From: Shimia sp.
Lineage (GTDB): Bacteria; Pseudomonadota; Alphaproteobacteria; Rhodobacterales; Rhodobacteraceae
NCBI GenBank assembly: GCA_024224295.1
Contig: JAAENN010000282.1
Coordinates: forward strand, 1-64,000
Direction: 5' to 3'
DNA: 64,000 nucleotides
Positions 1 through 64,000 of this stretch are shown here, in pieces. The position numbers and the translations under genes were made by a program. Position 1 is the first letter of the stretch; the number at the start of each line of letters is the position of its first letter. The notes under the pieces are model-generated. The model made no database searches. It was not told the origin of the DNA and saw only the letters and a list, made by a program, of their open reading frames with translations.

Positions 1-97
1 CCGTGAGACCCGCGTAGTGGGCAACCACTACAACGCCAGAGCTTTCAAAGATCTGGCCGAGCTCGTCGACCAACTTCTCTTTTTGTGCTCTATCCAC
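1..97 (-). CDS. rplJ: 50S ribosomal protein L10, N-terminal fragment
   Basis: The minus strand reads from a GTG codon at 97-95 as [20 protein letters not shown] followed by a [12 protein letters not shown] stretch, which is the typical start of alphaproteobacterial L10. L10 anchors the L7/L12 stalk on the large subunit. A GGAG Shine-Dalgarno lies about 7 nt before the GTG. The gene runs off the left edge, so only about 32 codons are present. It faces the same way as rplA/rplK further right but is separated from them by about 5 kb of unrelated genes. The piece is short, but the match to the family start is strong. Confidence 0.85.
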
Positions 98-240
98 AGT
101 TTTACTCCAAAATTGGGGATTGCTCCCCGGCTCAGTTTTGCGCACCACAAAAGCGGCACGCGTTTAGGTCCATACATTGGGTTGGGAACCAAGATCGCCA
201 GACAGCCTTATAAAGGCCTTCTAAGAATTCTTGTCTCTTA
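98..240 (-). promoter_or_regulatory. rplJ upstream leader with GCAA-loop hairpin
   Basis: The 380 nt between rplJ (minus) and the epimerase gene (plus, from 478) hold no convincing gene and must carry both divergent promoters. Reading toward rplJ, a perfect 5-bp stem with a GCAA tetraloop (GGGGA-GCAA-UCCCC, 115-128) sits directly upstream of the Shine-Dalgarno. L10 leaders in many bacteria are bound by L10(L12)4 to repress rplJL. Calling this stretch such a leader is inference from position and the hairpin. I could not place a -35/-10 pair with confidence. Confidence 0.35.
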
Positions 241-477
241 CCCCATCTCAGAAAGGAATTATTCAGGTCGAAACCCGAACCCTTCGTCTTGGACAGGCCA
301 TCCCAAGAAAGAATCGACAGGCGACTCCAATTTGGAATGGGCAGGGGCCGTTTACCGCCCACGTCGCCATATTGCAAGCACAGAAACTCCTTCATCAACA
401 AAGAAGCGGTTCCCTTCCCGACACCGACGGTTAGAGTGGGGCAGTTTCATTTACGTACGCTACACAAAGGCTTTGCA

Positions 478-1347
478 ATGACGTCTAACTGCGTTCTCTC
501 CAGCGACTATCTCAGCCTGTCAGTCGCCGAGATTGGCGCCGAAATGCAATACCTACGCACCCATTCCGGTGTTGACCTTTTGTGGCATGGCGATCCTACC
601 TTTTGGTCCGGTCGCGCGCCTGTGCTCTTCCCCATCGTGGGGCGCGCCGTGGATGATAAAATTGCTGTTGGCGACCACAACGCGGACATGGCGCAGCACG
701 GCATTGCGCGGCGACGCGCCTTCACACTGGAAGAACAAAGCGCGTTACATTGCCGTCACGTGTTGCGCGCTGATCATGAAACGCTCACGCAGTACCCCTT
801 CGACTTCACGTTGCAACTAACCCACACTTTGTCAGACGCAACCCTGACCGTCACCGCGCGTATTGAGAACCATTCTGAAGCGCCAATGCCGTTTGGTTTT
901 GGCTTTCACCCCGCATTTCGCTGGCCTCTTCCCGGTGCAGAGGAGCAGCGCCACGCTATCCAGCTACTGTCCGGAAACAACCCCGACCAACAACCGCTTC
1001 AATCAGACGGGCTTTTGGAACCCTCGCGGATTGAAGGCCCCTTCGTCGATGGTCGCCTAGACATCCAAGAAGCGCTGTTCAAAGACGGCGCGCTGGTTTT
1101 CCCAAACGGTACCGATGCTCTGAGATATTGCGCCGAAAACGGCCCTCGGCTTTCGTTCACGTTCCACAATTTGCCTGATCTGGCCTTTTGGAAGCCAGTA
1201 GACGCGCCATTCCTGTGCATCGAACCCTGGCACGGGACTGCATCGCTGGTCGGCGATGGGCCCCAGATTTCACAGCGCCCAAACAGCGTCACCCTTGCCG
1301 CTGGTGACGCCAAGGAATTTGGTTTCTGCGTGACCGTCGAAATCTAG
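478..1347 (+). CDS. Aldose 1-epimerase family protein (LacX-like)
   Basis: A 289-aa protein of the galactose mutarotase superfamily, which interconverts the alpha and beta anomers of sugars. The motifs GFGFHPAFRWPLPG near residue 137 and CIEPWHG near residue 245 match the LacX-type branch rather than classical GalM. The long frame extends upstream, but the ATG at 478 gives the normal family N-terminus (MTSNCVLSSDYLSLS), so that start is chosen. It is soluble with no signal peptide. It stands alone on the plus strand between rplJ and a desaturase, so the natural sugar cannot be read from context. A second epimerase (galM) lies at 18570-19568. Confidence 0.8.
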   Translation: MTSNCVLSSDYLSLSVAEIGAEMQYLRTHSGVDLLWHGDPTFWSGRAPVLFPIVGRAVDDKIAVGDHNADMAQHGIARRRAFTLEEQSALHCRHVLRADHETLTQYPFDFTLQLTHTLSDATLTVTARIENHSEAPMPFGFGFHPAFRWPLPGAEEQRHAIQLLSGNNPDQQPLQSDGLLEPSRIEGPFVDGRLDIQEALFKDGALVFPNGTDALRYCAENGPRLSFTFHNLPDLAFWKPVDAPFLCIEPWHGTASLVGDGPQISQRPNSVTLAAGDAKEFGFCVTVEI

Positions 1348-1390
1348 TCACGACTGGGTGTGCTCGCGACGCGCCAAGGCCGCGCGTCTC

Positions 1391-2425
1391 CTACCCGTAG
1401 AGCGCCTTTACTTCTCGAAACGACAGCAGACGTCGCGACTGTTCATCCCAAAGGTGCAGACGCGCACTTGCCAAGCTTTCGCCGATATTCATCTGGTTGT
1501 TCTCTGCCAACTCGCCATAGTCCTTGAGTACTTCTGGCAAGCGGTAGAACGGAATGCGGCTATAGAGATGGTGCACGTGGTGAATGCCAATGTTGGCGCT
1601 GAACCACTGCAGAACGGCCGGAAGACGATAATAGGAGCTGCCCTTCAAGGCCGCCTCATGCAGATCCCACTCTTCGAGTTGATCATACTGCGTGTTCTCA
1701 AACTGATGCTGCACATAGAACAGCCAAACGCCAGCCGTGGCGGCAATCAGCGTTGTCGGCAGGAAGATCAACAGCAGCGGCGCCAAACCGCCAAAATAGT
1801 AGATACCTGTCAACACAACAACCAAGGCGACATTGCTTGCCATAGCACTGACCCAGTACTTGCGACTGTCCATCAGCCCCAACGGCAGGCGGTTTTGCAG
1901 GAAGAACAAATAGAACGGTCCAAGCCCAAACATGGTCAGCGGGTGCCGCACCATGCGATACTGAAACCGCCGCAACGGACGCGCGGCCTGATACTCGGCC
2001 ACGGTCATTGTGTAGACGTCACCAATGCCGCGCTTGTCCAAATTCCCCGCCGCGCTGTGGTGGATCGAGTGCGTGCGTCGCCAAACGTCATACGGTGTCA
2101 GCGTGATCACCCCGAGAACCCGTCCCAGCCAATCGCTTACCTCACGACTTTTAAAAAAGGCGCCATGGCCGCAGTCATGCTGGATGGTGAACAGACGGAC
2201 CAAAAAGAGCGCGTTAAGCACCGAAATGGCAAGTGTCAGCCACAAGCTTACCGACATACTCCACCAGGCCAGCGCCCAAAGCGCAACAAATGGCACCACG
2301 GTCACCGCCAATTCAAACATGCTGCGCGTCGCATTCGGCTCCCGGTATTTCGAGAGAACTTTGACCCATTCGCGCGCGGAACGCTCGACAGGCTGATCAG
2401 GTTGCGGAACGGAGTGAATTACCAT
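1391..2425 (-). CDS. Membrane fatty-acid desaturase (delta-12/acyl-lipid type)
   Basis: A 344-aa integral membrane di-iron desaturase. The three histidine boxes are visible: HDCGH (83-87), HSIHH (119-123) and HHVHH (282-286). Hydrophobic segments lie near 38-80 and 195-240, as expected for the FA_desaturase fold. Such enzymes insert double bonds in membrane acyl chains and usually take electrons from ferredoxin or cytochrome b5. The exact regiospecificity cannot be read from the sequence; the third box and the spacing resemble omega-6/delta-12 enzymes. It lies downstream of the chemoreceptor gene on the same strand with a 223-nt gap containing two hairpins, so co-transcription is uncertain. 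Confidence 0.85.
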   Translation of the reverse strand: MVIHSVPQPDQPVERSAREWVKVLSKYREPNATRSMFELAVTVVPFVALWALAWWSMSVSLWLTLAISVLNALFLVRLFTIQHDCGHGAFFKSREVSDWLGRVLGVITLTPYDVWRRTHSIHHSAAGNLDKRGIGDVYTMTVAEYQAARPLRRFQYRMVRHPLTMFGLGPFYLFFLQNRLPLGLMDSRKYWVSAMASNVALVVVLTGIYYFGGLAPLLLIFLPTTLIAATAGVWLFYVQHQFENTQYDQLEEWDLHEAALKGSSYYRLPAVLQWFSANIGIHHVHHLYSRIPFYRLPEVLKDYGELAENNQMNIGESLASARLHLWDEQSRRLLSFREVKALYG

Positions 2426-2529
2426 GTGCCTGCCAATGTTTTGTTCGTTGCGCTGTGGATAGACGAAAGCACGCGGCTGGCAATTGATTTTTGATCACAA
2501 TTCTGCCGTTGCGTCAGTTTTTCGCGTTT

Positions 2530-2587
2530 TTTGGCCTCGCATGGGCCAAATTCGATGCCGCCGGAGGAAATTTCATCCGACGGCATC
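2530..2587. repeat. Two adjacent hairpins between chemoreceptor and desaturase genes
   Basis: Two inverted repeats lie in the 223-nt gap: TTTGGCC/GGCCAAA (2530-2550, loop 7) and GATGCCG/CGGCATC (2554-2560 and 2581-2587). Neither is followed by a T-run on the minus strand, so neither is a standard intrinsic terminator. They may stabilise the chemoreceptor mRNA end or act as a leader for the desaturase gene. The role is unknown. Confidence 0.35.
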
Positions 2588-2648
2588 AATTGCTGAGATT
2601 GAGGCGCTCAACCCGCATGCCAACAAGTGCGCGCCCGAAGCCGAGACA

Positions 2649-5021
2649 TTAGAAGTCCTGCCAAAGCTCCATATCCACTGCCGCATTTCCATTTACGGCC
2701 ATTGGGGCCGCCTGACGCGCAGGCTTTGGGGCTGGCTTTGGTGCCGCCGCTTCGGCCTTCTGCGCTGGCGCTGGTTTGGGCGCACTTGGCGCAGGAGGCG
2801 CAACCGGAGCCTCGGAAATCACCGACGCGTCGGTTTTGAAGCTCGACACCATCCCCATCAGCTCGGACGCGTCCTTGGCCAACATCTGCCCGGCTGCGGT
2901 GGACTCTTCCACCATGGCGGCATTGGCCTGCGTCACCTGATCTAGCTGCACAACACTTGCGTTGGTTTCTGCCAAGCCAGCGGATTGATCCGTCGCGCTT
3001 CGCGCAATCTCAGAGACCATTTGCGAGATGTTGTTGACGCGATCTGCTATGCTGGTCAACGCTTCCCCAGCTTTGCCCACTAGGTCCACACCGCTTTCAA
3101 CTTGCTGCGCGCTGTCGCTGATCAAAGCTTTGATCTCACTGGCTGCATCCGAGGACTTGAGGGCAAGCGCCCGCACCTCAGAGGCCACCACCGCAAAGCC
3201 GCGTCCTGCATCACCTGCCCGTGCCGCTTCCACCCCAGCGTTCAACGCCAACAGGTTAGTCTGGAAGGCAATGTCGTCAATCACTCCGATGATCTGAGAA
3301 ATATGGCGCGAACCTTCCTCAATTTCTGTCATCGCCGTCACCGCATCGCGCACAACGTCGCCGCTGATTTCAGCCTCACTGCGCGCCTCTGCAACAACCT
3401 CTTCTACGTTGCGCGTACCTTCAGCCGCTGTTTGCACGTTGTTGGTCATCTCTTTCAGAGCCGCAGCGGTCTCTTCCAGCGTCGCCGCCTGATTCTCTGT
3501 CCGTTGAGACAGATCCAAGGACGACTGGCTAATTTCCGCCGCGCCGCTCTTGATGCTGTCCGCAGATTCCACCACCTGCGACACTGTCGTGTTGAGCTGA
3601 TGCACGGTTTTGTTGAAGTCCAAGCGCAACGCGTCATGGTCGCCCGCAAACGGCTCGTCGATGGTCTGCTCAAAGTCACCCTGCGACAGCTGACCAAGAC
3701 CGGCGCTCAGCTTCTTCACAACAATTTCCTGCTCCTGCGCAGCAATGGCACGCTCTGCCTCGGCATCTTTGGCTTTCTTCAGATCGCCACGCATCGCGAC
3801 AAGGGTCTTACCAAGTTCACCAATCTCGTCACCCCGCTCTGCGGCGGCCACGTCGGTGTTAAAATCCCCACCAGAGATTTGCTCCATGTCGCCACAGATG
3901 TCATTCAACGGACGGGTGATTGTTCGGGCGAACATCCAGCCCAGAACCGAGAGCACTGCTGCCAGAAGTACACTCACGGCGATCAGAACACGCGCCTGCG
4001 CCCAGACCGGCCCCATAGTCTCACTGACGTCCTGCTCGGCAATAATCGCCCAGTTGGCGTAATCCAACTCAAGCGGCTTGGCGTACGAAACCACCTGCTG
4101 GCCACGCAAACCCGTATCAACCTCGTAAACGCTTTGACCCGCAAGCGCCTCTTCAATGTGGTGCGTCATTTGCAGCGGGTCGAGCACCTGAAAGTCACCC
4201 TCAAAGCGGGACGACGTGCGCGCTAGCCCATCCTCACCCACGATAAAAATCTGCGTGGTTTCGCCAAGCCCTAAGCTGCTGTTGGTAATTTCCCCCATCA
4301 TATTGACCGGGATCTGCAGCGCCACGACACCTAGCAAAGCATTATCGGCACCGCGCACGGGCGACGCGATAAAGGCCGCCGCCGCGCCGAAGCTGGGCGC
4401 GTAGGGGGTAATGTCATCAAAATGCATGCTCCCATCCGCGCCTTTCAGCGCGGAATTAAATACGCGGGCCAAACCGCTATCCTTGTAAGCACCGGAAACG
4501 AGATTGGTGGCATAATCCACTTCCTTAAACACGGAGAAGACGATGTCACCCGCCGGGTTGATCAAAAAGGCATCATAGTACCCTTTGGTTTCAATCAGTG
4601 TACGCAGACCGGGATGATAAAGCGCGTGATCTGTGTGGTAGGCCGCATCTCCCTGCGCCCGATCCAACAGATGTTTAGAGCCAACCGCATTTGGATTATC
4701 GTCGATGTAAGCTGTCGTCAGAGTGGATTGTGCGCCTTCCCCCAAGGCGGCCCAAGATTCACCAAAGTCGACCAAAGCATTGGTCGTGGCCGAAGACACC
4801 GCCAACGATTCCAGATCCGCTTCAACCCCCTCCAGCATTTGCAGCACTGCATATCGTCGGTCCGAAATCATAGAAAACATCTGGTTCTCGACAGCCGAAA
4901 ACGCATATTTCTGGAGGGCAAAAAGGCTGACTGAAATCAGTCCGGCCGCAAGCAGAATACTAAAACCGACAATGAAAATCGGCAACTTCCTGGAAAGCGG
5001 GATTGAAGTGAGGCGTGGCAT
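2649..5021 (-). CDS. Methyl-accepting chemotaxis protein
   Basis: A 790-aa chemoreceptor. The first transmembrane helix is near 13-36, and a large periplasmic sensor (about 37-342, Cache-like) is closed by a second helix near 344-365. HAMP follows near 366-420 with a second HAMP-like stretch near 430-480. The signalling hairpin is recognisable at 577-619 ([40 protein letters not shown]). The tail is Pro/Ala-rich (about 737-773) and ends in LWQDF, which fits the x-[FHWY]-x2-[FHWY] tether bound by CheR/CheB in some receptors. The ligand is unknown. No other chemotaxis genes are near. The gene sits between rplA and rplJ, interrupting the usual ribosomal order. A GGGCTT-AATA-AAGCCC hairpin lies in its leader (5070-5085). 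Confidence 0.93.
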
Positions 5022-5270
5022 TGGGGGGTCCTATTGCTTATCCTTAGGTCACCTCACGACTGCCCCATAGGGCTTAATAAAGCCCAAAGGGTTGCGCCTA
5101 AGCATCCGTTTTTGTTCAAAAATACACCCCTAAGGAGAGCCGAAGCCCTCAGCAATCACGCCTAAATTTTTCAAGGAAGCAAATTAATTCACGCGGCTCG
5201 GACGGCGGCGGGAAAACGCGCCGATTATTAATTGAGCAGTTTGTGAACGCGAATCGTAAACTTTTGAACT

Positions 5271-5295
5271 AAAAAAGGCGCCCCAACGGGACGCC
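5271..5295 (-). terminator. Intrinsic terminator after rplA
   Basis: On the minus strand GGCGTCCC-GTT-GGGGCGCC forms an 8-bp stem with one G-U pair, followed directly by TTTTTT. It lies 27 nt past the rplA stop and ends the rplK-rplA transcript, separating it from the chemoreceptor gene. Confidence 0.85.
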
Positions 5296-5321
5296 TTCAA
5301 ATCTTTGCAGATCGTAGGATC

Positions 5322-6020
5322 TTACTGTGCGGATGCGTTGTCTACGCTGATGGTCACACCTGGGCCCATTGTGGAGCTCAGAGCGATCTTTTTCACGTAG
5401 GCACCTTTGGCACCAGCAGGGCGGGCCTTCAGAACTGCATCCATAAAGGCGCGTACGTTCTCAACCAGCTTGCCTTCGTCGAAGGAGGCTTTGCCCACAC
5501 CGGCGTGAACCACACCAGCTTTTTCGACTTTAAACTGCACTTCGCCACCCTTGGCTGCTTCTACGGCTGCTTTCACATCCATAGTCACAGTACCAACTTT
5601 CGGGTTTGGCATCAGGTTGCGTGGACCAAGCACTTTACCGAGACGGCCAACAACCGGCATCATGTCAGGTGTCGCGATGCAGCGATCAAAGTCGATGGTG
5701 CCGCCCTGAACGGTTTCCATCAGATCTTCTGCGCCAACGATGTCTGCACCAGCTGCCTGAGCTTCTTCAGCTTTTGGACCACGGGCAAATACAGCAACGC
5801 GTACGTTTTTACCGGTGCCGTTTGGCAAACCAACAACGCCGCGCACCATTTGGTCCGCGTGACGTGGGTCAACGCCCAGAACAACAGCGATCTCGACAGT
5901 TTCGTCAAACTTCGCGCCAGCGTTGCCCTTTACCAGTGCAACAGCTTCTTCAACGGTCAGGTTGGATTTGCCAGCGAACGCTTCGCGCGCTGCGGCAGTA
6001 CGTTTACCAAGCTTAGCCAT
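5322..6020 (-). CDS. rplA: 50S ribosomal protein L1
   Basis: A 232-aa protein of normal L1 length. Recognisable parts include [15 protein letters not shown] at the start and [18 protein letters not shown] near 64-81. L1 forms the mobile stalk at the E site and in many bacteria represses its own operon by binding the rplK leader. Its ATG shares one base with the rplK stop (TAATG), so the two are translationally coupled. A strong terminator follows. Normally rplJ comes next; here it lies about 5.2 kb away. Confidence 0.98.
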
Positions 6021-6445
6021 TACTTCACCTCGATGCCCATGGAGCGCGCGGAACCAAGGATAATCTGCATAGCAGCCTCGATATCGTTTGCGTTCAGGTC
6101 TTTCATTTTTGCTTCGGCGATTTCTTTCACCTGAGCGGCGGTGACGGAGCCCACAACTTCACGACCAGGCAGGTTTGCACCGGACTTCAGTTTGGCAGCC
6201 TTCTTCAGGTAGTAAGACGCAGGTGGCGTCTTGATGTCCATGGTGAAGGACTTGTCCTGATAGTAGGTGATCACGGTTGGGCAAGGCGCGCCTGGCTCCA
6301 TGTCCTGTGTCTTCGCGTTGAACGCTTTACAGAATTCCATGATGTTGATGCCGCGCTGACCCAGCGCCGGACCGACGGGTGGGGATGGGTTGGCTTGACC
6401 TGCAGGAACCTGCAGCTTCATTGTACCAGCTAGCTTCTTAGCCAT
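6020..6445 (-). CDS. rplK: 50S ribosomal protein L11
   Basis: A 141-aa protein with the full L11 layout. The proline-rich N-terminal domain ([20 protein letters not shown]) binds thiostrepton-type drugs and the stringent factor region in other bacteria. The C-terminal RNA-binding part contains [14 protein letters not shown]. It is the first gene of a two-gene rplK-rplA unit. The 158 nt upstream, before the GNAT gene, hold no gene and probably carry the promoter and leader. Confidence 0.98.
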
Positions 6446-6603
6446 TTGGTGTTCCTTTCAACGTGAGCGAAACGCGTTCCGCCCGGTGTGTGTTGCGTGG
6501 TCCGATCGGGCATCGCGATGCCAAAACCTCCCACGAGAGAATCTCGCCCGAAGACGATAGAGGGCCGTTTAGGCTTGTTTTGCTTGGTTGGCAAGGGGCG
6601 GCG

Positions 6604-7065
6604 TCACCTCACCGCAAAAGACTTCCGCACCTTCTCGTCATCGCTCGCAAAGGTCTCAAACCCCATCGAGTCATAATATGCGAGCGCGTCCGGGCTTTTG
6701 GCGCCAATAGTTGCCTCGATCTTATGTAGCCCCGCCTCTTCTGCCGCAGCTTGCGTGGTGGCAAACAACTTGCGCCCCACCCCGCGCCGCGCGGCTTTTG
6801 GGTTTACATGGGTGCCAATGATGCCCCAGCCGGGTGCCACGCCATAGGGATTACCCTCGGTGGCCCGCAATAAAATCTGAATACCAAGCAATGTGCCATC
6901 GCCATCCTCAGCCACCGAACAGGCAATATTGTCCGCGTGTCCAATGTAGACATCCCGGACAAAGTCTTCATCCGCAGGCAAGCGCCTCTTTCCCAATACC
7001 ACCAAGGCGTTCAGAAAAGTACTCACCTCAGCGGCGTCTTCAGCTTTTGCTTGTCTGAGGATCAT
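6604..7065 (-). CDS. GNAT family N-acetyltransferase
   Basis: A 153-aa acetyltransferase of the GNAT fold. The acetyl-CoA loop motif ARRGVGRKL (R/Q-x-x-G-x-G/A) is visible, followed by the usual AxxxGLHKIEATIG strand and a late YYDSMGFE element. The ATG at 7065 (MILRQAKAEDA) matches where GNAT domains usually begin; an upstream ATG at 7104 would add 13 residues. The substrate is unknown. It lies between nusG and rplK on the same strand, but a terminator-like hairpin and the AhpD-like gene separate it from nusG. Confidence 0.8.
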   Translation of the reverse strand: MILRQAKAEDAAEVSTFLNALVVLGKRRLPADEDFVRDVYIGHADNIACSVAEDGDGTLLGIQILLRATEGNPYGVAPGWGIIGTHVNPKAARRGVGRKLFATTQAAAEEAGLHKIEATIGAKSPDALAYYDSMGFETFASDDEKVRKSFAVR

Positions 7066-7141
7066 TTTGCCTTGCCCACCTCTGAATGCGTCACGCCCCA
7101 CCATCCACTCTCAACCAGAAGATGCAAGCGGTGATCTAAAA

Positions 7142-7170
7142 CAAAAGCCCCCGCAGTCTCCTGCGAGGGC
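7142..7170 (-). terminator. Intrinsic terminator of the AhpD-like gene
   Basis: The minus strand forms GCCCTCGCAG-GAGA-CTGCGGGGGC with one mismatch, followed by TTTTGTTTT. It lies 20 nt after the stop of the AhpD-like gene. The left arm and loop share an 18-nt run with the terminator at 14092-14133. Confidence 0.75.
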
Positions 7171-7189
7171 CAGCAATCATTTGCTCCGC

Positions 7190-7753
7190 TTACGCCGCTT
7201 TGTCGGCCCGGTTCCAAGCGAACTGCTGGAACGCCGGATCCACAGCCGTTTGCGCCACGTGGTTGGTATAGTTGCTCAGGATCTTCTGCGACAGGCCAAG
7301 AATGATCTCCAGCACCTGCTGGGACCCATAACCCGCTGCATAAAACGCCTCAAACTCCGCTGGCGTCGCATTGCCACGCCCACGCGTCAGAGCCAGCGTA
7401 AAGGTGCGCAGCGCTTCCAGCTTTGGATCGGCCAAGGGTGTCTCGTCGCGCAGCGCGTCAATAACGCCTTGATCGACATTCATCGAATGCGCGATGCCAG
7501 TGTGGGCCGGCACGCAGTAGTGGCATTCATGCTCCACATTGATGGACTGCCAAACCACCGTCAGCTCGGTGTTGTCAAAGCTGGTACTAACAAAAGCCTC
7601 ATGGGTGCGCTGGTAGGTCTCGAGCAACTGCGGCGCATTGGCCATCACCTGATAAAGACCCGGCAGGAAGCCATAGGCTTTTTCTGAGGCGATCAAACGC
7701 TCCTTGGCAGCTTCTGGTGCGGTTTCTGCGGTATGGCGCGGGAAAGTGGTCAT
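7190..7753 (-). CDS. Carboxymuconolactone decarboxylase/AhpD-like protein
   Basis: A 187-aa all-helical CMD/AhpD-family protein. The redox motif is visible as EHECHYCVPAH, with the C-x2-C pair and nearby His/Glu that in AhpD form the proton-relay peroxidase site, so an antioxidant or disulfide-reducing role is more likely than decarboxylation. The frame is open for 29 codons upstream, but that part is made of the operator repeats. The start is therefore the ATG at 7753 (MTTFPRHTAET), which has a GGACA element just upstream. It is divergent from a TetR-type regulator with a doubled operator between them. Confidence 0.85.
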   Translation of the reverse strand: MTTFPRHTAETAPEAAKERLIASEKAYGFLPGLYQVMANAPQLLETYQRTHEAFVSTSFDNTELTVVWQSINVEHECHYCVPAHTGIAHSMNVDQGVIDALRDETPLADPKLEALRTFTLALTRGRGNATPAEFEAFYAAGYGSQQVLEIILGLSQKILSNYTNHVAQTAVDPAFQQFAWNRADKAA

Positions 7754-7800
7754 TGTCGTGTCCTTTACAAAATCATCAACGTGACTGTCATATGGGCAAC

Positions 7801-7840
7801 TTGAGCGATCACTCAAGTGCCAATTTGAGCGATCACTCAA
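7801..7840. promoter_or_regulatory. Tandem operator for the adjacent TetR regulator
   Basis: Two identical 16-bp copies of TTGAGCGATCACTCAA (7801-7816 and 7825-7840) lie between the divergent AhpD-like and TetR genes, with centres 24 bp apart. Each copy is a near-perfect palindrome, mismatched at a single pair of positions. Position, symmetry and duplication fit a TetR-family operator controlling both promoters. That this TetR binds them is inference. Confidence 0.8.
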
Positions 7841-7884
7841 CCGTGACCTTGGCTTTACCGACCTCCGCGATTACATAGGAACGT

Positions 7885-8469
7885 ATGAATGTGAGCCACG
7901 ATAAAGACATGGCGCTGGATCAGGCGCTGGAACTGTTCTGGACAAAGGGCTACGCCTCCACATCCCTTAAGGATTTGGAGCGTGCCACCGGCATGCACCC
8001 CGGCTCGCTCTACGCCGCCTTTGGCAGCAAGGCGAAACTCTACTGCCTGAGTCTGGAGCGTTACGCCTCCCGCCTGAACCAAATGCGGGCCGAGCTACAA
8101 GCGCAGTCAGACTCTCCTCTCGAAGGGCTCTCCCAGTTCATCTTGCGCGCGCACCCGCTGTCGGATGCCGACGCCCCGCTGCCGGTCTGCTATCTGGTGA
8201 AAGCCACACTGGAAACCAGTCAGGGCAATCAGGCGATTGACGACAAGCTGTCAGAACTGCTCACCCAAAACGACGCCACTTTTGCAGATATGTTTAGGCA
8301 GGCCATCGACGCCGGTGAACTGCCAGAGCAAAGCGACGCAAAAAAACTGGCCCGACAACTGAGCGCAGATCTGGCAGGTTTGTGTTTTTACGCCCTGCGA
8401 GAAGATGATGCAAAGTTGATCAAAGAGATGGTGGGCGATCTGGCAACACGTGTCCGCACGCAGCACTGA
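7885..8469 (+). CDS. TetR/AcrR family transcriptional regulator
   Basis: A 194-aa repressor-type protein. The N-terminal helix-turn-helix spans about residues 8-52; the core reads STSLKDLERATGMHPGSLYAAFGSK, the usual TetR pattern with Y-x-x-F. The C-terminal ligand and dimer domain contains Cys residues (VCYLVKATLE, GLCFYALRE), which would allow thiol sensing as in NemR-like proteins, but that is speculation. It is transcribed away from the AhpD-like gene, and the doubled palindrome between them is the likely binding site. The start ATG at 7885 has AGGA 4 nt upstream. Confidence 0.9.
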   Translation: MNVSHDKDMALDQALELFWTKGYASTSLKDLERATGMHPGSLYAAFGSKAKLYCLSLERYASRLNQMRAELQAQSDSPLEGLSQFILRAHPLSDADAPLPVCYLVKATLETSQGNQAIDDKLSELLTQNDATFADMFRQAIDAGELPEQSDAKKLARQLSADLAGLCFYALREDDAKLIKEMVGDLATRVRTQH

Positions 8470-8504
8470 CCACGACGCTCACTCTCAAAGGCACCTGAAA
8501 AGCG

Positions 8505-9122
8505 CTACACCCAGCGCCGCACACGCCCTGAATAGTCCGCATAGCGTGCGCCAAACCTTGCCGCCATATGCCGCTCTTCCAGCAGCATCTGATGGTACAC
8601 GGCGATCAGTCCGACAATCAGGCACACGGTGGAAAAGCAACTCGGCAAGGCCAGCCAAAACCCGACCTGCGCAAGCATGACGCCAAGAAAGGCAGGATTG
8701 CGCGAAAACCGATACGGCCCCGCCTCCAAAAGCGCCTCAGGCACACCGCCATCAAAGCCGGACCGCCAATGCCGACCCAAGGCAAAATGGCTGACCAAAG
8801 CCAGCGCAAACCCAAAGGTCAGCAGCCCCGCACCGGTCAGAACCACGGCAGGGCGTTGCCACGTTGGCCAAAGGCCAAGATAAGCATCAAGCCCCGGGTC
8901 AATCACGCGCGCCAGGCAAACGCCCCAGATCGCGACACGAAAAAAACGAAAGACCATGTGGTTCCACCAGGACGCACAAAACCGCGCGCCCGGCAGCACA
9001 AACTCCGCCCCTTCGCGCGCCTTCAGGAACGCGACCCGGATTGTATAAAACACCGCGACAAACGTAAAAAAACCGGCCAAATAAATGCGGAGAGCGTCAG
9101 AAAGAGTGGCTGGAAGATCCAT
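8505..9122 (-). CDS. Isoprenylcysteine/phospholipid methyltransferase family membrane protein
   Basis: A 205-aa multi-pass membrane protein. The C-terminal motifs GPYRFSRNPAFLG (near 137-149) and EERHMAARFGARYADYSGRV (near 181-200) are the SAM- and substrate-binding signatures of the ICMT/PEMT-like methyltransferases. The hydrophobic segments before them fit four or five helices. The real substrate in bacteria of this group is generally unknown. It converges with the TetR gene and is separated from nusG by a terminator. Confidence 0.8.
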   Translation of the reverse strand: MDLPATLSDALRIYLAGFFTFVAVFYTIRVAFLKAREGAEFVLPGARFCASWWNHMVFRFFRVAIWGVCLARVIDPGLDAYLGLWPTWQRPAVVLTGAGLLTFGFALALVSHFALGRHWRSGFDGGVPEALLEAGPYRFSRNPAFLGVMLAQVGFWLALPSCFSTVCLIVGLIAVYHQMLLEERHMAARFGARYADYSGRVRRWV

Positions 9123-9240
9123 AAAGCAGTCAGATACATGTCTACGCCCGCCAAACAGCGAGCCGGGAAAGTCTAGTCACCCAGTGTAACCGCGCCACAA
9201 TCAGTGACAAGCCACCATCGGCCCGCAAACCACTGTCATC

Positions 9241-9270
9241 AAAAGAAAACGCCGCCCCATTGGGACGGCG
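9241..9270 (-). terminator. Intrinsic terminator after nusG
   Basis: On the minus strand CGCCGTCCC-AAT-GGGGCGGCG forms a 9-bp stem with one G-U pair, followed by TTTTCTTTT, 25 nt after the nusG stop. It ends the secE-nusG transcript, so rplK has its own promoter here. Its layout is very like the rplA terminator. Confidence 0.85.
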
Positions 9271-9295
9271 CTTAAATCTGCCAGTGGCGCAGTGT

Positions 9296-9832
9296 TTACA
9301 TCTGCTTGGTCACCTGCGTGTATTCCAACTCGACCGGTGTTTCGCGGCCAAAGATCGATACTGTCACCTTCAGGCGCTGGTTGTCTTCGTCCACTTCCTC
9401 GACCATGCCGTCGAAATCTTCGAATGGACCTTCGTTGACCTTGACCTTCTCGCCAACCTCGAAGCTGATCAGCAGCTTTGGCGTTGTTGTCTCACCTTCT
9501 TCCACGCGACCCAAAATACCCTGAACCTCAGCGTCACGCATTGGCATTGGACGGCCCTGCGGACCAAGAAAACCGGTGACGCGGTTGATGGAGTTGATCA
9601 GGTGATATCCCTGGTCGCTCATTTCCATATGCACCAACACGTAACCCGGCATGAAGCGGCGCTCGGAGGTCACTTTCTTGCCGCGACGTACTTCGATCAC
9701 TTCTTCGGTTGGCACCAGCACTTCGTCAATCTGGTCCTCAAGCCCCTGCTCTTCGACCGATGTGCGAATTGTCTCGGCGACCTTCTTTTCGAAGTTCGAA
9801 AGGACGCTAACAGAATACCACCGTTTCGCCAT
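9296..9832 (-). CDS. nusG: Transcription termination/antitermination factor NusG
   Basis: A 178-aa NusG. The NGN domain begins with AKRWYSVSVLSNFEKKVAE and includes FMPGYVLVHMEM. The C-terminal KOW domain contains GEKVKVNEGPFEDFDGMVEE. NusG binds RNA polymerase, suppresses pausing and links it to Rho or the ribosome. It follows secE on the same strand with a 182-nt spacer that holds no other gene. A terminator follows directly. Confidence 0.98.
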   Translation of the reverse strand: MAKRWYSVSVLSNFEKKVAETIRTSVEEQGLEDQIDEVLVPTEEVIEVRRGKKVTSERRFMPGYVLVHMEMSDQGYHLINSINRVTGFLGPQGRPMPMRDAEVQGILGRVEEGETTTPKLLISFEVGEKVKVNEGPFEDFDGMVEEVDEDNQRLKVTVSIFGRETPVELEYTQVTKQM

Positions 9833-10014
9833 GTGTTCGTCTTCCCGTCATTGCCGGCCATTTGCCGGAGTGTCGTTTATCTTCGCAGCCTTAAAACAGA
9901 CTATCAGAAACAAAAAATCGGCGTGCAACTCGATTCGCCACACGCCCCGTATCTTCCAAAGCAGTGCCTAGCGCCGTTGCCCCTTGATTTCAAGAGACGA
10001 CCGCGGCGTGCAAC

Positions 10015-10212
10015 TCAGCCAAACAGCGACAGAACGCCCTGCAAGCCGGAGCGAATCAGGATATCCACCAGCGAGAAAAACCCAGCCGTCAGCGCAGCAA
10101 GGATGAACACCATCACGGTGGTCAGCAATACCTCTCGACGGGTCGGCCAGACCACTTTGGATACTTCCGCGCGGACCTGCTGAATGAATGTGATCGGATT
10201 GGTTTTCGCCAT
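10015..10212 (-). CDS. secE: Preprotein translocase subunit SecE
   Basis: A 65-aa short-form SecE. The amphipathic N-terminal part (FIQQVRAEVSKVVWPTRREV) is the conserved SecE signature, and a single transmembrane helix follows (TTVMVFILAALTAGFFSLVDIL). SecE clamps SecY in the inner-membrane translocon. It is upstream of nusG as in most bacteria. The tRNA-Trp gene often found before secE is not seen here. Confidence 0.97.
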   Translation of the reverse strand: MAKTNPITFIQQVRAEVSKVVWPTRREVLLTTVMVFILAALTAGFFSLVDILIRSGLQGVLSLFG

Positions 10213-10310
10213 GACGCTTCTTCTCTGCCTTGATCAGAGGTCGACATACTTGGGCCTTGCGCCGAATTCAAGACCCAAGACCAAAGCAATCGTATCTACC
10301 GTTATTGAGA

Positions 10311-11006
10311 TCAGGATTTGATGCGCGCCAGGCGTTGCTCAAAGGTGGGATCAATCGGCCCGTCAAACACCGGATCTTCGGTGATTGGGCGGTACAAAAC
10401 CGGATGCCAACGCCGTGGCAAAATGCCCTGCATAAGACGGCCAAGCGACGGATCGGCCCACACAAAGCGCTTCAACAAAAAAAGCACGACCCGCGCCATC
10501 CTGTCCTGTCCAATCAAGGCACCTACCAGCAGTAAAGTCGACACGAAGATCAACGCCAGCATGGGGATAAACCAAGGCTGCCACGCCACAACACCCGCCA
10601 AAAAGATCACAGACACCATGCGAGGGGACATCAAGAAACGCCGCAGGCTGCGCCCCGTGCGTCCTTCGGTCACCTCAATTGTGCGCCAGGAACGTGCGCC
10701 TTCAAGGGGCTCTTCAACCGGCGGAGCAAGTTCCGGAAACGGAGACGGATCCGGCGCGGACGCCATCGGCGCGGCCTTGAGGGTTTCCGGCGTTGAAATG
10801 GCCTGAACTGCCTCTTGCTTTCGCCGTTGCCGGGCAAAGAGCGCGGTTTCTTCAAGCGGTTTTGGCTGAGGCACCGGATCAGATTCGGCCAGCAGCGCGC
10901 GGATCGTGTCCAGCGTCGCATTGGTGAATGGTTCACCCGGTTCAATGATGTCTTGGCCGTATTGCGGCGGTTTAAGCCGGTCCGGCGCTGTAGCAGTCTC
11001 TTGCAT
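10311..11006 (-). CDS. Hypothetical membrane protein
   Basis: A 231-aa protein I cannot assign. Residues 1-125 look soluble and disordered, rich in Pro, Ala and Glu. Two adjacent hydrophobic segments follow (about 130-148 FLAGVVAWQPWFIPMLALI and 150-165), then a basic C-terminus containing RRWHPVLYRPITEDPVFDGP. The likely topology is a long cytoplasmic N-terminus with a hairpin in the membrane. It lies 98 nt upstream of secE on the same strand and just downstream of another small membrane protein, so the three may be co-transcribed. Confidence 0.65.
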   Translation of the reverse strand: MQETATAPDRLKPPQYGQDIIEPGEPFTNATLDTIRALLAESDPVPQPKPLEETALFARQRRKQEAVQAISTPETLKAAPMASAPDPSPFPELAPPVEEPLEGARSWRTIEVTEGRTGRSLRRFLMSPRMVSVIFLAGVVAWQPWFIPMLALIFVSTLLLVGALIGQDRMARVVLFLLKRFVWADPSLGRLMQGILPRRWHPVLYRPITEDPVFDGPIDPTFEQRLARIKS

Positions 11007-11625
11007 GTCTCAACCCGATTTTACCCAAACACCCCCGCCGCAACACGCGACGTAACTTAGAAGCCTTGCAGGGCAGCATGGCTTTCCTTTGATCAAACTG
11101 TGAAAAAACTGTGGCAGGCTGCCGCGCTATGGAGCGAGACGGTCCAACAGACGGCGTACAAGACCGATCTCGCGCCCCCACATACGCGACAACTGATGCG
11201 CCGACGCATAAACGCCATCGCGCGCGCTCGGGCCCGAGCATCACTGCGGTCAAGAGCAAGAGCACCACCAGCCAAACCAGTAGACGCAGAGTTACCGACG
11301 GCACAACAACCGCCAGTGATATCACAACAATCAACGCCAAAGCTCGCGGACGAGGCCAGTCAGCTTCAGAAATTTCGGCGGCCCTGACTGTCTGAGCGGA
11401 GGCGTTTATGCCTTCCGCTGACTCTGCTGCAAGAACCGAATCGTCCTTTTGAATCTGCTGTTTTGCTGCACTGGCCTTCATCGACAGTGTTGCCATCCTG
11501 CGCTTTGCTTCGCGCATCAGACGCCTGTTTTCAACACGGACATTCGGCGCAACATCTTGGTGACCGTTTTGATCCCCTTGCTGCGGTACCGATTCAATAT
11601 CTCCAAGGCGATACTCGTGCCTCAT
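10972..11625 (-). CDS. Hypothetical membrane protein, apparently frameshifted near its end
   Basis: The open frame encodes 217 aa. Residues 1-90 are hydrophilic, and about 93-130 hold two hydrophobic runs (ALALIVVISLAVVVPSV and LLVWLVVLLLLTAVML). After GPERAR, near 11220, the frame continues as Cys/Arg-rich sequence that looks non-coding and overlaps the next gene by 35 nt. In the neighbouring frame the same spot continues as DGVYASAHQLSRMWGREIGL and stops at a TAG at 11127-11129, giving a protein of about 165 aa with a natural end and no overlap. The change falls in a GCGCGCGCG run. It could be a true mutation or a sequencing indel. Function unknown. Confidence 0.55.
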   Translation of the reverse strand: MRHEYRLGDIESVPQQGDQNGHQDVAPNVRVENRRLMREAKRRMATLSMKASAAKQQIQKDDSVLAAESAEGINASAQTVRAAEISEADWPRPRALALIVVISLAVVVPSVTLRLLVWLVVLLLLTAVMLGPERARWRLCVGASVVAYVGARDRSCTPSVGPSRSIARQPATVFSQFDQRKAMLPCKASKLRRVLRRGCLGKIGLRHARDCYSAGPA

Positions 11626-11887
11626 AGCCCTATCCTCACACTTTCCCGTTTACACGGTGCATGCAGTCCAACGCCCGCACGTCGTTGGCTTGGTTAATGA
11701 AAGGTAAATACGGCAAGAGAGCGGCTCAGATTGGGGCAAAACGGGGTTCTTTCACGACAACAATAAGTTTGCCTTTTCACAGCGATTTATTCTTTTGATC
11801 GGAAACGCTTGTGACGCAGGGACAGTTGGATTGCCGTTCGCGCGAGACAAGTGCTAGGCAAGTGCAGCACCATCATGGGAGGCACAG

Positions 11888-14071
11888 ATGGACAGAGCAG
11901 ACGTGGTAGACAGCGCCTTTCGCGCACGCATCAAATCCGGGGATTTCCCGCCCGGCAACCCGCCCAATGACACTCTGCCCGCAGAGGTGGCCAAACAGAT
12001 ATTTGACGCCCAGTGCCTGAGCCGCAACCTCGACCGCCGTTCTCGCAAAATGCAATCCGAGGGTAACGGGTATTACACCATCGGCTCCTCTGGTCATGAA
12101 GGTATGGCCGCCGTCGCCGCCGCGCTGCGACCCGATGACATGGCGTTCCTGCACTACCGCGACGGCGCGTTCCAAACCATGCGCTCCTCTCAGGTCGAAG
12201 GCGTTGACGCCGCTTGGGACATGCTCTTGAGCTTCTGTACCGCCAAAGACGATCCAATGTCCGGTGGACGCCACAAAGTGCTCGGCTCCAAAGCGCTCAA
12301 CATTCCGCCACAAACCTCCACCATCGCCTCCCACTTGCCTAAGGCCATAGGTGCCGCCTACTCACTGGGCCTTGGCAAACGCCGCGCGCCGGAACACAAA
12401 TGCCTCGCAGATGATAGCATCATCATGTGCTCCTTTGGCGATGCCTCTGCCAACCATTCCACTGCACAAGGCGCGATCAACACCGCTTGCTGGACCGCCT
12501 ACCAATCCGCACCAATGCCGCTCCTGTTCGTCTGCGAAGACAACGGCATCGGCATCTCAACGCGCACCCCCGGCGGCTGGATCAATGCCAGTTTCGCGCA
12601 CCGTCCCGGCTTGAAGTATTTCTCCACCGACGGCCTCAACATCTACGACACCTACAAGGTGGCGCAGGAAGCTGCGCATTATGTACGCACCCAACGCAAA
12701 CCGGCCTTCCTGCACATCTCTGTTGTCCGCCTCTACGGCCACGCAGGCTCAGACATGCAGCAAGCCTACCTGCCCAAAGCAACCTTTGAAGCCTGGGAAG
12801 CGGATGACCCGTTACTGCACTCCGTGCGCCTTCTCGATCAGGCGGGTGTGATGACGCAGGATCAGGCACTGGCAATCTATCAAGACAGCGAAGACCGCTG
12901 CGCCGACTTGGCCGCAAAGGCGGTGACCTACCCGCGCCTGAAAACCGCAGAAGAGGTCATGGCCTCGCTGATCCCGCCCTCGCGCGAATGTGCCCCCACC
13001 AATGGCCCCAGCGACGAGGCCCGCGCCAAGGTGTTTGGCTCCGACCTCAAACAGATGAATAACCCGCAACCGATGTCGCGGCTGATCAACTGGGCGCTCA
13101 CCGATCTGATGCTGGCACATGGCGAGATCGTGATGATGGGCGAAGACATCGGCACCAAAGGCGGCGTCTATGGCGTCACGCAAAAGCTCAAGGACCGCTT
13201 TGGTGCCAACCGGATGATCGACACACTGCTGGACGAGCAATCTATTCTGGGGCTTGCCATCGGCATGGGCCACAATGGTTTTGTCCCAATGCCCGAAATC
13301 CAGTTCCTGGCCTACCTGCACAATGCCGAGGACCAGTTGCGCGGCGAGGCGGCCACGCTGTCTTTCTTTTCTAATGGTCAATTCACCAATCCGATGGTGC
13401 TACGCATCGCCGGGCTGGGCTATCAAAAAGGCTTCGGCGGTCACTTCCACAACGACAACTCGCTCGCCGTGCTGCGCGACATTCCCGGCGTGATCATCGC
13501 CTGCCCGTCTCGCGGCGACGACGCTGCCAAAATGATGCGCGAATGCGTGCGTCTGGCGCGCGAAGAACAGCGCGTGGTGGTCATGGTGGAACCGATCGCG
13601 CTCTACCCGATGCGCGATTTGCTGGACGATAAAGACAGCGGCTGGATGGCGACTTACCCGTCGCCCGACCAATCCATCGCTTTGGGCGAGGTTGGCGTGG
13701 AAGGCGACGGGCCGCTTGCGCTCCTGACATACGGCAACGGCCGCTACCTCAGCACGCAGGCCGCCGCCGATCTGAAGGCGCAGGGCATCAACACCCGCGT
13801 GATCGACATGCGCTGGCTCGCGCCGCTGCCGTCCGCAGGTATTCTGTCCGCCCTCCAAGGCACCGAAAAGGTTCTGATCGTGGATGAATGCCGCACCACC
13901 GGTAGCCAGTCTGAGGCGCTGATGGCCCTACTGCAGGAACAGACCACCCTGCCCCACGCCCGCATCGCGGCGCATGACAGCTTCATCGCCACCGGCCCGG
14001 CCTATGCCGCCACCATGCCGTCCCGAGAAAGTATTGTCCAAGCAGCGACAGAGCTCTGGCAAACTAAGTAA
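11888..14071 (+). CDS. Fused alpha/beta 2-oxoacid dehydrogenase E1 component (TPP-dependent)
   Basis: A 727-aa fusion of the two subunits of a branched-chain or pyruvate dehydrogenase-type E1. The alpha half (about 1-345) holds the thiamine diphosphate motif GDASANHSTAQGAIN (184-198) and CEDNGIGIS (216-224). The beta half (about 390-727) begins MSRLINWALTDLMLAHGE and carries GEDIG and the ETIDTLLDEQ-like MIDTLLDEQSILG region. E1 decarboxylates a 2-oxoacid and passes the acyl group to a lipoyl E2. No E2 or E3 gene is adjacent, so it must use partners encoded elsewhere or act alone. GGGAGG lies 5 nt before the ATG. The substrate is uncertain; 2-oxoisovalerate-type acids are a reasonable guess. 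Confidence 0.85.
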   Translation: MDRADVVDSAFRARIKSGDFPPGNPPNDTLPAEVAKQIFDAQCLSRNLDRRSRKMQSEGNGYYTIGSSGHEGMAAVAAALRPDDMAFLHYRDGAFQTMRSSQVEGVDAAWDMLLSFCTAKDDPMSGGRHKVLGSKALNIPPQTSTIASHLPKAIGAAYSLGLGKRRAPEHKCLADDSIIMCSFGDASANHSTAQGAINTACWTAYQSAPMPLLFVCEDNGIGISTRTPGGWINASFAHRPGLKYFSTDGLNIYDTYKVAQEAAHYVRTQRKPAFLHISVVRLYGHAGSDMQQAYLPKATFEAWEADDPLLHSVRLLDQAGVMTQDQALAIYQDSEDRCADLAAKAVTYPRLKTAEEVMASLIPPSRECAPTNGPSDEARAKVFGSDLKQMNNPQPMSRLINWALTDLMLAHGEIVMMGEDIGTKGGVYGVTQKLKDRFGANRMIDTLLDEQSILGLAIGMGHNGFVPMPEIQFLAYLHNAEDQLRGEAATLSFFSNGQFTNPMVLRIAGLGYQKGFGGHFHNDNSLAVLRDIPGVIIACPSRGDDAAKMMRECVRLAREEQRVVVMVEPIALYPMRDLLDDKDSGWMATYPSPDQSIALGEVGVEGDGPLALLTYGNGRYLSTQAAADLKAQGINTRVIDMRWLAPLPSAGILSALQGTEKVLIVDECRTTGSQSEALMALLQEQTTLPHARIAAHDSFIATGPAYAATMPSRESIVQAATELWQTK

Positions 14072-14091
14072 GCCACGACACAACACCAAAC

Positions 14092-14133
14092 AAAAAAGCC
14101 CCCGCAGTCTCTCAACTGCGGGGGCCGTTTTTA
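14092..14133. terminator. Bidirectional terminator between E1 fusion and binding-protein genes
   Basis: A perfect 10-bp stem GCCCCCGCAG/CTGCGGGGGC (14098-14107 and 14116-14125, loop 8) is followed by CGTTTTT on the plus strand and by TTTTTTG on the minus strand. It sits between convergent genes and should stop both transcripts. Confidence 0.88.
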
Positions 14134-14147
14134 GAAACCCGAGAGGC

Positions 14148-15728
14148 TTACTTCATGGTGAAGTATTTGAACTTCGGGGAATCTTCTGGCTCTACAACGG
14201 TGCCAACATTGGTCTTCATACCCCAGTTCAGCACCTGGTGGTGGATTGGGATGTAAACCTGCTCGTCCTGAACAACCTGCCAGATGTCGTTGATCATGCC
14301 GTTACGCTTCTCCAGATCGGTCTCACCGGCCAGCGCTTCGATTTTCACGTCCAGATCAGCATTGCCAAAGCGGGTTGCGTTCCAGGAACCGTACTTCTCG
14401 CCTTTGGAGTGAGCCAGGAAGTTGAAGATGTATTCGGAGTCATAGGTCGGAACACCCCAGCCCAGCATGTAGAAATCTGTTTCCAGATTGCTCAACAGTG
14501 GGAAGTGCTGCGCCTTAGGTTTGGCATCCAGGTTCACCTTCACGCCGATTTTTGCCAGCATGCCAACGGCCGCCTGACAGATTTTCTCGTCGTTGACATA
14601 GCGGTCGTTCGGGCAGTTCAGCGTGATGCCGAAACCATCCGCGTAACCGGCTTCAGCCATCAGTGCCTTGGCTTTTTCCACATCGGTGGAGGAAGACCCA
14701 TCCATCTCAGTGTTCCAACCGTTCACAAACGGAGGTGCAATCATGCCCGCTGGCGCAGACTGACCACGCATCACAACCTTCATGATCGCGTTGCGGTCAA
14801 TTGCCATGGACATCGCTTTACGCACAAGCACATCAGACATCGGGTTGATGCCGTCCACGTCGTCGTTGACAATGTCTTCTGCCGCTTGGTTCATGCCAAA
14901 GAAGATCACCCGGTTCTGAGGGGCGGTGCGCACTTCCAGACCATCGGTGCTGTCCACGCGGCTCAAATCCTGAACCGGCACGTCCTGAATGAAATCCACT
15001 TCACCAGACAGAAGCGCCGCAACACGGGTCGCTGCGTTCTGAATTGGGGTGTAGACAATCTCGGTCACTTCCAGAGGGAACTCATCCTTGCCCCAGTAGT
15101 TTTCGTTGATTGCAAGAACGGTTTTCACGTCTGGCTCGCGGGAGACCAGCTTATATGCGCCGGTGCCGTTGGCGTTTTTGGCGGCAAAGGTGTTCTCGCC
15201 ACCTTCGTAGTCCTGCACCTTCACGGCGTTGTTCGCCTCGGCCCAACCCTTGTCCAGGATGAACATGTTGGTGAGGTTGTTGGCCATGATCGGGTTTGGA
15301 CCGTTGGTCTCAATCTCGATCTCATACTCGCCAGTGGCGCGCACTTCTTTCACGGAGGCCAGCAGCTCTTTGTAATCAGAGTCTTCGGTCATCGCGCGGT
15401 CGAGCGAGAATTTCACGTCCTCGGAATCAAACTTCGCACCATCGTGGAACGTCACGCCTTCGCGCAGTTTGAACACCCAAACGTTTGGGTTGTCTGCGGA
15501 TGGGCCCCACTCGGTGGCCAGCGATGGTACCATCGCGCCGGAATGGTCGCGCATCACCAGCGTTTCCATGATCTGGTGCGCAAGCGCCGAGGTTGGTCCC
15601 TCGTTCTGTGCATGCGGGTCCAGAGTCAACGCATCGCCGGCACGCGCCCAATGAAGGGTTTCGGCCTGCGCCAGCATCGGCATCGCCGCTGCGGCAGCAG
15701 TTGCCAGCATCATTGCTTTGAATTTCAT
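14148..15728 (-). CDS. ABC transporter substrate-binding protein, peptide/nickel (family 5) type
   Basis: A 526-aa periplasmic SBP_bac_5 protein. A clear signal peptide is present (MKFKAMMLATAAAAAMPMLAQA, cut before ETLHWARAG). Family features include the early TLDPHAQNEG motif and WVFKLREGVTFHDGAKF. The start is the ATG at 15728, 8 nt after AGGGGAG; a GTG three codons earlier overlaps the Shine-Dalgarno and is less likely. Such proteins deliver oligopeptides, opines or related solutes to a DppBCDF-type permease. No permease or ATPase gene is next to it, so it is an orphan binding protein here. The ligand is unknown. Confidence 0.92.
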   Translation of the reverse strand: MKFKAMMLATAAAAAMPMLAQAETLHWARAGDALTLDPHAQNEGPTSALAHQIMETLVMRDHSGAMVPSLATEWGPSADNPNVWVFKLREGVTFHDGAKFDSEDVKFSLDRAMTEDSDYKELLASVKEVRATGEYEIEIETNGPNPIMANNLTNMFILDKGWAEANNAVKVQDYEGGENTFAAKNANGTGAYKLVSREPDVKTVLAINENYWGKDEFPLEVTEIVYTPIQNAATRVAALLSGEVDFIQDVPVQDLSRVDSTDGLEVRTAPQNRVIFFGMNQAAEDIVNDDVDGINPMSDVLVRKAMSMAIDRNAIMKVVMRGQSAPAGMIAPPFVNGWNTEMDGSSSTDVEKAKALMAEAGYADGFGITLNCPNDRYVNDEKICQAAVGMLAKIGVKVNLDAKPKAQHFPLLSNLETDFYMLGWGVPTYDSEYIFNFLAHSKGEKYGSWNATRFGNADLDVKIEALAGETDLEKRNGMINDIWQVVQDEQVYIPIHHQVLNWGMKTNVGTVVEPEDSPKFKYFTMK

Positions 15729-15881
15729 CAATTTCACTCCCCTGAAATGTTGGTGAACCGATGTTCACCGTCAAGGCCACGCTTGGCAAGCCTCATTTTG
15801 GGGAATTGCTGTCTTTTTGTGCAGATCAAAGGCCACAGCCGCCACTTGAGCAGGCTGTGCGCCTCAAATTTTTGCGCAGGC

Positions 15882-16436
15882 TCAGCGCCGCACTTCCTCC
15901 ATAAAGCGTTCGCGGATCACGATCGGGTTGGTCCTGATTACAGGCACCTTCACATTGCCGCTTTCACACTTGCTGACGATGATTGTCATTTCATCGCTGG
16001 CAATCGCCGTCTTCACCGCCTCCGCCGTGTCCTCAGCCGAAACCGTCTGCACGTTCTCCGCACCGCAAGCCCGCGCCACCGCTGCCAGATCGGTTTTCAT
16101 CCCCGCGTATGTCGGTTGATCGCCCGTGGAGCCATAAGATCCGTTGTCGATGATCAGCAGCGTGAAATTGCCCTGCGGGTTGTTCCCGATGGTCGCCAGT
16201 GTGCCAAGGTTGGTCAGTACCGAGCCGTCCCCATCAATCGCCACCACGGGTTTGTCCTGCGCTGCAGCCAAACCTAGCCCGATAGAACTGGCAAGCCCCA
16301 TGGTACCCAGCATGTAGAAATTGGACGGCTGATCGTCCATCGCATGTAACTCTTGGCTGGGCGCACCAATGTTGCAGACCACTAGATGCTCACTGATGAT
16401 AGGCTTTAGCGTCTGCAATACGTCGTTACGGATCAT
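15882..16436 (-). CDS. comE: Sulfopyruvate decarboxylase-like beta subunit
   Basis: A 184-aa TPP-binding (C-terminal type) subunit. GTMGLASSIGLGLAAAQ and the GDGSVLTNLGTLATIGNN thiamine diphosphate/Mg motif are visible, followed by LLIIDNGSYGSTGDQPT. With comD it forms a two-chain decarboxylase that turns 3-sulfopyruvate into sulfoacetaldehyde and CO2; phosphonopyruvate decarboxylase is the closest alternative. The start is the ATG at 16436, which overlaps the comD stop as ATGA, so the subunits are translationally coupled. In Roseobacter relatives this step belongs to the breakdown of sulfolactate and DHPS. Confidence 0.82.
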   Translation of the reverse strand: MIRNDVLQTLKPIISEHLVVCNIGAPSQELHAMDDQPSNFYMLGTMGLASSIGLGLAAAQDKPVVAIDGDGSVLTNLGTLATIGNNPQGNFTLLIIDNGSYGSTGDQPTYAGMKTDLAAVARACGAENVQTVSAEDTAEAVKTAIASDEMTIIVSKCESGNVKVPVIRTNPIVIRERFMEEVRR

Positions 16437-16939
16437 GCCGAAGCCCTCCAGAAAGATGCATCGCACAGAATGGCCACCGGTTTGGACGCCATCTGCGCAT
16501 ATTTCAGAATGCCGGGCAGCTCTGCCACGTCTTCTGGCTTGTGGAAGTGGTAGGTTGGAATGTGCAACTGGTTCAGGATCGCTTTGGTGTGCAGCGCCAT
16601 CTCCACCTGACAGGCCACAGGCTCCCCCACTTCACCACGATAAGAAATCAACATCGGCAGCGGGATTTGATAAAACTGGATCAGCGTCGCCAGCGTGTTC
16701 ACCACCACACCCAGCGCGGTGTTCTGCATCACAATTGCGGGCTTCATCCCACCCATAAAGGCCCCGGCGCAAAGCCCCATGCCTTCGTCTTCTTTGTTAG
16801 ATGGCATGTGCATGATCGCAGGCGTCTCGTCCAACACCTCAATCACCCCAGCCAACTGCTTGCACGGCACCGAAGTGATGTAATCAATCCCTGCCGCCGT
16901 CAGATCCTTGACGATCTGATGATCCATATCTGTGGCCAT
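16433..16939 (-). CDS. comD: Sulfopyruvate decarboxylase-like alpha subunit
   Basis: A 168-aa TPP-enzyme N-terminal (pyrimidine-binding) domain. It starts MATDMDHQIVKDLTAAGIDY and carries the glutamate-containing NKEDEGMGLCAGAFMGG stretch, where the Glu normally activates the cofactor. The ATG at 16939 has GGGAGAAG just upstream and fits the length of ComD; the frame is open about 48 codons further but without a family match. It is coupled to comE by a 4-nt overlap. An aldehyde dehydrogenase gene precedes it on the same strand, 185 nt away. Confidence 0.8.
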   Translation of the reverse strand: MATDMDHQIVKDLTAAGIDYITSVPCKQLAGVIEVLDETPAIMHMPSNKEDEGMGLCAGAFMGGMKPAIVMQNTALGVVVNTLATLIQFYQIPLPMLISYRGEVGEPVACQVEMALHTKAILNQLHIPTYHFHKPEDVAELPGILKYAQMASKPVAILCDASFWRASA

Positions 16940-17124
16940 CTCTTCTCCCATCCCTCGCTTGGCGCGCACAGCCCGCACGCGCCACCTCTCGCCACTTTGG
17001 ACACAGAACCTGACACCAGTACAGCCAGAATGACGCAACGGATGACGCCAGTTGTCCAAAGAAAAGGCCCAAGCGATCCTCATCGCTCGAGCCTTCCCGG
17101 TTTTGCTGTCAATTCTGTTAGGGC

Positions 17125-18573
17125 TTACAAGCCAGCAACACAGGTGTATTTGGTGATCATATAGTCATCCAGGCCTTGGCTGCCGCCCTCTTTGCCCATG
17201 CCACTTTCTTTCACGCCACCAAACGGCGCTTCGACAGTTGTGATAAGACCAGAGTTGACACCCACCATGCCATACTCCAACCCCTCGTTCATGCGAAACG
17301 CCCGCGCGAGGTCTTTGGTGTAGGCATAAGCTGCCAGGCCGTAGTCTGTCGCATTCGCAGCTGCGACAGCGTCTTCCTCGTCCTCAAACTTATAGATTGC
17401 TGCCAGCGGACCAAAAATCTCGTCGGTGGAGAAAGACATCTCGGACGTCGCGCCAGTGATCAATGTCGGCTCAAAAAAGGTCTGGCCCAATGCATGGCGG
17501 TTTCCGCCCAGCACAACCTCGCCGCCTTTGGCTTTAGCATCCGCCACCATCCCCTCAACTTTTTCAACCGCGCGCTCATCGATCAATGGACCTTGGGCCA
17601 CGCCGTCTTCTGTGCCGTCACCCACTTTCATCGCCGCAATCGCGTCTTTCAGTTTGGCTACGAAGGCATCATGAATACCGGCCTGCACATAGAAGCGGTT
17701 GGTACAAACACAGGTCTGCCCCATGTTGCGGAACTTCGCGATCATCGCGCCTTCGACAGCCGCATCCAGATCGGCGTCGTCGAACACGATAAACGGCGCA
17801 TTGCCGCCCAGCTCCATGGAGACCTTTTTCACCTGATCGGCCGCTTGACGCAGCAGCAATTTGCCCACGCCGGTGGAGCCGGTGAAGGTCACCTTGCGCA
17901 CGTCTTTGTTTTCCATGATGGCCCCGCCAATCGCAGGCGCGTCCCCGGTCACAATATTCACCACGCCATCGGGGAAGCCCACGTCCTGACAGAGCTTGCC
18001 CCACACGAGCCCACTATAGGGCGTCTGTGGCGCAGGTTTCGCCACCACGGTACAGCCCGCCGCCAACGCGGGCGCAATCTTGCGCGCCAACATCGAGGAC
18101 GGGAAGTTCCAAGGCGTGATCATGCCCACAACGCCCACGGGATGATGCGTGACCAGCAACCGTTTGTCATTGGTCGGTGCCGGAATGACTTCGCCTTTGG
18201 TACGGCGAATTTCTTCAGCAAACCACCGCACATAGGCAGCGCCAATGCCAATCTCACCCCGTGCTTCAAACAGCGGCTTGCCCTGCTCTGCGGTCAGCAA
18301 CTGCGCCAGGTCTTCCTGATTGTCCATCAACGCATCGTGCAGCTTGTGCAACAACGTTACCCGCTCCATCAGATTGGTTTTTGACCAAGTCAAAAACGCC
18401 GCGCTCGCTGCCGCAATCGCGCGTTGCGTCTCGGCGCCACCGGCCTCTGGCACCGTGCCAAGCACAGCGCCTGTGGCGGGGTTGGTGATTTCTGTTGTCG
18501 CGCCATTGTCGGCCCCGACCCACTGGCCATCAATCAAATTGGTTTCCAGCAGCAGTCCATTGAAGTTGCTCAT
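17125..18573 (-). CDS. gabD: NAD(P)-dependent aldehyde dehydrogenase, succinate-semialdehyde dehydrogenase-like
   Basis: A 482-aa ALDH of the GabD branch. The catalytic Cys is in GQTC (Cys288), the general-base Glu in MELGG (Glu254), and the substrate/cofactor loop reads ITPWNFPSSMLARK. The start is the ATG at 18573, which overlaps the galM stop as ATGA. GabD oxidises succinate semialdehyde to succinate, but close relatives act on sulfolactaldehyde or other short aldehydes. Since comD and comE follow on the same strand, sulfoacetaldehyde or a related sulfonate aldehyde is possible. That is inference from context only; the gene symbol reflects family, not proven substrate. Confidence 0.85.
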   Translation of the reverse strand: MSNFNGLLLETNLIDGQWVGADNGATTEITNPATGAVLGTVPEAGGAETQRAIAAASAAFLTWSKTNLMERVTLLHKLHDALMDNQEDLAQLLTAEQGKPLFEARGEIGIGAAYVRWFAEEIRRTKGEVIPAPTNDKRLLVTHHPVGVVGMITPWNFPSSMLARKIAPALAAGCTVVAKPAPQTPYSGLVWGKLCQDVGFPDGVVNIVTGDAPAIGGAIMENKDVRKVTFTGSTGVGKLLLRQAADQVKKVSMELGGNAPFIVFDDADLDAAVEGAMIAKFRNMGQTCVCTNRFYVQAGIHDAFVAKLKDAIAAMKVGDGTEDGVAQGPLIDERAVEKVEGMVADAKAKGGEVVLGGNRHALGQTFFEPTLITGATSEMSFSTDEIFGPLAAIYKFEDEEDAVAAANATDYGLAAYAYTKDLARAFRMNEGLEYGMVGVNSGLITTVEAPFGGVKESGMGKEGGSQGLDDYMITKYTCVAGL

Positions 18574-19568
18574 GCCTGACCTTTCGAAAAGACAAATTGT
18601 GTGTGTTGATGATACGTCTCGCCCGGCCGTAAAACGGCCTGCGGAAAGTCTTTGTGATGATGCGCGTCCGGCCATACCTGTGGCTCCATCGCCACCCCGG
18701 CACAGGCGCCCATTTTCTGTCCACGCAAACCAGGGGCATCTAAGGCAATGCCCGCTCCGTCATAGACCTGCAGCCCCGGCTCGGTGGTCAAACAGTCCAT
18801 CCGCACCCCGGAGGCCAAACTCTGCAAGCGCGCCACCGGTCGCAACGGCTGCCGCGCAGTGGACAAACAAAAGTTGTAATCCACAGGATGGGCTTGTCTC
18901 AACGGTGCCTGTTCACGAAAATCAAACCGCGTTCCCGCCACTGGCACAATCTCGCCCGTCGGGATCAAGGTGTCATCCACGGGCGTGTAGCTCTCTGCCG
19001 CAATCTGCAACTGGTGCTGCGACACAGCTTCCGCATCATCAAGCGTGAAATAGCTGTGATGTGCCAGACTACAAAGAGTGGTCTTGTCGGCTTCTGCCCG
19101 CATCTGAATGTCCAGCGTGCCGCTATCCTTAAGCGCAAAGGTCACGGAACACTTAAGCGTGCCGGGAAACCCCATATGCCCATCGGGCAGCACAGCTTTG
19201 AGCGTCACATGATCGCTGGCAACTTCGTCAATCCGCCAAATGGCTGTCGCCAGACCGTCCACGCCGCCATGCAGGGTATGCCGACCACCATCATTCGTGT
19301 CCAACTGATAGCTCTGCCCATCCAGCTCCAGATGCCCGTCGCGGATACGGTTGGCAAACCGCCCTACCGTGGCCCCGAAGTAAGGCGAGTCCGTCAAATA
19401 AGGCGCAAACTCAGGGAACCCCAGCACCAATGGCGCGTCATGTCCCGCCAAACGCAAGTCCTGCAGTACCGCGCCATAGGTCAGCACATGTGCGGTCAAC
19501 CCACCGCCCGTCAGCGTCACGCGATGCACCGCGCCGCCATCCGGCATATGCCCCCAGATCTCTGTCAC
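18570..19568 (-). CDS. galM: Aldose 1-epimerase (galactose mutarotase)
   Basis: A 332-aa GalM-type mutarotase. Visible signatures are GRFANRI near 71, GGRHTLHGG near 94, the catalytic-His region LAHHSYF near 170 and TEPGLQVYDG near 264. It starts at GTG (19568) with AGGGGA 5-6 nt upstream. Its stop overlaps the start of the aldehyde dehydrogenase gene, so the two are coupled. It converts beta- to alpha-aldoses before phosphorylation. Pairing with a GabD-like enzyme suggests sugar or sugar-acid metabolism, but no transporter or kinase is next to it. Confidence 0.9.
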   Translation of the reverse strand: MTEIWGHMPDGGAVHRVTLTGGGLTAHVLTYGAVLQDLRLAGHDAPLVLGFPEFAPYLTDSPYFGATVGRFANRIRDGHLELDGQSYQLDTNDGGRHTLHGGVDGLATAIWRIDEVASDHVTLKAVLPDGHMGFPGTLKCSVTFALKDSGTLDIQMRAEADKTTLCSLAHHSYFTLDDAEAVSQHQLQIAAESYTPVDDTLIPTGEIVPVAGTRFDFREQAPLRQAHPVDYNFCLSTARQPLRPVARLQSLASGVRMDCLTTEPGLQVYDGAGIALDAPGLRGQKMGACAGVAMEPQVWPDAHHHKDFPQAVLRPGETYHQHTQFVFSKGQA

Positions 19569-19751
19569 TCAAGTCCCCTGTATCTTGTGCCGTGCTGTCT
19601 GTCCCATCATCGGCAAGGCAGGCGTAGGGCCAAAGCGCAAAGATGCTGACGCCAGATGCAACCACGTGCGACAGCGACCTGCAAGGTTTTCTCGAATAAT
19701 ATGATCAAATTTTTGCGCACAGCGGGGTCATTGCCTGTGCAAAGGACAAAC

Positions 19752-20609
19752 CTACTGCGGACGCGGTGTTAAAGTAACGTCCGCAACATATCCCAAATGG
19801 TCGGAGGCCTCGGCATGCACGCCTTCAATCACACGTACATTTGAAACCGTAAAATCACCTTTGGACAGAAACACATAGTCGATCCGACGGTGCGGCTTAC
19901 TGTCTGCGATCACAGGGTAAGTGCCGCGCGCCAGCACATAGCCCGCGCCGAATTGCGCCACTTGCGCGCTGTCCTCGTACGTTAGTGACACTATGCTGTG
20001 CCGTGCATCCTGCGGGGTGAAATTAAAATCTCCCATTAAGAGCACAGGCGCAGTTTCAGGTTTCAAAGCGCTCAAAATCCGCTGAACCTGCGCGCCGCTG
20101 TTGGCATCCCGATCCCGATGCAACGAGGTCACCACCACAACCCGGCCTGCAACCTCCATCTGCGCCACCGCCATGGCTTTGCCGTTGCCTTTGCCACGGC
20201 TGGTTACGGCGCGACGCACATCCGTTAACTTGCACCGGCTCAGCACAGCGGTCCCCCACCACGGCAGCGGGCTTGGATGAAACACAAAGGCACTGTCCAT
20301 CTCCAGCGCGCGGGCCAAACGCCGTGTTTGCCCCCAGCCCAGCACCTCTTGCAACGCCACAACATCCGCATCTGCTGCCGCAATGGTCGCCACAACGGGC
20401 GCAATGTCATGCGGCTCAAACAGCTGATGCAAAGGGTTTTTGCCGGGGTTCTTGGTGCCCAGCGCGGTGCGTATGTTGTAGGTCATCACACGCAACGATC
20501 CATCCGCACCACCACACTGCGCCGGCGCGCGATCTGCTGCGCCAACGGACACCAACAAGACGCCAAGCGTTGCGGCCAAAAGCACTGAGGCCAGACCCCA
20601 TCTGAGCAT
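19752..20609 (-). CDS. Endonuclease/exonuclease/phosphatase family hydrolase, exported
   Basis: A 285-aa EEP-superfamily metal-dependent hydrolase. The N-terminus (MLRWGLASVLLAATLGVLLVSVGA) is a signal peptide or anchor. Superfamily motifs follow: MTYNIR, LQEVLGWG, SLHRDRDAN, LLMGDFNF and a final SDHLGY. These proteins cleave phosphodiesters in nucleic acids, phosphoinositides or sphingolipids; a secreted one next to a phosphate-polymer capsule locus could act on lipids or polymer. The ATG at 20609 shares one base with the stop of the KpsT-like gene (TGATG), so it is the last gene of the capsule-export operon by coupling. Confidence 0.85.
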   Translation of the reverse strand: MLRWGLASVLLAATLGVLLVSVGAADRAPAQCGGADGSLRVMTYNIRTALGTKNPGKNPLHQLFEPHDIAPVVATIAAADADVVALQEVLGWGQTRRLARALEMDSAFVFHPSPLPWWGTAVLSRCKLTDVRRAVTSRGKGNGKAMAVAQMEVAGRVVVVTSLHRDRDANSGAQVQRILSALKPETAPVLLMGDFNFTPQDARHSIVSLTYEDSAQVAQFGAGYVLARGTYPVIADSKPHRRIDYVFLSKGDFTVSNVRVIEGVHAEASDHLGYVADVTLTPRPQ

Positions 20610-21259
20610 CAACAGAATTTCCTGTAGTCTTTCAGCAATTCGTTGACGTCGTCATAGTGATACAGCTTGCTGCCATAGGCGAAAACGCCACAATCACAGT
20701 AGTCTTTGATGGTCTTTTCTGAGTGGGAAATCATCACCACACGGGCGTTCTTGATTTTGTCTTTGAGCGCTTGCTCGCTCTTTTTCTTAAACCGCCGGTC
20801 GCCCACGGCAGTGATCTCATCAATCAGATAGCATTCAAAGCTGATCGCCAGAGACAGGCCAAAGGCCAAACGCGCTTTCATCCCGCTGGAATACGTCTGA
20901 ATAGGCAGCGCCAGTGACTTGCCAAGCTCCGCAAACTCCTGCACCTGCTCCAATACGGAGTCCGTGTGACACCCATAGACGCGCGACACAAACCGCACGT
21001 TTTCCACGCCGGTCATCAAACCATTAAAGCCCCGCGCAAAGCCCATGGGCCAGCTAACTTTTTCCGTGCGGCGCACGCGCCCAGAGGTCGGCAACTCAAT
21101 GCCTGCCACCATACGCATCATAGTGGATTTTCCGGCGCCGTTGTGACCCATCAAGGCGACATTCTTCCTATCGGCAAAGCGATAAGAGGCGTCATCCAGA
21201 ATGACCTTTTTCACACCTTTGACGTTGTAGATCTTGGTCACATTCTCAAATGCAATCAT
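20609..21259 (-). CDS. kpsT: Capsular polysaccharide export ATP-binding protein (KpsT-like)
   Basis: A 216-aa ABC ATPase of the polysaccharide-exporter branch. Walker A is GHNGAGKS, the ABC signature is YSSGMKARLAFGLS, and Walker B is CYLIDEITAVGD. The signature fits KpsT and related exporters, which lack a C-terminal glycan-binding domain. It pairs with the KpsM-like permease 2 nt upstream and powers polymer transfer across the inner membrane. Confidence 0.92.
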   Translation of the reverse strand: MIAFENVTKIYNVKGVKKVILDDASYRFADRKNVALMGHNGAGKSTMMRMVAGIELPTSGRVRRTEKVSWPMGFARGFNGLMTGVENVRFVSRVYGCHTDSVLEQVQEFAELGKSLALPIQTYSSGMKARLAFGLSLAISFECYLIDEITAVGDRRFKKKSEQALKDKIKNARVVMISHSEKTIKDYCDCGVFAYGSKLYHYDDVNELLKDYRKFC

Positions 21260-21261
21260 GA

Positions 21262-22029
21262 TCAGACCCTCTGCTTTCGGGTGATGCGTTCGGCAAACAT
21301 CGCGATGATCACCAACGTCGCCCCCAGCCCCAAAGGATAGGCAATATTAAGCACGTCGCTGCGATAGTTGGAATAAAATCCCTCCCGGGTCCATTCCACC
21401 ACATGTAAAAGCGGGTTCCACTTCAACACCGCAATCGCCTCCGGCGGCATGGTCGATGGGATGTAAAACACACCGGACAGGAAGAAGAGCGGCCGGGCGA
21501 AAATCTTTTCAATATGCTGCCAGGCCTGATTTTTTTGGTAGAGGATCGCGTTGATCGAACCAACCCCAAACCCCAGCAGGCAGGTGGTCAGAAACGCATA
21601 GATCAACCGCTCTGGATGGGCGGGAAGTTGTCCCAACCCTACGACCAGAAGTCCGCTATAGAAGATCACATTGATCACAATGAAGGTGCAGGCGATCAGC
21701 GACAGCCGCGCAAACAGCGTGTCCGGCTCTTTGATCATAGGGTAAGACAGCAGTGATTTGTTGGTCGTAAACGCCCGCATCAGGGACACGGAGAGCTTGT
21801 TATAAAACTCCAGCGTCAGCACCGCCGTGGCAAAAAACAACGCCAATGACGTACCAAACGGGGATTGACGCCCGATCAGGTAAAACAGCGTCATCAGGAA
21901 CGACACCGAGAATATCGGCTGAAACACGGCCCAAAAGTACCCCGAATGCGAGGTCCCAAAGGTCATGCGCGTTTCCCGAAGGGTCAGCGCAGCGATGACC
22001 CGAATTTGCAGCCAAATCGAATAAAACAT
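21262..22029 (-). CDS. kpsM: Capsular polysaccharide export permease (KpsM-like ABC-2 protein)
   Basis: A 255-aa ABC-2 membrane protein with about six transmembrane segments (near 28-50, 55-77, 107-132, 138-160, 170-190 and 225-245). The N-terminal amphipathic FYSIWLQIRVIAALTLRETR stretch is typical of KpsM/Wzm proteins. It forms the inner-membrane channel with the KpsT-like ATPase. It starts 10 nt after the KpsE-like gene. Confidence 0.92.
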   Translation of the reverse strand: MFYSIWLQIRVIAALTLRETRMTFGTSHSGYFWAVFQPIFSVSFLMTLFYLIGRQSPFGTSLALFFATAVLTLEFYNKLSVSLMRAFTTNKSLLSYPMIKEPDTLFARLSLIACTFIVINVIFYSGLLVVGLGQLPAHPERLIYAFLTTCLLGFGVGSINAILYQKNQAWQHIEKIFARPLFFLSGVFYIPSTMPPEAIAVLKWNPLLHVVEWTREGFYSNYRSDVLNIAYPLGLGATLVIIAMFAERITRKQRV

Positions 22030-22039
22030 CAGCCAGACC

Positions 22040-23233
22040 TCAGCGCATGTGATCCCGGATCGTGTACCCGATCAGTGTTGAAATCGCCCAGAGGGCAAAG
22101 GCCGCTATCATCACCAGGAAGAAGTCACGTACCCGCACAGGATAGGCCGGTTCATTGGGCACAAAGGGGCGCGCAAATACGCCAAGGTAGCGCTGTTGAC
22201 GATCCGCATCCATACGCGCGGTTTCCAAAGACACCATCGCGGAGGCGTAGCTTTGCTGGGCAAAGTTCTGCTCGATCAACAAGCCTTCGTAGGCGGCCAG
22301 CGCCTCGGCTGTGTTTTCGGGGCTTCCCTGTCCGCCATCCCGCCCAATCAAAGCGCGGCGCTGTTGAATTTGTTCCTCTAGGGCGCGGGCCTGACGGTTG
22401 AGTTGCACCAACATAGGCGAATCCGCATCCACTGACCCGGACAGCGCGTTGATCCGCGCCTGAATGTCTACCAGCTTAGTTTCCAATGACGCCATAAGCT
22501 CCGCATCGAGCTGCGCGTTAACCATCGGATCCACCGCGCCGCGTTCCGCCCGGAAGTTCACCAACTCCAAGCGAACGTTGCGCACCCGTTCCTCCGCACG
22601 CTCCACCTCCTTGGCAGCAAATTGCACCGAATCCCGGCGTGCTGTTTCTGACAATTCGTTCACCAACCGGTCGGCCGCCGCCAGTGCCAATTGCGCCAAA
22701 CGCTCCGCCATTTCAGCGTCAAAAGCCTGCACTTCAAAAGTCACGATGCCCGTGGTGCTGTCGTAAGTCGTGTTGATCCGCCACTGCCAGTATTCCACCA
22801 ACTCCTCAAAGGTGCTGTCCGGACGGAACCGTGCGATGACGTCGATGTGGTCCTGTGAATAGTGTCCACGCAGATCCAGTTCAGCGTCAAGCTGACGCAA
22901 CAGGTCCGCGCTCTCAAGGAAGTTACGCACCACGTAGCTGTCAGAAGTTGTGCTGCCACTGGGCGACAAGCCGGTGAATGAGGTCACAAAATCAGGAGTG
23001 CCCCCGCCTTCCAGACCACGGATCACAAAACTCGCACCTGCGGCGTAGCGATCAGAGGCCAGAACGCCAAAATAGGCGCCACCAAGACCCACGGGAATCA
23101 TAAAAAGGCAAAGAAAAGAAAAGATTAGCCCCCACCGCTTGTTCTTTAGCGGGGACGCTTTGGGCGGCGCTTGCATCACTCCGGTAGGCCCGCCTTCGGG
23201 TTCAACCGCCTTGAGTGCTTGGACTTCTGCCAT
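22040..23233 (-). CDS. kpsE: Capsule export inner-membrane periplasmic protein (KpsE-like, PCP family)
   Basis: A 397-aa polysaccharide co-polymerase-type protein. One transmembrane helix lies near 34-57 (LIFSFLCLFMIPVGLGGAYF) and another near 370-392. The long periplasmic part between them is largely helical and coiled coil (about 190-335). A PNEPAYPVRVRDF stretch precedes the last helix, as in Wzz/KpsE. It should bridge the KpsMT exporter to the outer-membrane KpsD-like channel. Confidence 0.88.
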   Translation of the reverse strand: MAEVQALKAVEPEGGPTGVMQAPPKASPLKNKRWGLIFSFLCLFMIPVGLGGAYFGVLASDRYAAGASFVIRGLEGGGTPDFVTSFTGLSPSGSTTSDSYVVRNFLESADLLRQLDAELDLRGHYSQDHIDVIARFRPDSTFEELVEYWQWRINTTYDSTTGIVTFEVQAFDAEMAERLAQLALAAADRLVNELSETARRDSVQFAAKEVERAEERVRNVRLELVNFRAERGAVDPMVNAQLDAELMASLETKLVDIQARINALSGSVDADSPMLVQLNRQARALEEQIQQRRALIGRDGGQGSPENTAEALAAYEGLLIEQNFAQQSYASAMVSLETARMDADRQQRYLGVFARPFVPNEPAYPVRVRDFFLVMIAAFALWAISTLIGYTIRDHMR

Positions 23234-23417
23234 GTTTTACCTTTCATGCGCCTTCTGGCGCGCACGTCTTTGTGTGTCTCACACTTAGGCCCTGCATTCT
23301 GGCAGAGCGGTCCGGCACAAAAGTTGCGGTACGCGACAGGCCGGATACGACAAAAATTAAACTGAAAAAGTTTACGAAGTGTCAGCAGACAACAGAAATC
23401 TTAACGGCTGATCCGGT

Positions 23418-24704
23418 TCAAATGGTCTGCGCCGGCGACCAGAACGGGTCGGTACGCACATAGTCGATCAACCAGCGGCGCGCCGAACTTGCCGACATTC
23501 CCTCAAGTTCCGGATTGCGCCAACCGAACACGATTTTGCGGTGTGCTGTGTCGGTCTCATCCGCACCATCCAGGTAATCCATCAACGCGGTTTCCGGTTC
23601 CTGATGCGGCATGATGCATTTGCGGGCGTAAATCGCTTCCATACCTTTAGGCACCGCGTCCTCTCGGGCCAGGACCATATGGCGAATGCGCTGCTTAAGG
23701 AAAATCGCCTCCATGCCGGAGATGTCGCATAGCGCCATTGCCACGGCCATCGGCGCACTGTCGTCTTCTACAATTGTGTTGAGCCGGCTCAACTGAGTGA
23801 AACAGCCGAATTTCAACTGTAAGCTGGCGTGACGCAACAAAACCGACACCTGTAGGCCGGACCGTCGCAGCAAGCGAATACCAGAGATGAACTCCCGCAC
23901 CATCGCCGGACGCAACATGCCCAGATAGGGGTGCGGCTTGACCACGACACGATGCAGATCCAGCGCGCGCGCAGTCTTTAGCACGGCCATAAAACCACGC
24001 AGTCCCACCACCGAGCTGTAATTGTCCGCGTCGCTTCCGTAGCCTTCCCACGTGGGGGAGTAGAAAATCACCGGTGCCCTATCCGTAATCCGCGCGGGTT
24101 TGATCCACGGCATGGACTGAACAAAAGTGTCGCCCATCATCACCAAGCGCCCCTGGTCGACATCTGAGGGCGTGAAGATGCCCGCGTCCAGATAGCGGTC
24201 CCGCGCCAGCGGACCCGCGATGGACACGTAGTCATACATGCGCGACGCCGGGCGCACAGAGGCGCCCTTGTTGCTTTCGCCATGTAGCGTCAACACGTGG
24301 CGGAACCCACGATTTGTGACGGTTTGCAGGTTGGATTGCGAGTTAAACGGATAAAACAGCACGCCGCCTTTGCGCAGTGGGAACTGCGCCGCCCCACCGC
24401 CTTTTACCGGCCGCACATCTAAATCCGCCGGCAACCGGCTGAACAGCCGCTGCATACGGATCAACGCGCGGTGACGCAAAAGAAGCGGTGTATCGGATTT
24501 TCCGTAAGCGCCGCTTTCAAAGAAGGGACGGATCTGGTTGACCGCTGAGAGCACCGGGCTGTCCAGATAGACAGCCTGATCCGGCACGGCTTCCGCATCC
24601 CGCAGCGAAATATGTACGCTGCGGTCTCCGGACGCGACCTCTGAGCAGTCCCCATTTGGTGCGTGTTGCGTCACCACTTTATTTGTGTCCCGCACATCCA
24701 ACAT
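23418..24704 (-). CDS. Putative CDP-polyol phosphotransferase / capsule polymerase-like glycosyltransferase
   Basis: A 428-aa protein with GT-B-like features. Motifs FYSPTWEGYGSD (near 213), VVVKPHPYLG (near 250) and DDSAPMAVAMALCDISGMEA (near 313) resemble the C-terminal catalytic region of CDP-glycerol/CDP-ribitol phosphotransferases (TagF/TarL family), where a His in the KPHP-type motif and the late Asp/Ser motif bind the nucleotide. The N-terminal 130 residues are not recognisable. It sits between the export genes and an IspD-like/SDR pair that could make CDP-ribitol. The family link is from motif reading and is moderately sure. Confidence 0.55.
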   Translation of the reverse strand: MLDVRDTNKVVTQHAPNGDCSEVASGDRSVHISLRDAEAVPDQAVYLDSPVLSAVNQIRPFFESGAYGKSDTPLLLRHRALIRMQRLFSRLPADLDVRPVKGGGAAQFPLRKGGVLFYPFNSQSNLQTVTNRGFRHVLTLHGESNKGASVRPASRMYDYVSIAGPLARDRYLDAGIFTPSDVDQGRLVMMGDTFVQSMPWIKPARITDRAPVIFYSPTWEGYGSDADNYSSVVGLRGFMAVLKTARALDLHRVVVKPHPYLGMLRPAMVREFISGIRLLRRSGLQVSVLLRHASLQLKFGCFTQLSRLNTIVEDDSAPMAVAMALCDISGMEAIFLKQRIRHMVLAREDAVPKGMEAIYARKCIMPHQEPETALMDYLDGADETDTAHRKIVFGWRNPELEGMSASSARRWLIDYVRTDPFWSPAQTI

Positions 24705-24708
24705 TGTC

Positions 24709-25413
24709 TTAGGTGCGCACCACCAGGTTTTCGCTCAACAACATCTTGCCGGTTGGCGAAGACATCATGGCGATCACATCGGCAACCTGCTCTGGCTGCA
24801 TGATCGTGCTTGGATCTTCGTCCGGCGCCAGAGTTTTGCGCAGATCGGTGGCACAACGGCCTGGGGACAAGCACACAACATCCACACCATAAGGTGCCAA
24901 CTCGTCACGCATCACTTCGGACATGTTGATCACGGCTGCCTTGGAGGTGGAGTAAGACATCCAGCCGGAGCGGCCATTGATGCCAGCGGTGGAGGCAATA
25001 TTGATCACCTTCTCAAGCGGATGGTTGCGCAGCAGCGCTTCCTGCACAAAGCGGAACGGGGAGTAAACATTCACCTGCATGGTCAACTCGAAGTCCGCCA
25101 TGTTGGTCTCGTTGATAGACGCAGGCTTGGTAAAACCAGCATTGTTGACGATGGAAGTCACAGCAACGTTTTCCGCTTCCAGACGGTCAAAAACCTCTTT
25201 CACGGCGTCAGGCTTGGACAGATCTGCTTCGATCTGGAAAATCTGACGATTGCCAGAAATAGCACGCACTTCAGCCACGGCATTGTCAAAGGCGTCGGAC
25301 TTACGCGCCACCATCACAATGCAGTTTACATCATCCATACCGCGCGCAAAACGGCGGGCAGTTGCGAGGCCGATGCCTTTTGAGGCACCACTAATCAGTA
25401 CAGTCTTAGACAT
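24709..25413 (-). CDS. Short-chain dehydrogenase, likely the reductase partner of a CDP-ribitol pathway
   Basis: A 234-aa classical SDR. The NAD(P) motif is ISGASKGIG, the core motif is NNAGF, and the catalytic Ser/Tyr/Lys are in INIAST and YSTSK. The C-terminal SPGRCATDLRKTLAPDEDP stretch resembles the SDR half of Bcs1/Acs1 of Haemophilus, which reduces ribulose 5-phosphate to ribitol 5-phosphate. Its ATG lies 8 nt inside the end of the IspD-like gene, so the two are translationally coupled, like a split version of the Bcs1 fusion. The substrate assignment is inference. Confidence 0.75.
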   Translation of the reverse strand: MSKTVLISGASKGIGLATARRFARGMDDVNCIVMVARKSDAFDNAVAEVRAISGNRQIFQIEADLSKPDAVKEVFDRLEAENVAVTSIVNNAGFTKPASINETNMADFELTMQVNVYSPFRFVQEALLRNHPLEKVINIASTAGINGRSGWMSYSTSKAAVINMSEVMRDELAPYGVDVVCLSPGRCATDLRKTLAPDEDPSTIMQPEQVADVIAMMSSPTGKMLLSENLVVRT

Positions 25414-26149
25414 GGTGGGTCACTTTTCCTTTGCTGTGGAAATCCTTCATCATGCCTTCTGCGATGATAAAGTCTTCTGGGGTTGTTACTTTTCGGTTTC
25501 GGCTGGTGCCCTCCAGGGACAGCACTGGCTGCTTGGTCATTTCGACGACCATGACCGAATCTTCGTTGTAGGTTTTGGCCTCTTGGCGGGCTTTGGCGTG
25601 CGCATCCGTCAGGGTTGCGCGCGCGAATTTCTGTGGCAGCTGAATGTCAAACACTTTGTCGCGTGGGACGCCGCGCATCACCTGCCGGGTTTCCGGATCG
25701 ATCCGGCACATGGAAAAAGCAATGGCATGGCAATAGCCTGCATTCTCGGTCTCACAGGTGATCAAATCCGTCAGCATGTCCACGCTGATGAAAGGGCGTG
25801 CCGCTTCGTGCAGAACCACAACATCTTTCTCTGCTGCGGCCAGCAGCGCTTCGCAGCTCTCTTGGCGTGTCTCACCAGCCGGCAGAATCTTGTATGGCAA
25901 CCCAGCACAATAGGCGTCCATGATCTCGCGTGTGCGATCCTCAAACCCTTCCGGCGCATTCACGATAATCTCCGCCACATGCGGGGTGCGCACTGCCGCA
26001 ATGATCGAATGGGCAATCATCGGATGACCCGCCAACTTGTAGAACTGTTTTGGTTCATGGTGGTTGGAGCGCGACCCCACTCCACCGGACAACAGCAGGA
26101 AGGAGACCTGTGGTTCGGGTTGGGGGCGTGTCAGTCTATGTAAACTCAT
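25406..26149 (-). CDS. IspD/TarI-like cytidylyltransferase
   Basis: A 247-aa nucleotidyltransferase. The signature LLSGGVGSRSN with the following PKQFYKLAGHPMIAHSI is that of IspD/TarI enzymes; ETRQESCEALLAA, VLHEAARPFIS and YNEDSVMVVE are the other expected motifs. IspD makes CDP-methylerythritol, whereas TarI/Bcs1 makes CDP-ribitol. The capsule setting and the coupled SDR favour CDP-ribitol. It lies 4 nt downstream of the KpsD-like gene. The isoprenoid role cannot be excluded from sequence alone. Confidence 0.75.
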   Translation of the reverse strand: MSLHRLTRPQPEPQVSFLLLSGGVGSRSNHHEPKQFYKLAGHPMIAHSIIAAVRTPHVAEIIVNAPEGFEDRTREIMDAYCAGLPYKILPAGETRQESCEALLAAAEKDVVVLHEAARPFISVDMLTDLITCETENAGYCHAIAFSMCRIDPETRQVMRGVPRDKVFDIQLPQKFARATLTDAHAKARQEAKTYNEDSVMVVEMTKQPVLSLEGTSRNRKVTTPEDFIIAEGMMKDFHSKGKVTHHV

Positions 26150-26153
26150 GTGG

Positions 26154-27302
26154 TCAGCTCGCTATCGCTAATGTTGCCAGCACAAGGGCCGTAAATTTTG
26201 CGAGATCGGTGGACGGCGCGTTTGCGACAAACAGCACGTCCTTGTCCCGCATGGTGAAAGCTTGGGTCATGAAAATCGCCTCCGGCGTGCTCATGTCGAT
26301 CCAGTAGATCGTTGGTACCCCTTGGGAATATGTGCGGTTAGGCAAGGTCGCTCCGGTGCCTTTCACACGATCCCGGTTTTCAAACCGGAACAGGAAAACA
26401 CCGCTGTCATCGGCCACTTTGTCGTCGAGTCCGCCTACCTGACTGATGGCTTCGGCCAGGGTCACCTGCTCTGTGTTGAACGCATGTTGGGAGGGTTTTT
26501 TCACCGCACCCATGGCCGAGAAAGACCGTGGATTGTGCAACAACTGCACTGTGTCGCGCGGCTGTAGCCAAACGTTCGCACTGCCTGTGGAAATAACTTC
26601 GTCTAAGCGCGCTCGAGCAACCGAGCTACCACGCACCAAACTCACTTCCATGTCATGGGTCGCCTGCGTTGCGCCTTTTGCCATTGCCACGGCATCCAAA
26701 AGACGCAAACCGCTGGCAGGAATGTCAAACCGGCCTGGAGACCGGGCATCGCCCACAACGGTCACGTTCTGCGCGCCGCCTTTTTCAAGGATAACAGAGA
26801 CCTCTGGGTCCACCGCCTTACCGCGCAGCCCGTCTGCAATATGGGTGCGAACCTGATCCACGGTCATGCCCGCAACCTGCAGGTTACCCACATAGGGAAT
26901 GTTGATGTTGCCATCGTTGCTCACAATCACAGGGATCGCGGAGGATTTCTGCTCAGAGGTTGAAAACAGCCCCTCTGCGGAACTTTCCCAAATTCGCACG
27001 GTCAACCGATCGCCAACTCGGATATTGGTGCCTGCCGTTGAAGAACTGCGGGAGCTCAGGCTGCCTGCGAATCCGGCCTTGATTGGGGCGCCCACTTTGC
27101 CGATCACCGCTGGCGTCACCGGTACCAGCGCAAAATCACGGGACACGTTTTCCTGCTTGGCCGCCTGATCGGACATGGTGATCGTCGCCTTGCTGGTGCC
27201 TTGCCCCGGCAAGGTTGTACAGCCCGCAAGAGCCAACGCAGCAAACCCTAGGGCCATTGCCCCGCGCCACCGCACTTTTCTTCGCTTCGCTTCCACAACC
27301 AT
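26154..27302 (-). CDS. kpsD: Polysaccharide export outer-membrane lipoprotein (KpsD/Wza-like)
   Basis: A 382-aa outer-membrane export protein. The start at 27302 gives a lipoprotein signal (basic MVVEAKRRKVRWRG, then ALGFAALALAGC) with the lipobox Cys near residue 30; an 83-codon upstream extension is not signal-like. The polysaccharide export domain (VGDRLTVRIWESSAEG, then NINIPYVGNLQVAG) is followed by SLBB-type repeats (NVTVVGDARSPGRFDIPASG). It forms the outer-membrane exit channel. It is the first gene of a same-strand run through KpsT. The Shine-Dalgarno is weak, so a start at the internal Met before ALGFAAL is possible. Confidence 0.85.
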   Translation of the reverse strand: MVVEAKRRKVRWRGAMALGFAALALAGCTTLPGQGTSKATITMSDQAAKQENVSRDFALVPVTPAVIGKVGAPIKAGFAGSLSSRSSSTAGTNIRVGDRLTVRIWESSAEGLFSTSEQKSSAIPVIVSNDGNINIPYVGNLQVAGMTVDQVRTHIADGLRGKAVDPEVSVILEKGGAQNVTVVGDARSPGRFDIPASGLRLLDAVAMAKGATQATHDMEVSLVRGSSVARARLDEVISTGSANVWLQPRDTVQLLHNPRSFSAMGAVKKPSQHAFNTEQVTLAEAISQVGGLDDKVADDSGVFLFRFENRDRVKGTGATLPNRTYSQGVPTIYWIDMSTPEAIFMTQAFTMRDKDVLFVANAPSTDLAKFTALVLATLAIAS

Positions 27303-27973
27303 TTTGGTTTTCAACTTTCTGTTTTGCGCGTCACAGCCTTTGGGCAGCAACTCAAATGGAGTTCTTCCAACCTCCACGCCCGCGCTCTGGCTGCCGTGGA
27401 TCAAGCCTCCTTTCTGGAAGCCCGTGACCTGACTGTATTTGCGAAAGTGGTTACCGTTCTGATAATGGCCACGCGACAGCTCTGGCGGCGGGGAAAGCCC
27501 TGAAGCCGAGCTCGCGGTCCCGCCCTCAACCCCAAGCTTCTCACACCTCATTCAGCCAATGCGGAACACAGGCAGAACAATTAACAAACCAGCAATCTTA
27601 GTTACCTGGATCCGTGTAAAAAAATCGAAAAAGCAAACAAAAACAAAGTTTTAAAAATTCCCGAAACCGAAGCTTTAAGATCCGCGACCTTTGTACAACC
27701 TCATCAAAAGAACTGACGTATCATCGGAGGAGCCCGGCAAAACCTAATAGCCGGTTACTGCTGTATCGAAAGTTTTAGCTAAACATCTTTGAAATGTTGG
27801 AAACAGAAAAGCTGCAGGTGACGCCAGAACAGGAAATCACACCATTTTGAGGTTAGAGAAAGGAATCGGCGCTGTGCATCTTGTTGCACCAGTGAGCATT
27901 CACCCTCAATCTTCCCGTGACAGCGCGCCAGTATACGGATGCGGCGTCACACGGGATCGCCCGCTCCGGACAC
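27303..27973. other. Long gene-free stretch upstream of the capsule operon
   Basis: About 670 nt between the KpsD-like start and the uxaC terminator hold no convincing gene. The part from about 27560 to 27840 is clearly AT-rich against its surroundings (runs such as AAAAAAATCGAAAAAGC). It likely carries the capsule promoter and a long leader. I looked for a JUMPstart/ops (GGCGGTAGC) element and did not see one. Confidence 0.4.
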
Positions 27974-28003
27974 AAAAAAACCCGCAACCGGCTCAGTCAC
28001 GGG
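27974..28003 (-). terminator. Intrinsic terminator of uxaC
   Basis: The minus strand forms CCCGTGAC-TGAGCCG-GTTGCGGG, 8 pairs including two G-U, followed by TTTTTTTG. It is 37 nt after the uxaC stop. Confidence 0.7.
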
Positions 28004-28039
28004 GGCGTTCTTGCGTCGCGGCAAAATGTCAGTGTCGTG

Positions 28040-29455
28040 TCACACAACCTTGCCCAGCTTATAGGCATCAACCGTGAGATCACGACACAAAAGGCGGGCA
28101 AGCTCATCAACATCGCTGCGCCCAAGAATGCCACGACCACGTTGCTTCGCCAGGTGCAGGCTCACGCCTCGGCGCCACATATCGTGGCGGGCCGGGATCG
28201 ACATCAATCCCCGCGTGTCATCATTGAAACCCGCTAGGTTCCAATAGCCAGCAGTTTCCACCACCTGATCCAGATAACGCGCAATGCCATTGGCGCTGTC
28301 ATGGAACCACCACGGAGGCCCCAGGCGCAGGGCCGGCCAATGGCCCGCCATTGGCGCCAATTCACGCGCATAGGCGCCTTCGTCCAAGGTGAACAACAGA
28401 ATGTTCATGTCCCGCTCATTCCCGACGCGGTTAAGCAGCGCATCCATGCCATCCACCCAATTCACACGCACAGGCATATCCGCGCCCATATTGGCACCAA
28501 ATTTCTCATAGAGCGCCTTATTGGTGTTGCGCCGGCTGCCTGCGTGGATCTGCATCACCAGCCCGTCTTCCGCTGACATCTGCGCCATTTCAGTCAACAT
28601 GTGACCGTAAAAGACCTGCGCTTCCTTAGGCGTAATTTTCCCGCTGCACGCTTTGACGTAAAGTGCCGCCGCTCGCTTTTCAGTGAGGTGGCAAGTCATC
28701 AAATCGCTGACTGCATGATCCGTCGCAGTCGCTCCATAGGCCATGAAATACGCCCGCCGATCGCGCAGCGCCTCCAGATAGCCCGCAAAGCTCTCAGTCT
28801 CCTGGCCTGTCACTTCAGCAAGCCGCAAGATGTCGTGTCTGAAGTCCGGGTGCTTTGGGTCCAGAATGCTATCCGGCCGGAAGGTTGGTACAATCTTTCC
28901 ACTGAGTTTTTGTTTGCGCGCGGCCTTATGGTGGTTCAAATCTGACAGCGCATTGTCTGTGGTTGCCAGCACCTCGATGTTGAACTCTTCCAAAAGCGCC
29001 TGAGGACGCAAACGTGCGGCTTTCAGTTCCGCGTCGATCTTATCATAAAACACATCCGCATTTTCCGTATTGAGCGTAGCCGTGATGCCAAAGCTCCGTG
29101 CCATTGTCGTCGCAAACCACGAGTCGCTCGGCGTGCCGCGAAACTTGTGCCAGTGGCTGGCAAAAATGCGGAAAATCGACCGTGCGTCCCGCTTTTCGAG
29201 CGGCACGCCAATACCCAAATCCTCCAGGGCCACTCCTTGGCTGTACAGCATCCGGAAAATATAATGGTCCGGAATGATCAACAGTTCCGCCGGATCGGAA
29301 AATGCCTGATTTTCCGCAAACCAGCTGGGATCACAATGTCCATGAGGCGAAATTATTGGCATGTCGCGGACGCCGTCATAAACATCCTGTGCCGCATCCG
29401 GCAGGGTCAGGATTGGCGTCGTGTGCCCGGTGAGGGAATGCAACGACTGGCTCAT
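28040..29455 (-). CDS. uxaC: Glucuronate isomerase
   Basis: A 471-aa UxaC. It isomerises D-glucuronate to D-fructuronate and galacturonate to tagaturonate, the first step of hexuronate use in the cytoplasm. Characteristic parts are PIISPHGHCDPSWFAENQ near 34 (metal-binding His pair), ATTDNALSDL, MQIHAGSRRNTN and PPWWFHDSANGI. The start is the ATG at 29455 (MSQSLHSL); 35 codons of open frame upstream lack family similarity. It is divergent from uxuA, which acts two steps later, across a 643-nt spacer. No oxidoreductase (UxuB) or transporter is adjacent. Confidence 0.95.
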   Translation of the reverse strand: MSQSLHSLTGHTTPILTLPDAAQDVYDGVRDMPIISPHGHCDPSWFAENQAFSDPAELLIIPDHYIFRMLYSQGVALEDLGIGVPLEKRDARSIFRIFASHWHKFRGTPSDSWFATTMARSFGITATLNTENADVFYDKIDAELKAARLRPQALLEEFNIEVLATTDNALSDLNHHKAARKQKLSGKIVPTFRPDSILDPKHPDFRHDILRLAEVTGQETESFAGYLEALRDRRAYFMAYGATATDHAVSDLMTCHLTEKRAAALYVKACSGKITPKEAQVFYGHMLTEMAQMSAEDGLVMQIHAGSRRNTNKALYEKFGANMGADMPVRVNWVDGMDALLNRVGNERDMNILLFTLDEGAYARELAPMAGHWPALRLGPPWWFHDSANGIARYLDQVVETAGYWNLAGFNDDTRGLMSIPARHDMWRRGVSLHLAKQRGRGILGRSDVDELARLLCRDLTVDAYKLGKVV

Positions 29456-30098
29456 CACTCTAAGTCTCTCTTTGCTGGTGCAGCGCCATGACATAGGCAC
29501 CACATTGGCCCTAATGAACGCAGCAGGCACTTGCCTTCCAGGTCCATATCGGTCCCTCACAAAGACACCTTATTGCTTTAGGATCCCCTAACGCCCTTGC
29601 GTTCGAACACCACCACACGGGCCTCTTCCTGTCGCTCATACTTCTCGCAAAAGCCGACAAAGCCTCCCACACCGGTGGCCTCTGTTCTCACGTCATCTTG
29701 TGGAGTACACCTTCAAGCCTATGGAATTTTTGGATTTCTTACGCCCGCGAGATTTTCAAAGAGTCACAAACAGAAAAATACTTGCCGCGCAATCTCCCTG
29801 CCCGCCGCGTTTCACGCCAAACAACACCTGTCAAATCTTATACAAAAAATTGCCACGCTCAGGTGTCAAAAACCGCTGCCATACACTCAAGGCGCTATTG
29901 ATCCAGGGCAAAGGCTGCACCGTACGACGGTAGTTGGATAGGGAAATATGATAAAACTGACGTAAAGGAAGCCCAATACCGTGAAAAGAGGCAAGTATTT
30001 GCAATTGCGTAAATATTTTCCTTGCTCGAAACGCCCCAGGGTTGCATTTTCCCTTTGGGTTTGGTCGCCGTCTGGCCGCCGTTTGGAGGAGCCAGGCA
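29456..30098. promoter_or_regulatory. uxaC-uxuA divergent intergenic region
   Basis: This 643-nt spacer holds no convincing gene but must contain both promoters. The only symmetric element that stands out is near 29996-30017, GCAATTGC flanked by TATTT and GTAAATA. A GntR-type operator of the UxuR style is not evident. The length and AT-rich patches (29740-29860) suggest complex control, but this is inference. Confidence 0.3.
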
Positions 30099-31304
30099 TT
30101 GAAACAAACGTGGCGTTGGTTTGGGCCAGCCGATCCCATAGACATCTATGATCTGCCTCAGGTGGGGGTCGAAGGCGTCGTTACCTCTCTGCATCATATA
30201 CGACCCGGCGTTTCCTGGTCCAAAAGTGAAATTCGGCAGCGTCAGGCCGAAATTGCCAAACCAACACCTCACCCCACTGGGCTAAACTGGGATGTGGTAG
30301 AAAGCTTGCCTGTCTCCGAAGTTATTAAAACCAAAGGCACCGGCTACGCCGCGCATATCGCCGCCTACAAAGAAAGCCTGCACAACCTCGCGGGCTGCGG
30401 CATCCAGACCGTCTGCTATAATTTCATGCCGGTGCTAGACTGGACCCGTACCAATCTCGCCGCCCGCATGTCCCACGGCGGCACCACTATGGCCTTTGAC
30501 GTGGTGGACTTTGCCCTGTTTGACCTCTTCCTTCTGGCTCGCCCCGCCGCCGAAGACGATTACGACTCCACCACCAAACAAGCGGCCAGTGCACGCTTCA
30601 ACGCCTTGGACGCCGCCGCACAAGCCAACTTGGTGAACACGATTGTTGCCGGCCTACCCGGTACCGCTGAAAGCTGGACCCTATCGGATATTATCAAGCT
30701 GCTTGCGCTTTATAAAGACATTGACGCCTCGCAACTGCGCGCCAATCTGATCGACTTTCTGTCCGAAGTCGTGCCGGTAGCCGAAGAACATGGCATCCGC
30801 CTCTGCTGCCATCCCGACGACCCGCCCTTCGCTCTGCTGGGCCTACCGCGCGTCATGTCCTCGACATCAGACTACGAAACCATCTTCTCCGCCATCGACA
30901 GCCCCGCCAACGGCGCCACGCTCTGTACGGGCTCCCTTGGTGTAAATCCCGCTTTTGACACCGAAGATTTCATCACCCGCCACGGCCCGCGCATCCATTT
31001 TGCCCATCTGCGCAACACACTGCGCTTGGGCCCATCAGATGGGGACAAACTCAGCTTTCACGAGGCCATGCACCTCGAAGGAAACACCGATATGGTGGTT
31101 GCCATTCGCGCCCTGCTCAAGGAAGAAGCACGCCGCAAGGCCGAAGGCCGTGCCGATTGGGAAATCCCAATGCGCCCCGATCACGGGCAACACATCCTGC
31201 ACGATCTGCACGGCGATACGTTACCCGGCTATCCGCTCATTGGCCGTACCAAAGGGCTGGCCGAATTGCGCGGCGTGATGACCGCGCTCAGCGCCGATCT
31301 ATAA
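30099..31304 (+). CDS. uxuA: Mannonate dehydratase
   Basis: A 401-aa UxuA. It dehydrates D-mannonate to 2-keto-3-deoxygluconate. The protein begins KQTWRWFGPADPIDIYDLPQ, and the conserved VEGVVTSLHHIRPGVSW and YNFMPVLDWTRTNL follow. The start must be TTG at 30099: it gives the family N-terminus and lies 7 nt after a perfect GGAGGAG (30085-30091). An upstream in-frame ATG has no such support. The TIM-barrel ligands are expected in CCHPDDPP and LRPDHGQ-like MRPDHGQHIL. Its end overlaps the convergent mdeR gene by 6 nt. Confidence 0.95.
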   Translation: MKQTWRWFGPADPIDIYDLPQVGVEGVVTSLHHIRPGVSWSKSEIRQRQAEIAKPTPHPTGLNWDVVESLPVSEVIKTKGTGYAAHIAAYKESLHNLAGCGIQTVCYNFMPVLDWTRTNLAARMSHGGTTMAFDVVDFALFDLFLLARPAAEDDYDSTTKQAASARFNALDAAAQANLVNTIVAGLPGTAESWTLSDIIKLLALYKDIDASQLRANLIDFLSEVVPVAEEHGIRLCCHPDDPPFALLGLPRVMSSTSDYETIFSAIDSPANGATLCTGSLGVNPAFDTEDFITRHGPRIHFAHLRNTLRLGPSDGDKLSFHEAMHLEGNTDMVVAIRALLKEEARRKAEGRADWEIPMRPDHGQHILHDLHGDTLPGYPLIGRTKGLAELRGVMTALSADL

Positions 31305-31754
31305 AGCCGGAAACACACCGGTCTTTTTCACCGTGCCATAGGCAAAGGTGGTGTCGATGCTGGCAATCCCGCCAATGGGATGGATGCGCAGGCGGATGAA
31401 TTCTTCATAGGCCTCCAGATCGCTCACCACCACGCGCAGCTGATAATCCGTTGCGCCGGTCAGGACGTGACACTCCAGCACCTCCTCTATCCGCATCACC
31501 GCCCGCTCAAACCGCTGAACGTCCTCTTCATTGTGCCGCTCCAGCTTCACACGCACAAACACCGTCACCGGCAGACCATAGGCTTTGGCATCCACCTCCG
31601 CGCCATAGCCAGTGATCGCTCCAGAAGTCTCCAAGTTGCGCAATCGTCGCAAACAGGGGCTTGGGGACAGGTTCACCGCCTCCGCCAGATCCTGATTGGT
31701 CATGCGCCCATTGGCCTGCAAAGCCCGAATGATCTGACGATCCTTCTCATCCAT
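31299..31754 (-). CDS. mdeR: Lrp/AsnC-family regulator of methionine gamma-lyase
   Basis: A 151-aa Lrp/AsnC protein. The N-terminal helix-turn-helix is DLAEAVNLSPSPCLRRLRNL, and the C-terminal RAM ligand-binding domain includes VLTGATDYQLRVVVSDLEAYEEF. It is divergent from mdeA-mdeB, the same arrangement as mdeR-mdeAB described in Pseudomonas putida, where the regulator activates methionine use. An Lrp-type palindrome lies 11 nt upstream of its start. Effector and sign of control are inferred. Confidence 0.88.
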   Translation of the reverse strand: MDEKDRQIIRALQANGRMTNQDLAEAVNLSPSPCLRRLRNLETSGAITGYGAEVDAKAYGLPVTVFVRVKLERHNEEDVQRFERAVMRIEEVLECHVLTGATDYQLRVVVSDLEAYEEFIRLRIHPIGGIASIDTTFAYGTVKKTGVFPAL

Positions 31755-31765
31755 TTCGCGACTCC

Positions 31766-31782
31766 TTAGCAGATTATGCTAA
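31766..31782. promoter_or_regulatory. Lrp-type operator between mdeR and mdeA
   Basis: TTAGCAGATTATGCTAA is a 17-bp inverted repeat (TTAGCA, 5-bp AT-rich centre, TGCTAA). It matches the published Lrp consensus YAGHAWATTWTDCTR at 14 of 15 positions. It lies just before mdeR and 89 bp before mdeA, a sensible place for the MdeR binding site. Confidence 0.7.
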
Positions 31783-31870
31783 CATCTTATCCATTTGCGC
31801 TATTTTTCGCAATCACCTGCCCATCGTTCTCTCCCAAAGTGAACCCAACAGTTTCACGCGAGGACTCCCC

Positions 31871-33085
31871 ATGACCAAACGCAATGCGCCGCAAGGCTTC
31901 GCCACCCGCGCCATCCACCATGCCTATGATCCACAAGACAACGAGGGCGCGCTGACCCCGCCGCTGCACCTGACCTCGACCTTCACCTTTGAAACGGCTC
32001 AAGCTGGTGGCGAGATGTTTGCCGGTGACCGTGTGGGTCACATTTATTCCCGCATCTCCAACCCCACTTGCGATCTGCTCGAACAACGCATCGCCACGCT
32101 TGAAGGGGCCGAAGCTGGCCTTGCTCTGGCTTCTGGCATGGGCGGTATCACCGCCACGCTCTGGACCTTGCTCTCCCCAGGCGACGAACTCATCGTAGAC
32201 AAAACGCTTTATGGCTGCACCTTTGCCTTCATGCAGCACGGTCTGGCGAAATGGGGCGTGACCATCACCCATGTCGACATGACCGACATCGAAAACCTGC
32301 GTGCCGCGATTTCTGACAAAACCCGCGTGGTCTACTTTGAAACCCCGGCCAACCCCAACATGCGCCTCGTGGACATCGCCGCCGCGTCTGAAATCGCACA
32401 CAGCATGGACGCCACCGTTGTGGTCGACAACACCTACGCCACGCCGTACCTGACTCGCCCTATCGAAATGGGCGCGGACATAGTTCTGCACTCCGCCACC
32501 AAATACCTCGGCGGCCACGGCGATGTGGTGGCCGGTTTGGTCGTCGGCACCGCCGAGCAGATCGCCGACATCCGACTGGTCGGTATGAAAGACATGACCG
32601 GCGCGGTCATGGCGCCGTTTAACGCCATGCTGATCCTGCGCGGTCTCAAAACCCTGGCTCTACGTCTGGACCGGCACGTGCAATCCGCGATCACCGTTGC
32701 GGAATGGCTCGAAAGCCACCCGGCCATCGCTTCCGTCTCTTTCCCAGGCTTGAAAAGCTTCCCGCAGAATGACCTGGCAGAGCGTCAAATGGACAAACCC
32801 GGCGCGATGATTGCCTTTGAACTGGTCGAGGGCCACGACGCAGGCATCGCGCTGATGAACAATCTCAACCTCATCCAACGCGCCGTGTCTCTGGGCGACG
32901 CCGAGAGCCTGATCCAACATCCGGCCTCCATGACCCATTCCACCTACACGCCGGAAGAGCGCGCCGCGCATAACATCACCGAAGGCCTCGTGCGTCTGTC
33001 CGTCGGCCTCGAAGAAGTTGAAGACATCCTCGCCGACCTCGCCCAAGCGCTCGACGCCCTGCCCACCCGCATCGCGGCGGAATAA
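31871..33085 (+). CDS. mdeA: L-methionine gamma-lyase
   Basis: A 404-aa PLP enzyme of the Cys/Met metabolism family. It splits L-methionine into methanethiol, ammonia and 2-oxobutyrate. The PLP lysine is in LHSATKYLGGHGDV, and the cofactor Tyr/Arg in IYSRISNPT. YGCTFAF contains the Cys that in the P. putida enzyme (Cys116) sets methionine specificity, and VGMKDMTGA carries the matching Lys-Asp pair, separating it from cystathionine lyases. It is followed at 68 nt by mdeB and controlled by the divergent Lrp-type gene. In marine bacteria it is a source of volatile methanethiol. Confidence 0.93.
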   Translation: MTKRNAPQGFATRAIHHAYDPQDNEGALTPPLHLTSTFTFETAQAGGEMFAGDRVGHIYSRISNPTCDLLEQRIATLEGAEAGLALASGMGGITATLWTLLSPGDELIVDKTLYGCTFAFMQHGLAKWGVTITHVDMTDIENLRAAISDKTRVVYFETPANPNMRLVDIAAASEIAHSMDATVVVDNTYATPYLTRPIEMGADIVLHSATKYLGGHGDVVAGLVVGTAEQIADIRLVGMKDMTGAVMAPFNAMLILRGLKTLALRLDRHVQSAITVAEWLESHPAIASVSFPGLKSFPQNDLAERQMDKPGAMIAFELVEGHDAGIALMNNLNLIQRAVSLGDAESLIQHPASMTHSTYTPEERAAHNITEGLVRLSVGLEEVEDILADLAQALDALPTRIAAE

Positions 33086-33153
33086 GTCCCTTTGCCTTGG
33101 CGTGCTACACTTGCGCCAAGGCCACCTCACCGATTGCCCACCGGAGCCAGACC

Positions 33154-35532
33154 ATGACCGACACCCAGCACCTGAAGACCATCGAACAACGCCTGCTGTG
33201 GCTGTCTCATTGGATAATCCACAACGCCAATCACATCCGCGCCAAAGAAGACGGCATCAAGATCGGCGGCCACCAGGCCTCCTCGGCCTCCATGGTCTCG
33301 ATCATGACCGCACTCTATTTTGCCACGCTAAAGCCTGAAGACCGCGTTGCCGTGAAACCCCACGCCTCGCCGATTTTCCACGCCATGCAATATCTGATGG
33401 GCAATCAGACGCGTGAGAAAATGGAAAACTTCCGCGGCTTTGGCGGTGTGCAAAGCTACCCCAGCCGCACCAAAGACATTGATGATGTGGATTTCTCCAC
33501 CGGCTCCGTGGGCCTTGGCGTCGCGATCACCTCCTTTGCCTCTCTGATCCAAGACTACATCACCGCCAAAGACTGGGGCGCGGACGCGCCGCAAGGCCGC
33601 ATGGTCGCGCTGGTGGGCGACGCGGAACTCGACGAAGGCAACGTCTATGAGGCGCTGCAAGAGGGCTGGAAAAACGACCTGCGCAACACTTGGTGGATCA
33701 TCGACTACAACCGCCAATCCTTGGACGGCATTGTGCGCGAGGGTCTGTTTGAGCGCGTCGAGAAAATCTTTGACGCCTTTGGCTGGGACGTGGTCCGCGT
33801 GAAATACGGCGCGCTGCAACGCGCGGCTTTTGCTGAACCCGGAGGCGACAAGCTGCGCGACTGGATCGACAGCTGTCCCAACCAAGACTACTCCGCGCTC
33901 ACGTTCATGGGCGGCGCGGTTTGGCGCAAACACCTGATGGATGACCTCGGCGATCAGGGCGACGTTACCGCGCTCTTGGATCGGCGCAGCGACATTGAGT
34001 TGGCCCAACTGATGGAAACCCTCGGCGGCAACTGCGTGGAAACCATGGCCGAGACCTTTGCCGCCATCGACCACGACCGCCCCACTTGTTTCCTTGCCTA
34101 CACCATCAAAGGCTGGGGCACGCCCATCGCAGGCCACAAGGACAACCACGGCGGTCTGATGAACAAGACGCAAATGACCGCGTGGCAAAACCACATGGGG
34201 GTTGCGGAAGGTCAGGAATGGGAGCCCATGGCCACCGTTGCAGACCCAGCTGCGCTACGTGATTTCCTCTCCGAAGTACCCTTCTTTGCCCAAGGGCCAC
34301 GCCGGTTTACCGACGCCAAACTGCCTGTACCGGCCATCTCGCTCGACACCGACCGCGAGACCTCCACCCAAATGGCCTTTGGCAAGGTCCTCGACGATCT
34401 CTCTAAAGGCGATAGCGCGCTGGCGTCCCGCATCGTGACCACCTCGCCCGACGTAACCGGCACCACCAACCTCGGCCCGTGGGTCAACCGCCGCAAGCTC
34501 TTTGCCCGCGAAGCCCAAGCCGATGCCTTCATCGAGCATCGCATTCCCTCAACCGCCAAATGGGAGTTCACCCCCGAAGGTCAACACATTGAGCTGGGCA
34601 TTGCCGAGATGAACCTGATGCTGCTCTTGGGCGCGGCGGGCCTCTCCCATTCTATCTTTGGCAAACGCCTGATCCCTATCGGCACCGTCTATGACCCGTT
34701 TGTGTCCCGTGGCCTCGATGCGCTCAATTACGCCTGCTACCAAGACGCCCGGTTCCTGCTGGTCGGCACGCCCTCCGGCGTAACGCTGGCGCCCGAAGGT
34801 GGCGCACACCAATCCATCGCCTCGCCTTTGATCGGCATGTCCCAAGACGGCCTTGCGTCCTTCGAACCCGCCTTTGCCGATGAATTGGCGGTGATCATGG
34901 AATGGGCGTTTGACTACCTGCAACGCGACGGCGAAGGCGACCCGGACGAACGCACCTGGCTGCGCGATGAAACCGGCGGCTCCGTCTACCTGCGCCTGAC
35001 CACCAACCCCATCGAGCAACCCGGCAAACGCAACGACGACGCCTTCGAACAGGGTGCGATTGATGGCGCCTACTGGCTGCGCAAGCCTGGTCCTAACTGC
35101 GAAGTGGTGATTGCCTATCAGGGCTCCGTTGCGCCTGAGGCGATCAAAGCCGCTGGTCAAATTGCCAATGATCGCCGCGACATTGGCGTGCTTGCTGTAA
35201 CCTCTGCCGACCGCCTCAACGCCGGTTGGACTGCCGCCCAACGCGCCCGCGCACGGGGACAAATGTCGGCCCAAAGCCACATCGAGCGGCTTTTAGGTGA
35301 GCTGCCGCCTCACTGTCACCTGCTGACGGTGATCGATGGTCACCCCGCCTCCCTCAGCTGGCTGGGCGCCGTACAGGGCCACCAAACTCTGCCGCTTGGG
35401 GTCGAGCATTTCGGTCAAACCGGCACCATCGGCGACCTGTACCGGCACCATGGGTTGGACGCCGCCACCATCGTCTCCCGCATCAACGCGCTCACCTCAG
35501 GTCGCAATTTGCTTTCCGCAAGCGTCACTTGA
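33154..35532 (+). CDS. mdeB: 2-oxobutyrate/pyruvate dehydrogenase E1-like protein
   Basis: A 792-aa homodimeric-type E1 (AceE/transketolase-like). The thiamine diphosphate motif is GDAELDEGNVYEALQEGW, with IIDYNRQSLDG after it as in AceE. The start ATG at 33154 gives MTDTQHLKTIEQRLLWLS. P. putida MdeB, the homologue next to methionine gamma-lyase, is the E1 of a 2-oxobutyrate dehydrogenase. The role here would be to oxidise the 2-oxobutyrate from mdeA to propionyl-CoA with E2/E3 from elsewhere. It is slightly shorter than E. coli AceE (887 aa). Pyruvate remains a possible substrate. Confidence 0.88.
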   Translation: MTDTQHLKTIEQRLLWLSHWIIHNANHIRAKEDGIKIGGHQASSASMVSIMTALYFATLKPEDRVAVKPHASPIFHAMQYLMGNQTREKMENFRGFGGVQSYPSRTKDIDDVDFSTGSVGLGVAITSFASLIQDYITAKDWGADAPQGRMVALVGDAELDEGNVYEALQEGWKNDLRNTWWIIDYNRQSLDGIVREGLFERVEKIFDAFGWDVVRVKYGALQRAAFAEPGGDKLRDWIDSCPNQDYSALTFMGGAVWRKHLMDDLGDQGDVTALLDRRSDIELAQLMETLGGNCVETMAETFAAIDHDRPTCFLAYTIKGWGTPIAGHKDNHGGLMNKTQMTAWQNHMGVAEGQEWEPMATVADPAALRDFLSEVPFFAQGPRRFTDAKLPVPAISLDTDRETSTQMAFGKVLDDLSKGDSALASRIVTTSPDVTGTTNLGPWVNRRKLFAREAQADAFIEHRIPSTAKWEFTPEGQHIELGIAEMNLMLLLGAAGLSHSIFGKRLIPIGTVYDPFVSRGLDALNYACYQDARFLLVGTPSGVTLAPEGGAHQSIASPLIGMSQDGLASFEPAFADELAVIMEWAFDYLQRDGEGDPDERTWLRDETGGSVYLRLTTNPIEQPGKRNDDAFEQGAIDGAYWLRKPGPNCEVVIAYQGSVAPEAIKAAGQIANDRRDIGVLAVTSADRLNAGWTAAQRARARGQMSAQSHIERLLGELPPHCHLLTVIDGHPASLSWLGAVQGHQTLPLGVEHFGQTGTIGDLYRHHGLDAATIVSRINALTSGRNLLSASVT

Positions 35533-35568
35533 CGTCCCTGCCGTCCGTTTTGCACTGTGGCTGTAACA

Positions 35569-35595
35569 TGCGGAAAATCGCATGTGATTTTCGCA
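35569..35595. repeat. Inverted repeat between mdeB and the paralog array
   Basis: TGCGGAAAATC and GATTTTCGCA (35569-35579 and 35586-35595) pair over 10 bp with one bulged base around a 6-nt loop. It sits 37 nt after mdeB and about 90 nt before the first array gene. There is no T-run, so it is more likely an operator or mRNA-end hairpin than a terminator. Confidence 0.5.
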
Positions 35596-35682
35596 GAAAC
35601 GGCAGGGGAGGCAACGCCACGTGACACCGCAGAAACTCAACCGCTCCGCAGATCGACTGGACTGTGTCCGGAGGTTTACGGG

Positions 35683-36141
35683 ATGAGTTCAAGCGTGCAT
35701 GTCATACCGGAACTTCCCGTTGTCCTAATGCACTTGACAGGGCGCGCTCACATTCGGGCCCTTCGGTCGATGATTGCAGACGCCTATGCCCTCCCCAACT
35801 ATCAGGCGGGCATGACAGAAATCTGCGATCTAAGTCAGGTTGTTGATCTCGATATCGGCTTCGATGAAATGCTGCGATTTGCGCAAGAGTCCAAGGCCGT
35901 CCATGACGCCCGAGGGATCAGCCCGGATTTGTTCGTGATCGCCCCAACAGATGCAGCCCACTATATGCTCGACATGTTCGAACAGCTCAGCGGCAGCCTC
36001 GACAACAGCCTGCGCATCCACCTGGCGCGCGGCTATCCGGAAATTTTTGCGATGATGGATTGGTCGGAAACCGCCATGCGCCACCTCCCGGAATACTGCA
36101 AAGTGGAACGCCACCTCTTCCAAGAAAACAAGCCGCTGTGA
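35683..36141 (+). CDS. Array paralog 1, unknown function
   Basis: First of six tandem related genes. It encodes 152 aa, soluble, with no signal peptide. The layout shared with the others is an N-terminal V-IPEL-VV-H-G strand pattern, a middle motif ICDLSQVVDLDIGFDEML (near 47-64), then GYPEIFAMMDW and a terminal PEYCKVERHLF. It is the most divergent member at the C-terminus (LF plus five extra residues instead of a terminal LL). The start ATG at 35683 has GGAGG 8 nt upstream; a longer open frame upstream is not family-like. The early strand pattern is reminiscent of SpoIIAA/STAS-like folds, but I do not recognise a function. Confidence 0.85.
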   Translation: MSSSVHVIPELPVVLMHLTGRAHIRALRSMIADAYALPNYQAGMTEICDLSQVVDLDIGFDEMLRFAQESKAVHDARGISPDLFVIAPTDAAHYMLDMFEQLSGSLDNSLRIHLARGYPEIFAMMDWSETAMRHLPEYCKVERHLFQENKPL

Positions 36142-36248
36142 CGTCTCGTTACAAAGATTTACCCCTCGACACATGCGATTGCGTTTTGTCAAAGTGAACA
36201 GCCAGACGTCATTGCATTTGCAAAGCCCTTTAGAGCCGGAGAGAACCT

Positions 36249-36689
36249 ATGCCTGTGACCGCCCAGATCCTGCCAGAAATCTCGGTTGTTCATGTGGTCT
36301 GCTCCGGCCATGTCAAAGCCGAGGAAACGCGTAAGGCACTGCTGGAATGTTATTCTGACCCCGCCTACAGGTGGGGAATGCCCGAAGTTTCAGACATGAC
36401 ACAGGCTGTGTCTGTGGACACCGGTTTTGAAGAGACCATGGACTTCATCAAAGAGTTTCAGGTTCTCCACGCGGACAATAATTCAGTCCTCCGGTTGCTG
36501 ATCGTTGCCCCTGCGGAGCAGGTGGCGGATATGGTGAAGATGTTCAGCGGAATTGTTGCCGCCCTAGAATATCACATGACTGCGGACGTTGTTGCCGGGT
36601 ATCCCGAAGTACTTGCCTTGTTGGATTTTGCCCCGGGCGACCTCGCATATTTCCCCGCGTTCTGCCGCAACGAATCCCATCTGCTGTAA
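36249..36689 (+). CDS. Array paralog 2, unknown function
   Basis: A 146-aa protein, second in the array, 107 nt after paralog 1. It starts MPVTAQILPEISVVHVVCSG after a GGAGAG site. The middle motif is VSDMTQAVSVDTGFEETM, and the end is GYPEVLALLDFAPGDLAYF then PAFCRNESHLL. The terminal Cys, Glu, His and Leu-Leu are kept. A TGCATTTGCA palindrome-like element lies about 36 nt before the ATG, similar to the element before paralogs 5 and 6. Confidence 0.85.
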   Translation: MPVTAQILPEISVVHVVCSGHVKAEETRKALLECYSDPAYRWGMPEVSDMTQAVSVDTGFEETMDFIKEFQVLHADNNSVLRLLIVAPAEQVADMVKMFSGIVAALEYHMTADVVAGYPEVLALLDFAPGDLAYFPAFCRNESHLL

Positions 36690-36759
36690 CCAATTTGTCT
36701 GCTTCCTCTAGCCTGTATACCGCTTGACCGAGGCTCCTGTTCTAGACATCGTTAAAACC

Positions 36760-37218
36760 ATGCCCATTGAAGTCGAAATTCTAACGCCAGCCCCACTTGT
36801 CTACAGCCGCTTCACCGGCAGCGTCACCCTGGAAGAATTTACAAATTCCTCCCAATCTCTGCATGGCAACCCGGATTTCTATCCCGGCATGCACATGGTT
36901 CTGGACATGCGCGCGCTGGACGATTTTGATGTTGGTTTTGACGAAATGAAGGCCTTCACCGCCAATGTCCAGAAACGTCACAAGGAGCGGGGCGAGGCCG
37001 TTTTTATCTTCATCGTGTGCAGCACCGAACAAAGCCACTGGCTGGCCGAAATGTTCCGGTCTCTCTCGGACGTTGAAGATGGCTTGGCACAAGTCGAGAT
37101 CCTTAACGGGTTCCCCGACATCCTCGCCATTCAGGACCTGCCGCAAGAAACCCTGCAGTTTTTCCCAGAAGACTGCCGAAGCGAGGCGCACCTGCTCACC
37201 CGTTCGTCAACCCAATAA
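36760..37218 (+). CDS. Array paralog 3, unknown function
   Basis: A 152-aa protein, third in the array. The family start MPIEVEILTPAPLVYSRFTG sets the ATG at 36760; an upstream in-frame TTG at 36724 would add 12 residues and neither has a strong Shine-Dalgarno. The middle motif is VLDMRALDDFDVGFDEMKAF, then GFPDILAIQDLPQETLQFF and PEDCRSEAHLL, with six extra residues at the end. VLDMRALDD is close to the conserved strand of STAS-like proteins, which is the only hint to a fold. Confidence 0.82.
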   Translation: MPIEVEILTPAPLVYSRFTGSVTLEEFTNSSQSLHGNPDFYPGMHMVLDMRALDDFDVGFDEMKAFTANVQKRHKERGEAVFIFIVCSTEQSHWLAEMFRSLSDVEDGLAQVEILNGFPDILAIQDLPQETLQFFPEDCRSEAHLLTRSSTQ

Positions 37219-37254
37219 ATCCATTTCAGCTTGGCAGCTACGGCACCTCAAGCT

Positions 37255-37764
37255 ATGCCTGTGCATCTCAAGACACCTAAAACTGTATCCAATAGCGAGC
37301 AGGATGCTGAAAAGGAAAACAAATTGCCACTCAGCGTCAATGTGGTTCCGCAACTTGGCCTGCTGCACAACGTCTACTTTGGGCGTGTGACCATCCAAGA
37401 TTTCGAGGATCAGAAAAAACAGCGCAGCAAAACCAGCGCCTTTAAAATGCCTATGCCACGGGTGAACGACCTGTCGCAGGTGACTGAGGTGGACATCGGC
37501 TTCAACGAACTTCTGGTACATGCACAGGAAACCGGAAGAGCCCTTTCCAATATCTCAGAGCCCATTCAGCTTGTGATGGTGGGCGACAATCCGTTCACCT
37601 CTACCGCTGTGGCCATGTATGAAAACCTTTACGCCGCCTGCAACATTCCATTCGAAATGCACGTCGTGCGAGGTTACCCGGAAGTTCTGGCAACGTTGAA
37701 CCTGCCAGAAGACAGCCTTAAGTACTTCCCGGATTTTTGCCGTGAGGAAAGCCATCTGCTCTAA
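37255..37764 (+). CDS. Array paralog 4, unknown function
   Basis: A 169-aa protein, fourth in the array, 36 nt after paralog 3. It has an extra polar N-terminal segment of about 32 residues before the shared LSVNVVPQLGLLHNVYFG start. The middle motif is VNDLSQVTEVDIGFNELLV; the end is GYPEVLATLNLPEDSLKYF then PDFCREESHLL. A 26-nt stretch (37681-37706) is identical to one in paralog 5 (38252-38277), showing a fairly recent duplication of this pair. The start could also be a TTG at 37231. Confidence 0.83.
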   Translation: MPVHLKTPKTVSNSEQDAEKENKLPLSVNVVPQLGLLHNVYFGRVTIQDFEDQKKQRSKTSAFKMPMPRVNDLSQVTEVDIGFNELLVHAQETGRALSNISEPIQLVMVGDNPFTSTAVAMYENLYAACNIPFEMHVVRGYPEVLATLNLPEDSLKYFPDFCREESHLL

Positions 37765-37836
37765 AGCAAGGTCGTGACCTTTACCCCTGCGACACGCGCC
37801 TCAATAACGCGGCAGTGCAAGTGAACACACGACCAA

Positions 37837-37871
37837 GGCAAGAGGCTTGCCCTGACAAACAATGCATCGCA
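37837..37871 (+). promoter_or_regulatory. Conserved upstream element of array paralog 5
   Basis: A GGCAAG-AGG-CTTGCC hairpin (37837-37851) is followed after exactly 11 nt by TGCATCGCA (37863-37871), 32 nt before the start of paralog 5. The same hairpin type, the same 11-nt gap and the same 9-mer occur before paralog 6. Shared architecture argues for a regulatory role or a duplicated promoter. Confidence 0.55.
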
Positions 37872-37894
37872 CACTCTCTCTAAGGGGGAAAGCG

Positions 37895-38335
37895 ATGCCC
37901 GTCAGCGTCACAGTCATTCCTGAACTCAGCCTTGTGCACAATGTCTATTCCGGCGTTGTGACCATTCAGGAATTGTATGACGAGCAAACAAAACGCGACA
38001 GCCACCCCGCTTTCAAAATGGGTATGCCCGGTGTGAACAACTTATCCCAAGTCACAGATGTGGACATCGGGTTTGATGAGATGCTGGCCTACGCCAAGCA
38101 CACGATGGAGCTCTACCGCGATGTAACCGAGCCCATTCAGCTGGTTCTGGTTGGCGAAACCCAAGCCACCGCCACGGCAATTGCCATGTATGAAAACCTC
38201 TCTGCAGCTACCAATGCCCCTTTTCAAGTGCATGTTGTCACAGGATATCCAGAAGTTCTGGCAACGTTGAACCTGCCGCCGGACAGCCTGAAACACTTCC
38301 CCGATTTCTGCCAAGACGAAAGCCATCTTCTCTGA
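37895..38335 (+). CDS. Array paralog 5, unknown function
   Basis: A 146-aa protein, fifth in the array, 130 nt after paralog 4. It starts MPVSVTVIPELSLVHNVYSG at the ATG 37895, behind AAGGGGGA; 11 codons of open frame upstream overlap the TGCATCGCA element and are not used. The middle motif is VNNLSQVTDVDIGFDEMLAY and the end is GYPEVLATLNLPPDSLKHF then PDFCQDESHLL. It is closest to paralog 4 at protein and DNA level. Its stop runs into a GACGCACG tandem repeat. Confidence 0.86.
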   Translation: MPVSVTVIPELSLVHNVYSGVVTIQELYDEQTKRDSHPAFKMGMPGVNNLSQVTDVDIGFDEMLAYAKHTMELYRDVTEPIQLVLVGETQATATAIAMYENLSAATNAPFQVHVVTGYPEVLATLNLPPDSLKHFPDFCQDESHLL

Positions 38336-38356
38336 CGCACGGACGCACGGACGCAC
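38334..38356. repeat. Tandem GACGCACG repeat
   Basis: Just under three head-to-tail copies of the 8-mer GACGCACG begin inside the stop codon of array paralog 5. It is a small, slippage-prone repeat in the spacer before paralog 6, with no known role. Confidence 0.7.
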
Positions 38357-38374
38357 AAAATTCACACGTCCATC

Positions 38375-38409
38375 GGCAATGGGGTTGCCCCACTAAAAGA
38401 TGCATCGCA
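38375..38409 (+). promoter_or_regulatory. Conserved upstream element of array paralog 6
   Basis: A GGCAA-TGGGG-TTGCC hairpin (38375-38389), then 11 nt, then TGCATCGCA (38401-38409), 31 nt before the start of paralog 6. It matches the element before paralog 5 in order and spacing, while the loop and the intervening bases differ, so the parts kept are likely functional. Confidence 0.55.
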
Positions 38410-38431
38410 AAGTAATCAAAAAAGGATACCG

Positions 38432-38872
38432 ATGCCTGTCAGCCTTACGATCATTCCTGAGCTAAATCTCGTCCATATCATTTACTCTGGGCGCGTCACG
38501 CCAAAGGAACTCTTTGACGAAACCCAGGCCTGCTATCAACGGCCGGAATACCGGTCCGGCATGTCAGAGATCAGCGACTTTTTTCAGGTCACCTCTTTTG
38601 AGATCGGCTATGATGAAGTGCATGAATTCACCACACGCTCACAAAGCACACATGGCGGCGTGGACGCTGGAATAGACATTTGTCTGGTGGGCAGCACTAA
38701 AGTGTCAGAACCGGCAATCCTGATGTACGAAAGCATGATCGCAGCAAAGGAAATCCCCATTCGTCTGCATGTTGTCCCCGGCTACCCGGAGGCTTTGGCA
38801 ATGCTCAATTTGCCGGAGGACAGCCTCAAATACTTCCCTGACAGCTGCCACACAGAAAGCCACCTGCTCTAG
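38432..38872 (+). CDS. Array paralog 6, unknown function
   Basis: A 146-aa protein, last of the array. It starts MPVSLTIIPELNLVHIIYSG behind an AAGGA site. The middle motif is changed to ISDFFQVTSFEIGYDEVHEF; the end is GYPEALAMLNLPEDSLKYF then PDSCHTESHLL. It keeps all invariant C-terminal residues. It converges with gshA 24 nt away, and no terminator is obvious between them. Confidence 0.86.
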   Translation: MPVSLTIIPELNLVHIIYSGRVTPKELFDETQACYQRPEYRSGMSEISDFFQVTSFEIGYDEVHEFTTRSQSTHGGVDAGIDICLVGSTKVSEPAILMYESMIAAKEIPIRLHVVPGYPEALAMLNLPEDSLKYFPDSCHTESHLL

Positions 38873-38896
38873 GCCAGTGGCTTCCCATCACCAAAC

Positions 38897-40267
38897 TCAG
38901 TAGCTGTATTCGCCGTAGATTTTACTCAGATCGCCGTTCCAATCGCCGTGATAGCGCTCCAGCAACTCATCCGCTGGCACTTTCCCGCTTTCCACGCTTT
39001 CTTTCAGCGCGTTCAGGAAATGAGTCTCATTTGGCACCAGACCACCGACGCCCGGCTTGGCCCGCGCCACAAGACCTGCTTCTGAGATCGCCACGACCTC
39101 ACGCGCCAAGTCGTGCATCTTGATGCCACCCACCTGTGCTTGAAGCCCGTCTTCACTCGCCGCAACCCGCAGGGCCTCGCGCGTTTCCGCGCCCCACCCC
39201 TTAACCAGATCCCAGGCCGCATCCAGCGAAGACTGATCATACATCAGCCCCACCCAAAATGCGGGCAGAGCGCAGAGCCGCCGCCACGGACCACCGTCCG
39301 CACCGCGCATTTCCATGAATTTCTTGATCCGCGCCTCAGGGAAAGCCGTGGTCAGGTGATCCGCCCAATCGCTTAGGGTCGGCATCTCGCCCGGAAGTGC
39401 AGGCAGCTCACCCTTTAGGAAGTCGCGGAACGACATGCCCAGCGCATTAACGTAAGTGCCATCGCGGTAGACAAAATACATTGGCACATCGAGCGCATAT
39501 TGCACCCAGGCCTCAAAGCCAAAGCCATCTTCAAACACAAACGGCAACATGCCTGTGCGCGCATCATCCAGATTGCGCCAGACCAGACCCCGGGTAGATT
39601 TCACCCCATTGGGTTTGCCATCCAAAAACGGCGAATTGGCAAACAGCGCATTGGCCACCGGCTGCAACGCCAAGGCCACCCGCAGCTTTTGCACCATGTC
39701 CGGCTCACTGGAGAAATCCAGGTTCACCTGAACCGTGCACGTGCGGCGCATCATGGTTGTGCCCATGGTGCCCACTTTGCCCATATAGCTGTCCATCAGC
39801 TTGTAGCGGCCTTTGGGCATCAAAGGCATATCTTCATGACTCCAGATCGGCGCAGCCCCCAGCCCGATGAAACCCACACCAATTTTGTCCGCGATGTCCT
39901 TCACATCGGTCAGGTGTTGGTTTACCTCATCACAGGTCTGGTGGATGTTCTCCAACGGTGCACCGGACAACTCCAACTGCCCACCTGGCTCAAGGCTCAC
40001 ATTGGCACCGTCTTTTTCCAGCCCAATCAGCTTGCCGCCTTCTTCCACTGGCGCCCAACCGTGGCCATCGCGCAGCCCTTCCAGCACCGCTAAAATGGAG
40101 CGCTCACCTTCATAGGGCAGCGGCTTCACACTGTCTTTGCAGTAGCCAAACTTCTCGTGCTCGGTGCCAATGCGCCAGTCTTCTTTGGGTTTGCAGCCAT
40201 CGCTGAGATATTCAGCTAGCTGATCGTGATGTTCGATCGGCCCGCCGCCGGACTGTGGGATAGACAT
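38897..40267 (-). CDS. gshA: Glutamate-cysteine ligase (plant/alphaproteobacterial type)
   Basis: A 456-aa GshA of the group shared by alphaproteobacteria and plants. It joins glutamate and cysteine, the first and limiting step of glutathione synthesis, using ATP. Typical parts are IGTEHEKFGYC near 33, VSLEPGGQLELSGAPL near 90, TCTVQVNLDFSSEPDM and EMRGADGGPWRRLCALPAFW. The start is the ATG at 40267 (MSIPQSGGG). It precedes nothing on its strand except the paralog array, which converges on it. Confidence 0.95.
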   Translation of the reverse strand: MSIPQSGGGPIEHHDQLAEYLSDGCKPKEDWRIGTEHEKFGYCKDSVKPLPYEGERSILAVLEGLRDGHGWAPVEEGGKLIGLEKDGANVSLEPGGQLELSGAPLENIHQTCDEVNQHLTDVKDIADKIGVGFIGLGAAPIWSHEDMPLMPKGRYKLMDSYMGKVGTMGTTMMRRTCTVQVNLDFSSEPDMVQKLRVALALQPVANALFANSPFLDGKPNGVKSTRGLVWRNLDDARTGMLPFVFEDGFGFEAWVQYALDVPMYFVYRDGTYVNALGMSFRDFLKGELPALPGEMPTLSDWADHLTTAFPEARIKKFMEMRGADGGPWRRLCALPAFWVGLMYDQSSLDAAWDLVKGWGAETREALRVAASEDGLQAQVGGIKMHDLAREVVAISEAGLVARAKPGVGGLVPNETHFLNALKESVESGKVPADELLERYHGDWNGDLSKIYGEYSY

Positions 40268-40330
40268 AGGCTTGCTCCGCTCCTGCAAACTCGCTTGGGA
40301 CAGTAGTCGTGATCGTAAATTTTACCGGTG

Positions 40331-40840
40331 TCAATGCAACCGGGGGTCTGATTTAGCCCAGATCACAACCGGTTGATCCGGCGTGGCCTTCAACTTAGCC
40401 AGCATGTGTTCAGTGCGAATGCCCTCAAGCGACGCAAAGGCGTCAAACAACGCATCCGAACCTTCCGCATTCACGGGGATTTGCAACGGCGCCTGTCCGG
40501 GTTGATACAACGCCCAGACCGCAGGTTGGCTGCGGCCGTCCAGCACCACTCGGCTCAGGCTGCGAATGGCCACACTGCCGCCGTTGAGCGGCCCAAAATA
40601 AGCCACCTCGCCCTCGTCCACCTGCACCACGCCCGGACCACCTTTGCCAATCCGAAACCGTCCGCGTTGCAGGCCACTGACAATCAGCACCGCGCCCACG
40701 GCAACCAAGCCGATCCCGAGCCATTTCATAACGCCAAATCCACTGGCCCACCATAGGCCTAACAGCAGCACCACGCCGCCCACCAAGGCTTCCCGCCACT
40801 GCGCCACCGCCGCACGGGCCTCAGGTCGAATGAATGTCAT
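40331..40840 (-). CDS. Hypothetical membrane protein
   Basis: A 169-aa protein. Two adjacent transmembrane helices lie near 20-60 (ALVGGVVLLLGLWWASGFGV and WLGIGLVAVGAVLIVSGL). The C-terminal soluble part contains VDEGEVAYFGPLNGG and IRSLSRVVLDG, a beta-rich pattern, then a predicted helical end. No function recognised. Its start overlaps the GNAT gene stop by 4 nt, so they are co-translated, in a run rsmE, GNAT, this gene. Confidence 0.78.
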   Translation of the reverse strand: MTFIRPEARAAVAQWREALVGGVVLLLGLWWASGFGVMKWLGIGLVAVGAVLIVSGLQRGRFRIGKGGPGVVQVDEGEVAYFGPLNGGSVAIRSLSRVVLDGRSQPAVWALYQPGQAPLQIPVNAEGSDALFDAFASLEGIRTEHMLAKLKATPDQPVVIWAKSDPRLH

Positions 40841-41688
40841 GTGCCCGCCTCGTCGTTTGCCAAAAACATCATCAAAGAAAACGTGCCGTTGCGTTCAAAC
40901 CCAATGGATTCATACGCCCGCGCTGCCGCTTCATTGGCCGCAAACAAAATGGCTCGCGTCGCGCCTTTGTCCCGTGCTTCCTGCAAATGCAGCGCCACCG
41001 CCCGCCGCGCCAGCCCCTGCCCGCGCAACTCCGGTGGCGTATATACCCCGCCGATCTGCACTGTATCCGGCAAGGTGGCGTTAAATCCGGTTTTGGCAAC
41101 CGGCACGCCATCCCTCAACAAAATGCGATGGCTATCTTTTTCGACGTACTTTGCAATGTCCTGTGCTGCCACCTCGGCACATTTATGTGCCGGCGTGCCC
41201 AGAACCTCGCCATGATAGGCTGTGCGCCATTTCACCGCCAACGCGCGGTAGTCTTCGCCAAGCGGCACCATGCTGAACCCGTTGCAGTCTGGCATCTTCA
41301 GCTGCGCAAGTCCCAGCCGATAGCCCGGCTCGTCTTCATTAAGCGACATCGGCCGGTCGCCCATGCCCGTCGCCTCAAAAAACGCCGCCACTTGCGCGCC
41401 GTCTCCCAAGCACCCAATCAGCTCCCGCTCCGCCCAAAAGGCACGTGTCGCCAACCAATCTTCTTTCGTAGCATCCGGCGCCTGCATCAAGATCATGCCA
41501 CCATTGGACAGGGCAAACAGCCCCTTGCGACCGTCGTCCAACGCCCAAATGCGCATCGCGCGATCTGCGGTTCCATCTATCCCATGCTCGTTGAGATTGC
41601 TCAAAAAGAACATCGAGCTCTGCACATGCGCGCGCAGAAACGGCTGAACCCACGCGAGGTCTGCCTCGGTTACCTCCCGCCAACTCAC
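40837..41688 (-). CDS. GNAT family N-acetyltransferase
   Basis: A 283-aa protein with a C-terminal GNAT domain: IGGVYTPPELRGQGLARRAV carries the R/Q-x-x-G-x-G/A acetyl-CoA motif, and NEAAARAYESIGFERNGTF the last strand and helix. The N-terminal half is a GNAT-like extension. The start is taken as the GTG at 41688, which overlaps the rsmE stop as GTGA with GGGGGA 6 nt before it. A TTG 27 nt upstream is the only alternative. Substrate unknown. Confidence 0.82.
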   Translation of the reverse strand: MSWREVTEADLAWVQPFLRAHVQSSMFFLSNLNEHGIDGTADRAMRIWALDDGRKGLFALSNGGMILMQAPDATKEDWLATRAFWAERELIGCLGDGAQVAAFFEATGMGDRPMSLNEDEPGYRLGLAQLKMPDCNGFSMVPLGEDYRALAVKWRTAYHGEVLGTPAHKCAEVAAQDIAKYVEKDSHRILLRDGVPVAKTGFNATLPDTVQIGGVYTPPELRGQGLARRAVALHLQEARDKGATRAILFAANEAAARAYESIGFERNGTFSLMMFLANDEAGT

Positions 41689-42410
41689 TGCCAGTCCCCC
41701 AAGCTCTGCTGCCAAAGCGTCATCGCCGCAACCGCCGCCGTGTCTGCCCGCAAAATCCGCGGCCCCAAGCTCACCACATGCGCAAACGGCAACGCCTTCA
41801 ACCGGTCCCGCTCAACCTCAGAAAACCCACCTTCCGGCCCAATCAAAATCGCCCAAGGCCCGCCCTCTGACGCCGCCAATCGTTTGGCACTGCCAACCTC
41901 AGCCTCATCACAGAACATCAACTGACGCCCCTCGGGCCACTCCGCCAACAGCCGATCCAGCTTCACCAGATCGCTAACCTCCGGAACATAAGTCCCGCCA
42001 CATTGCTCAGCGGCCTCAACGGCATGGGCCTGCAATCGGTCCTGCCGAATGCGCTCGCTGTTGGTGAAATCGGTGTTCACCGGCACAATCCGCGCCGCGC
42101 CCATTTCGGCAGCCTTCTCGACGATAAAATCGGTGCGCGCCTTCTTGATCGGCGCAAAGCACAGCCACAGGTCCGGCGGCATCTGCAAGGGTTTAGTCTG
42201 CGCTTCACACACCAACTCTCCGTTGCGTTTATTCGCCACGGTCACGACACAGCGCCACTCGCCATCCCGCCCATTAAACAACAGCACCGGATCATCCACC
42301 GCCATGCGCATCACACCAAAAAGGTAATGCGCCTGCTCTTTGGTCAGAGGAATGGTTTGCCCTTCCCCCAAGCCCTGCTCTACATACAGTCTGACTTTTG
42401 CCTGTTTCAT
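41685..42410 (-). CDS. rsmE: 16S rRNA (uracil-1498-N3)-methyltransferase
   Basis: A 241-aa SPOUT-fold methyltransferase. The family hallmark is the C-terminal knot, seen here as LIGPEGGFSEVERD then VSLGPRILRADTAAVAA; the N-terminal PUA-like part includes HYLFGVMR. RsmE methylates U1498 of 16S rRNA in the assembled small subunit. The start used is the ATG at 42410 (MKQAKVRLY); another ATG at 42422 touches the divergent ubiA start. It heads a three-gene run with overlaps. Confidence 0.93.
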   Translation of the reverse strand: MKQAKVRLYVEQGLGEGQTIPLTKEQAHYLFGVMRMAVDDPVLLFNGRDGEWRCVVTVANKRNGELVCEAQTKPLQMPPDLWLCFAPIKKARTDFIVEKAAEMGAARIVPVNTDFTNSERIRQDRLQAHAVEAAEQCGGTYVPEVSDLVKLDRLLAEWPEGRQLMFCDEAEVGSAKRLAASEGGPWAILIGPEGGFSEVERDRLKALPFAHVVSLGPRILRADTAAVAAMTLWQQSLGDWQ

Positions 42411-42422
42411 GGGAACCGACAT

Positions 42423-43397
42423 ATGGCCGACACGCCCGCAAAGGAAGACCCCCAGATCACAGAGGGGCAAGTTTCTGACGCTGTGAAAGGCAATTGGGTC
42501 GACCACCTCGCGCCCGCCTGGTCCCGCCCCTACCTGCGCCTGTCCCGCGCCGACCGTCCAATTGGCACTTGGCTGTTGCTGTTGCCCTGCTGGATGAGCT
42601 TGGCCCTCGCCATCCTCAGCGACGGTCAGGGCACGCTGCATGATCTCTGGATCGCTGTCGGCTGCGCCATTGGCGCTTTCCTCATGCGCGGCGCGGGCTG
42701 TACCTGGAATGACATCACCGACCGCGACATCGACGCCAAAGTCGCCCGCACCCGCTCCCGCCCAATCCCGTCAGGACAAGTCACCACCAAACAGGCCGCC
42801 GTCTGGATGGCTATTCAAACCGTAATCTCTGCCGCGATCCTGCTGACGTTCAACGTGAACGCCATCTTGCTAGGGGTCGCTTCCTTGATCCCAGTGGCGA
42901 TTTACCCCTTTGCCAAACGTTTCACTTGGTGGCCGCAAGTTTTTTTGGGCCTCGCCTTCAACTGGGGCGCTTTGCTGGCTTGGACAGCTCACACCGGCAG
43001 CCTCGATTGGCCCGCTGCGATCCTCTATGTGGCTGGCATCAGTTGGACGTTGTTTTACGACACCATCTATGCCCACCAAGACACCGAGGACGACGCCCTC
43101 ATCGGCGTGAAATCTACCGCACGGCTGTTTGGCAAAAACAGCCCGCAATGGCTGCAAGGCTTCCTCACGCTCACCATCATGCTGTTTGGCTTTGCCGTGC
43201 TGATGGTCACCATAGAGCGCAGCCCTGCCTCCATGGCCGTCGCCCTGCTGGGACCGCTCACCATGGGCTGGCACATGCAATGGCAACTTCGTCGGCTCGA
43301 CACCGAGGACCCCGCCGTGCTCCTGCGCCTGTTCCGCGCTAACCGCGACACCGGCCTCATCCCTCTGCTGTTTTTCGCCACCGCCTTTTTCCTGTGA
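42423..43397 (+). CDS. ubiA: 4-hydroxybenzoate octaprenyltransferase
   Basis: A 324-aa integral membrane prenyltransferase with about eight or nine helices. The two Asp-rich motifs that bind Mg and prenyl diphosphate are NDITDRDIDAKVARTRSRPI (near 100) and DTIYAHQDTEDD (near 213). UbiA attaches the polyprenyl tail to 4-hydroxybenzoate in ubiquinone synthesis. The start ATG at 42423 is back to back with rsmE. A hydrophilic N-terminus of about 40 residues precedes the first helix, as is common in alphaproteobacteria. Confidence 0.93.
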   Translation: MADTPAKEDPQITEGQVSDAVKGNWVDHLAPAWSRPYLRLSRADRPIGTWLLLLPCWMSLALAILSDGQGTLHDLWIAVGCAIGAFLMRGAGCTWNDITDRDIDAKVARTRSRPIPSGQVTTKQAAVWMAIQTVISAAILLTFNVNAILLGVASLIPVAIYPFAKRFTWWPQVFLGLAFNWGALLAWTAHTGSLDWPAAILYVAGISWTLFYDTIYAHQDTEDDALIGVKSTARLFGKNSPQWLQGFLTLTIMLFGFAVLMVTIERSPASMAVALLGPLTMGWHMQWQLRRLDTEDPAVLLRLFRANRDTGLIPLLFFATAFFL

Positions 43398-43458
43398 TTG
43401 CAAGCGGGGCCATAACCCCGTATCAACCAGTCACCACTGGACGGACCACACTTTCTGA

Positions 43459-45582
43459 ATGCGACTTTCTTCCCTTCTCATACTGTTTGTGACCTTCGCT
43501 TCCGCGGGCCTCCTGAGCCTTGTCGCCGCAAGCCTCTCCGCTGACCTGATCGAAGACACTTCCAAAACCACTGTCGAGCATGAGCTCTCCAAATCCGGCA
43601 TGGACTGGGCCGAGGTACATGCCGAAGGGTTGCAGATCTTTCTGGCTGGCGTGGCACCTTCCGAGGCTGACCGCTTTAAAGCCATCTCCGCTGCAGGCCG
43701 CATCGTCGACGCCGCTCGCGTGATCGACAACATGGAAGTGCCCGCCACAGCCGCCATCGCCCCCCCCCGTTTCTCCGTGGAAATCCTGCGCAACGACGCA
43801 GGCATCTCCCTGATCGGTCTGATCCCGGAAAGCGCCGCGCGCGACCGTTTGCTGCGCGAGTTGCAAGACATCTCCGACAGCGGCGACGTCGCCGACCTTC
43901 TGGAAACCGCCGACTACGCCGCCCCGGCGGGCTGGTCCGCCGCCTCCCGCTTTGCCGTCTCCGCGCTCAAAGACCTGCCGCGGTCAAAAATCTCGGTACA
44001 AGCTGGCCGCGTCGACGTGACCGCCATGGCCGACAGCCCCGAGCAGCGCGCCGAGTTGGAAATCGACCTCGCCCGCCGCGCCCCCAATGGCGTTGAGGTG
44101 AACCTCAACATCTCCGCCCCGCGTCCGGTGATCACACCGTTCACCTTGCGTTTGGTCAAAGACGGCGACATTGCCCGTTTTGATGCTTGCTCCGCAGATA
44201 CAGACAAAGCGCGTGCAAAAATTCTGACCGCGGCCCGGGCCGCCGGCCTGATGGACAATGTAGACTGTGTCATCGGCCTTGGTGTGCCATCTATCAAATG
44301 GGGAGACGCAGTCGCCACCTCCATTCGCGGCCTGAACGATCTTGGTGGCGGCACGCTGACCATCTCAGATGCCGACATTACATTGACCGCCGCGATGGGC
44401 ACTGATCAGGCACTGTTTGATCGCGTTGTTGGAGAGTTGGAAGGCACACTGCCTGAAGCCTTTGCCCTGTTGGCCACTTTGCCACCAACTCCAGAAGCAG
44501 AAGGCGAAGTCGTAGCACAGGAATTCACCGCTACACTCAGCCCTGAAGGTCTGGTGCAATTGCGCGGCCGGCTGCCCAACGACATCTCGCGTGACACCAC
44601 AGACAGCTATGCCCGCGCCCGCTTCGGCACCGAAACCGTACATATGGCGACCCGCCTGGACGACACCCTGCCGCCCACATGGCCCTTCCGCGTGATGGCC
44701 GGTCTGGATGCGCTCTCCCTGCTCAACAACGGCTCCTTGCTTGTGACGCCCGAAGGCGTCTCCGTCACTGGCAACACCGGCAACACCGAGACCAACGCCC
44801 GCATCGCACAACTTTTGGCCGACAAACTCAGCCAGACAGATCATTTTGCCATCAACGTCACCTATGTCGAGGCGCTTGATCCGTTAGCCGGTCTGCCGAC
44901 CGCTGAGGAATGCATGGCCAACATCCAAGCGCTTCAGGACGAGACCAAGATTGCTTTCGAATCTGGAAGCGGCACACTGGACGCCAGCGCCGCCGCGATC
45001 ATCGACAAGCTCGCCGAAGAGCTCAACGCCTGTCCCGACCTGCAAATCGAAATCCAGGGCCACACAGACAGCCAAGGCCGCGAAAGCATGAATCAGGCCC
45101 TATCTCAAACCCGCGCTCTTGCGGTTCTGACCGCGCTGCAGGAACGCCGCGTGCTGACCAAAGGCTTCCTTGCCCTTGGCTATGGCGAAAGCCAGCCAAT
45201 TGCTGACAACGACACCGCCGAAGGCCGCGAAGCCAACCGACGCATCGAATTTATCCGCATTTTGCCTGAAGCGGACGAGGCGGAAACCGCGGCTTCGGAA
45301 GACACCAGCGAGACGTCCGAAGCAGCACAGACCGCGCCGGAAGACCAGGCTGAAGTCACAGACGCAGACACCTCTGAAGCAGCTTCAGAAGCCGCAACAG
45401 AGACCGCGACAGAGGAGACCCCCTCCGAAGGCGCAGCACCTGACGAAACAACTGCCGACGCAGCTGCGGCAGAGACAGACGCCGCAGCGGATACCGGCAC
45501 AGAATCCGCCGCTGACGAGACATCCACAGACAACGCCGCGCAGGAAGACGGCGAGGAGACACAGACCAATGACACGAATTGA
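43459..45582 (+). CDS. OmpA-family protein with BON-like N-terminus and acidic tail
   Basis: A 707-aa envelope protein. A signal peptide or anchor (LLILFVTFASAGLLSLVAASL) starts it, and BON-like segments follow (GLQIFLAGVAPSEADRFKAI near 54). A peptidoglycan-binding OmpA domain lies near 495-602, with FESGSGTLDASAAAI, IEIQGHTDSQG and the NRRIEFI end. The last 105 residues are a low-complexity Ala/Glu/Asp/Thr tail, strongly acidic, which is unusual after an OmpA domain. Its stop lies 14 nt inside the next gene, so both are likely co-translated. Role: probably a cell-wall-linked envelope protein; details unknown. Confidence 0.85.
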   Translation: MRLSSLLILFVTFASAGLLSLVAASLSADLIEDTSKTTVEHELSKSGMDWAEVHAEGLQIFLAGVAPSEADRFKAISAAGRIVDAARVIDNMEVPATAAIAPPRFSVEILRNDAGISLIGLIPESAARDRLLRELQDISDSGDVADLLETADYAAPAGWSAASRFAVSALKDLPRSKISVQAGRVDVTAMADSPEQRAELEIDLARRAPNGVEVNLNISAPRPVITPFTLRLVKDGDIARFDACSADTDKARAKILTAARAAGLMDNVDCVIGLGVPSIKWGDAVATSIRGLNDLGGGTLTISDADITLTAAMGTDQALFDRVVGELEGTLPEAFALLATLPPTPEAEGEVVAQEFTATLSPEGLVQLRGRLPNDISRDTTDSYARARFGTETVHMATRLDDTLPPTWPFRVMAGLDALSLLNNGSLLVTPEGVSVTGNTGNTETNARIAQLLADKLSQTDHFAINVTYVEALDPLAGLPTAEECMANIQALQDETKIAFESGSGTLDASAAAIIDKLAEELNACPDLQIEIQGHTDSQGRESMNQALSQTRALAVLTALQERRVLTKGFLALGYGESQPIADNDTAEGREANRRIEFIRILPEADEAETAASEDTSETSEAAQTAPEDQAEVTDADTSEAASEAATETATEETPSEGAAPDETTADAAAAETDAAADTGTESAADETSTDNAAQEDGEETQTNDTN

Positions 45583-45895
45583 GTTCATCCTGACCACCGC
45601 CGTCATTCTGTTTGTGGCCTTCTGCATGGGCTGGTTTGCCAATTGGCTGGTGCACCGTTTCACCCGCGTCGCCCAATCTGACGTAGACCAGCTGGAGCGC
45701 ATGTCCCAGGAGCTGCACGAAGCCGAAGAGACCCGCGATCAGGCGATCACCTACCTGCAACAGCGTGAGGCCGAGCTGACCAATCAGTTGAGCCAAACCG
45801 AGGCCGAACTACGCGCCGCTATGGACGGCCTACGCGACGCCCGCCAGGAAGCCGAAGAACTGCGCATGCATGTGGAGCGTCTGGGCGGGGCGTAA
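45569..45895 (+). CDS. Small membrane-anchored coiled-coil protein
   Basis: A 108-aa protein with one N-terminal transmembrane helix (FILTTAVILFVAFCMGWFANWLV) and a long polar heptad-like helix after it (about 38-100, rich in Glu, Gln, Arg). This is typical of a bitopic protein with a cytoplasmic coiled coil. The ATG at 45569 has GAGGAG about 10 nt upstream and overlaps the OmpA-family gene by 14 nt, so a shared envelope job is likely. No family recognised. Confidence 0.82.
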   Translation: MTRIEFILTTAVILFVAFCMGWFANWLVHRFTRVAQSDVDQLERMSQELHEAEETRDQAITYLQQREAELTNQLSQTEAELRAAMDGLRDARQEAEELRMHVERLGGA

Positions 45896-45919
45896 GTCGG
45901 CCCTCTAGAAACGCCAAAG

Positions 45920-45951
45920 GCCAGTGTCTCTCCAGAGGCTGGCTTTTTTTT
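45920..45951 (+). terminator. Intrinsic terminator after the OmpA-family operon
   Basis: GCCAG...CTGGC (45920-45924 and 45939-45943) with an inner CTCT/AGAG pairing is followed by eight T residues. It lies 24 nt after the coiled-coil gene stop. Confidence 0.85.
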
Positions 45952-45968
45952 GTGCCGAATCCAGCCGG

Positions 45969-46313
45969 TTACTCTGTCGTGCTCAACACCACCCCAGCCG
46001 TCTTCAGCACATCCCGCTGAGGCTTATAAAAAATCCAGTTGTTGATCTTCTTGCCGCGCACCAATCCGGCCGCGCTCAGCCTCTTCATATGCGCACTCAC
46101 GGTGGGCTGGGACAGGTCCAACTTGTCGACAATGCGCCCCACACAAACACCATCCTCAACCAAATCCCCATCCACTTGCGGCGCGAAATGCGGACGCGGA
46201 TCCAGCAGCCAAAGCATGATCTGCAAGCGCACCGGGCTGGACAGCGCGGCAAAGACTTTTGCCTGCGCCGTCACCAACTCAGTTGACTCCCGCCCAATAT
46301 CGTCAATTATCAA
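45969..46313 (-). CDS. ArsR-family transcriptional regulator
   Basis: A 114-aa winged-helix protein. AKVFAALSSPVRLQIMLWLL is the ArsR N-terminal signature and LDLSQPTVSAHMKRLSAAGLV the recognition region, with the wing KKINNWIFYKP. It reads from a TTG at 46313; no ATG occurs before the conserved part. A VCV site before the recognition helix has one Cys but no full ELCVCDL metal motif. It is divergent from a PLP-dependent decarboxylase and probably controls it. Confidence 0.86.
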   Translation of the reverse strand: MIIDDIGRESTELVTAQAKVFAALSSPVRLQIMLWLLDPRPHFAPQVDGDLVEDGVCVGRIVDKLDLSQPTVSAHMKRLSAAGLVRGKKINNWIFYKPQRDVLKTAGVVLSTTE

Positions 46314-46340
46314 TATAGATGATTCCCTATATAGATTGAT
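46309..46340. promoter_or_regulatory. AT-rich imperfect inverted repeat between ArsR and decarboxylase genes
   Basis: ATCAATATAG (46309-46318) and CTATATAGATTGAT (46327-46340) form an interrupted inverted repeat with a 4-base insertion in one arm. It lies in the 33-nt gap between the divergent starts and overlaps the ArsR start. Such AT-rich repeats are typical ArsR-family operators; binding is inferred. Confidence 0.5.
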
Positions 46341-46346
46341 CTCGAT

Positions 46347-47729
46347 ATGACCATACCCTCAGATCCCCTCGCCCGCCAAGCCCAAGCCTTTGCCCGAGCC
46401 GCAAAACTTGGCGAAGACTACCTAAACGCACTCTCAGACCGCCAAGTACACGCAGACACAGCCCAGCTCGCCGCACTCGACATTGCGCTCCCCCAACAGG
46501 GCCACAGCCCATCTGACGTGCTGTCCCTGATGCAAGACGCCGGCAGCCCCGGCACCGTTGCCACCGCCGCGGGCCGCTACTTCGGCTACGTCATCGGCGG
46601 CGCGCTGCCTGCCGCATCCGGTGCCCGCGCGCTCCTCTCCGCCTGGGACCAATGCGCCAACGCAGACACCGGGCCTTCGGTGATGCAAATGGAGCAAACC
46701 GCCGTGCGCTGGATCATCGACTTCCTCAACCTGCCCGCGCAGACCGAGGGCGCCTTCACCACCGGCGCGACCATGGCCAATATGACCCTGCTGGCCACGG
46801 CGCGCGACACATTGCTGGCCCGCCTCGGCCACCCACGCGGCAAAGGCCTGCTAGGCGCGCCTGCTCTGCGCGTGGTCGCCAGCGCCGAAATCCACGCCAC
46901 TGTCCTCAAATCCCTGCGCCTGATCGGCCTTGGCTCCGACAATATCGAACGCGTCCCCACCGACGATCAGGGCCGCATGCGTGCCGACAAACTACCCCAA
47001 CTTGATGCCTCCTGCATTGTGCTGGCGCAGGCCGGAAACGTCTGCACCGGCGCGTTTGATCCCATTGGGGAAATCGCCGAGGCCTGCCAAGCCGCTGGCG
47101 CATGGTTGCATGTCGACGGCGCCTTTGGCCTCTGGGCCCGCGCGGTGCCCGAGCTGGCCGACGCCCTCACGGGACTGGAGAAAGCTGACAGCTGGGTGGT
47201 GGACGCCCACAAAACCCTCAACGCGCCATATGACTCCGGCCTGGCCCTCTGTCGCCATCCCGAAGAGATGCGCGCCTCCATGGCCATCGGCGCCGCCTAC
47301 CTGCCGTCCACCGATCCCTCACCTGCCGACCTGACACCAGAGTTCAGCCGCGCCGCCCGGGGTGCAGAAACATACGCCGCCCTGCTTTCTCTGGGCCGTG
47401 AGGGTCTGACCGACATGATCATGGAGTTTCACAGCAAAGCCTCCCGCCTCGCAAAAGCGCTGCGCGACACGGGCTTCACCATCCCACACGACGTACATTT
47501 CAATGAGGTGTTTGTGACCCTGCCTGACAGCCCCGACCTCTGCGCCGCAATCACGGCAGAGGTGCAGGCATCTGGCGAAGCGTGGTTTGGCGCCGCCACC
47601 TGGCAAGGCCAAAGCGGCTTCCGTCTGAGTGTTTCCAACTGGGCCACCACAGAGATGGACATTGACCGACTGGTCGCCGCCATTGTGAAAGCGCGCGAGG
47701 ATGTTCTAAGGACCCAAGCTGTTGCCTAA
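46347..47729 (+). CDS. PLP-dependent group II decarboxylase-family protein
   Basis: A 460-aa fold-type I PLP enzyme of the glutamate/tyrosine/aromatic amino acid decarboxylase family. The cofactor lysine is in VVDAHKTLNAPYDSG (near 291), the Asp that holds the pyridine nitrogen in WLHVDGAFGLWA, and the early GYVIGGALPAASG and FTTGATMANMTLL loops are as expected. The substrate is unclear; some relatives are deaminases or aldehyde synthases. It starts 33 nt from the divergent ArsR gene and has no clear Shine-Dalgarno. Confidence 0.82.
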   Translation: MTIPSDPLARQAQAFARAAKLGEDYLNALSDRQVHADTAQLAALDIALPQQGHSPSDVLSLMQDAGSPGTVATAAGRYFGYVIGGALPAASGARALLSAWDQCANADTGPSVMQMEQTAVRWIIDFLNLPAQTEGAFTTGATMANMTLLATARDTLLARLGHPRGKGLLGAPALRVVASAEIHATVLKSLRLIGLGSDNIERVPTDDQGRMRADKLPQLDASCIVLAQAGNVCTGAFDPIGEIAEACQAAGAWLHVDGAFGLWARAVPELADALTGLEKADSWVVDAHKTLNAPYDSGLALCRHPEEMRASMAIGAAYLPSTDPSPADLTPEFSRAARGAETYAALLSLGREGLTDMIMEFHSKASRLAKALRDTGFTIPHDVHFNEVFVTLPDSPDLCAAITAEVQASGEAWFGAATWQGQSGFRLSVSNWATTEMDIDRLVAAIVKAREDVLRTQAVA

Positions 47730-47786
47730 AGCGACGCCGCACCGCGCGGTGGGTTTACACTCATCTGCCGCGCGGCCTCAAAAACA

Positions 47787-47818
47787 CGCACCTCCGCAAA
47801 ACAGTCGCGATACCGACT
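47787..47818. repeat. Dispersed intergenic repeat, copy 1
   Basis: A 32-nt stretch after the decarboxylase gene matches 59056-59087 at 28 of 32 positions; the shared core reads CGCAAAACAG then CGCGATAC. Both copies lie in short intergenic gaps on the plus strand. The 138-nt gap here holds nothing else recognised. Confidence 0.6.
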
Positions 47819-47867
47819 TAATACCGACGCCCGAAACCGGGGGATTTCGCCGGTTAACGCACCAACA

Positions 47868-48311
47868 TCACCAGCGGCTCAGCGCGTCCTCGTCTTCGTC
47901 TTTGGCAGCGACCCACTCGGCCCCGTCGGCGGTGTATTCTTTTTTCCAGAACGGCGCACGGGACTTCAGGTAATCCATCAGGTACTCCGCCGCCTCAAAG
48001 GCATTCACGCGATGGCGTGACGCAGTCGCAACCATCATGATCATATCACCCTGACGCAGCTCGCCATGGCGGTGAATGACCAAAACATCCCCAAGATTCC
48101 AACGACTTACGGCCTCAGCCGCGATCTTCTCAAGCGCCTTCTGGGTCATGCCCGGATAGTGCTCAATCACCATCCGATCCATGCCGCCCTGATCGGCATC
48201 ACGCACCACACCGGTGAAGGTGACAATCGCGCCCATATTGCTATGCCCGGTCGCAAAACCCTGCGCCTCGCGGCCAAAATCAAACGGTTCTTCCTGAACA
48301 ACGACGCGCAT
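47868..48311 (-). CDS. moaE: Molybdopterin synthase catalytic subunit MoaE
   Basis: A 147-aa MoaE. It transfers sulfur from MoaD thiocarboxylate to precursor Z to make molybdopterin. Landmarks are GAIVTFTGVVRD near 29, MVIEHYPGMTQKAL, IHRHGELRQGDMIMMV and the DYLKSRAPFWKKE end with the catalytic Lys region. It follows moaD by 9 nt. The first 28 residues before the domain are as expected for the family. Confidence 0.95.
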   Translation of the reverse strand: MRVVVQEEPFDFGREAQGFATGHSNMGAIVTFTGVVRDADQGGMDRMVIEHYPGMTQKALEKIAAEAVSRWNLGDVLVIHRHGELRQGDMIMMVATASRHRVNAFEAAEYLMDYLKSRAPFWKKEYTADGAEWVAAKDEDEDALSRW

Positions 48312-48320
48312 GGAAACCCC

Positions 48321-48566
48321 TTAACCGCCTGTCATTGGAGGGAAAAACGCCACTTCACGCACGCCCTCAAGGCTTGCGTCAAAGTCGGTCAACTCCTGAT
48401 CCACCGCCACACGCAAGGCACTCAAATCTGAAAAGGCCACCTCATAGCGCTCTTCCCGCGTCTTCAGCTCTTCCACCAACTGCATCACGGTTGCGGCGTT
48501 GGTCTCCACCTTTTCTTTCGGGATACCAATGCGCTCCCGCACCCATGCAAAATAGAGAACGTCCAT
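48321..48566 (-). CDS. moaD: Molybdopterin synthase sulfur carrier subunit MoaD
   Basis: An 81-aa ubiquitin-like protein ending in MTGG, the double Gly that is adenylated and thiocarboxylated. It starts MDVLYFAWVRERIGI at the ATG 48566; the frame is open 44 codons upstream, overlapping pgsA, without family similarity. It partners with MoaE directly downstream. The pgsA stop is 5 nt upstream, so the three genes are probably one operon. Confidence 0.94.
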   Translation of the reverse strand: MDVLYFAWVRERIGIPKEKVETNAATVMQLVEELKTREERYEVAFSDLSALRVAVDQELTDFDASLEGVREVAFFPPMTGG

Positions 48567-48571
48567 TGCGA

Positions 48572-49231
48572 TCAATCCTTTAGATGCGGCTTCGCCTTGT
48601 TGAAGTAGTCCACCCCAGTGATAGCGGTCAACGCAGCCGCAATCCACAGCAACAAAAGTCCTACCCAACCGCTCCACACCATCCCGGTGTGTTTCCAACG
48701 CAGCCCCTGCAGGTCTTCTACCTCCCCGGCCATGATCTGATCAAACAGCGCCAAATCCATGCCCCAAGCCGACATGCCCAGGTAATGCTCAAACACGCCT
48801 TGACCAAAAAGGAACGCAATCGCAACCATTTGCGTCGCCGTTTTCCACTTTGCCAGTTTGGTCACCTTGAGCGTTCCCGCTGTATCCCCAAGGAACTCGC
48901 GCAGGCCCGAGACAAACACTTCGCGGAACAGGATTACTGTCGCCGGCAACACCAGCCAGGGCGACATCGAGCTGTAGCCCACGATGACCATCAACGCGAT
49001 CACAACCATCGCCTTATCGGCAATCGGATCCATCATCGCGCCCAGCTTGGTTTCCTGCTTCCACAGCCGCGCCAGATAGCCGTCAAACCAATCGGTCACC
49101 GCGGCCACCAAAAACAGCATCAACGCAAACCAATCCGCGTAAGGCCTTTCAAAATAAAGAAACATCACAGCAACCATCGGGGCTGCAAACAGGCGCATCA
49201 CAGAGAGGATGTTGGGAATGGTCCAGGTCAT
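48572..49231 (-). CDS. pgsA: CDP-diacylglycerol-glycerol-3-phosphate 3-phosphatidyltransferase
   Basis: A 219-aa CDP-alcohol phosphatidyltransferase with about five helices. The family motif D-G-x2-A-R-x8-G-x3-D-x3-D appears as DGYLARLWKQETKLGAMMDP followed by IADKAM. It makes phosphatidylglycerol phosphate, the precursor of PG and cardiolipin. It leads the moaD-moaE run. Confidence 0.93.
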   Translation of the reverse strand: MTWTIPNILSVMRLFAAPMVAVMFLYFERPYADWFALMLFLVAAVTDWFDGYLARLWKQETKLGAMMDPIADKAMVVIALMVIVGYSSMSPWLVLPATVILFREVFVSGLREFLGDTAGTLKVTKLAKWKTATQMVAIAFLFGQGVFEHYLGMSAWGMDLALFDQIMAGEVEDLQGLRWKHTGMVWSGWVGLLLLWIAAALTAITGVDYFNKAKPHLKD

Positions 49232-49382
49232 ATCCCTGACTTAGCCTGTCTCCCCTCTCAGGGGAAGCGCGTTTGTGACGCGGTGCCGCCGCCATGGCCC
49301 GCAGCCCACAAATCTGTGCTACACTCAGTCGAGGCAAAGCGGGCAAGACACTCGGGTGCACATCGTCAAAGGAGATACTCTT

Positions 49383-49712
49383 ATGCAACCTGTTGTATTG
49401 CTTGTGGGGAAACTGCCCAATGTGATTGGCGCCGTGCCGCGCCAGCTTGACCACCTGCCCATTCAATGGCTCGGCGCCCATGATCACGGCGAGGTCATTC
49501 GTCAGTTGGACACCGAACCGCGCATTTGCTGCGTGATTATGGGCGCCAGCATGGATGACGACACGCGCGGCGACCTGATTGGCCTGATCGCCACCCGTCG
49601 CCCGGACTTGTCGATCCATCTCAAGGACCGCGCCTCAGGTCCCGATGGCATGGTGGGTTTTGTCGAACAGATTGTCGAAAACCTCGTGCTGCGTGGAAAG
49701 ATACCTGCTTAG
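49383..49712 (+). CDS. Hypothetical small protein, receiver-like pattern
   Basis: A 109-aa soluble protein. It reads MQPVVLLVGKLPNVIGAVPR, with alternating strands and helices ending VGFVEQIVENLVLRG, a pattern like a Rossmann or response-regulator receiver fold, but the phospho-acceptor Asp position is not evident. The ATG at 49383 has AGGAG 8 nt upstream. It is flanked by divergent pgsA and convergent uvrC, so it is transcribed alone. Function unknown. Confidence 0.75.
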   Translation: MQPVVLLVGKLPNVIGAVPRQLDHLPIQWLGAHDHGEVIRQLDTEPRICCVIMGASMDDDTRGDLIGLIATRRPDLSIHLKDRASGPDGMVGFVEQIVENLVLRGKIPA

Positions 49713-49735
49713 GCAACACCCACCGCCCGTAGGGT

Positions 49736-51610
49736 TTAACTTCCTTCGTGGAAAAAGTCGTAAATTGTCTCCGCCAGCTTGTCAGATACGCCATCCACGG
49801 CTTTCAAATCCGCCAGATTGGCGCGGCTTACGGCTTTTGCGCTGCCAAAATGCGCCAACAAAGCCCGCTTACGCGTCGCGCCCACGCCTGGTACGTCATC
49901 CAATGGCGTTGCGCCCACAGCTTTGGCGCGTTTCGCACGGTGTGTACCAATCGCAAACCTATGCGCTTCATCGCGCAGCCGTTGCACAAAATACAGCACC
50001 GGGTCATTCCGGCGCAGCGCCATCACACTTTTGCCAACGCGGTGGAATTCCTCTTTGCCGTGGTCACGATCAACACCCTTGGCGACCCCTACCATCGGGA
50101 CGTCCTCCACGCCGTATTCTTCCATGATTTCACGCACAGCGCTTACTTGCCCCGCACCACCATCAATCAACAACAGGTCCGGCCACATGCCTTTGTCGCG
50201 ATCCGGGTCTTCCTTGAGAAGACGCTTAAACCTCCGGTTCAACACCTCTTTCATCATGCCAAAGTCGTCCCCCGGTGTGATGTCATCTCCCTTGATGTTA
50301 AACTTGCGATAGCTGTTTTTCATGAAACCTTCGGGACCAGCCACAATCATACCGCCCACCGCATTGGTGCCTTGAATGTGGCTGTTGTCATATACCTCAA
50401 TCCGCTGAGGCGGCCCGTCCAGATCAAACGCCTCAGCCACCCCCAGCAGCAACTTCGCCTGCGTCGCTGTCTCGCTCATTTTCCGTGCCAAGCTTTCCCG
50501 CGCATTACGCGCAGCGCCTTCTACAAGCTCCGCCTTCTCGCCACGCTGGGGTACGGTTATCTCAACCTTGCGCCCGGCTTTGGACCCCAGCGCCTCCGCC
50601 ATCAACTCTGCGCTCTCAATCGGATGTGACAGGATCAACTGTCGCGGCGGCTCCTTGCCATCATAGAACTGTCCAATGAAGGCTTCCAGCACCTCGGCCG
50701 CCTCCACATCCGCACCCACCCGTGGATAGAAATCGCGATTGCCCCAGTTTTGATTGGCCCGGATGAAGAACACCTGCACACAGGCCTGCCCCTTCTCCAG
50801 ATGCAGTGCAATCACATCGGCTTCGGCCACCCCGCGCGGGTTGATACCTTGTGTCGTTTGCACCGAAGTCAACGCCCGAATGCGATCCCGTAACGTGGCT
50901 GCCTTCTCAAACTCCATTGCATCTGATGCCGCCTGCATCTGCTTCGCCAATGTCTCCTGAATTTGCGTCGACCGTCCGGACAAGAACCGCTCCGCATCGC
51001 GCACGCTTTCGGCGTAGGCACTCTCCGAAATCCGCCCCACACAGGGGCCAGAGCACCGCTTGATCTGAAACAGCAAACATGGGCGCGTCCGGCTCTCAAA
51101 CTGTGCATCGGAACAATTGCGCAACAAAAACACCTTCTGCAACTGACTCAACGTACGGGTGACTGCGCCCGCATTCGCGAACGGCCCATAGTAATTGCCT
51201 TTTTCCTTTTTAGCCCCACGATGTTTTTTGATCTGCGGAAAACCATGTGCCCGGCTGACGAGAATATTGGGAAAGCTTTTGTCATCCCTGAGCAGCACAT
51301 TGTACTTTGGCTTCAGCTGCTTGATGAGGTTCTGCTCCAGAAGCAGCGCTTCGGTTTCTGTCTTGGTGGTCAGAAACATCATCGAGCAGGTTTCGGAGAT
51401 CATCCGCGCAATCCGTCCCGAATGGCCCGCTGGCCGGGCATAGTTTGCCACCCGCGCCCGTAGGTTCCGCGCCTTCCCAACATACAGAACCCGCGCCTGC
51501 GCATCGAGCATGCGGTAGACACCGGGCGAACCGTCCAGCGTCTTAAGGTAGCTTTGTATACATTCGTGTCCTGTCGGGCCGTCAGGACTTACATGGCTTT
51601 CAGAGGTCAT
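49736..51610 (-). CDS. uvrC: Excinuclease ABC subunit C
   Basis: A 624-aa UvrC. The N-terminal GIY-YIG nuclease is visible ([20 protein letters not shown] near 31), followed by the UVR helical hairpin ([20 protein letters not shown]), the RNase H-like nuclease domain ([32 protein letters not shown]) and two C-terminal helix-hairpin-helix motifs ([19 protein letters not shown]). It makes both incisions in nucleotide excision repair. The start ATG at 51610 gives about 27 residues before the nuclease domain. Confidence 0.97.
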
Positions 51611-51971
51611 GTGATCTCAAATATGATTCTTTTGGTCGGGCTGCAATCTTGCCATCCCCAACGCAAGAGTAAACAAATCCACCGAAGCTGTGGATAAGTC
51701 TGAAGATATCTTTTGCCCTCGCACGGATTTCCCTTGTTTTTGGCCGCTTTCGGTGCATTGATTAAAAATTAGGCAAAAAAATAACCCCATGATTCAAAAG
51801 GAAAGTTTTTTATCCACACCTCAAATTATTGAAATCATTAAGAAAAAGTAACAATTGGATGACAGAACTGTGACCGGTGCAAAACTTGTTTCGCACATGT
51901 CTGTTTTGCTCTGACTTTTGGTCGCGATATCGGAACGGGTGTTTGCGCCAAGTTGGACAAAGTCATCCGTT
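51611..51971. other. AT-rich intergenic region with two perfect DnaA boxes
   Basis: This 361-nt gap between uvrC and an SDR gene holds no gene. It contains two perfect 9-bp DnaA boxes in opposite orientation, TGTGGATAA (51689-51697) and TTATCCACA (51810-51818). The stretch between and after them (about 51765-51855) is markedly AT-rich, with GATTAAAAATTAG and GAAAGTTTTTTATCC runs that resemble unwinding elements. It could be a replication-origin-like site, a DnaA titration site, or DnaA control of uvrC. Confidence 0.5.
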
Positions 51972-52724
51972 TCACCAGCTCAAATGCTGCCCACCATCAA
52001 CGCAGATCGCCTGGCCTGTCACCCCTCTAGCGTCCAGCAAATAGCCCAGCGCGGCGACAATATCATCCATACCAACTCCCCGGCCAAGTACAGTTTTAGT
52101 CCGCTCCTCGGCAAACGCTTCAGGCGTCTGATGTGCGCCTTGCAAGGTTGGTCCCGGCGCGATGCCGTTCACGCGGATATGCGGCGCCAATCCCTGCGCG
52201 GCTGTCTGGGTCAGCGCCCAAAGCCCCATCTTTGCCAAAGTGTAGGTGGAGAACTCCGGTGTCAGGTTACGGATGCGCTGGTCCAGCATGTTCACCACCA
52301 GCCCCGCGGCCTCCGGCTCACCTTGGGCATCCCGCGCGGCTTCAAGCCCCTGCTCCGCCATGAACTGCGTCAGCACATAGGGCGCACGCAAGTTGCTCTC
52401 CATATGCCGATCCCAACTCTCTCTGGTTGAAGACTGCATTGTGTCATCTTCAAATATCGACGCATTGTTGATCAGACAAGTAATCGGCCCACCCAGTGCC
52501 GCAACACTTTCGGCAAACAACGCCTTGGTCTGCGCCTCATCCAGAAGGTCTGCCTGCACCGCAATGGCGGTCCGCCCACAGGCTTCAATCGCCGCCACGG
52601 TCTCCGCCGCCCCTTCATCTGAGGTCGCATAATGCACCGCCACGTCATATCCACGCCGCGCCAATGCCACGGCCATCGCTTGTCCAAGCCGCTGTCCGGC
52701 GCCAGTTACCAATGCCCGCGCCAT
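51972..52724 (-). CDS. SDR oxidoreductase, pteridine reductase/FolM-like
   Basis: A 250-aa short-chain dehydrogenase. The cofactor motif GAGQRLGQAMA, the NNAS core, the catalytic YTLAK and IRVNGIAPGPTLQGAHQTPE are those of the FolM/PTR1 branch, which reduces dihydromonapterin or dihydrofolate with NADPH. A general FabG-like role is possible. It is 17 nt downstream of the Ca/Na exchanger start region on the same strand, and the DnaA-box region follows it. Confidence 0.8.
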   Translation of the reverse strand: MARALVTGAGQRLGQAMAVALARRGYDVAVHYATSDEGAAETVAAIEACGRTAIAVQADLLDEAQTKALFAESVAALGGPITCLINNASIFEDDTMQSSTRESWDRHMESNLRAPYVLTQFMAEQGLEAARDAQGEPEAAGLVVNMLDQRIRNLTPEFSTYTLAKMGLWALTQTAAQGLAPHIRVNGIAPGPTLQGAHQTPEAFAEERTKTVLGRGVGMDDIVAALGYLLDARGVTGQAICVDGGQHLSW

Positions 52725-52741
52725 ATCAGTCTCCGCTTAAA

Positions 52742-53692
52742 TTAGGTCAGGGTTATCAAGATGTAAGCTAGATAGAGTACGGTGAGAATGACACCCCAGA
52801 TGCGTGTGATGTCTCTTTTTAGGAAAACAAATGGGATCAAGAGCAACGACGCGCCCAGCATCACCCAAAAATCAAACTCGAAGAAGTCCGGATCCACGCG
52901 GATCGGATGAATGAGCGAGGTGATACCGATGATGGCCAACAGGTTGAACATGTTGGAGCCAATCACGTTGCCGAGCGCAACATCCGCCTGACGGCGCAGC
53001 GCCGCCATCACGGTGGTCGCCAGTTCGGGCAAAGAGGTACCCAGCGCGATCAGCGTCAATCCGATCACTGTGTCGCTCACGCCATAGCGGCGGGCAATGA
53101 TTTCAGCGTTGTCCACCATCAGGTCCGCGCCCAATGGCAGGCCAACAAGCCCCAAAAGAAGGAAGACAATAATCCGCCACCACGGCATGTCCGGGTCTGC
53201 GCCCTCAACTTCTTCCTCGTCCATTTCCATGGCCGCTTCGGCCTTCTTGTGGCACCGCGCCTGATAGAACGCGCTACCCAGCACCAAAGCCAGAGCGCCC
53301 AGAAGAACAATACCGTTGCCAAAACGGAAGAAACCGTCCGCAGCCAAAGCGATGAAGAGGACAGAAGCCGCAATCATCATGACGAAATTGCGCTTAGAAT
53401 TACAGTGGCTGGTGTGGATCGGCGCCAGAATGGCAGGAATACCCAGCACAAGAAGAATGTTGGCAATGTTGGAGCCGACAACGTTACCAATCGCTATGCC
53501 TGGCGCGTTCTTGAGCGCGGCTTGGATGGAAATCAGCAGTTCAGGCGCGGAGGTGCCAAAGGCCACAATCGTCAAAGAGACAATCAACGCCGGAATCCCG
53601 ATCCGCAACGACAGGTTCACGGCGCCACGTACCAGCGCGTCCCCAGCCAGAAGCAGGATCACCAACCCCAGCGATACCAGCCACCATTCCAT
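52742..53692 (-). CDS. Calcium/sodium antiporter (CaCA family, YrbG-like)
   Basis: A 316-aa membrane protein with about ten helices and the two inverted alpha repeats of the CaCA family: GTSAPELLISIQAAL with GNVVGSNIANILLVLG, and GTSLPELATTVMAAL with GNVIGSNMFNLLAIIG. The Glu in each GTSxPEL motif binds the cation. A charged cytoplasmic loop (KKAEAAMEMDEEEVEGADPD) sits between the halves. It exchanges Na+ or H+ for Ca2+. Confidence 0.93.
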   Translation of the reverse strand: MEWWLVSLGLVILLLAGDALVRGAVNLSLRIGIPALIVSLTIVAFGTSAPELLISIQAALKNAPGIAIGNVVGSNIANILLVLGIPAILAPIHTSHCNSKRNFVMMIAASVLFIALAADGFFRFGNGIVLLGALALVLGSAFYQARCHKKAEAAMEMDEEEVEGADPDMPWWRIIVFLLLGLVGLPLGADLMVDNAEIIARRYGVSDTVIGLTLIALGTSLPELATTVMAALRRQADVALGNVIGSNMFNLLAIIGITSLIHPIRVDPDFFEFDFWVMLGASLLLIPFVFLKRDITRIWGVILTVLYLAYILITLT

Positions 53693-53695
53693 ACT

Positions 53696-53863
53696 TTACC
53701 CCATGTCCTTCCGACAGGGGCATGGCCCCTTGCCAATTTTAAAACGCCCACACTTGGCGCATTTTTTGGATTGCAGCTGTTTCTGCCCCGGAAACCGAAG
53801 TTTGCCAAACATCGCGAGCACCGCCATGCCAACCAGAAACAGAGTGACAATCTTTACCAGCAC
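53696..53863 (-). CDS. Small membrane protein with C-terminal Cys cluster
   Basis: A 55-aa protein: one transmembrane helix (IVTLFLVGMAVLAMF), then a basic tail with CAKCGRFKIGKGPCPC, a C-x2-C plus C-x-C pattern like a small zinc ribbon. The start is taken as the GTG at 53863, one base after the stop of the S49 peptidase gene; an ATG at 53902 would overlap that gene by 38 nt. It sits 3 nt before the exchanger gene, so all three may form one operon. Function unknown. Confidence 0.65.
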   Translation of the reverse strand: MLVKIVTLFLVGMAVLAMFGKLRFPGQKQLQSKKCAKCGRFKIGKGPCPCRKDMG

Positions 53864-53864
53864 G

Positions 53865-54662
53865 TCAGAGTCCAAACCGCGCAAACTGCGCGCGTTCCTC
53901 AATGCCCGCTACCGCATCCTGGGCGAGTGACGCCCCAAAACGCTGCCACATAGACCGTTTGACGCCATAGCGGCGCAGTTTCACTTTGTCCCCAAAGCGC
54001 GCTTTCAATACCGGCACCAAATGCCCAATCTCGTCAATCAGACCAACCTCTTTGGCCTGCGACCCAATCCAGATTTCTCCGGTGAACAGGTCATCGTTGT
54101 CCGCAAGTTTCCCGTTACGCCGTGATTGCACATGCGCGATGAAATTTTGGTGAATTTGCTCCAACATCCGCTTGAGCCGCGCCACATCTTCAGGCTGCTC
54201 CGGCTTAAACGGGTCGAGCATCGATTTGCTTTCGCCAGCGGTATAAACCCGCCGCTCTATGCCCTGACGCGACAGAAACACATTGGCGCCAAACCCGGCC
54301 GAAATCACCCCAATCGAGCCCACAACCGAGCTTTCGTCTGCGTAAATCTCATCTGCCGCCGCTGCGAGCCAGTACCCGCCAGACGCGGCCACATCCTCAA
54401 CAAAAGCGATGACCGGCACACCTTTTTCCTCGGACAAGCGCCGAATACGGCTGCCAATCAGCGCGCTTTGCACAGGGCTGCCACCGGGCGAATTGATTTC
54501 GAGTGCCACGGCCTTCGGCTTGCCTTTGGCAAAGGCCTTTTCCAACATCGGCGCCAACGCGGCGTCGTTCAATTGTCCACGGCCACCCGCGGCAATCATG
54601 CCTTGCAGACGGACCACCGCCACAGTGGGCGCTTTTTTGGCAAAAGGGTTTAAGCGTTTCAT
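53865..54662 (-). CDS. S49 family serine peptidase (SohB/SppA-like)
   Basis: A 265-aa short-form signal-peptide-peptidase-like protein. The nucleophile is Ser94 in VAASGGYWLA and the general base Lys146 in TAGESKSMLD, the Ser/Lys dyad of S49. NSPGGSP precedes them. No N-terminal transmembrane helix is clear, so it may be cytoplasmic or membrane-associated. These enzymes digest leftover signal peptides or membrane-protein fragments. Confidence 0.9.
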   Translation of the reverse strand: MKRLNPFAKKAPTVAVVRLQGMIAAGGRGQLNDAALAPMLEKAFAKGKPKAVALEINSPGGSPVQSALIGSRIRRLSEEKGVPVIAFVEDVAASGGYWLAAAADEIYADESSVVGSIGVISAGFGANVFLSRQGIERRVYTAGESKSMLDPFKPEQPEDVARLKRMLEQIHQNFIAHVQSRRNGKLADNDDLFTGEIWIGSQAKEVGLIDEIGHLVPVLKARFGDKVKLRRYGVKRSMWQRFGASLAQDAVAGIEERAQFARFGL

Positions 54663-54775
54663 CCCATGGCATGTAGAACGCGCATGGTCGTTTCACAAGG
54701 CAAGCACCTCAGGAAAGCGATGTTTGTGATCAAAAATCCTGATGTGACGCGAGTCACCCGGCGTCACTCAGCACG

Positions 54776-55537
54776 TCACGCCCGAATGCGCCAACCGGTC
54801 TTGAAGATCCACCAGATGATGCCCATGCACAGCGCGGTGAAGCCAAAGATCGCCAGCAGGCTCAACCCCACAGGCACATCTGCGGTGCCAAAGAACGACC
54901 AACGGAAGCCGGAAATCAGGTACACAACCGGATTAAACAACGTGATTTTCTGCCAGATCGGCGGCAGCATCGCGATCGAATAAAACGACCCGCCAAGGAA
55001 CACGAGCGGCGTCACCACCAGCAGCGGGATCAACTGCAACTGCTCGAAGTTACCCGCCCAAACCCCGATGATGAAGCCAAACAGCGAGAAGCTCACACAG
55101 GTGAGTACCAGAAACAGCACCATCGCCCAGGGGTGCGTGACCGGCACATCAACAAACATCGACGCCGTGACCAAAATCACCACACCAATAAACAGCGCTT
55201 TGGTCGCCGCAGCCCCCACAAAACCGAGCACAATTTCCAAAAAGCTGACCGGCGCGCTCAGAAGCTCATAAATCGTGCCAATGAACTTCGGGAAGTAGAT
55301 GCCAAAGGACGCATTTGAGAGCGCCTGCGTCATCACCGAGAGCATGATCAGCCCCGGCACAATAAACGCCCCGTAGCTCACGCCCTCAACCTGATCGATC
55401 CGGCTGCCAATCGCAGCGCCAAACACCACAAAGTAGAGTGACGTGGAAATCACCGGAGAAATGAAACTCTGCGCAATCGTGCGGAAGAACCGCACCATTT
55501 CAGAGTAGTAGATTGCCCAAACAGCCGTGAAATTCAT
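54776..55537 (-). CDS. ABC-2 type transporter permease (YadH-like)
   Basis: A 253-aa membrane protein with six helices and the ABC-2 signature region ([20 protein letters not shown] near 176-195). Its ATG overlaps the ATPase stop by 4 nt. The pair resembles the YadG/YadH exporter of Enterobacteria, whose substrate is not firmly known. Drug or lipid export is a family-level guess. Confidence 0.9.
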
Positions 55538-56457
55538 GCCGCGCCCTCCTTCACCAGCCCGACAAAGATGTCCTCAAGGCTCGACTGTTCCGTCTGAATG
55601 TCTTTGAGCTGCAACCCAGCCGCACTGATCTCACCCAATAGCCGGGTAATCCCTGTGCTCTCGCCGCTGGTGTCATAGTGATAACGCAGCGCATTGCCAC
55701 CCTCGGCAATCTCTAGATTATACGCCGACAGGCTCTCCGGCACGCTGTCCACCGGCGCTTGCAGATCAACCTGCAGAGTCTTCTGCCCCAAGCGCTGCAT
55801 CAGTGCCGCTTTCTCTTCCACCAGCAGCAGCTCACCACCGTTGATCACGCCCACACGATCGGCAATCGCTTCGGCCTCTTCGATGTAGTGCGTGGTCAGA
55901 ATGATGGTCACGCCCTGCTCTTTCAGCGCGGCAACCACATCCCACATATCCTTGCGTAGCTCAACGTCCACACCTGCGGTTGGCTCATCCAAAAACAGAA
56001 TACGCGGCTCATGGCTCAGTGCTTTGGCAATCAATACCCTCCGCTTCATACCGCCTGACAGCTCCATCACGCGCGAGTCCTTTTTATCCCAAAGGGAAAG
56101 CTGCCTGAGGATCTCTTCAATTTTTGCTGGATTGGCCTTCTTACCAAACAGCCCGCGCGAATAAGTGACCACATCGATCACCTTGTTGAAGGGCTCCAGA
56201 TTGATCTCCTGCGGCACCAAGCCAATCATCGACCGCGCCGCGCGGTAGTCTTTAACCACATCGTGACCGCCCACAGAAACCGAACCCGCGCTTGGGTTGG
56301 TGATCCCGCATATGGTCGAAATCAATGTGGTTTTACCCGCGCCATTCGGCCCAAGAAGCGCGAGAATTTCGCCTTCCTTGATGACCAAGGTCACGCCTTT
56401 AAGCGCCTCAAACCCGCCTTTGTAGGTCTTGCGCAAATCTTTGATGTCTACAATCAC
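55534..56457 (-). CDS. ABC transporter ATP-binding protein (YadG-like)
   Basis: A 307-aa ABC ATPase. Walker A is [12 protein letters not shown], the signature [17 protein letters not shown], Walker [14 protein letters not shown] and the switch His is in [10 protein letters not shown]. The C-terminal 80 residues are the extension typical of DrrA/YadG exporters. It starts at GTG 56457 behind GAGGGAG. It works with the overlapping permease gene. Confidence 0.92.
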
Positions 56458-56621
56458 CGCCGGCTCCCTCTTCCGGTGTGCACCTTTTTAAGCGCGCCAC
56501 CATATCAGGTGGCAGGTCCGCGCCAAGTGCATAAATATTCAGAGGGACATGTGCACCATCGCACGGCTCTACAAGCCCGGGTGTGCAAACTGTTTCACAT
56601 GAAAAGAGCTTTTCGCGTGGC

Positions 56622-57146
56622 TCAACCGCCAGTCATTCGCTTCAGCAGGCTTTTCTTTGGGGGCTCTTCAGGAGCTGCTTCAGCGGTCTCTACTTCCTCT
56701 TCCACAGGCCCTTCCAATGAGGTCTGCAAGTTTGTGAAAAACTGATCCGCCATCTTTTTGGAGAAGCCATCAATCAGCCGGCTACCCAGCTGTGCCAGCT
56801 TGCCGCCCACCTTTGCGTCCACCTCATAGCTCAACAACGTGCCGGTTTCGCTTGGTGCCAAAGTTACATCTGCTCCACCCTTGGCAAACCCAGCCGCACC
56901 ACCCTTGCCTTCGCCAGTCAAGGTCAAGCTCTCCCCCTCAACCAAGTTGGATAAGATCACTTTGCCTTTAAAGGTGGCTTTCACTGGGCCAACCTTCTGC
57001 ACCACAGTGGCTTCAAAACCCTCTTCCACGTTACCGGTCACTTCCTTCGCACCCGGCACACATTGCAACAGACTATCGGCACTAAGCAGTGCCGCCCAAA
57101 CCTCCGCCACCGGGGCCGCGATTTCGCGCTGGTCACTCATATGCAT
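56622..57146 (-). CDS. CoxG-like SRPBCC protein
   Basis: A 174-aa protein of the carbon monoxide dehydrogenase subunit G (CoxG/SRPBCC) family. The domain covers about 5-145: IAAPVAEVWAALLSADSLLQ, CVPGAKEV, FKGKVILSNLVEGESL and TLLSYEVDAKVGGKLAQLGS. A Glu-rich linker and KKSLLKRMTGG tail end it, which may help membrane binding as for CoxG. No CO dehydrogenase genes are near. The start is the ATG at 57146 behind AGGAGGAG. Some relatives bind lipids or aid molybdenum hydroxylases. Confidence 0.85.
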   Translation of the reverse strand: MHMSDQREIAAPVAEVWAALLSADSLLQCVPGAKEVTGNVEEGFEATVVQKVGPVKATFKGKVILSNLVEGESLTLTGEGKGGAAGFAKGGADVTLAPSETGTLLSYEVDAKVGGKLAQLGSRLIDGFSKKMADQFFTNLQTSLEGPVEEEVETAEAAPEEPPKKSLLKRMTGG

Positions 57147-57355
57147 GCTGGCTCTCCTCCTACGGCGTTCTGCGGTCAACCTAGGCAGATGCGTGTATCG
57201 CTGCAAGCACACCAAGGTCGTAACGACCATTACTGAGAGTCGCCTGCAACTTTATCAGGGTGGGACAAAAACATGTGTATGCTGGGGTTGATATCAGATC
57301 GCCAAAGACCATATGAACAGCACATAAGTTAATCACATTAACATAAGAGTTCCCG

Positions 57356-58363
57356 ATGCCCTCCGACATCCAAAGAAAGCTGACAACCATTCTTGCAGCA
57401 GATGCCGCAGGCTACAGCCGCGTCATGGAAATCAACGAGGAGGAAGGCCTGCGCGCGCTGAAGGCCTCCCGTGCCGTGTTCAAAAAGTTCATTGCCCGCC
57501 ATCAAGGCCGGGTGGCGAACACCGCAGGCGACGGTTTGATCGCAGAATTTCCTTCGGTGGTCGAGGCTGTGCAATGCGCCATCGAGGTGCAACGCGAACT
57601 GGGCGACCAGCAACAAGACCCTGACATGGCGCTCAACTTCCGCATTGGCATACACCTTGGTGATGTCATGGTGGATGGCGAAGACTTGCTTGGCGAGGGT
57701 GTTAACCTTGCCGCCCGGCTTCAAAGCATGGCGGAACCGGGGGGCATTTTGCTATCGCAACAGGTTTACGATCAGGTGCGCGGCAAACTCACCGTCGGCT
57801 TTGACTACATCGGTGAACGCCATCCCAAAAACTTCTCCGAAGGCGTGCAAGTCTATTGTGTGGCCAACATGGCAACCTCCTACCCGAAGATGCACGTCCC
57901 GGAACCTAAACGCCCAAGCTCAGAATCTGCTCCACAAACCGCCGCCCCCTTCACGGCGAAAGCAAGCTCTTGGCCGGAGGATGAGTTTGACGAGGTCCTC
58001 AACAAAGAGCCCCCCCAAACCGCTCCCGCCGACGCAAGGGACGACGACGCCGAAGCGGCGCTGCGCGCGCGCGGGAAACAATTTGCGCTGATCTTCGGCG
58101 CTCTATGTGTGATCGACATGATCTCAGGGCGCGGGCTCTGGGCGCATTGGCCCGGCCTCGCCCTTCTGACAGCTTGGTTGTTCCAAGCAGCACCCCTTTG
58201 GCCCAACACTCGGTTCAGCCCAGCCATGCTCCGTGGCACAGTTGTTGTCGCAGCGCTGGTGCTCATCAACCTCTTTTCCTGGGATGGATACTTTTGGGCC
58301 ATCTGGCCGGCAGGCGCTTTAGGGTTTGCTGCGCTGATGCGTCGGACTCGCAAGCGCACCTGA
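57356..58363 (+). CDS. Class III adenylate/guanylate cyclase with C-terminal membrane segments
   Basis: A 335-aa protein. The catalytic domain fills about 5-170: metal-binding Asp16 (AADAAGYSRVM) and Asp59 (TAGDGLIAEF), then GIHLGDVMVDGEDLLGEGVN and the Asn117/Arg121 transition-state residues. The Lys that usually selects adenine in GRIVKTxGDG-type proteins appears as Asn55 (GRVANTAGDG), so activity or base choice is uncertain. After a disordered acidic linker (180-240), three hydrophobic runs follow (about 243-262, 270-284, 295-325), so the membrane part is at the C-terminus, the reverse of common receptors. Confidence 0.85.
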   Translation: MPSDIQRKLTTILAADAAGYSRVMEINEEEGLRALKASRAVFKKFIARHQGRVANTAGDGLIAEFPSVVEAVQCAIEVQRELGDQQQDPDMALNFRIGIHLGDVMVDGEDLLGEGVNLAARLQSMAEPGGILLSQQVYDQVRGKLTVGFDYIGERHPKNFSEGVQVYCVANMATSYPKMHVPEPKRPSSESAPQTAAPFTAKASSWPEDEFDEVLNKEPPQTAPADARDDDAEAALRARGKQFALIFGALCVIDMISGRGLWAHWPGLALLTAWLFQAAPLWPNTRFSPAMLRGTVVVAALVLINLFSWDGYFWAIWPAGALGFAALMRRTRKRT

Positions 58364-58388
58364 CCCTCCTAAACAACTCAAATGATGT

Positions 58389-58411
58389 CCCACCTCCGAA
58401 GCTCCGGTGGG
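58389..58411. repeat. Hairpin after the cyclase gene
   Basis: CCCACC and GGTGGG (58389-58394, 58406-58411) form a 6-bp stem 26 nt after the cyclase stop. No T-run follows, so it is at best a weak terminator or RNA-stability hairpin. Confidence 0.35.
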
Positions 58412-58435
58412 CAGTGTTTGCGTGCAATAACGAAT

Positions 58436-58530
58436 TTTCCGCAGTGCGGAAATACATTCCACATATTGACAGATCGCCCCGAATCCCGTCTCCTAGTCAT
58501 AAGTGAAACTAAATTTCGCATTGCGGAATT
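58436..58530. promoter_or_regulatory. Two operator-like palindromes upstream of the MaoC-like gene
   Basis: TTTCCGCA-G-TGCGGAAA (58436-58452) is a perfect palindrome with one central base. AATTTCGCA-T-TGCGGAATT (58512-58530) is the same motif with one mismatch. Centres are 77 bp apart, and the second lies 31 bp before the ATG. The TTCCGCA-N-TGCGGAA form resembles sites of IclR-family regulators, but no such gene is in the window. Binding is inferred. Confidence 0.6.
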
Positions 58531-58561
58531 ATTTGACAAGCATGGGTTGGGAGCCGGTCAC

Positions 58562-59044
58562 ATGATTTCTAGAATTCTCAAACTCGAAGACGGTGTGGGC
58601 TGCGAATTTGGCCTCTCCAAATGGGTTAAAATCGATCAAGCCATGATCGACGCCTTTGCCAAGGCCACCGGCGACGCGCAATCCATCCACACAGATCCAG
58701 ACGCCGCCAAGGACACGCCTTACGGCAGCACAGTGGCCCCTGGCTTCCTGACGCTCTCTCTGCTCAGCCAGATGATCGCCGATGCGGTGCCGCGCACTGA
58801 AGCCGAAAGCGCCGGCATCAACTACGGATTTGATCGCGTGCGCTTTGTCGCCCCGGTGAAAGCGGGTGCCGAAATTCGCGGCCGCTTCACTCTTGCAAAA
58901 TACTCCGAGCCACAACCCGGCGTGATCGAAATGCAATGGAATGTGACTGTCGAAATCAAAGGCGAGGACAAACCCGCTCTGGTCGCGCAATGGAAAAACC
59001 TGCGCTTTGAACAGGGCGTGGAGACCTACGCGCAGGCCAGCTAA
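58562..59044 (+). CDS. MaoC-like (R)-specific hydratase/dehydratase
   Basis: A 160-aa hot-dog-fold protein. [19 protein letters not shown] holds the Asp and His of the hydratase motif (D-x4-H), and [16 protein letters not shown] the following helix. This NodN/PhaJ-like group hydrates enoyl-CoA. The start ATG at 58562 has GGGAG 8 nt upstream; an open frame for 60 codons before it covers the palindromes and is not used. It leads toward a thiolase gene 65 nt downstream, so a joint role in acyl-CoA metabolism is likely. Confidence 0.87.
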
Positions 59045-59055
59045 ATCGCGCAATT

Positions 59056-59087
59056 CGCACCTTCGCAAAACAGCCGCGATACAGACG
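59056..59087. repeat. Dispersed intergenic repeat, copy 2
   Basis: This 32-nt stretch between the MaoC-like and thiolase genes matches 47787-47818 at 28 of 32 positions, same strand. The four differences are scattered. It lies just upstream of the thiolase start region. Confidence 0.6.
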
Positions 59088-59109
59088 TGAAAAATCAGGA
59101 CTTTTAGAC

Positions 59110-60312
59110 ATGCGTGACGCCCTTATTGTCTCCACCGCCCGAACGCCTATTGGCAAAGCCTACCGCGGTGCGTTCAACAACACCCAGGCCCAGGAACTGA
59201 TCGGCCATGCGGTTTCTCACGCGGTCTCACGCGCTGGATTGGAAGGCCACGAAGTCGAAGACTGCATCATTGGCGCCGCGCTTCAGCAAGGCGCTACAGG
59301 TGGGAACATCGCCCGTCAGGCTGTAATCCGCGCAGGGCTTCCGGTAAGCGTTGCCGGCATGTCTCTGGACCGTCAATGTGCCTCCGGCTTGATGGCCATC
59401 GCCACGGCTGCCAAGCAGGTCGTGCACGATGGCATGGACGTCGCGATTGGTGGCGGCGTGGAGTCCATCTCTCTGGTGCAAAACGACAAAATGCGCATGG
59501 ACCGCCGCGTTGATCCGTGGATCAAAGCACACAAACCGGCTCTCTACATGTCCATGTTAGAGACCGCTGAGATCGTCGCCGCCCGCTACGGCGTGACCCG
59601 CGAAGATCAAGACGCTTATGCGCAGCAATCCCAACACCGCACCGCCGCTGCGCAGGCGGCAGGCAAGTTTGACGACGAGATTGTCACGCTGACCTCAACC
59701 ATGGGTGTGATGGACAAAGAGACCAAAGAGATCTCCTTTCAAGAGATTACGCTTGAGAAAGACGAAGGCAATCGCCCCTCCACCACCTTGGAGAACTTGC
59801 AAGGTCTGAACCCGGTATTCAAGGACGGACAGCAAGTCAAAGAAGGCCAACACATAACCGCAGGCAACGCCTCCCAACTGTCAGACGGCGCCTCCGCCTC
59901 GGTGATCATGGAAGCCAAAGTGGCTGAAAAACAAGGGCTTGAGCCATTGGGGCGCTATGTTGGCGTGATGGCCGCCGGGCTAGAGCCAGATGAAATGGGC
60001 CTCGGCCCGATCCACGCCGTGCCAAAACTGCTCAAAGCCCACGGCCTGAGAATGGACGACATTGGCCTCTGGGAACTCAACGAGGCCTTTGCCTGTCAGG
60101 TGCTGCACTCCGCCCGCGTGCTGGGTATTCCCAACAAGATCTTAAACGTCAACGGTGGCGCAATTTCCATCGGCCACCCCTACGGCATGTCCGGCGCCCG
60201 CATGGTTGGCCACGCCCTAATAGAAGGCAAACGCCGCGGCGCAAAATATGTCGTCTGCACCATGTGCGTCGGCGGCGGCATGGGCGCTGCGGGTCTCTTC
60301 GAGGTTCTCTAA
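59110..60312 (+). CDS. Acetyl-CoA C-acyltransferase (thiolase)
   Basis: A 400-aa thiolase. The acylated Cys is in [12 protein letters not shown] (near 91), the His pair in NEAFACQ and [16 protein letters not shown], and the second active Cys in [13 protein letters not shown]. It either splits 3-ketoacyl-CoA in beta-oxidation or condenses acetyl-CoA. The neighbouring hydratase and acyl-CoA dehydrogenases favour the degradative role. Confidence 0.94.
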
Positions 60313-60449
60313 CCTCCTGCGCTAGAAAGACAAAAGGCGGCCCACTATGGCTGCCTTTCTACTTCTGACACAGAGTTCACCTCTTGGTGACCTGGGGTCC
60401 AAAGCCAAACTTGCACGGCTATATTGCCTCCAACATAGGAGGAACACAC

Positions 60450-60905
60450 ATGCTCACACGCCGCGCCGCTCTTGGCCTTTTGGCCGCCGCCCCGTTTGCC
60501 TACGCCCTCACCCCTCACCGCGCGCTCGCCCGCGAGCCGGAGGTGTTCCAAAACCCGATCGCGATCAACGGCTATGACCCGGTAGCCTATTTCACCGAAG
60601 AAAAACCGGTCGAAGGCTCCCCCGCCAACTTGGCCGACTGGAACGGTGCGACCTGGCGCTTTGCCTCAGCCCAGAACGCAGCAAAGTTCCAGGCCAACCC
60701 GGAGACTTATGCGCCGCGTTTTGGCGGATACTGCGCCTATGCCGCCTCCAAAGGCTACCTCGTGCCGACAATCCCCGAGGCCTGGACCATCCACGAGGAC
60801 GTGCTTTATCTGAACGCCAGCTTGCGCGCGCAAGAACTCTGGCGTCAGGACATCCCCGGCAACATCGAAAAAGGCCTCGCCAACTGGCCGGACATCTTAG
60901 GCTAA
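60450..60905 (+). CDS. Exported YHS-domain protein with Tat signal
   Basis: A 151-aa protein. The N-terminus MLTRRAALGLLAAAPFAYAL has the twin-Arg and hydrophobic stretch of a Tat signal, with a likely cut after ALA before REPEVF. The YHS domain follows (INGYDPVAYFTE, WRFASAQNAAKFQANPETYA, YCAYAASKG). YHS domains bind metals such as copper or heavy metals. The ATG at 60450 is 7 nt after a perfect AGGAGG. It is transcribed alone and closed by a terminator. Confidence 0.88.
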   Translation: MLTRRAALGLLAAAPFAYALTPHRALAREPEVFQNPIAINGYDPVAYFTEEKPVEGSPANLADWNGATWRFASAQNAAKFQANPETYAPRFGGYCAYAASKGYLVPTIPEAWTIHEDVLYLNASLRAQELWRQDIPGNIEKGLANWPDILG

Positions 60906-60937
60906 CAAAAAAGCGCGCCACCACCGGCGCGCCTTTT
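60905..60937. terminator. Bidirectional terminator
   Basis: GCGCGCC/GGCGCGC (60913-60919 and 60926-60932) is a perfect 7-bp stem, with TTTT on the plus side and TTTTTT on the minus side. It separates the convergent YHS gene and the acyl-CoA dehydrogenase operon. Confidence 0.85.
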
Positions 60938-60954
60938 CGTCTTAGGTCCATAAC

Positions 60955-62025
60955 TTAAGCCGCATAGTCTTTCATCACTTGGCTCAGGTGATAGTCCGTA
61001 TCGCCCAGCTGCGCATCGAGCATAATCAACCGTTTGGCATAGTGGCTCACCGCATACTCCCAGGTCATGGCAATCCCGCCATGCATCTGAATGCTCTCTT
61101 CCGCCACCAAACGCGCCGCACGGCCAATCATATTCTTGGCCATAGAAGAATAGCGACTTGCGTCCTCGCCGCCCAGTTCGGCGGCGGCCTTAATCGTGAT
61201 CGACCGCGCCTGCTCAATCGCGGTTAACATGTCTACTGCACGGTGTTGCAGCACCTGAAACTTGCCAATCGGAACGCCAAATTGCTTGCGCTGCTTGAGG
61301 TAGTCCACCGTCGTGGCATGTGCCACGTCCATCGCGCCCACTGCCTCGGCACAGAGAGCAACAATCCCTGCGTTTACAGCGTCTTCCAGCGCCGCCTCGG
61401 CCTCTGCCAAGATCAACGTGGCAGGCGTGTCATCAAGCAACACTTCCGCCGCGCCACCGCCGTCCATCATGCCGTAGCCGGTCACATTGGCATCGCTTGC
61501 GTTGACCGCAAAAACACCCAATCCGTCGCCATATTTCGCAGCCACAAGGATCGCATCCGCCGCCTGCCCGCCATAAACCGTGGACTTGCGCCCCGACAAA
61601 GCGAACTCGTCGCCCTTTGCCATAGCCACCGTGGCGATTTGGTCAAGTTCGTAGGGCGCATCAATCTCCGTGATCGCGACCGCATATTTGCTCGCCCCAG
61701 TCAGCAACCCCTCCTGATCTGCCCCTGCCGCTGCCAAAATCCGCGAAGCCATCAGCGCCCCTAGAACAGGCTCAGGACACAGCGCTTTGCCAAGCGCCTC
61801 AAACACAACGGAAACATCAAATCCACTGCCCCCCATGCCGCCAGCCTCTTCCGGCGCCAGCGCATAAAGAGCACCGAGTTCCACCAACTGATCCCACAGC
61901 GCGGGATCATGATACGGCGCCTCATAAGCCACCTTGATGCGGTGCTCGACGGGGTATTGTTCACTCAAGAACCGCCCCAACGTATCCGCCAACATCTGGC
62001 GATCTTCGGTCAGATTAAAGTCCAT
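60955..62025 (-). CDS. Acyl-CoA dehydrogenase family subunit (lacks usual G-T/S-x-E-I motif)
   Basis: A 356-aa ACAD-like flavoprotein. The N-terminal helical domain (MDFNLTEDRQMLADTLGRFL), the middle beta domain and the C-terminal helices (QMHGGIAMTWEYAVSHYAKR) are present. The usual late G-x-x-E-I element is replaced by LGDTDYHLSQV. It is shorter than most ACADs and follows a second ACAD gene after 1 nt. Such adjacent unlike pairs form alpha2beta2 enzymes in steroid and bile-acid side-chain breakdown; that role here is inference. Confidence 0.85.
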   Translation of the reverse strand: MDFNLTEDRQMLADTLGRFLSEQYPVEHRIKVAYEAPYHDPALWDQLVELGALYALAPEEAGGMGGSGFDVSVVFEALGKALCPEPVLGALMASRILAAAGADQEGLLTGASKYAVAITEIDAPYELDQIATVAMAKGDEFALSGRKSTVYGGQAADAILVAAKYGDGLGVFAVNASDANVTGYGMMDGGGAAEVLLDDTPATLILAEAEAALEDAVNAGIVALCAEAVGAMDVAHATTVDYLKQRKQFGVPIGKFQVLQHRAVDMLTAIEQARSITIKAAAELGGEDASRYSSMAKNMIGRAARLVAEESIQMHGGIAMTWEYAVSHYAKRLIMLDAQLGDTDYHLSQVMKDYAA

Positions 62026-62026
62026 C

Positions 62027-63214
62027 TCAAAGCTCCAGCATGGTTTTTGTCACGATGTTGCGCTGGATCTCATTGGACCCACCAAAAATCGAGGTTTTGC
62101 GATTGTTGAAATACCGCGCCGCATTGTGCTCGGTGTCAGTTGGGCCAAACATCAGATTGCCCTCAGTGACATGTCCCGGGAACGGTGCTGCCGCTGGACC
62201 CAAGGCTCGCCGCGCAAGGTCTTTGAGTTCCTGATTGATCACTGTGCCTTTGATTTTCAACAACGAGGTTTCCGGCCCCGGCGCGCCCTGTTCCTGTGCT
62301 TTGAACAACATCCGCAGATTGGTGATTTTCATCGCCTCAAGATCAATCTCCGCCTGCGCTATCCGTGCCGCAAACAACGGATCTTCAATCAGTGGCTTGC
62401 CCCCACGCATCGTTTGGCGGGCAATCGCTTTCACTTCTGCCAGCGCCTGCATAGAGAAGCCCACGCCCGCAATGCCGGTCCGTTCATGAGACAGCAGGAA
62501 TTTTGCGATGGTCCAGCCTTTGTTTTCCTCCCCAACGAGGTTGCCAATCGGCACCCGCACATCGGTGAAAAACACCTCATTCACCTCATGCCCGCCTTCG
62601 ATCAGTTTGATCGGGCGCACCTCAATCCCCGGCGTCGCCATATCCACAAGGATAAAGCTGATACCAGCCTGTTGCTTTACATCGGGATCAGTTCGACACA
62701 GGCAGAAAATCCAATCCGCATGTTGCCCCAAGGTGGTCCAGGTCTTTTGACCATTGATGACCCACGCATCGCCATCACGCTCGGCCTTGGTCTTGAGTGA
62801 GGCCAAGTCGGACCCTGCCCCGGGTTCCGAATACCCCTGACACCACCAATCCGTACCGTCCAGAATGCGCGGCAGGTAATGATCCTGCTGTTCTTTGGAG
62901 CCAAATTTGATCAGCACCGGCCCCAGCATATTAAGGCCAAAGGGCACAATGCGCGGCGCATAGGCACGACAGCATTCTTCCTCAAAAATATGCTTCTGCA
63001 CCGGGCTCCATCCTGGTCCACCAAACTCTTTGGGCCAGATCGTCGCCAACCAACCGCGCGTGTTCAGGATGGCGTGCCATTCTTCCATCATCGCCTTGGT
63101 CAGCTCCCCTCCACAGCGCACCGCACTGGCAATCTCTTCCGGCAGGTGCTCGGCGAGAAACGCCCGCACCTCATCGCGAAACGTCAAGTCTTCTTTAGAA
63201 TAACTCAGGTCCAT
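62027..63214 (-). CDS. Acyl-CoA dehydrogenase
   Basis: A 395-aa ACAD. Visible are the FAD/substrate loop QGYSEPGAGSDLASLKTKAE, WVINGQKTWTT, and the C-terminal SIFGGSNEIQRNIVTK. It oxidises an acyl-CoA to the 2-enoyl-CoA and passes electrons to ETF. It lies directly upstream of the shorter ACAD-like subunit (1-nt gap) and 4 nt after the 3-hydroxyacyl-CoA dehydrogenase gene, so the three form an operon. The acyl chain specificity is unknown. Confidence 0.93.
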   Translation of the reverse strand: MDLSYSKEDLTFRDEVRAFLAEHLPEEIASAVRCGGELTKAMMEEWHAILNTRGWLATIWPKEFGGPGWSPVQKHIFEEECCRAYAPRIVPFGLNMLGPVLIKFGSKEQQDHYLPRILDGTDWWCQGYSEPGAGSDLASLKTKAERDGDAWVINGQKTWTTLGQHADWIFCLCRTDPDVKQQAGISFILVDMATPGIEVRPIKLIEGGHEVNEVFFTDVRVPIGNLVGEENKGWTIAKFLLSHERTGIAGVGFSMQALAEVKAIARQTMRGGKPLIEDPLFAARIAQAEIDLEAMKITNLRMLFKAQEQGAPGPETSLLKIKGTVINQELKDLARRALGPAAAPFPGHVTEGNLMFGPTDTEHNAARYFNNRKTSIFGGSNEIQRNIVTKTMLEL

Positions 63215-63218
63215 GGCG

Positions 63219-64000
63219 TCACTTCCCCTTGTTCAAATCGGCGAACGTCGTACCATCCTCGGCCATTTTTAGAAGCAGCGCAGGCACTTGCCAGTAATGC
63301 GCATCCTCTTGAGCATAGGCCTCAATACGTTTCACCAACTCCGCCGCGCCAATGGTGTCGGCATAGTGCAGCGGCCCGCCACGAAAGCGCGGGAAGCCAT
63401 AGCCAGACAGGAATACCACATCCACATCCACAGGTCGCAGCGCGATGCCATCTTCAACCACCCGCGCGGCCTCTGAAATCATCGCTGTCATGTAGCGGTC
63501 CACGATCTCTTCGTCGCTGAAGTGGCGCGGCGTGACACCTGCTTTGGACCGCTCTTCATCGATGATGGCGTTCAGGTCTGGATTCTCTAGCGTCTCGCGA
63601 CCTTCATAGACAAAGTAGCCTTTGCCCGTCTTGCGCCCATTCCACTCGTTTTCGCTCAGCCGGTCAGCAATTGCGCCACTATAGCGCTCCTCCGCCGGAC
63701 GGGTTGCCTCACGCCGCTTGCGGGTCATGTAGCCGATGTCCAACCCGGCCAGATCGCCCACACGGTGCGGCCCCATGGCAAAGCCAAACCCTTCCAGCGC
63801 CTTATCCACCTGATCCGGATGCGCCCCATCCAGCACCAAATAGCTCGCAGTTTTCAGGTAATGGCCGAGAATACGGTTGCCGATGAACCCATCACAGACC
63901 CCGGCCCGAACAGCCACTTTGCGCATCTTCTTAGCCAGCGCAAAGCCCGTCGCCACAACCTCCGGCGCGGTCTTCTCACCCACAACCACCTCAAGCAGCT
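63219..64000 (-). CDS. 3-hydroxyacyl-CoA dehydrogenase / FadB-FadJ type multifunctional enzyme, C-terminal part
   Basis: The last 260 or so residues of a protein whose N-terminus lies beyond the window edge. It enters reading LLEVVVGEKTAPEVVATG, then AGVCDGFIGNRILGHYLKTA, the start of the 3HCDH C-terminal domain; a second such domain follows (IVDRYMTAMISEAARVVEDG, then DVVFLSGYGFPRFRGGPLHY). Two tandem C-terminal domains are typical of FadB/FadJ-like enzymes that also carry an enoyl-CoA hydratase half. It heads the ACAD operon. The Rossmann part with the NAD site is not in view. Confidence 0.9.
   Translation of the reverse strand, partial: LLEVVVGEKTAPEVVATGFALAKKMRKVAVRAGVCDGFIGNRILGHYLKTASYLVLDGAHPDQVDKALEGFGFAMGPHRVGDLAGLDIGYMTRKRREATRPAEERYSGAIADRLSENEWNGRKTGKGYFVYEGRETLENPDLNAIIDEERSKAGVTPRHFSDEEIVDRYMTAMISEAARVVEDGIALRPVDVDVVFLSGYGFPRFRGGPLHYADTIGAAELVKRIEAYAQEDAHYWQVPALLLKMAEDGTTFADLNKGK

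Follow-up and report, generated by a model that had tools for sequence, protein, structure and literature searches.

A variable tandem array beside gshA in Shimia encodes predicted STAS-fold proteins that lack the usual phosphorylated serine

Results

Six paralogous genes next to gshA

The 64,000-nucleotide stretch of marine Shimia DNA analysed here (the window) carries, at positions 35683-38872, six consecutive open reading frames on the plus strand, separated by spacers of 70-130 bases and, as the earlier note had described, not interrupted by any other gene. The features of the locus are:

35683..36141, plus strand: P1, array member, 152 aa; the tree gives it no clear orthologue
36249..36689, plus strand: P2, array member, 146 aa
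36724..36752, plus strand: putative promoter-like TTGACC-N17-CATCGT, its end 7 bases from the P3 ATG; pattern also in orthologues
36760..37218, plus strand: P3, array member, 152 aa, ATG start
37324..37764, plus strand: P4, array member, 146 aa, TTG start; duplicate of the P5 group
37895..38335, plus strand: P5, array member, 146 aa, ATG start; SpoIIAA/STAS-fold model
38385..38413, plus strand: putative promoter-like TTGCCC-N17-CAAAGT preceding P6; similar in orthologues
38432..38872, plus strand: P6, array member, 146 aa; the copy adjoining gshA
38897..40270, minus strand: gshA, glutamate-cysteine ligase (TIGR01436), convergent with the array

The likely starts give proteins of 146-152 aa, a narrower range than the 146-169 aa first proposed, and the TTG start of P4 is conserved among its relatives. 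Since a search of the whole genome with P5 retrieves the other five at E-values from 1.8e-58 to 2.6e-21, chance likeness is excluded. The six align over their whole length with 13 invariant columns, a point on which the earlier note had staked its case for a family, and identity to P5 amounts to 33% for P1, 38% for P2, 30% for P3, 63% for P4 and 49% for P6. The motifs claimed at the outset fared unequally: G-Y/F-P-E/D holds throughout (G-Y-P-E in five proteins, G-F-P-D in P3), while an exact IPEL occurs only in P1, P5 and P6. A C-terminal cysteine, considered as a fixed catalytic or metal-binding residue, was discarded since several intact members lack it.

Copy number and selection across Shimia

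The array is present in 11 of 25 Shimia genomes with one to six copies each, so that six is the number of this genome and not a stable one, and two array copies are broken. Wherever gshA is visible in an array genome (10 of 10), the two lie tail to tail; the gshA side is readable in 23 genomes, of which 13 lack an array. The only constant neighbours are gshA and the genes upstream of it, while the other flank varies. In a tree where 42 rows represent 41 genes, P1 being entered twice, the array rows group together save for one long-branched non-array row among them, and the orthologue groups differ in presence between genomes. The P6 group occurs in all six arrays that have five or six copies, P4 has a counterpart also in genome G208, and the closest relative of P2, with 42% identity over 111 columns, is a broken copy in the ALOHA Shimia genome. 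The cluster is thus a birth-and-death array.

Each of the six orthologue groups compared, namely P3, P4 (a single pair), P5, P6 and two groups missing from the window, shows a dN/dS of 0.03-0.16; P1 and P2, having no orthologue group, fall outside this comparison. Purifying selection hence acts on P3-P6, which fits the proposal that the diverged copies retained may serve different partners or uses.

Promoter-like elements such as those listed above precede 20 of the 41 array genes, compared with a mean of 0.98 in shuffled sequences, none of 500 shuffles scoring as high. Several of these matches are orthologous, and within the window P3 and P6 alone (2 of 6) possess one; judged by its spacing, the P3 transcript is possibly leaderless. 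The expectation that the six are co-expressed as one set is not supported, though only two such elements lie in the window. The pattern was devised after viewing the spacers, however, and a scan of the region for E. coli-type promoters found 0 where 1.9 were expected, so that the promoter claim depends on this post hoc pattern. The array contains no second component, diguanylate cyclase or kinase, and the surrounding genes include no cognate HATPase kinase or phosphatase; with a convergent gshA and its upstream genes as sole constant neighbours, the locus does not bear out the suggestion of an undescribed system.

Profile searches, fold and phosphosite

The family is indeed unrecognised: none of the entries in Pfam or NCBIfam describes the six proteins at E-values up to 10, and the stray NCBIfam matches (prpB 0.078, PRK09863 0.005, type II dehydroquinase 0.058) lie far under their cut-offs. 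Sequence searches of the PDB gave a best value of 1.9 with profile A1 and, with profile A2, calcium-binding protein 4 at 0.01 without any matched stretch, neither of which is credible. The STAS profile PF01740 hits four places elsewhere in the genome and none in the array. PF11964, which likewise has matches elsewhere in the genome, matches none of the six; of 65 family members it hits 3, weakly, the lowest E-value being 3.3e-4. When profiles were compared with those of the STAS antagonists and the PF11964 protein of this genome, nothing significant was returned. Sequence profiles therefore link the family neither to STAS nor convincingly to PF11964. A mobile or phage origin of the array was rejected, as P1-P6 matched no family in PHROGs (best 0.13) or PADLOC (none), and P6, searched alone, had no match in plasmids or phages and no confirmed relative in viral contigs. 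The open-licence literature surveyed, on SpoIIAA-like and Roseobacter STAS proteins, on expansions in Shimia, on genes next to mmsA and on STAS paralogues in tandem, yielded nothing about this family beyond the DUF3478 structure paper, an absence of little weight.

Structure prediction was more informative. The P5 model (pLDDT 94.2, pTM 0.88) has the order bb-a-b-a-b-a-b-a, the P1 model (pLDDT 92.7) has the identical order, and for these two of the six proteins the predicted fold is that of SpoIIAA/STAS, as the earlier note had suspected. Foldseek with the P5 model agrees: among solved structures it matches SpoIIAA, an anti-sigma-factor antagonist, best (E 9.6e-5), and each of the four matches with E<=0.001 is a SpoIIAA chain of a SpoIIAA/SpoIIAB complex. 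RsbS, SiaC and the DUF3478 structures rank lower at higher E-values (2q3l 2.4e-3; 2ook 2.3e-2; SiaC 7e6g 0.069 at rank 16 with a TM-score of 0.41-0.46).

In SpoIIAA-type switch proteins, a serine at the start of helix 2 is the phosphorylation site. In the corresponding column of alignment A2, 22 of the 23 array rows, including all six window proteins, carry Gly and the remaining one Thr; among 42 wider relatives the column holds Asp in 26, Ser in three and Thr in one. By this alignment, the array proteins are without the usual phosphorylated serine, the Ser-Ser-Gly of SpoIIAA, RsbV and RsbS being replaced by I/V/T-Gly-Phe/Tyr in the six.

The wider family and its neighbours

About one in four of the Rhodobacteraceae genera sampled contains relatives. 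This unnamed, mmsA-linked STAS-like family is homologous to the array proteins over residues 1-135 (probability 99.8 when a profile of 21 array rows is compared with one of 40 other rows); the array proteins differ in the Gly at the phosphosite column, where most relatives have Asp, in an additional C-terminal tail of the F-P-x-x-C-x-x-E-x-H-L-L type, and in their locus. In 40 of 60 loci of the wider relatives, a same-strand mmsA precedes the relative at a distance of less than 600 bases. A YbdK-type ligase in the same orientation follows within 1 kb in 21 of the 60 and is present anywhere in the locus in 29; in one locus (L168/L284) a relative and YbdK occur together without mmsA in the available stretch.

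A protein resembling the GGDEF protein of the Shimia genome under study, the only copy whose domains were scanned, follows a relative in 8 of these 60 loci and in 4 of 9 further ones, which makes 12 Shimia genomes in all. This cyclase-like gene follows the mmsA-linked paralogue in the very Shimia clade that has arrays. The correspondence is imperfect: G202, G207 and G218 have the GGDEF-like neighbour but no array, array genome G210 lacks the neighbour, and G208 has no mmsA-linked relative among its matches. Since YbdK is a frequent neighbour in other genera, the cyclase link may be hitchhiking.

Within Shimia, YbdK is found in 11 genomes, none with an array, and the array in 11 of the 14 genomes lacking YbdK. 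Among 61 genomes of other genera, YbdK is present in 27 of 41 with the family versus 7 of 20 without; these 20 are the first listed without a match, not a random draw, and G002 was excluded because it matched. YbdK also lies near mmsA without a family gene, in 3 of 19 such loci and likewise in G053 and G144. These 19 come from 22 mmsA matches (both of G008 and the second of G017 were dropped), and two of them have less than 1.5 kb downstream (L236 428 bases, L237 1372). On a gshA tree, from which G211 (cut gshA) and G217 (no gshA) are absent, two changes suffice for each trait in Shimia, so that the mutual exclusion of YbdK and the array is close to a single event and was rejected as a series of independent ones. 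GshA and YbdK are distantly alike: GshA is hit by the model PRK13515 at 7.5e-11, although this falls far short of the model's cut-off.

Discussion

STAS-fold proteins are best known as phospho-switches. From our point of view, the six array proteins are best explained as small regulators that act by direct contact with partner proteins through a STAS fold without the usual phosphosite, a tentative reading to which we give a probability of about 0.4. Each protein would dock on an enzyme or signalling protein and alter its activity, as HsbA, BgrV and SiaC do with cyclases. According to PMC8457831, these STAS-like proteins modulate diguanylate cyclases, and HsbA, BgrV and SiaC (DUF1987) are under phosphorylation control. 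The array proteins may have a related fold but lack the phosphosite, and the cyclase-like gene follows the mmsA-linked paralogue and does not adjoin the array. Most often the family is found behind mmsA; within a single clade of Shimia, another locus next to gshA would have undergone repeated tandem duplication, divergence and decay. With many copies under their own putative promoter, the outcome might be a repertoire of alternative regulators that act on related partners. Partner binding, regulation and the use of different copies under different conditions are what we infer from this comparison. The best lead to a partner is the 7TMR-DISM-GGDEF diguanylate cyclase after the mmsA-linked paralogue in the same clade; glutamate-cysteine-type ligases are further candidates.

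A possible, though less probable, explanation is that these soluble proteins carry or sense a nonpolar small molecule, in the manner of DUF3478 (PF11964) and CRAL-TRIO proteins, with six copies for different ligands. DUF3478 proteins share the single-domain SpoIIAA fold, 2q3l and 2ook are among the Foldseek matches, and helices 2 and 3 of 2q3l have a hydrophobic cavity between them (PMC2954212). The three PF11964 matches in the wider family point the same way, and the loss of the phosphosite is equally compatible with ligand carriage. However, the array proteins themselves match no such profile, SpoIIAA outscores the DUF3478 structures, and identity to P5 in the structural alignments is 7-11%. 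We consider it unlikely that the array consists of largely redundant copies, for instance to raise the dosage of one unremarkable protein, with neighbours devoid of meaning. A copy number of 0 to 6, the broken copies and the many readable genomes without an array would suit such redundancy, but the paralogues are diverged (30-63% identity to P5) and purifying selection acts separately on every group tested. Still less probable are ordinary anti-sigma-factor antagonists of the RsbV/SpoIIAA type operating in a partner switch. The common fold and the Foldseek ranking favour them, and the array motif D/N-L-S-x-V before helix 2 resembles by eye the genome's own STAS antagonist, the same columns being paired, not significantly, by profile comparison. 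The Gly at the phosphosite in all six largely refutes this explanation, no HATPase kinase adjoins the array, PF01740 has no match there, and the genome already possesses a classic antagonist with a kinase-like neighbour (L109, 1480-1809 and 1842-2276, by sequence likeness), the former of 109 aa against 146-152 aa in the array.

One could also imagine that the array proteins modulate glutamate-cysteine-type ligases, GshA and YbdK, as their regulatory partners, which we regard as improbable; to our knowledge, no such partner of these ligases is known in bacteria. The convergent arrangement with gshA persists in ten genomes despite a changing other flank, YbdK recurs beside relatives, in one locus (L168/L284) even without mmsA in the available stretch, the two ligases are distantly alike, and YbdK is absent from array genomes within Shimia while elsewhere it is commoner with the family than without. 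Yet YbdK also occurs near mmsA without a family gene, so that all three may merely share an old locus; the Shimia pattern comes down to two changes per trait; convergent genes have separate transcripts; and more than half of the readable gshA sides lack an array. The most far-reaching version, in which a YbdK partner behind mmsA came first, YbdK was then lost in one Shimia clade and the non-phosphorylatable STAS-fold modulators multiplied and diversified at the side of gshA as bacterial analogues of the modifier subunit of a ligase, is a long shot, the least probable of all the readings considered.

A gene family that has this fold without its switch residue, is linked mostly to one metabolic locus and has multiplied in a fast-changing array in Shimia provides a test case for how regulators diversify. 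Two concrete pairings are offered for this purpose, one with a diguanylate cyclase and the other with a glutamate-cysteine-type ligase.

Six tandem genes convergent with gshA

The earlier note had described six consecutive plus-strand genes with related products, and both points were borne out, as six plus-strand open reading frames lie in a row and the proteins P1 to P6 (146-152 aa) can be aligned over their full length, 13 columns being invariant. The features concerned are:

31299-35532, just before the array, an Lrp/AsnC regulator gene divergent from genes for a methionine gamma-lyase and an AceE/transketolase-like 2-oxoacid dehydrogenase E1
35683-38872, plus strand, the array, with likely starts at 35683 (P1), 36249 (P2), 36760 (P3), 37324 (P4, TTG), 37895 (P5) and 38432 (P6)
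38897-40270, minus strand, gshA, the glutamate-cysteine ligase gene
40331-40840, minus strand, a gene for a 169 aa protein with a hydrophobic N-terminal part and without a Pfam family

Relatives conserve the TTG start of P4 as well as the ATG starts of P3 and P5. With P5 as query, all six proteins were recovered from the own genome (E from 2.8e-103 for P5 itself to 2.6e-21), together with two distant relatives outside the array (E 8.8e-4 and 0.039). Six orthologue groups were compared, those of P3, P4, P5 and P6 and two more that the window lacks, P1 and P2 belonging to no such group. Within these six, dN/dS amounts to 0.03-0.16, compared with 0.01-0.09 for gshA and 0.02-0.04 for the upstream AceE-like gene, and the genes of these six groups are therefore working genes. 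The segment preceding the array may represent a methionine-to-propionyl-CoA operon, and the position of the 169 aa protein gene upstream of gshA is kept in every array locus that shows gshA.

Predicted fold and the phosphoserine position

P1 to P6 have no family in Pfam or NCBIfam, in line with the earlier suggestion of an unrecognised family. AlphaFold models were made of two of the six, P5 (65-row alignment; pLDDT 94.2, pTM 0.88) and P1 (47 rows; pLDDT 92.7, pTM 0.86). A Foldseek search with the P5 model gave 720 matches at E <= 10, and the four at E <= 0.001 are all SpoIIAA chains (1th8, 1thn, 1tid and 1til; target-normalised TM 0.66-0.71), followed by the anti-sigma antagonist 4hyl, the DUF3478 structures 2q3l and 2ook, RsbS (6jhk) and SiaC (7e6g). 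The predicted fold is thus SpoIIAA/STAS-like, as the N-terminal strand pattern had hinted.

The column of the STAS phosphoserine, which was located by reading the D/N-L-S-x-V motif against a classic antagonist of the own genome (L109), the profile comparison being too weak as proof, holds Gly in 22 and Thr in one of the 23 array rows of A2, our alignment including wider relatives. Its 42 other rows have Asp (26), Gly (4), Ser (3), Ala (3), Asn (3), Glu (2) and Thr (1). Elsewhere in the own genome, one protein carries two tandem PF11964 SpoIIAA-like domains (L113, 1465-2196).

The array within Shimia

Eleven genomes hold 41 array copies in all: six each in the window, S. sagamensis (G206) and ALOHA (G212, one broken), five each in N1E20 (G219), G216 and G208 (one broken), two each in S. 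marina (G204), G210 and G203 (very divergent), one in G209 and at least one in G217, where it lies at a contig end with no gshA in sight. gshA was detected in 24 of 25 Shimia genomes, and its downstream side is readable in 23 (in G211, gshA is truncated and some bases are masked), with convergent array members in 10 and none in 13. gshA is the constant side of the array; the left flank consists of the methionine gamma-lyase and AceE-like genes in 7/11 array genomes and differs in S. marina, G209, G210 and G203. Orthologue groups are present in some genomes and absent from others, and no clear orthologue of P1 is among the copies compared. In a tree built by a quick method (SH-aLRT 82-87 at the relevant forks), the array rows group together, with one long-branched non-array row (L164) placed among them beside a G203 row, a kind of join about which the tool cautions. 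In S. sagamensis, two array members are separated by an inserted small gene for a hydrophobic protein (L041, 8548-8802), and a similar spacer (L076) points to such an insertion in G216 too.

The spacers contain elements resembling -35/-10 promoter boxes. Their pattern, TTG(A/C)NN-N17/18-CA(T/A)NNT, which was devised after viewing the spacers and several of whose matches are orthologous, occurs within 130 bases for 20 of the 41 array genes (shuffles: mean 0.98, 0/500 as high), in the window for P3 and P6 only. A scan for E. coli consensus promoters found none. Upstream of the second array gene in four genomes (L041, L039, L040 and, imperfectly, L076), a near-palindrome, ATTCCA-N-TGGAAT, precedes one orthologue group and is a possible operator.

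Wider relatives and the mmsA locus

Array and wider relatives form a single family, as seen in a profile comparison (134 columns, probability 99.8). Among Rhodobacteraceae, with one genome per genus, the profile of A1, an alignment of the P1 to P6 family, matched in 45/198 genomes and that of A2 in 42/149, while 23/25 Shimia genomes have some A1 match. A draw of 299 genomes across the phylum gave 30 with matches, namely seven Rhodobacteraceae including the own genome, 21 of one distant family (f28) and two others. Between one and five remote relatives are present in each of the f28 genomes (L095, L096, L098-L108), and internal stops interrupt some of the matches.

In 60 stretches around wider relatives, mostly of about 12 kb and including two each from five genomes, the family gene follows mmsA (TIGR01722 in the own genome) on the same strand at a distance below 600 bases in 40 and within 1.1 kb in four more; mmsA was not found within the stretch for 16. 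On its other side, a YbdK-like ligase is located within 1 kb in 21/60 and somewhere in the locus in 29/60. The next gene in eight loci, all Shimia, resembles the own-genome 7TMR-DISM-GGDEF protein (39-100% identity), the only copy scanned for domains and the reference by which these neighbours were called. Nine further Shimia stretches include mmsA in seven, of which four have the GGDEF protein, two YbdK and one neither. At L184 2687-8105 and its relatives, a YbdK ligase gene in some Shimia and a 7TMR-DISM-GGDEF diguanylate cyclase-like gene in others follow the STAS-like gene, the flanking mmsA and acyl-CoA dehydrogenase genes remaining constant. No family gene lies behind mmsA in 19 examined genomes without the family, three of which have YbdK within 1.5 kb, and in G053 and G144 mmsA and YbdK adjoin with the family gene elsewhere.

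YbdK is present in 27/41 genomes with the family compared with 7/20 without (Fisher p 0.03, kinship uncorrected). Within Shimia, none of the 11 genomes with YbdK has the array, which occurs in 11 of the 14 without; since each trait needs two changes on the gshA tree (23 rows), the pattern comes near to a single event within a single clade and does not count as many independent observations. In the array clade, moreover, the mmsA-linked paralogue is followed by the GGDEF gene, with exceptions (GGDEF without array in G202, G207 and G218; array without GGDEF in G210); no mmsA-linked relative was seen in G208.

Possible modes of action

From a SpoIIAA/STAS fold without the phosphosite, two main ideas arise, namely that the array proteins (i) regulate by binding partners or (ii) carry nonpolar ligands. 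Among STAS-like proteins, HsbA, BgrV and SiaC regulate diguanylate cyclases, the last by direct binding (PMC8457831), and DUF3478 proteins have a hydrophobic cavity and may carry nonpolar ligands (PMC2954212). The carrier idea could draw on the DUF3478 structures in the Foldseek ranking; however, SpoIIAA outranks them, and in 12 Shimia genomes the mmsA-linked paralogue has the diguanylate cyclase-like gene behind it. We therefore favour partner-binding regulators, with a probability of roughly 40%, and consider ligand carriage rather unlikely.

Although nameless in the libraries searched, the family is of a known kind in its fold and in the way it probably acts. Within the genomes sampled, the array, including its C-terminal tail, was seen in Shimia alone. 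If the array proteins are regulators, the fold would provide for binding and binding for regulation, and the six copies would serve as alternative regulators that may, at least in part, be expressed on their own.
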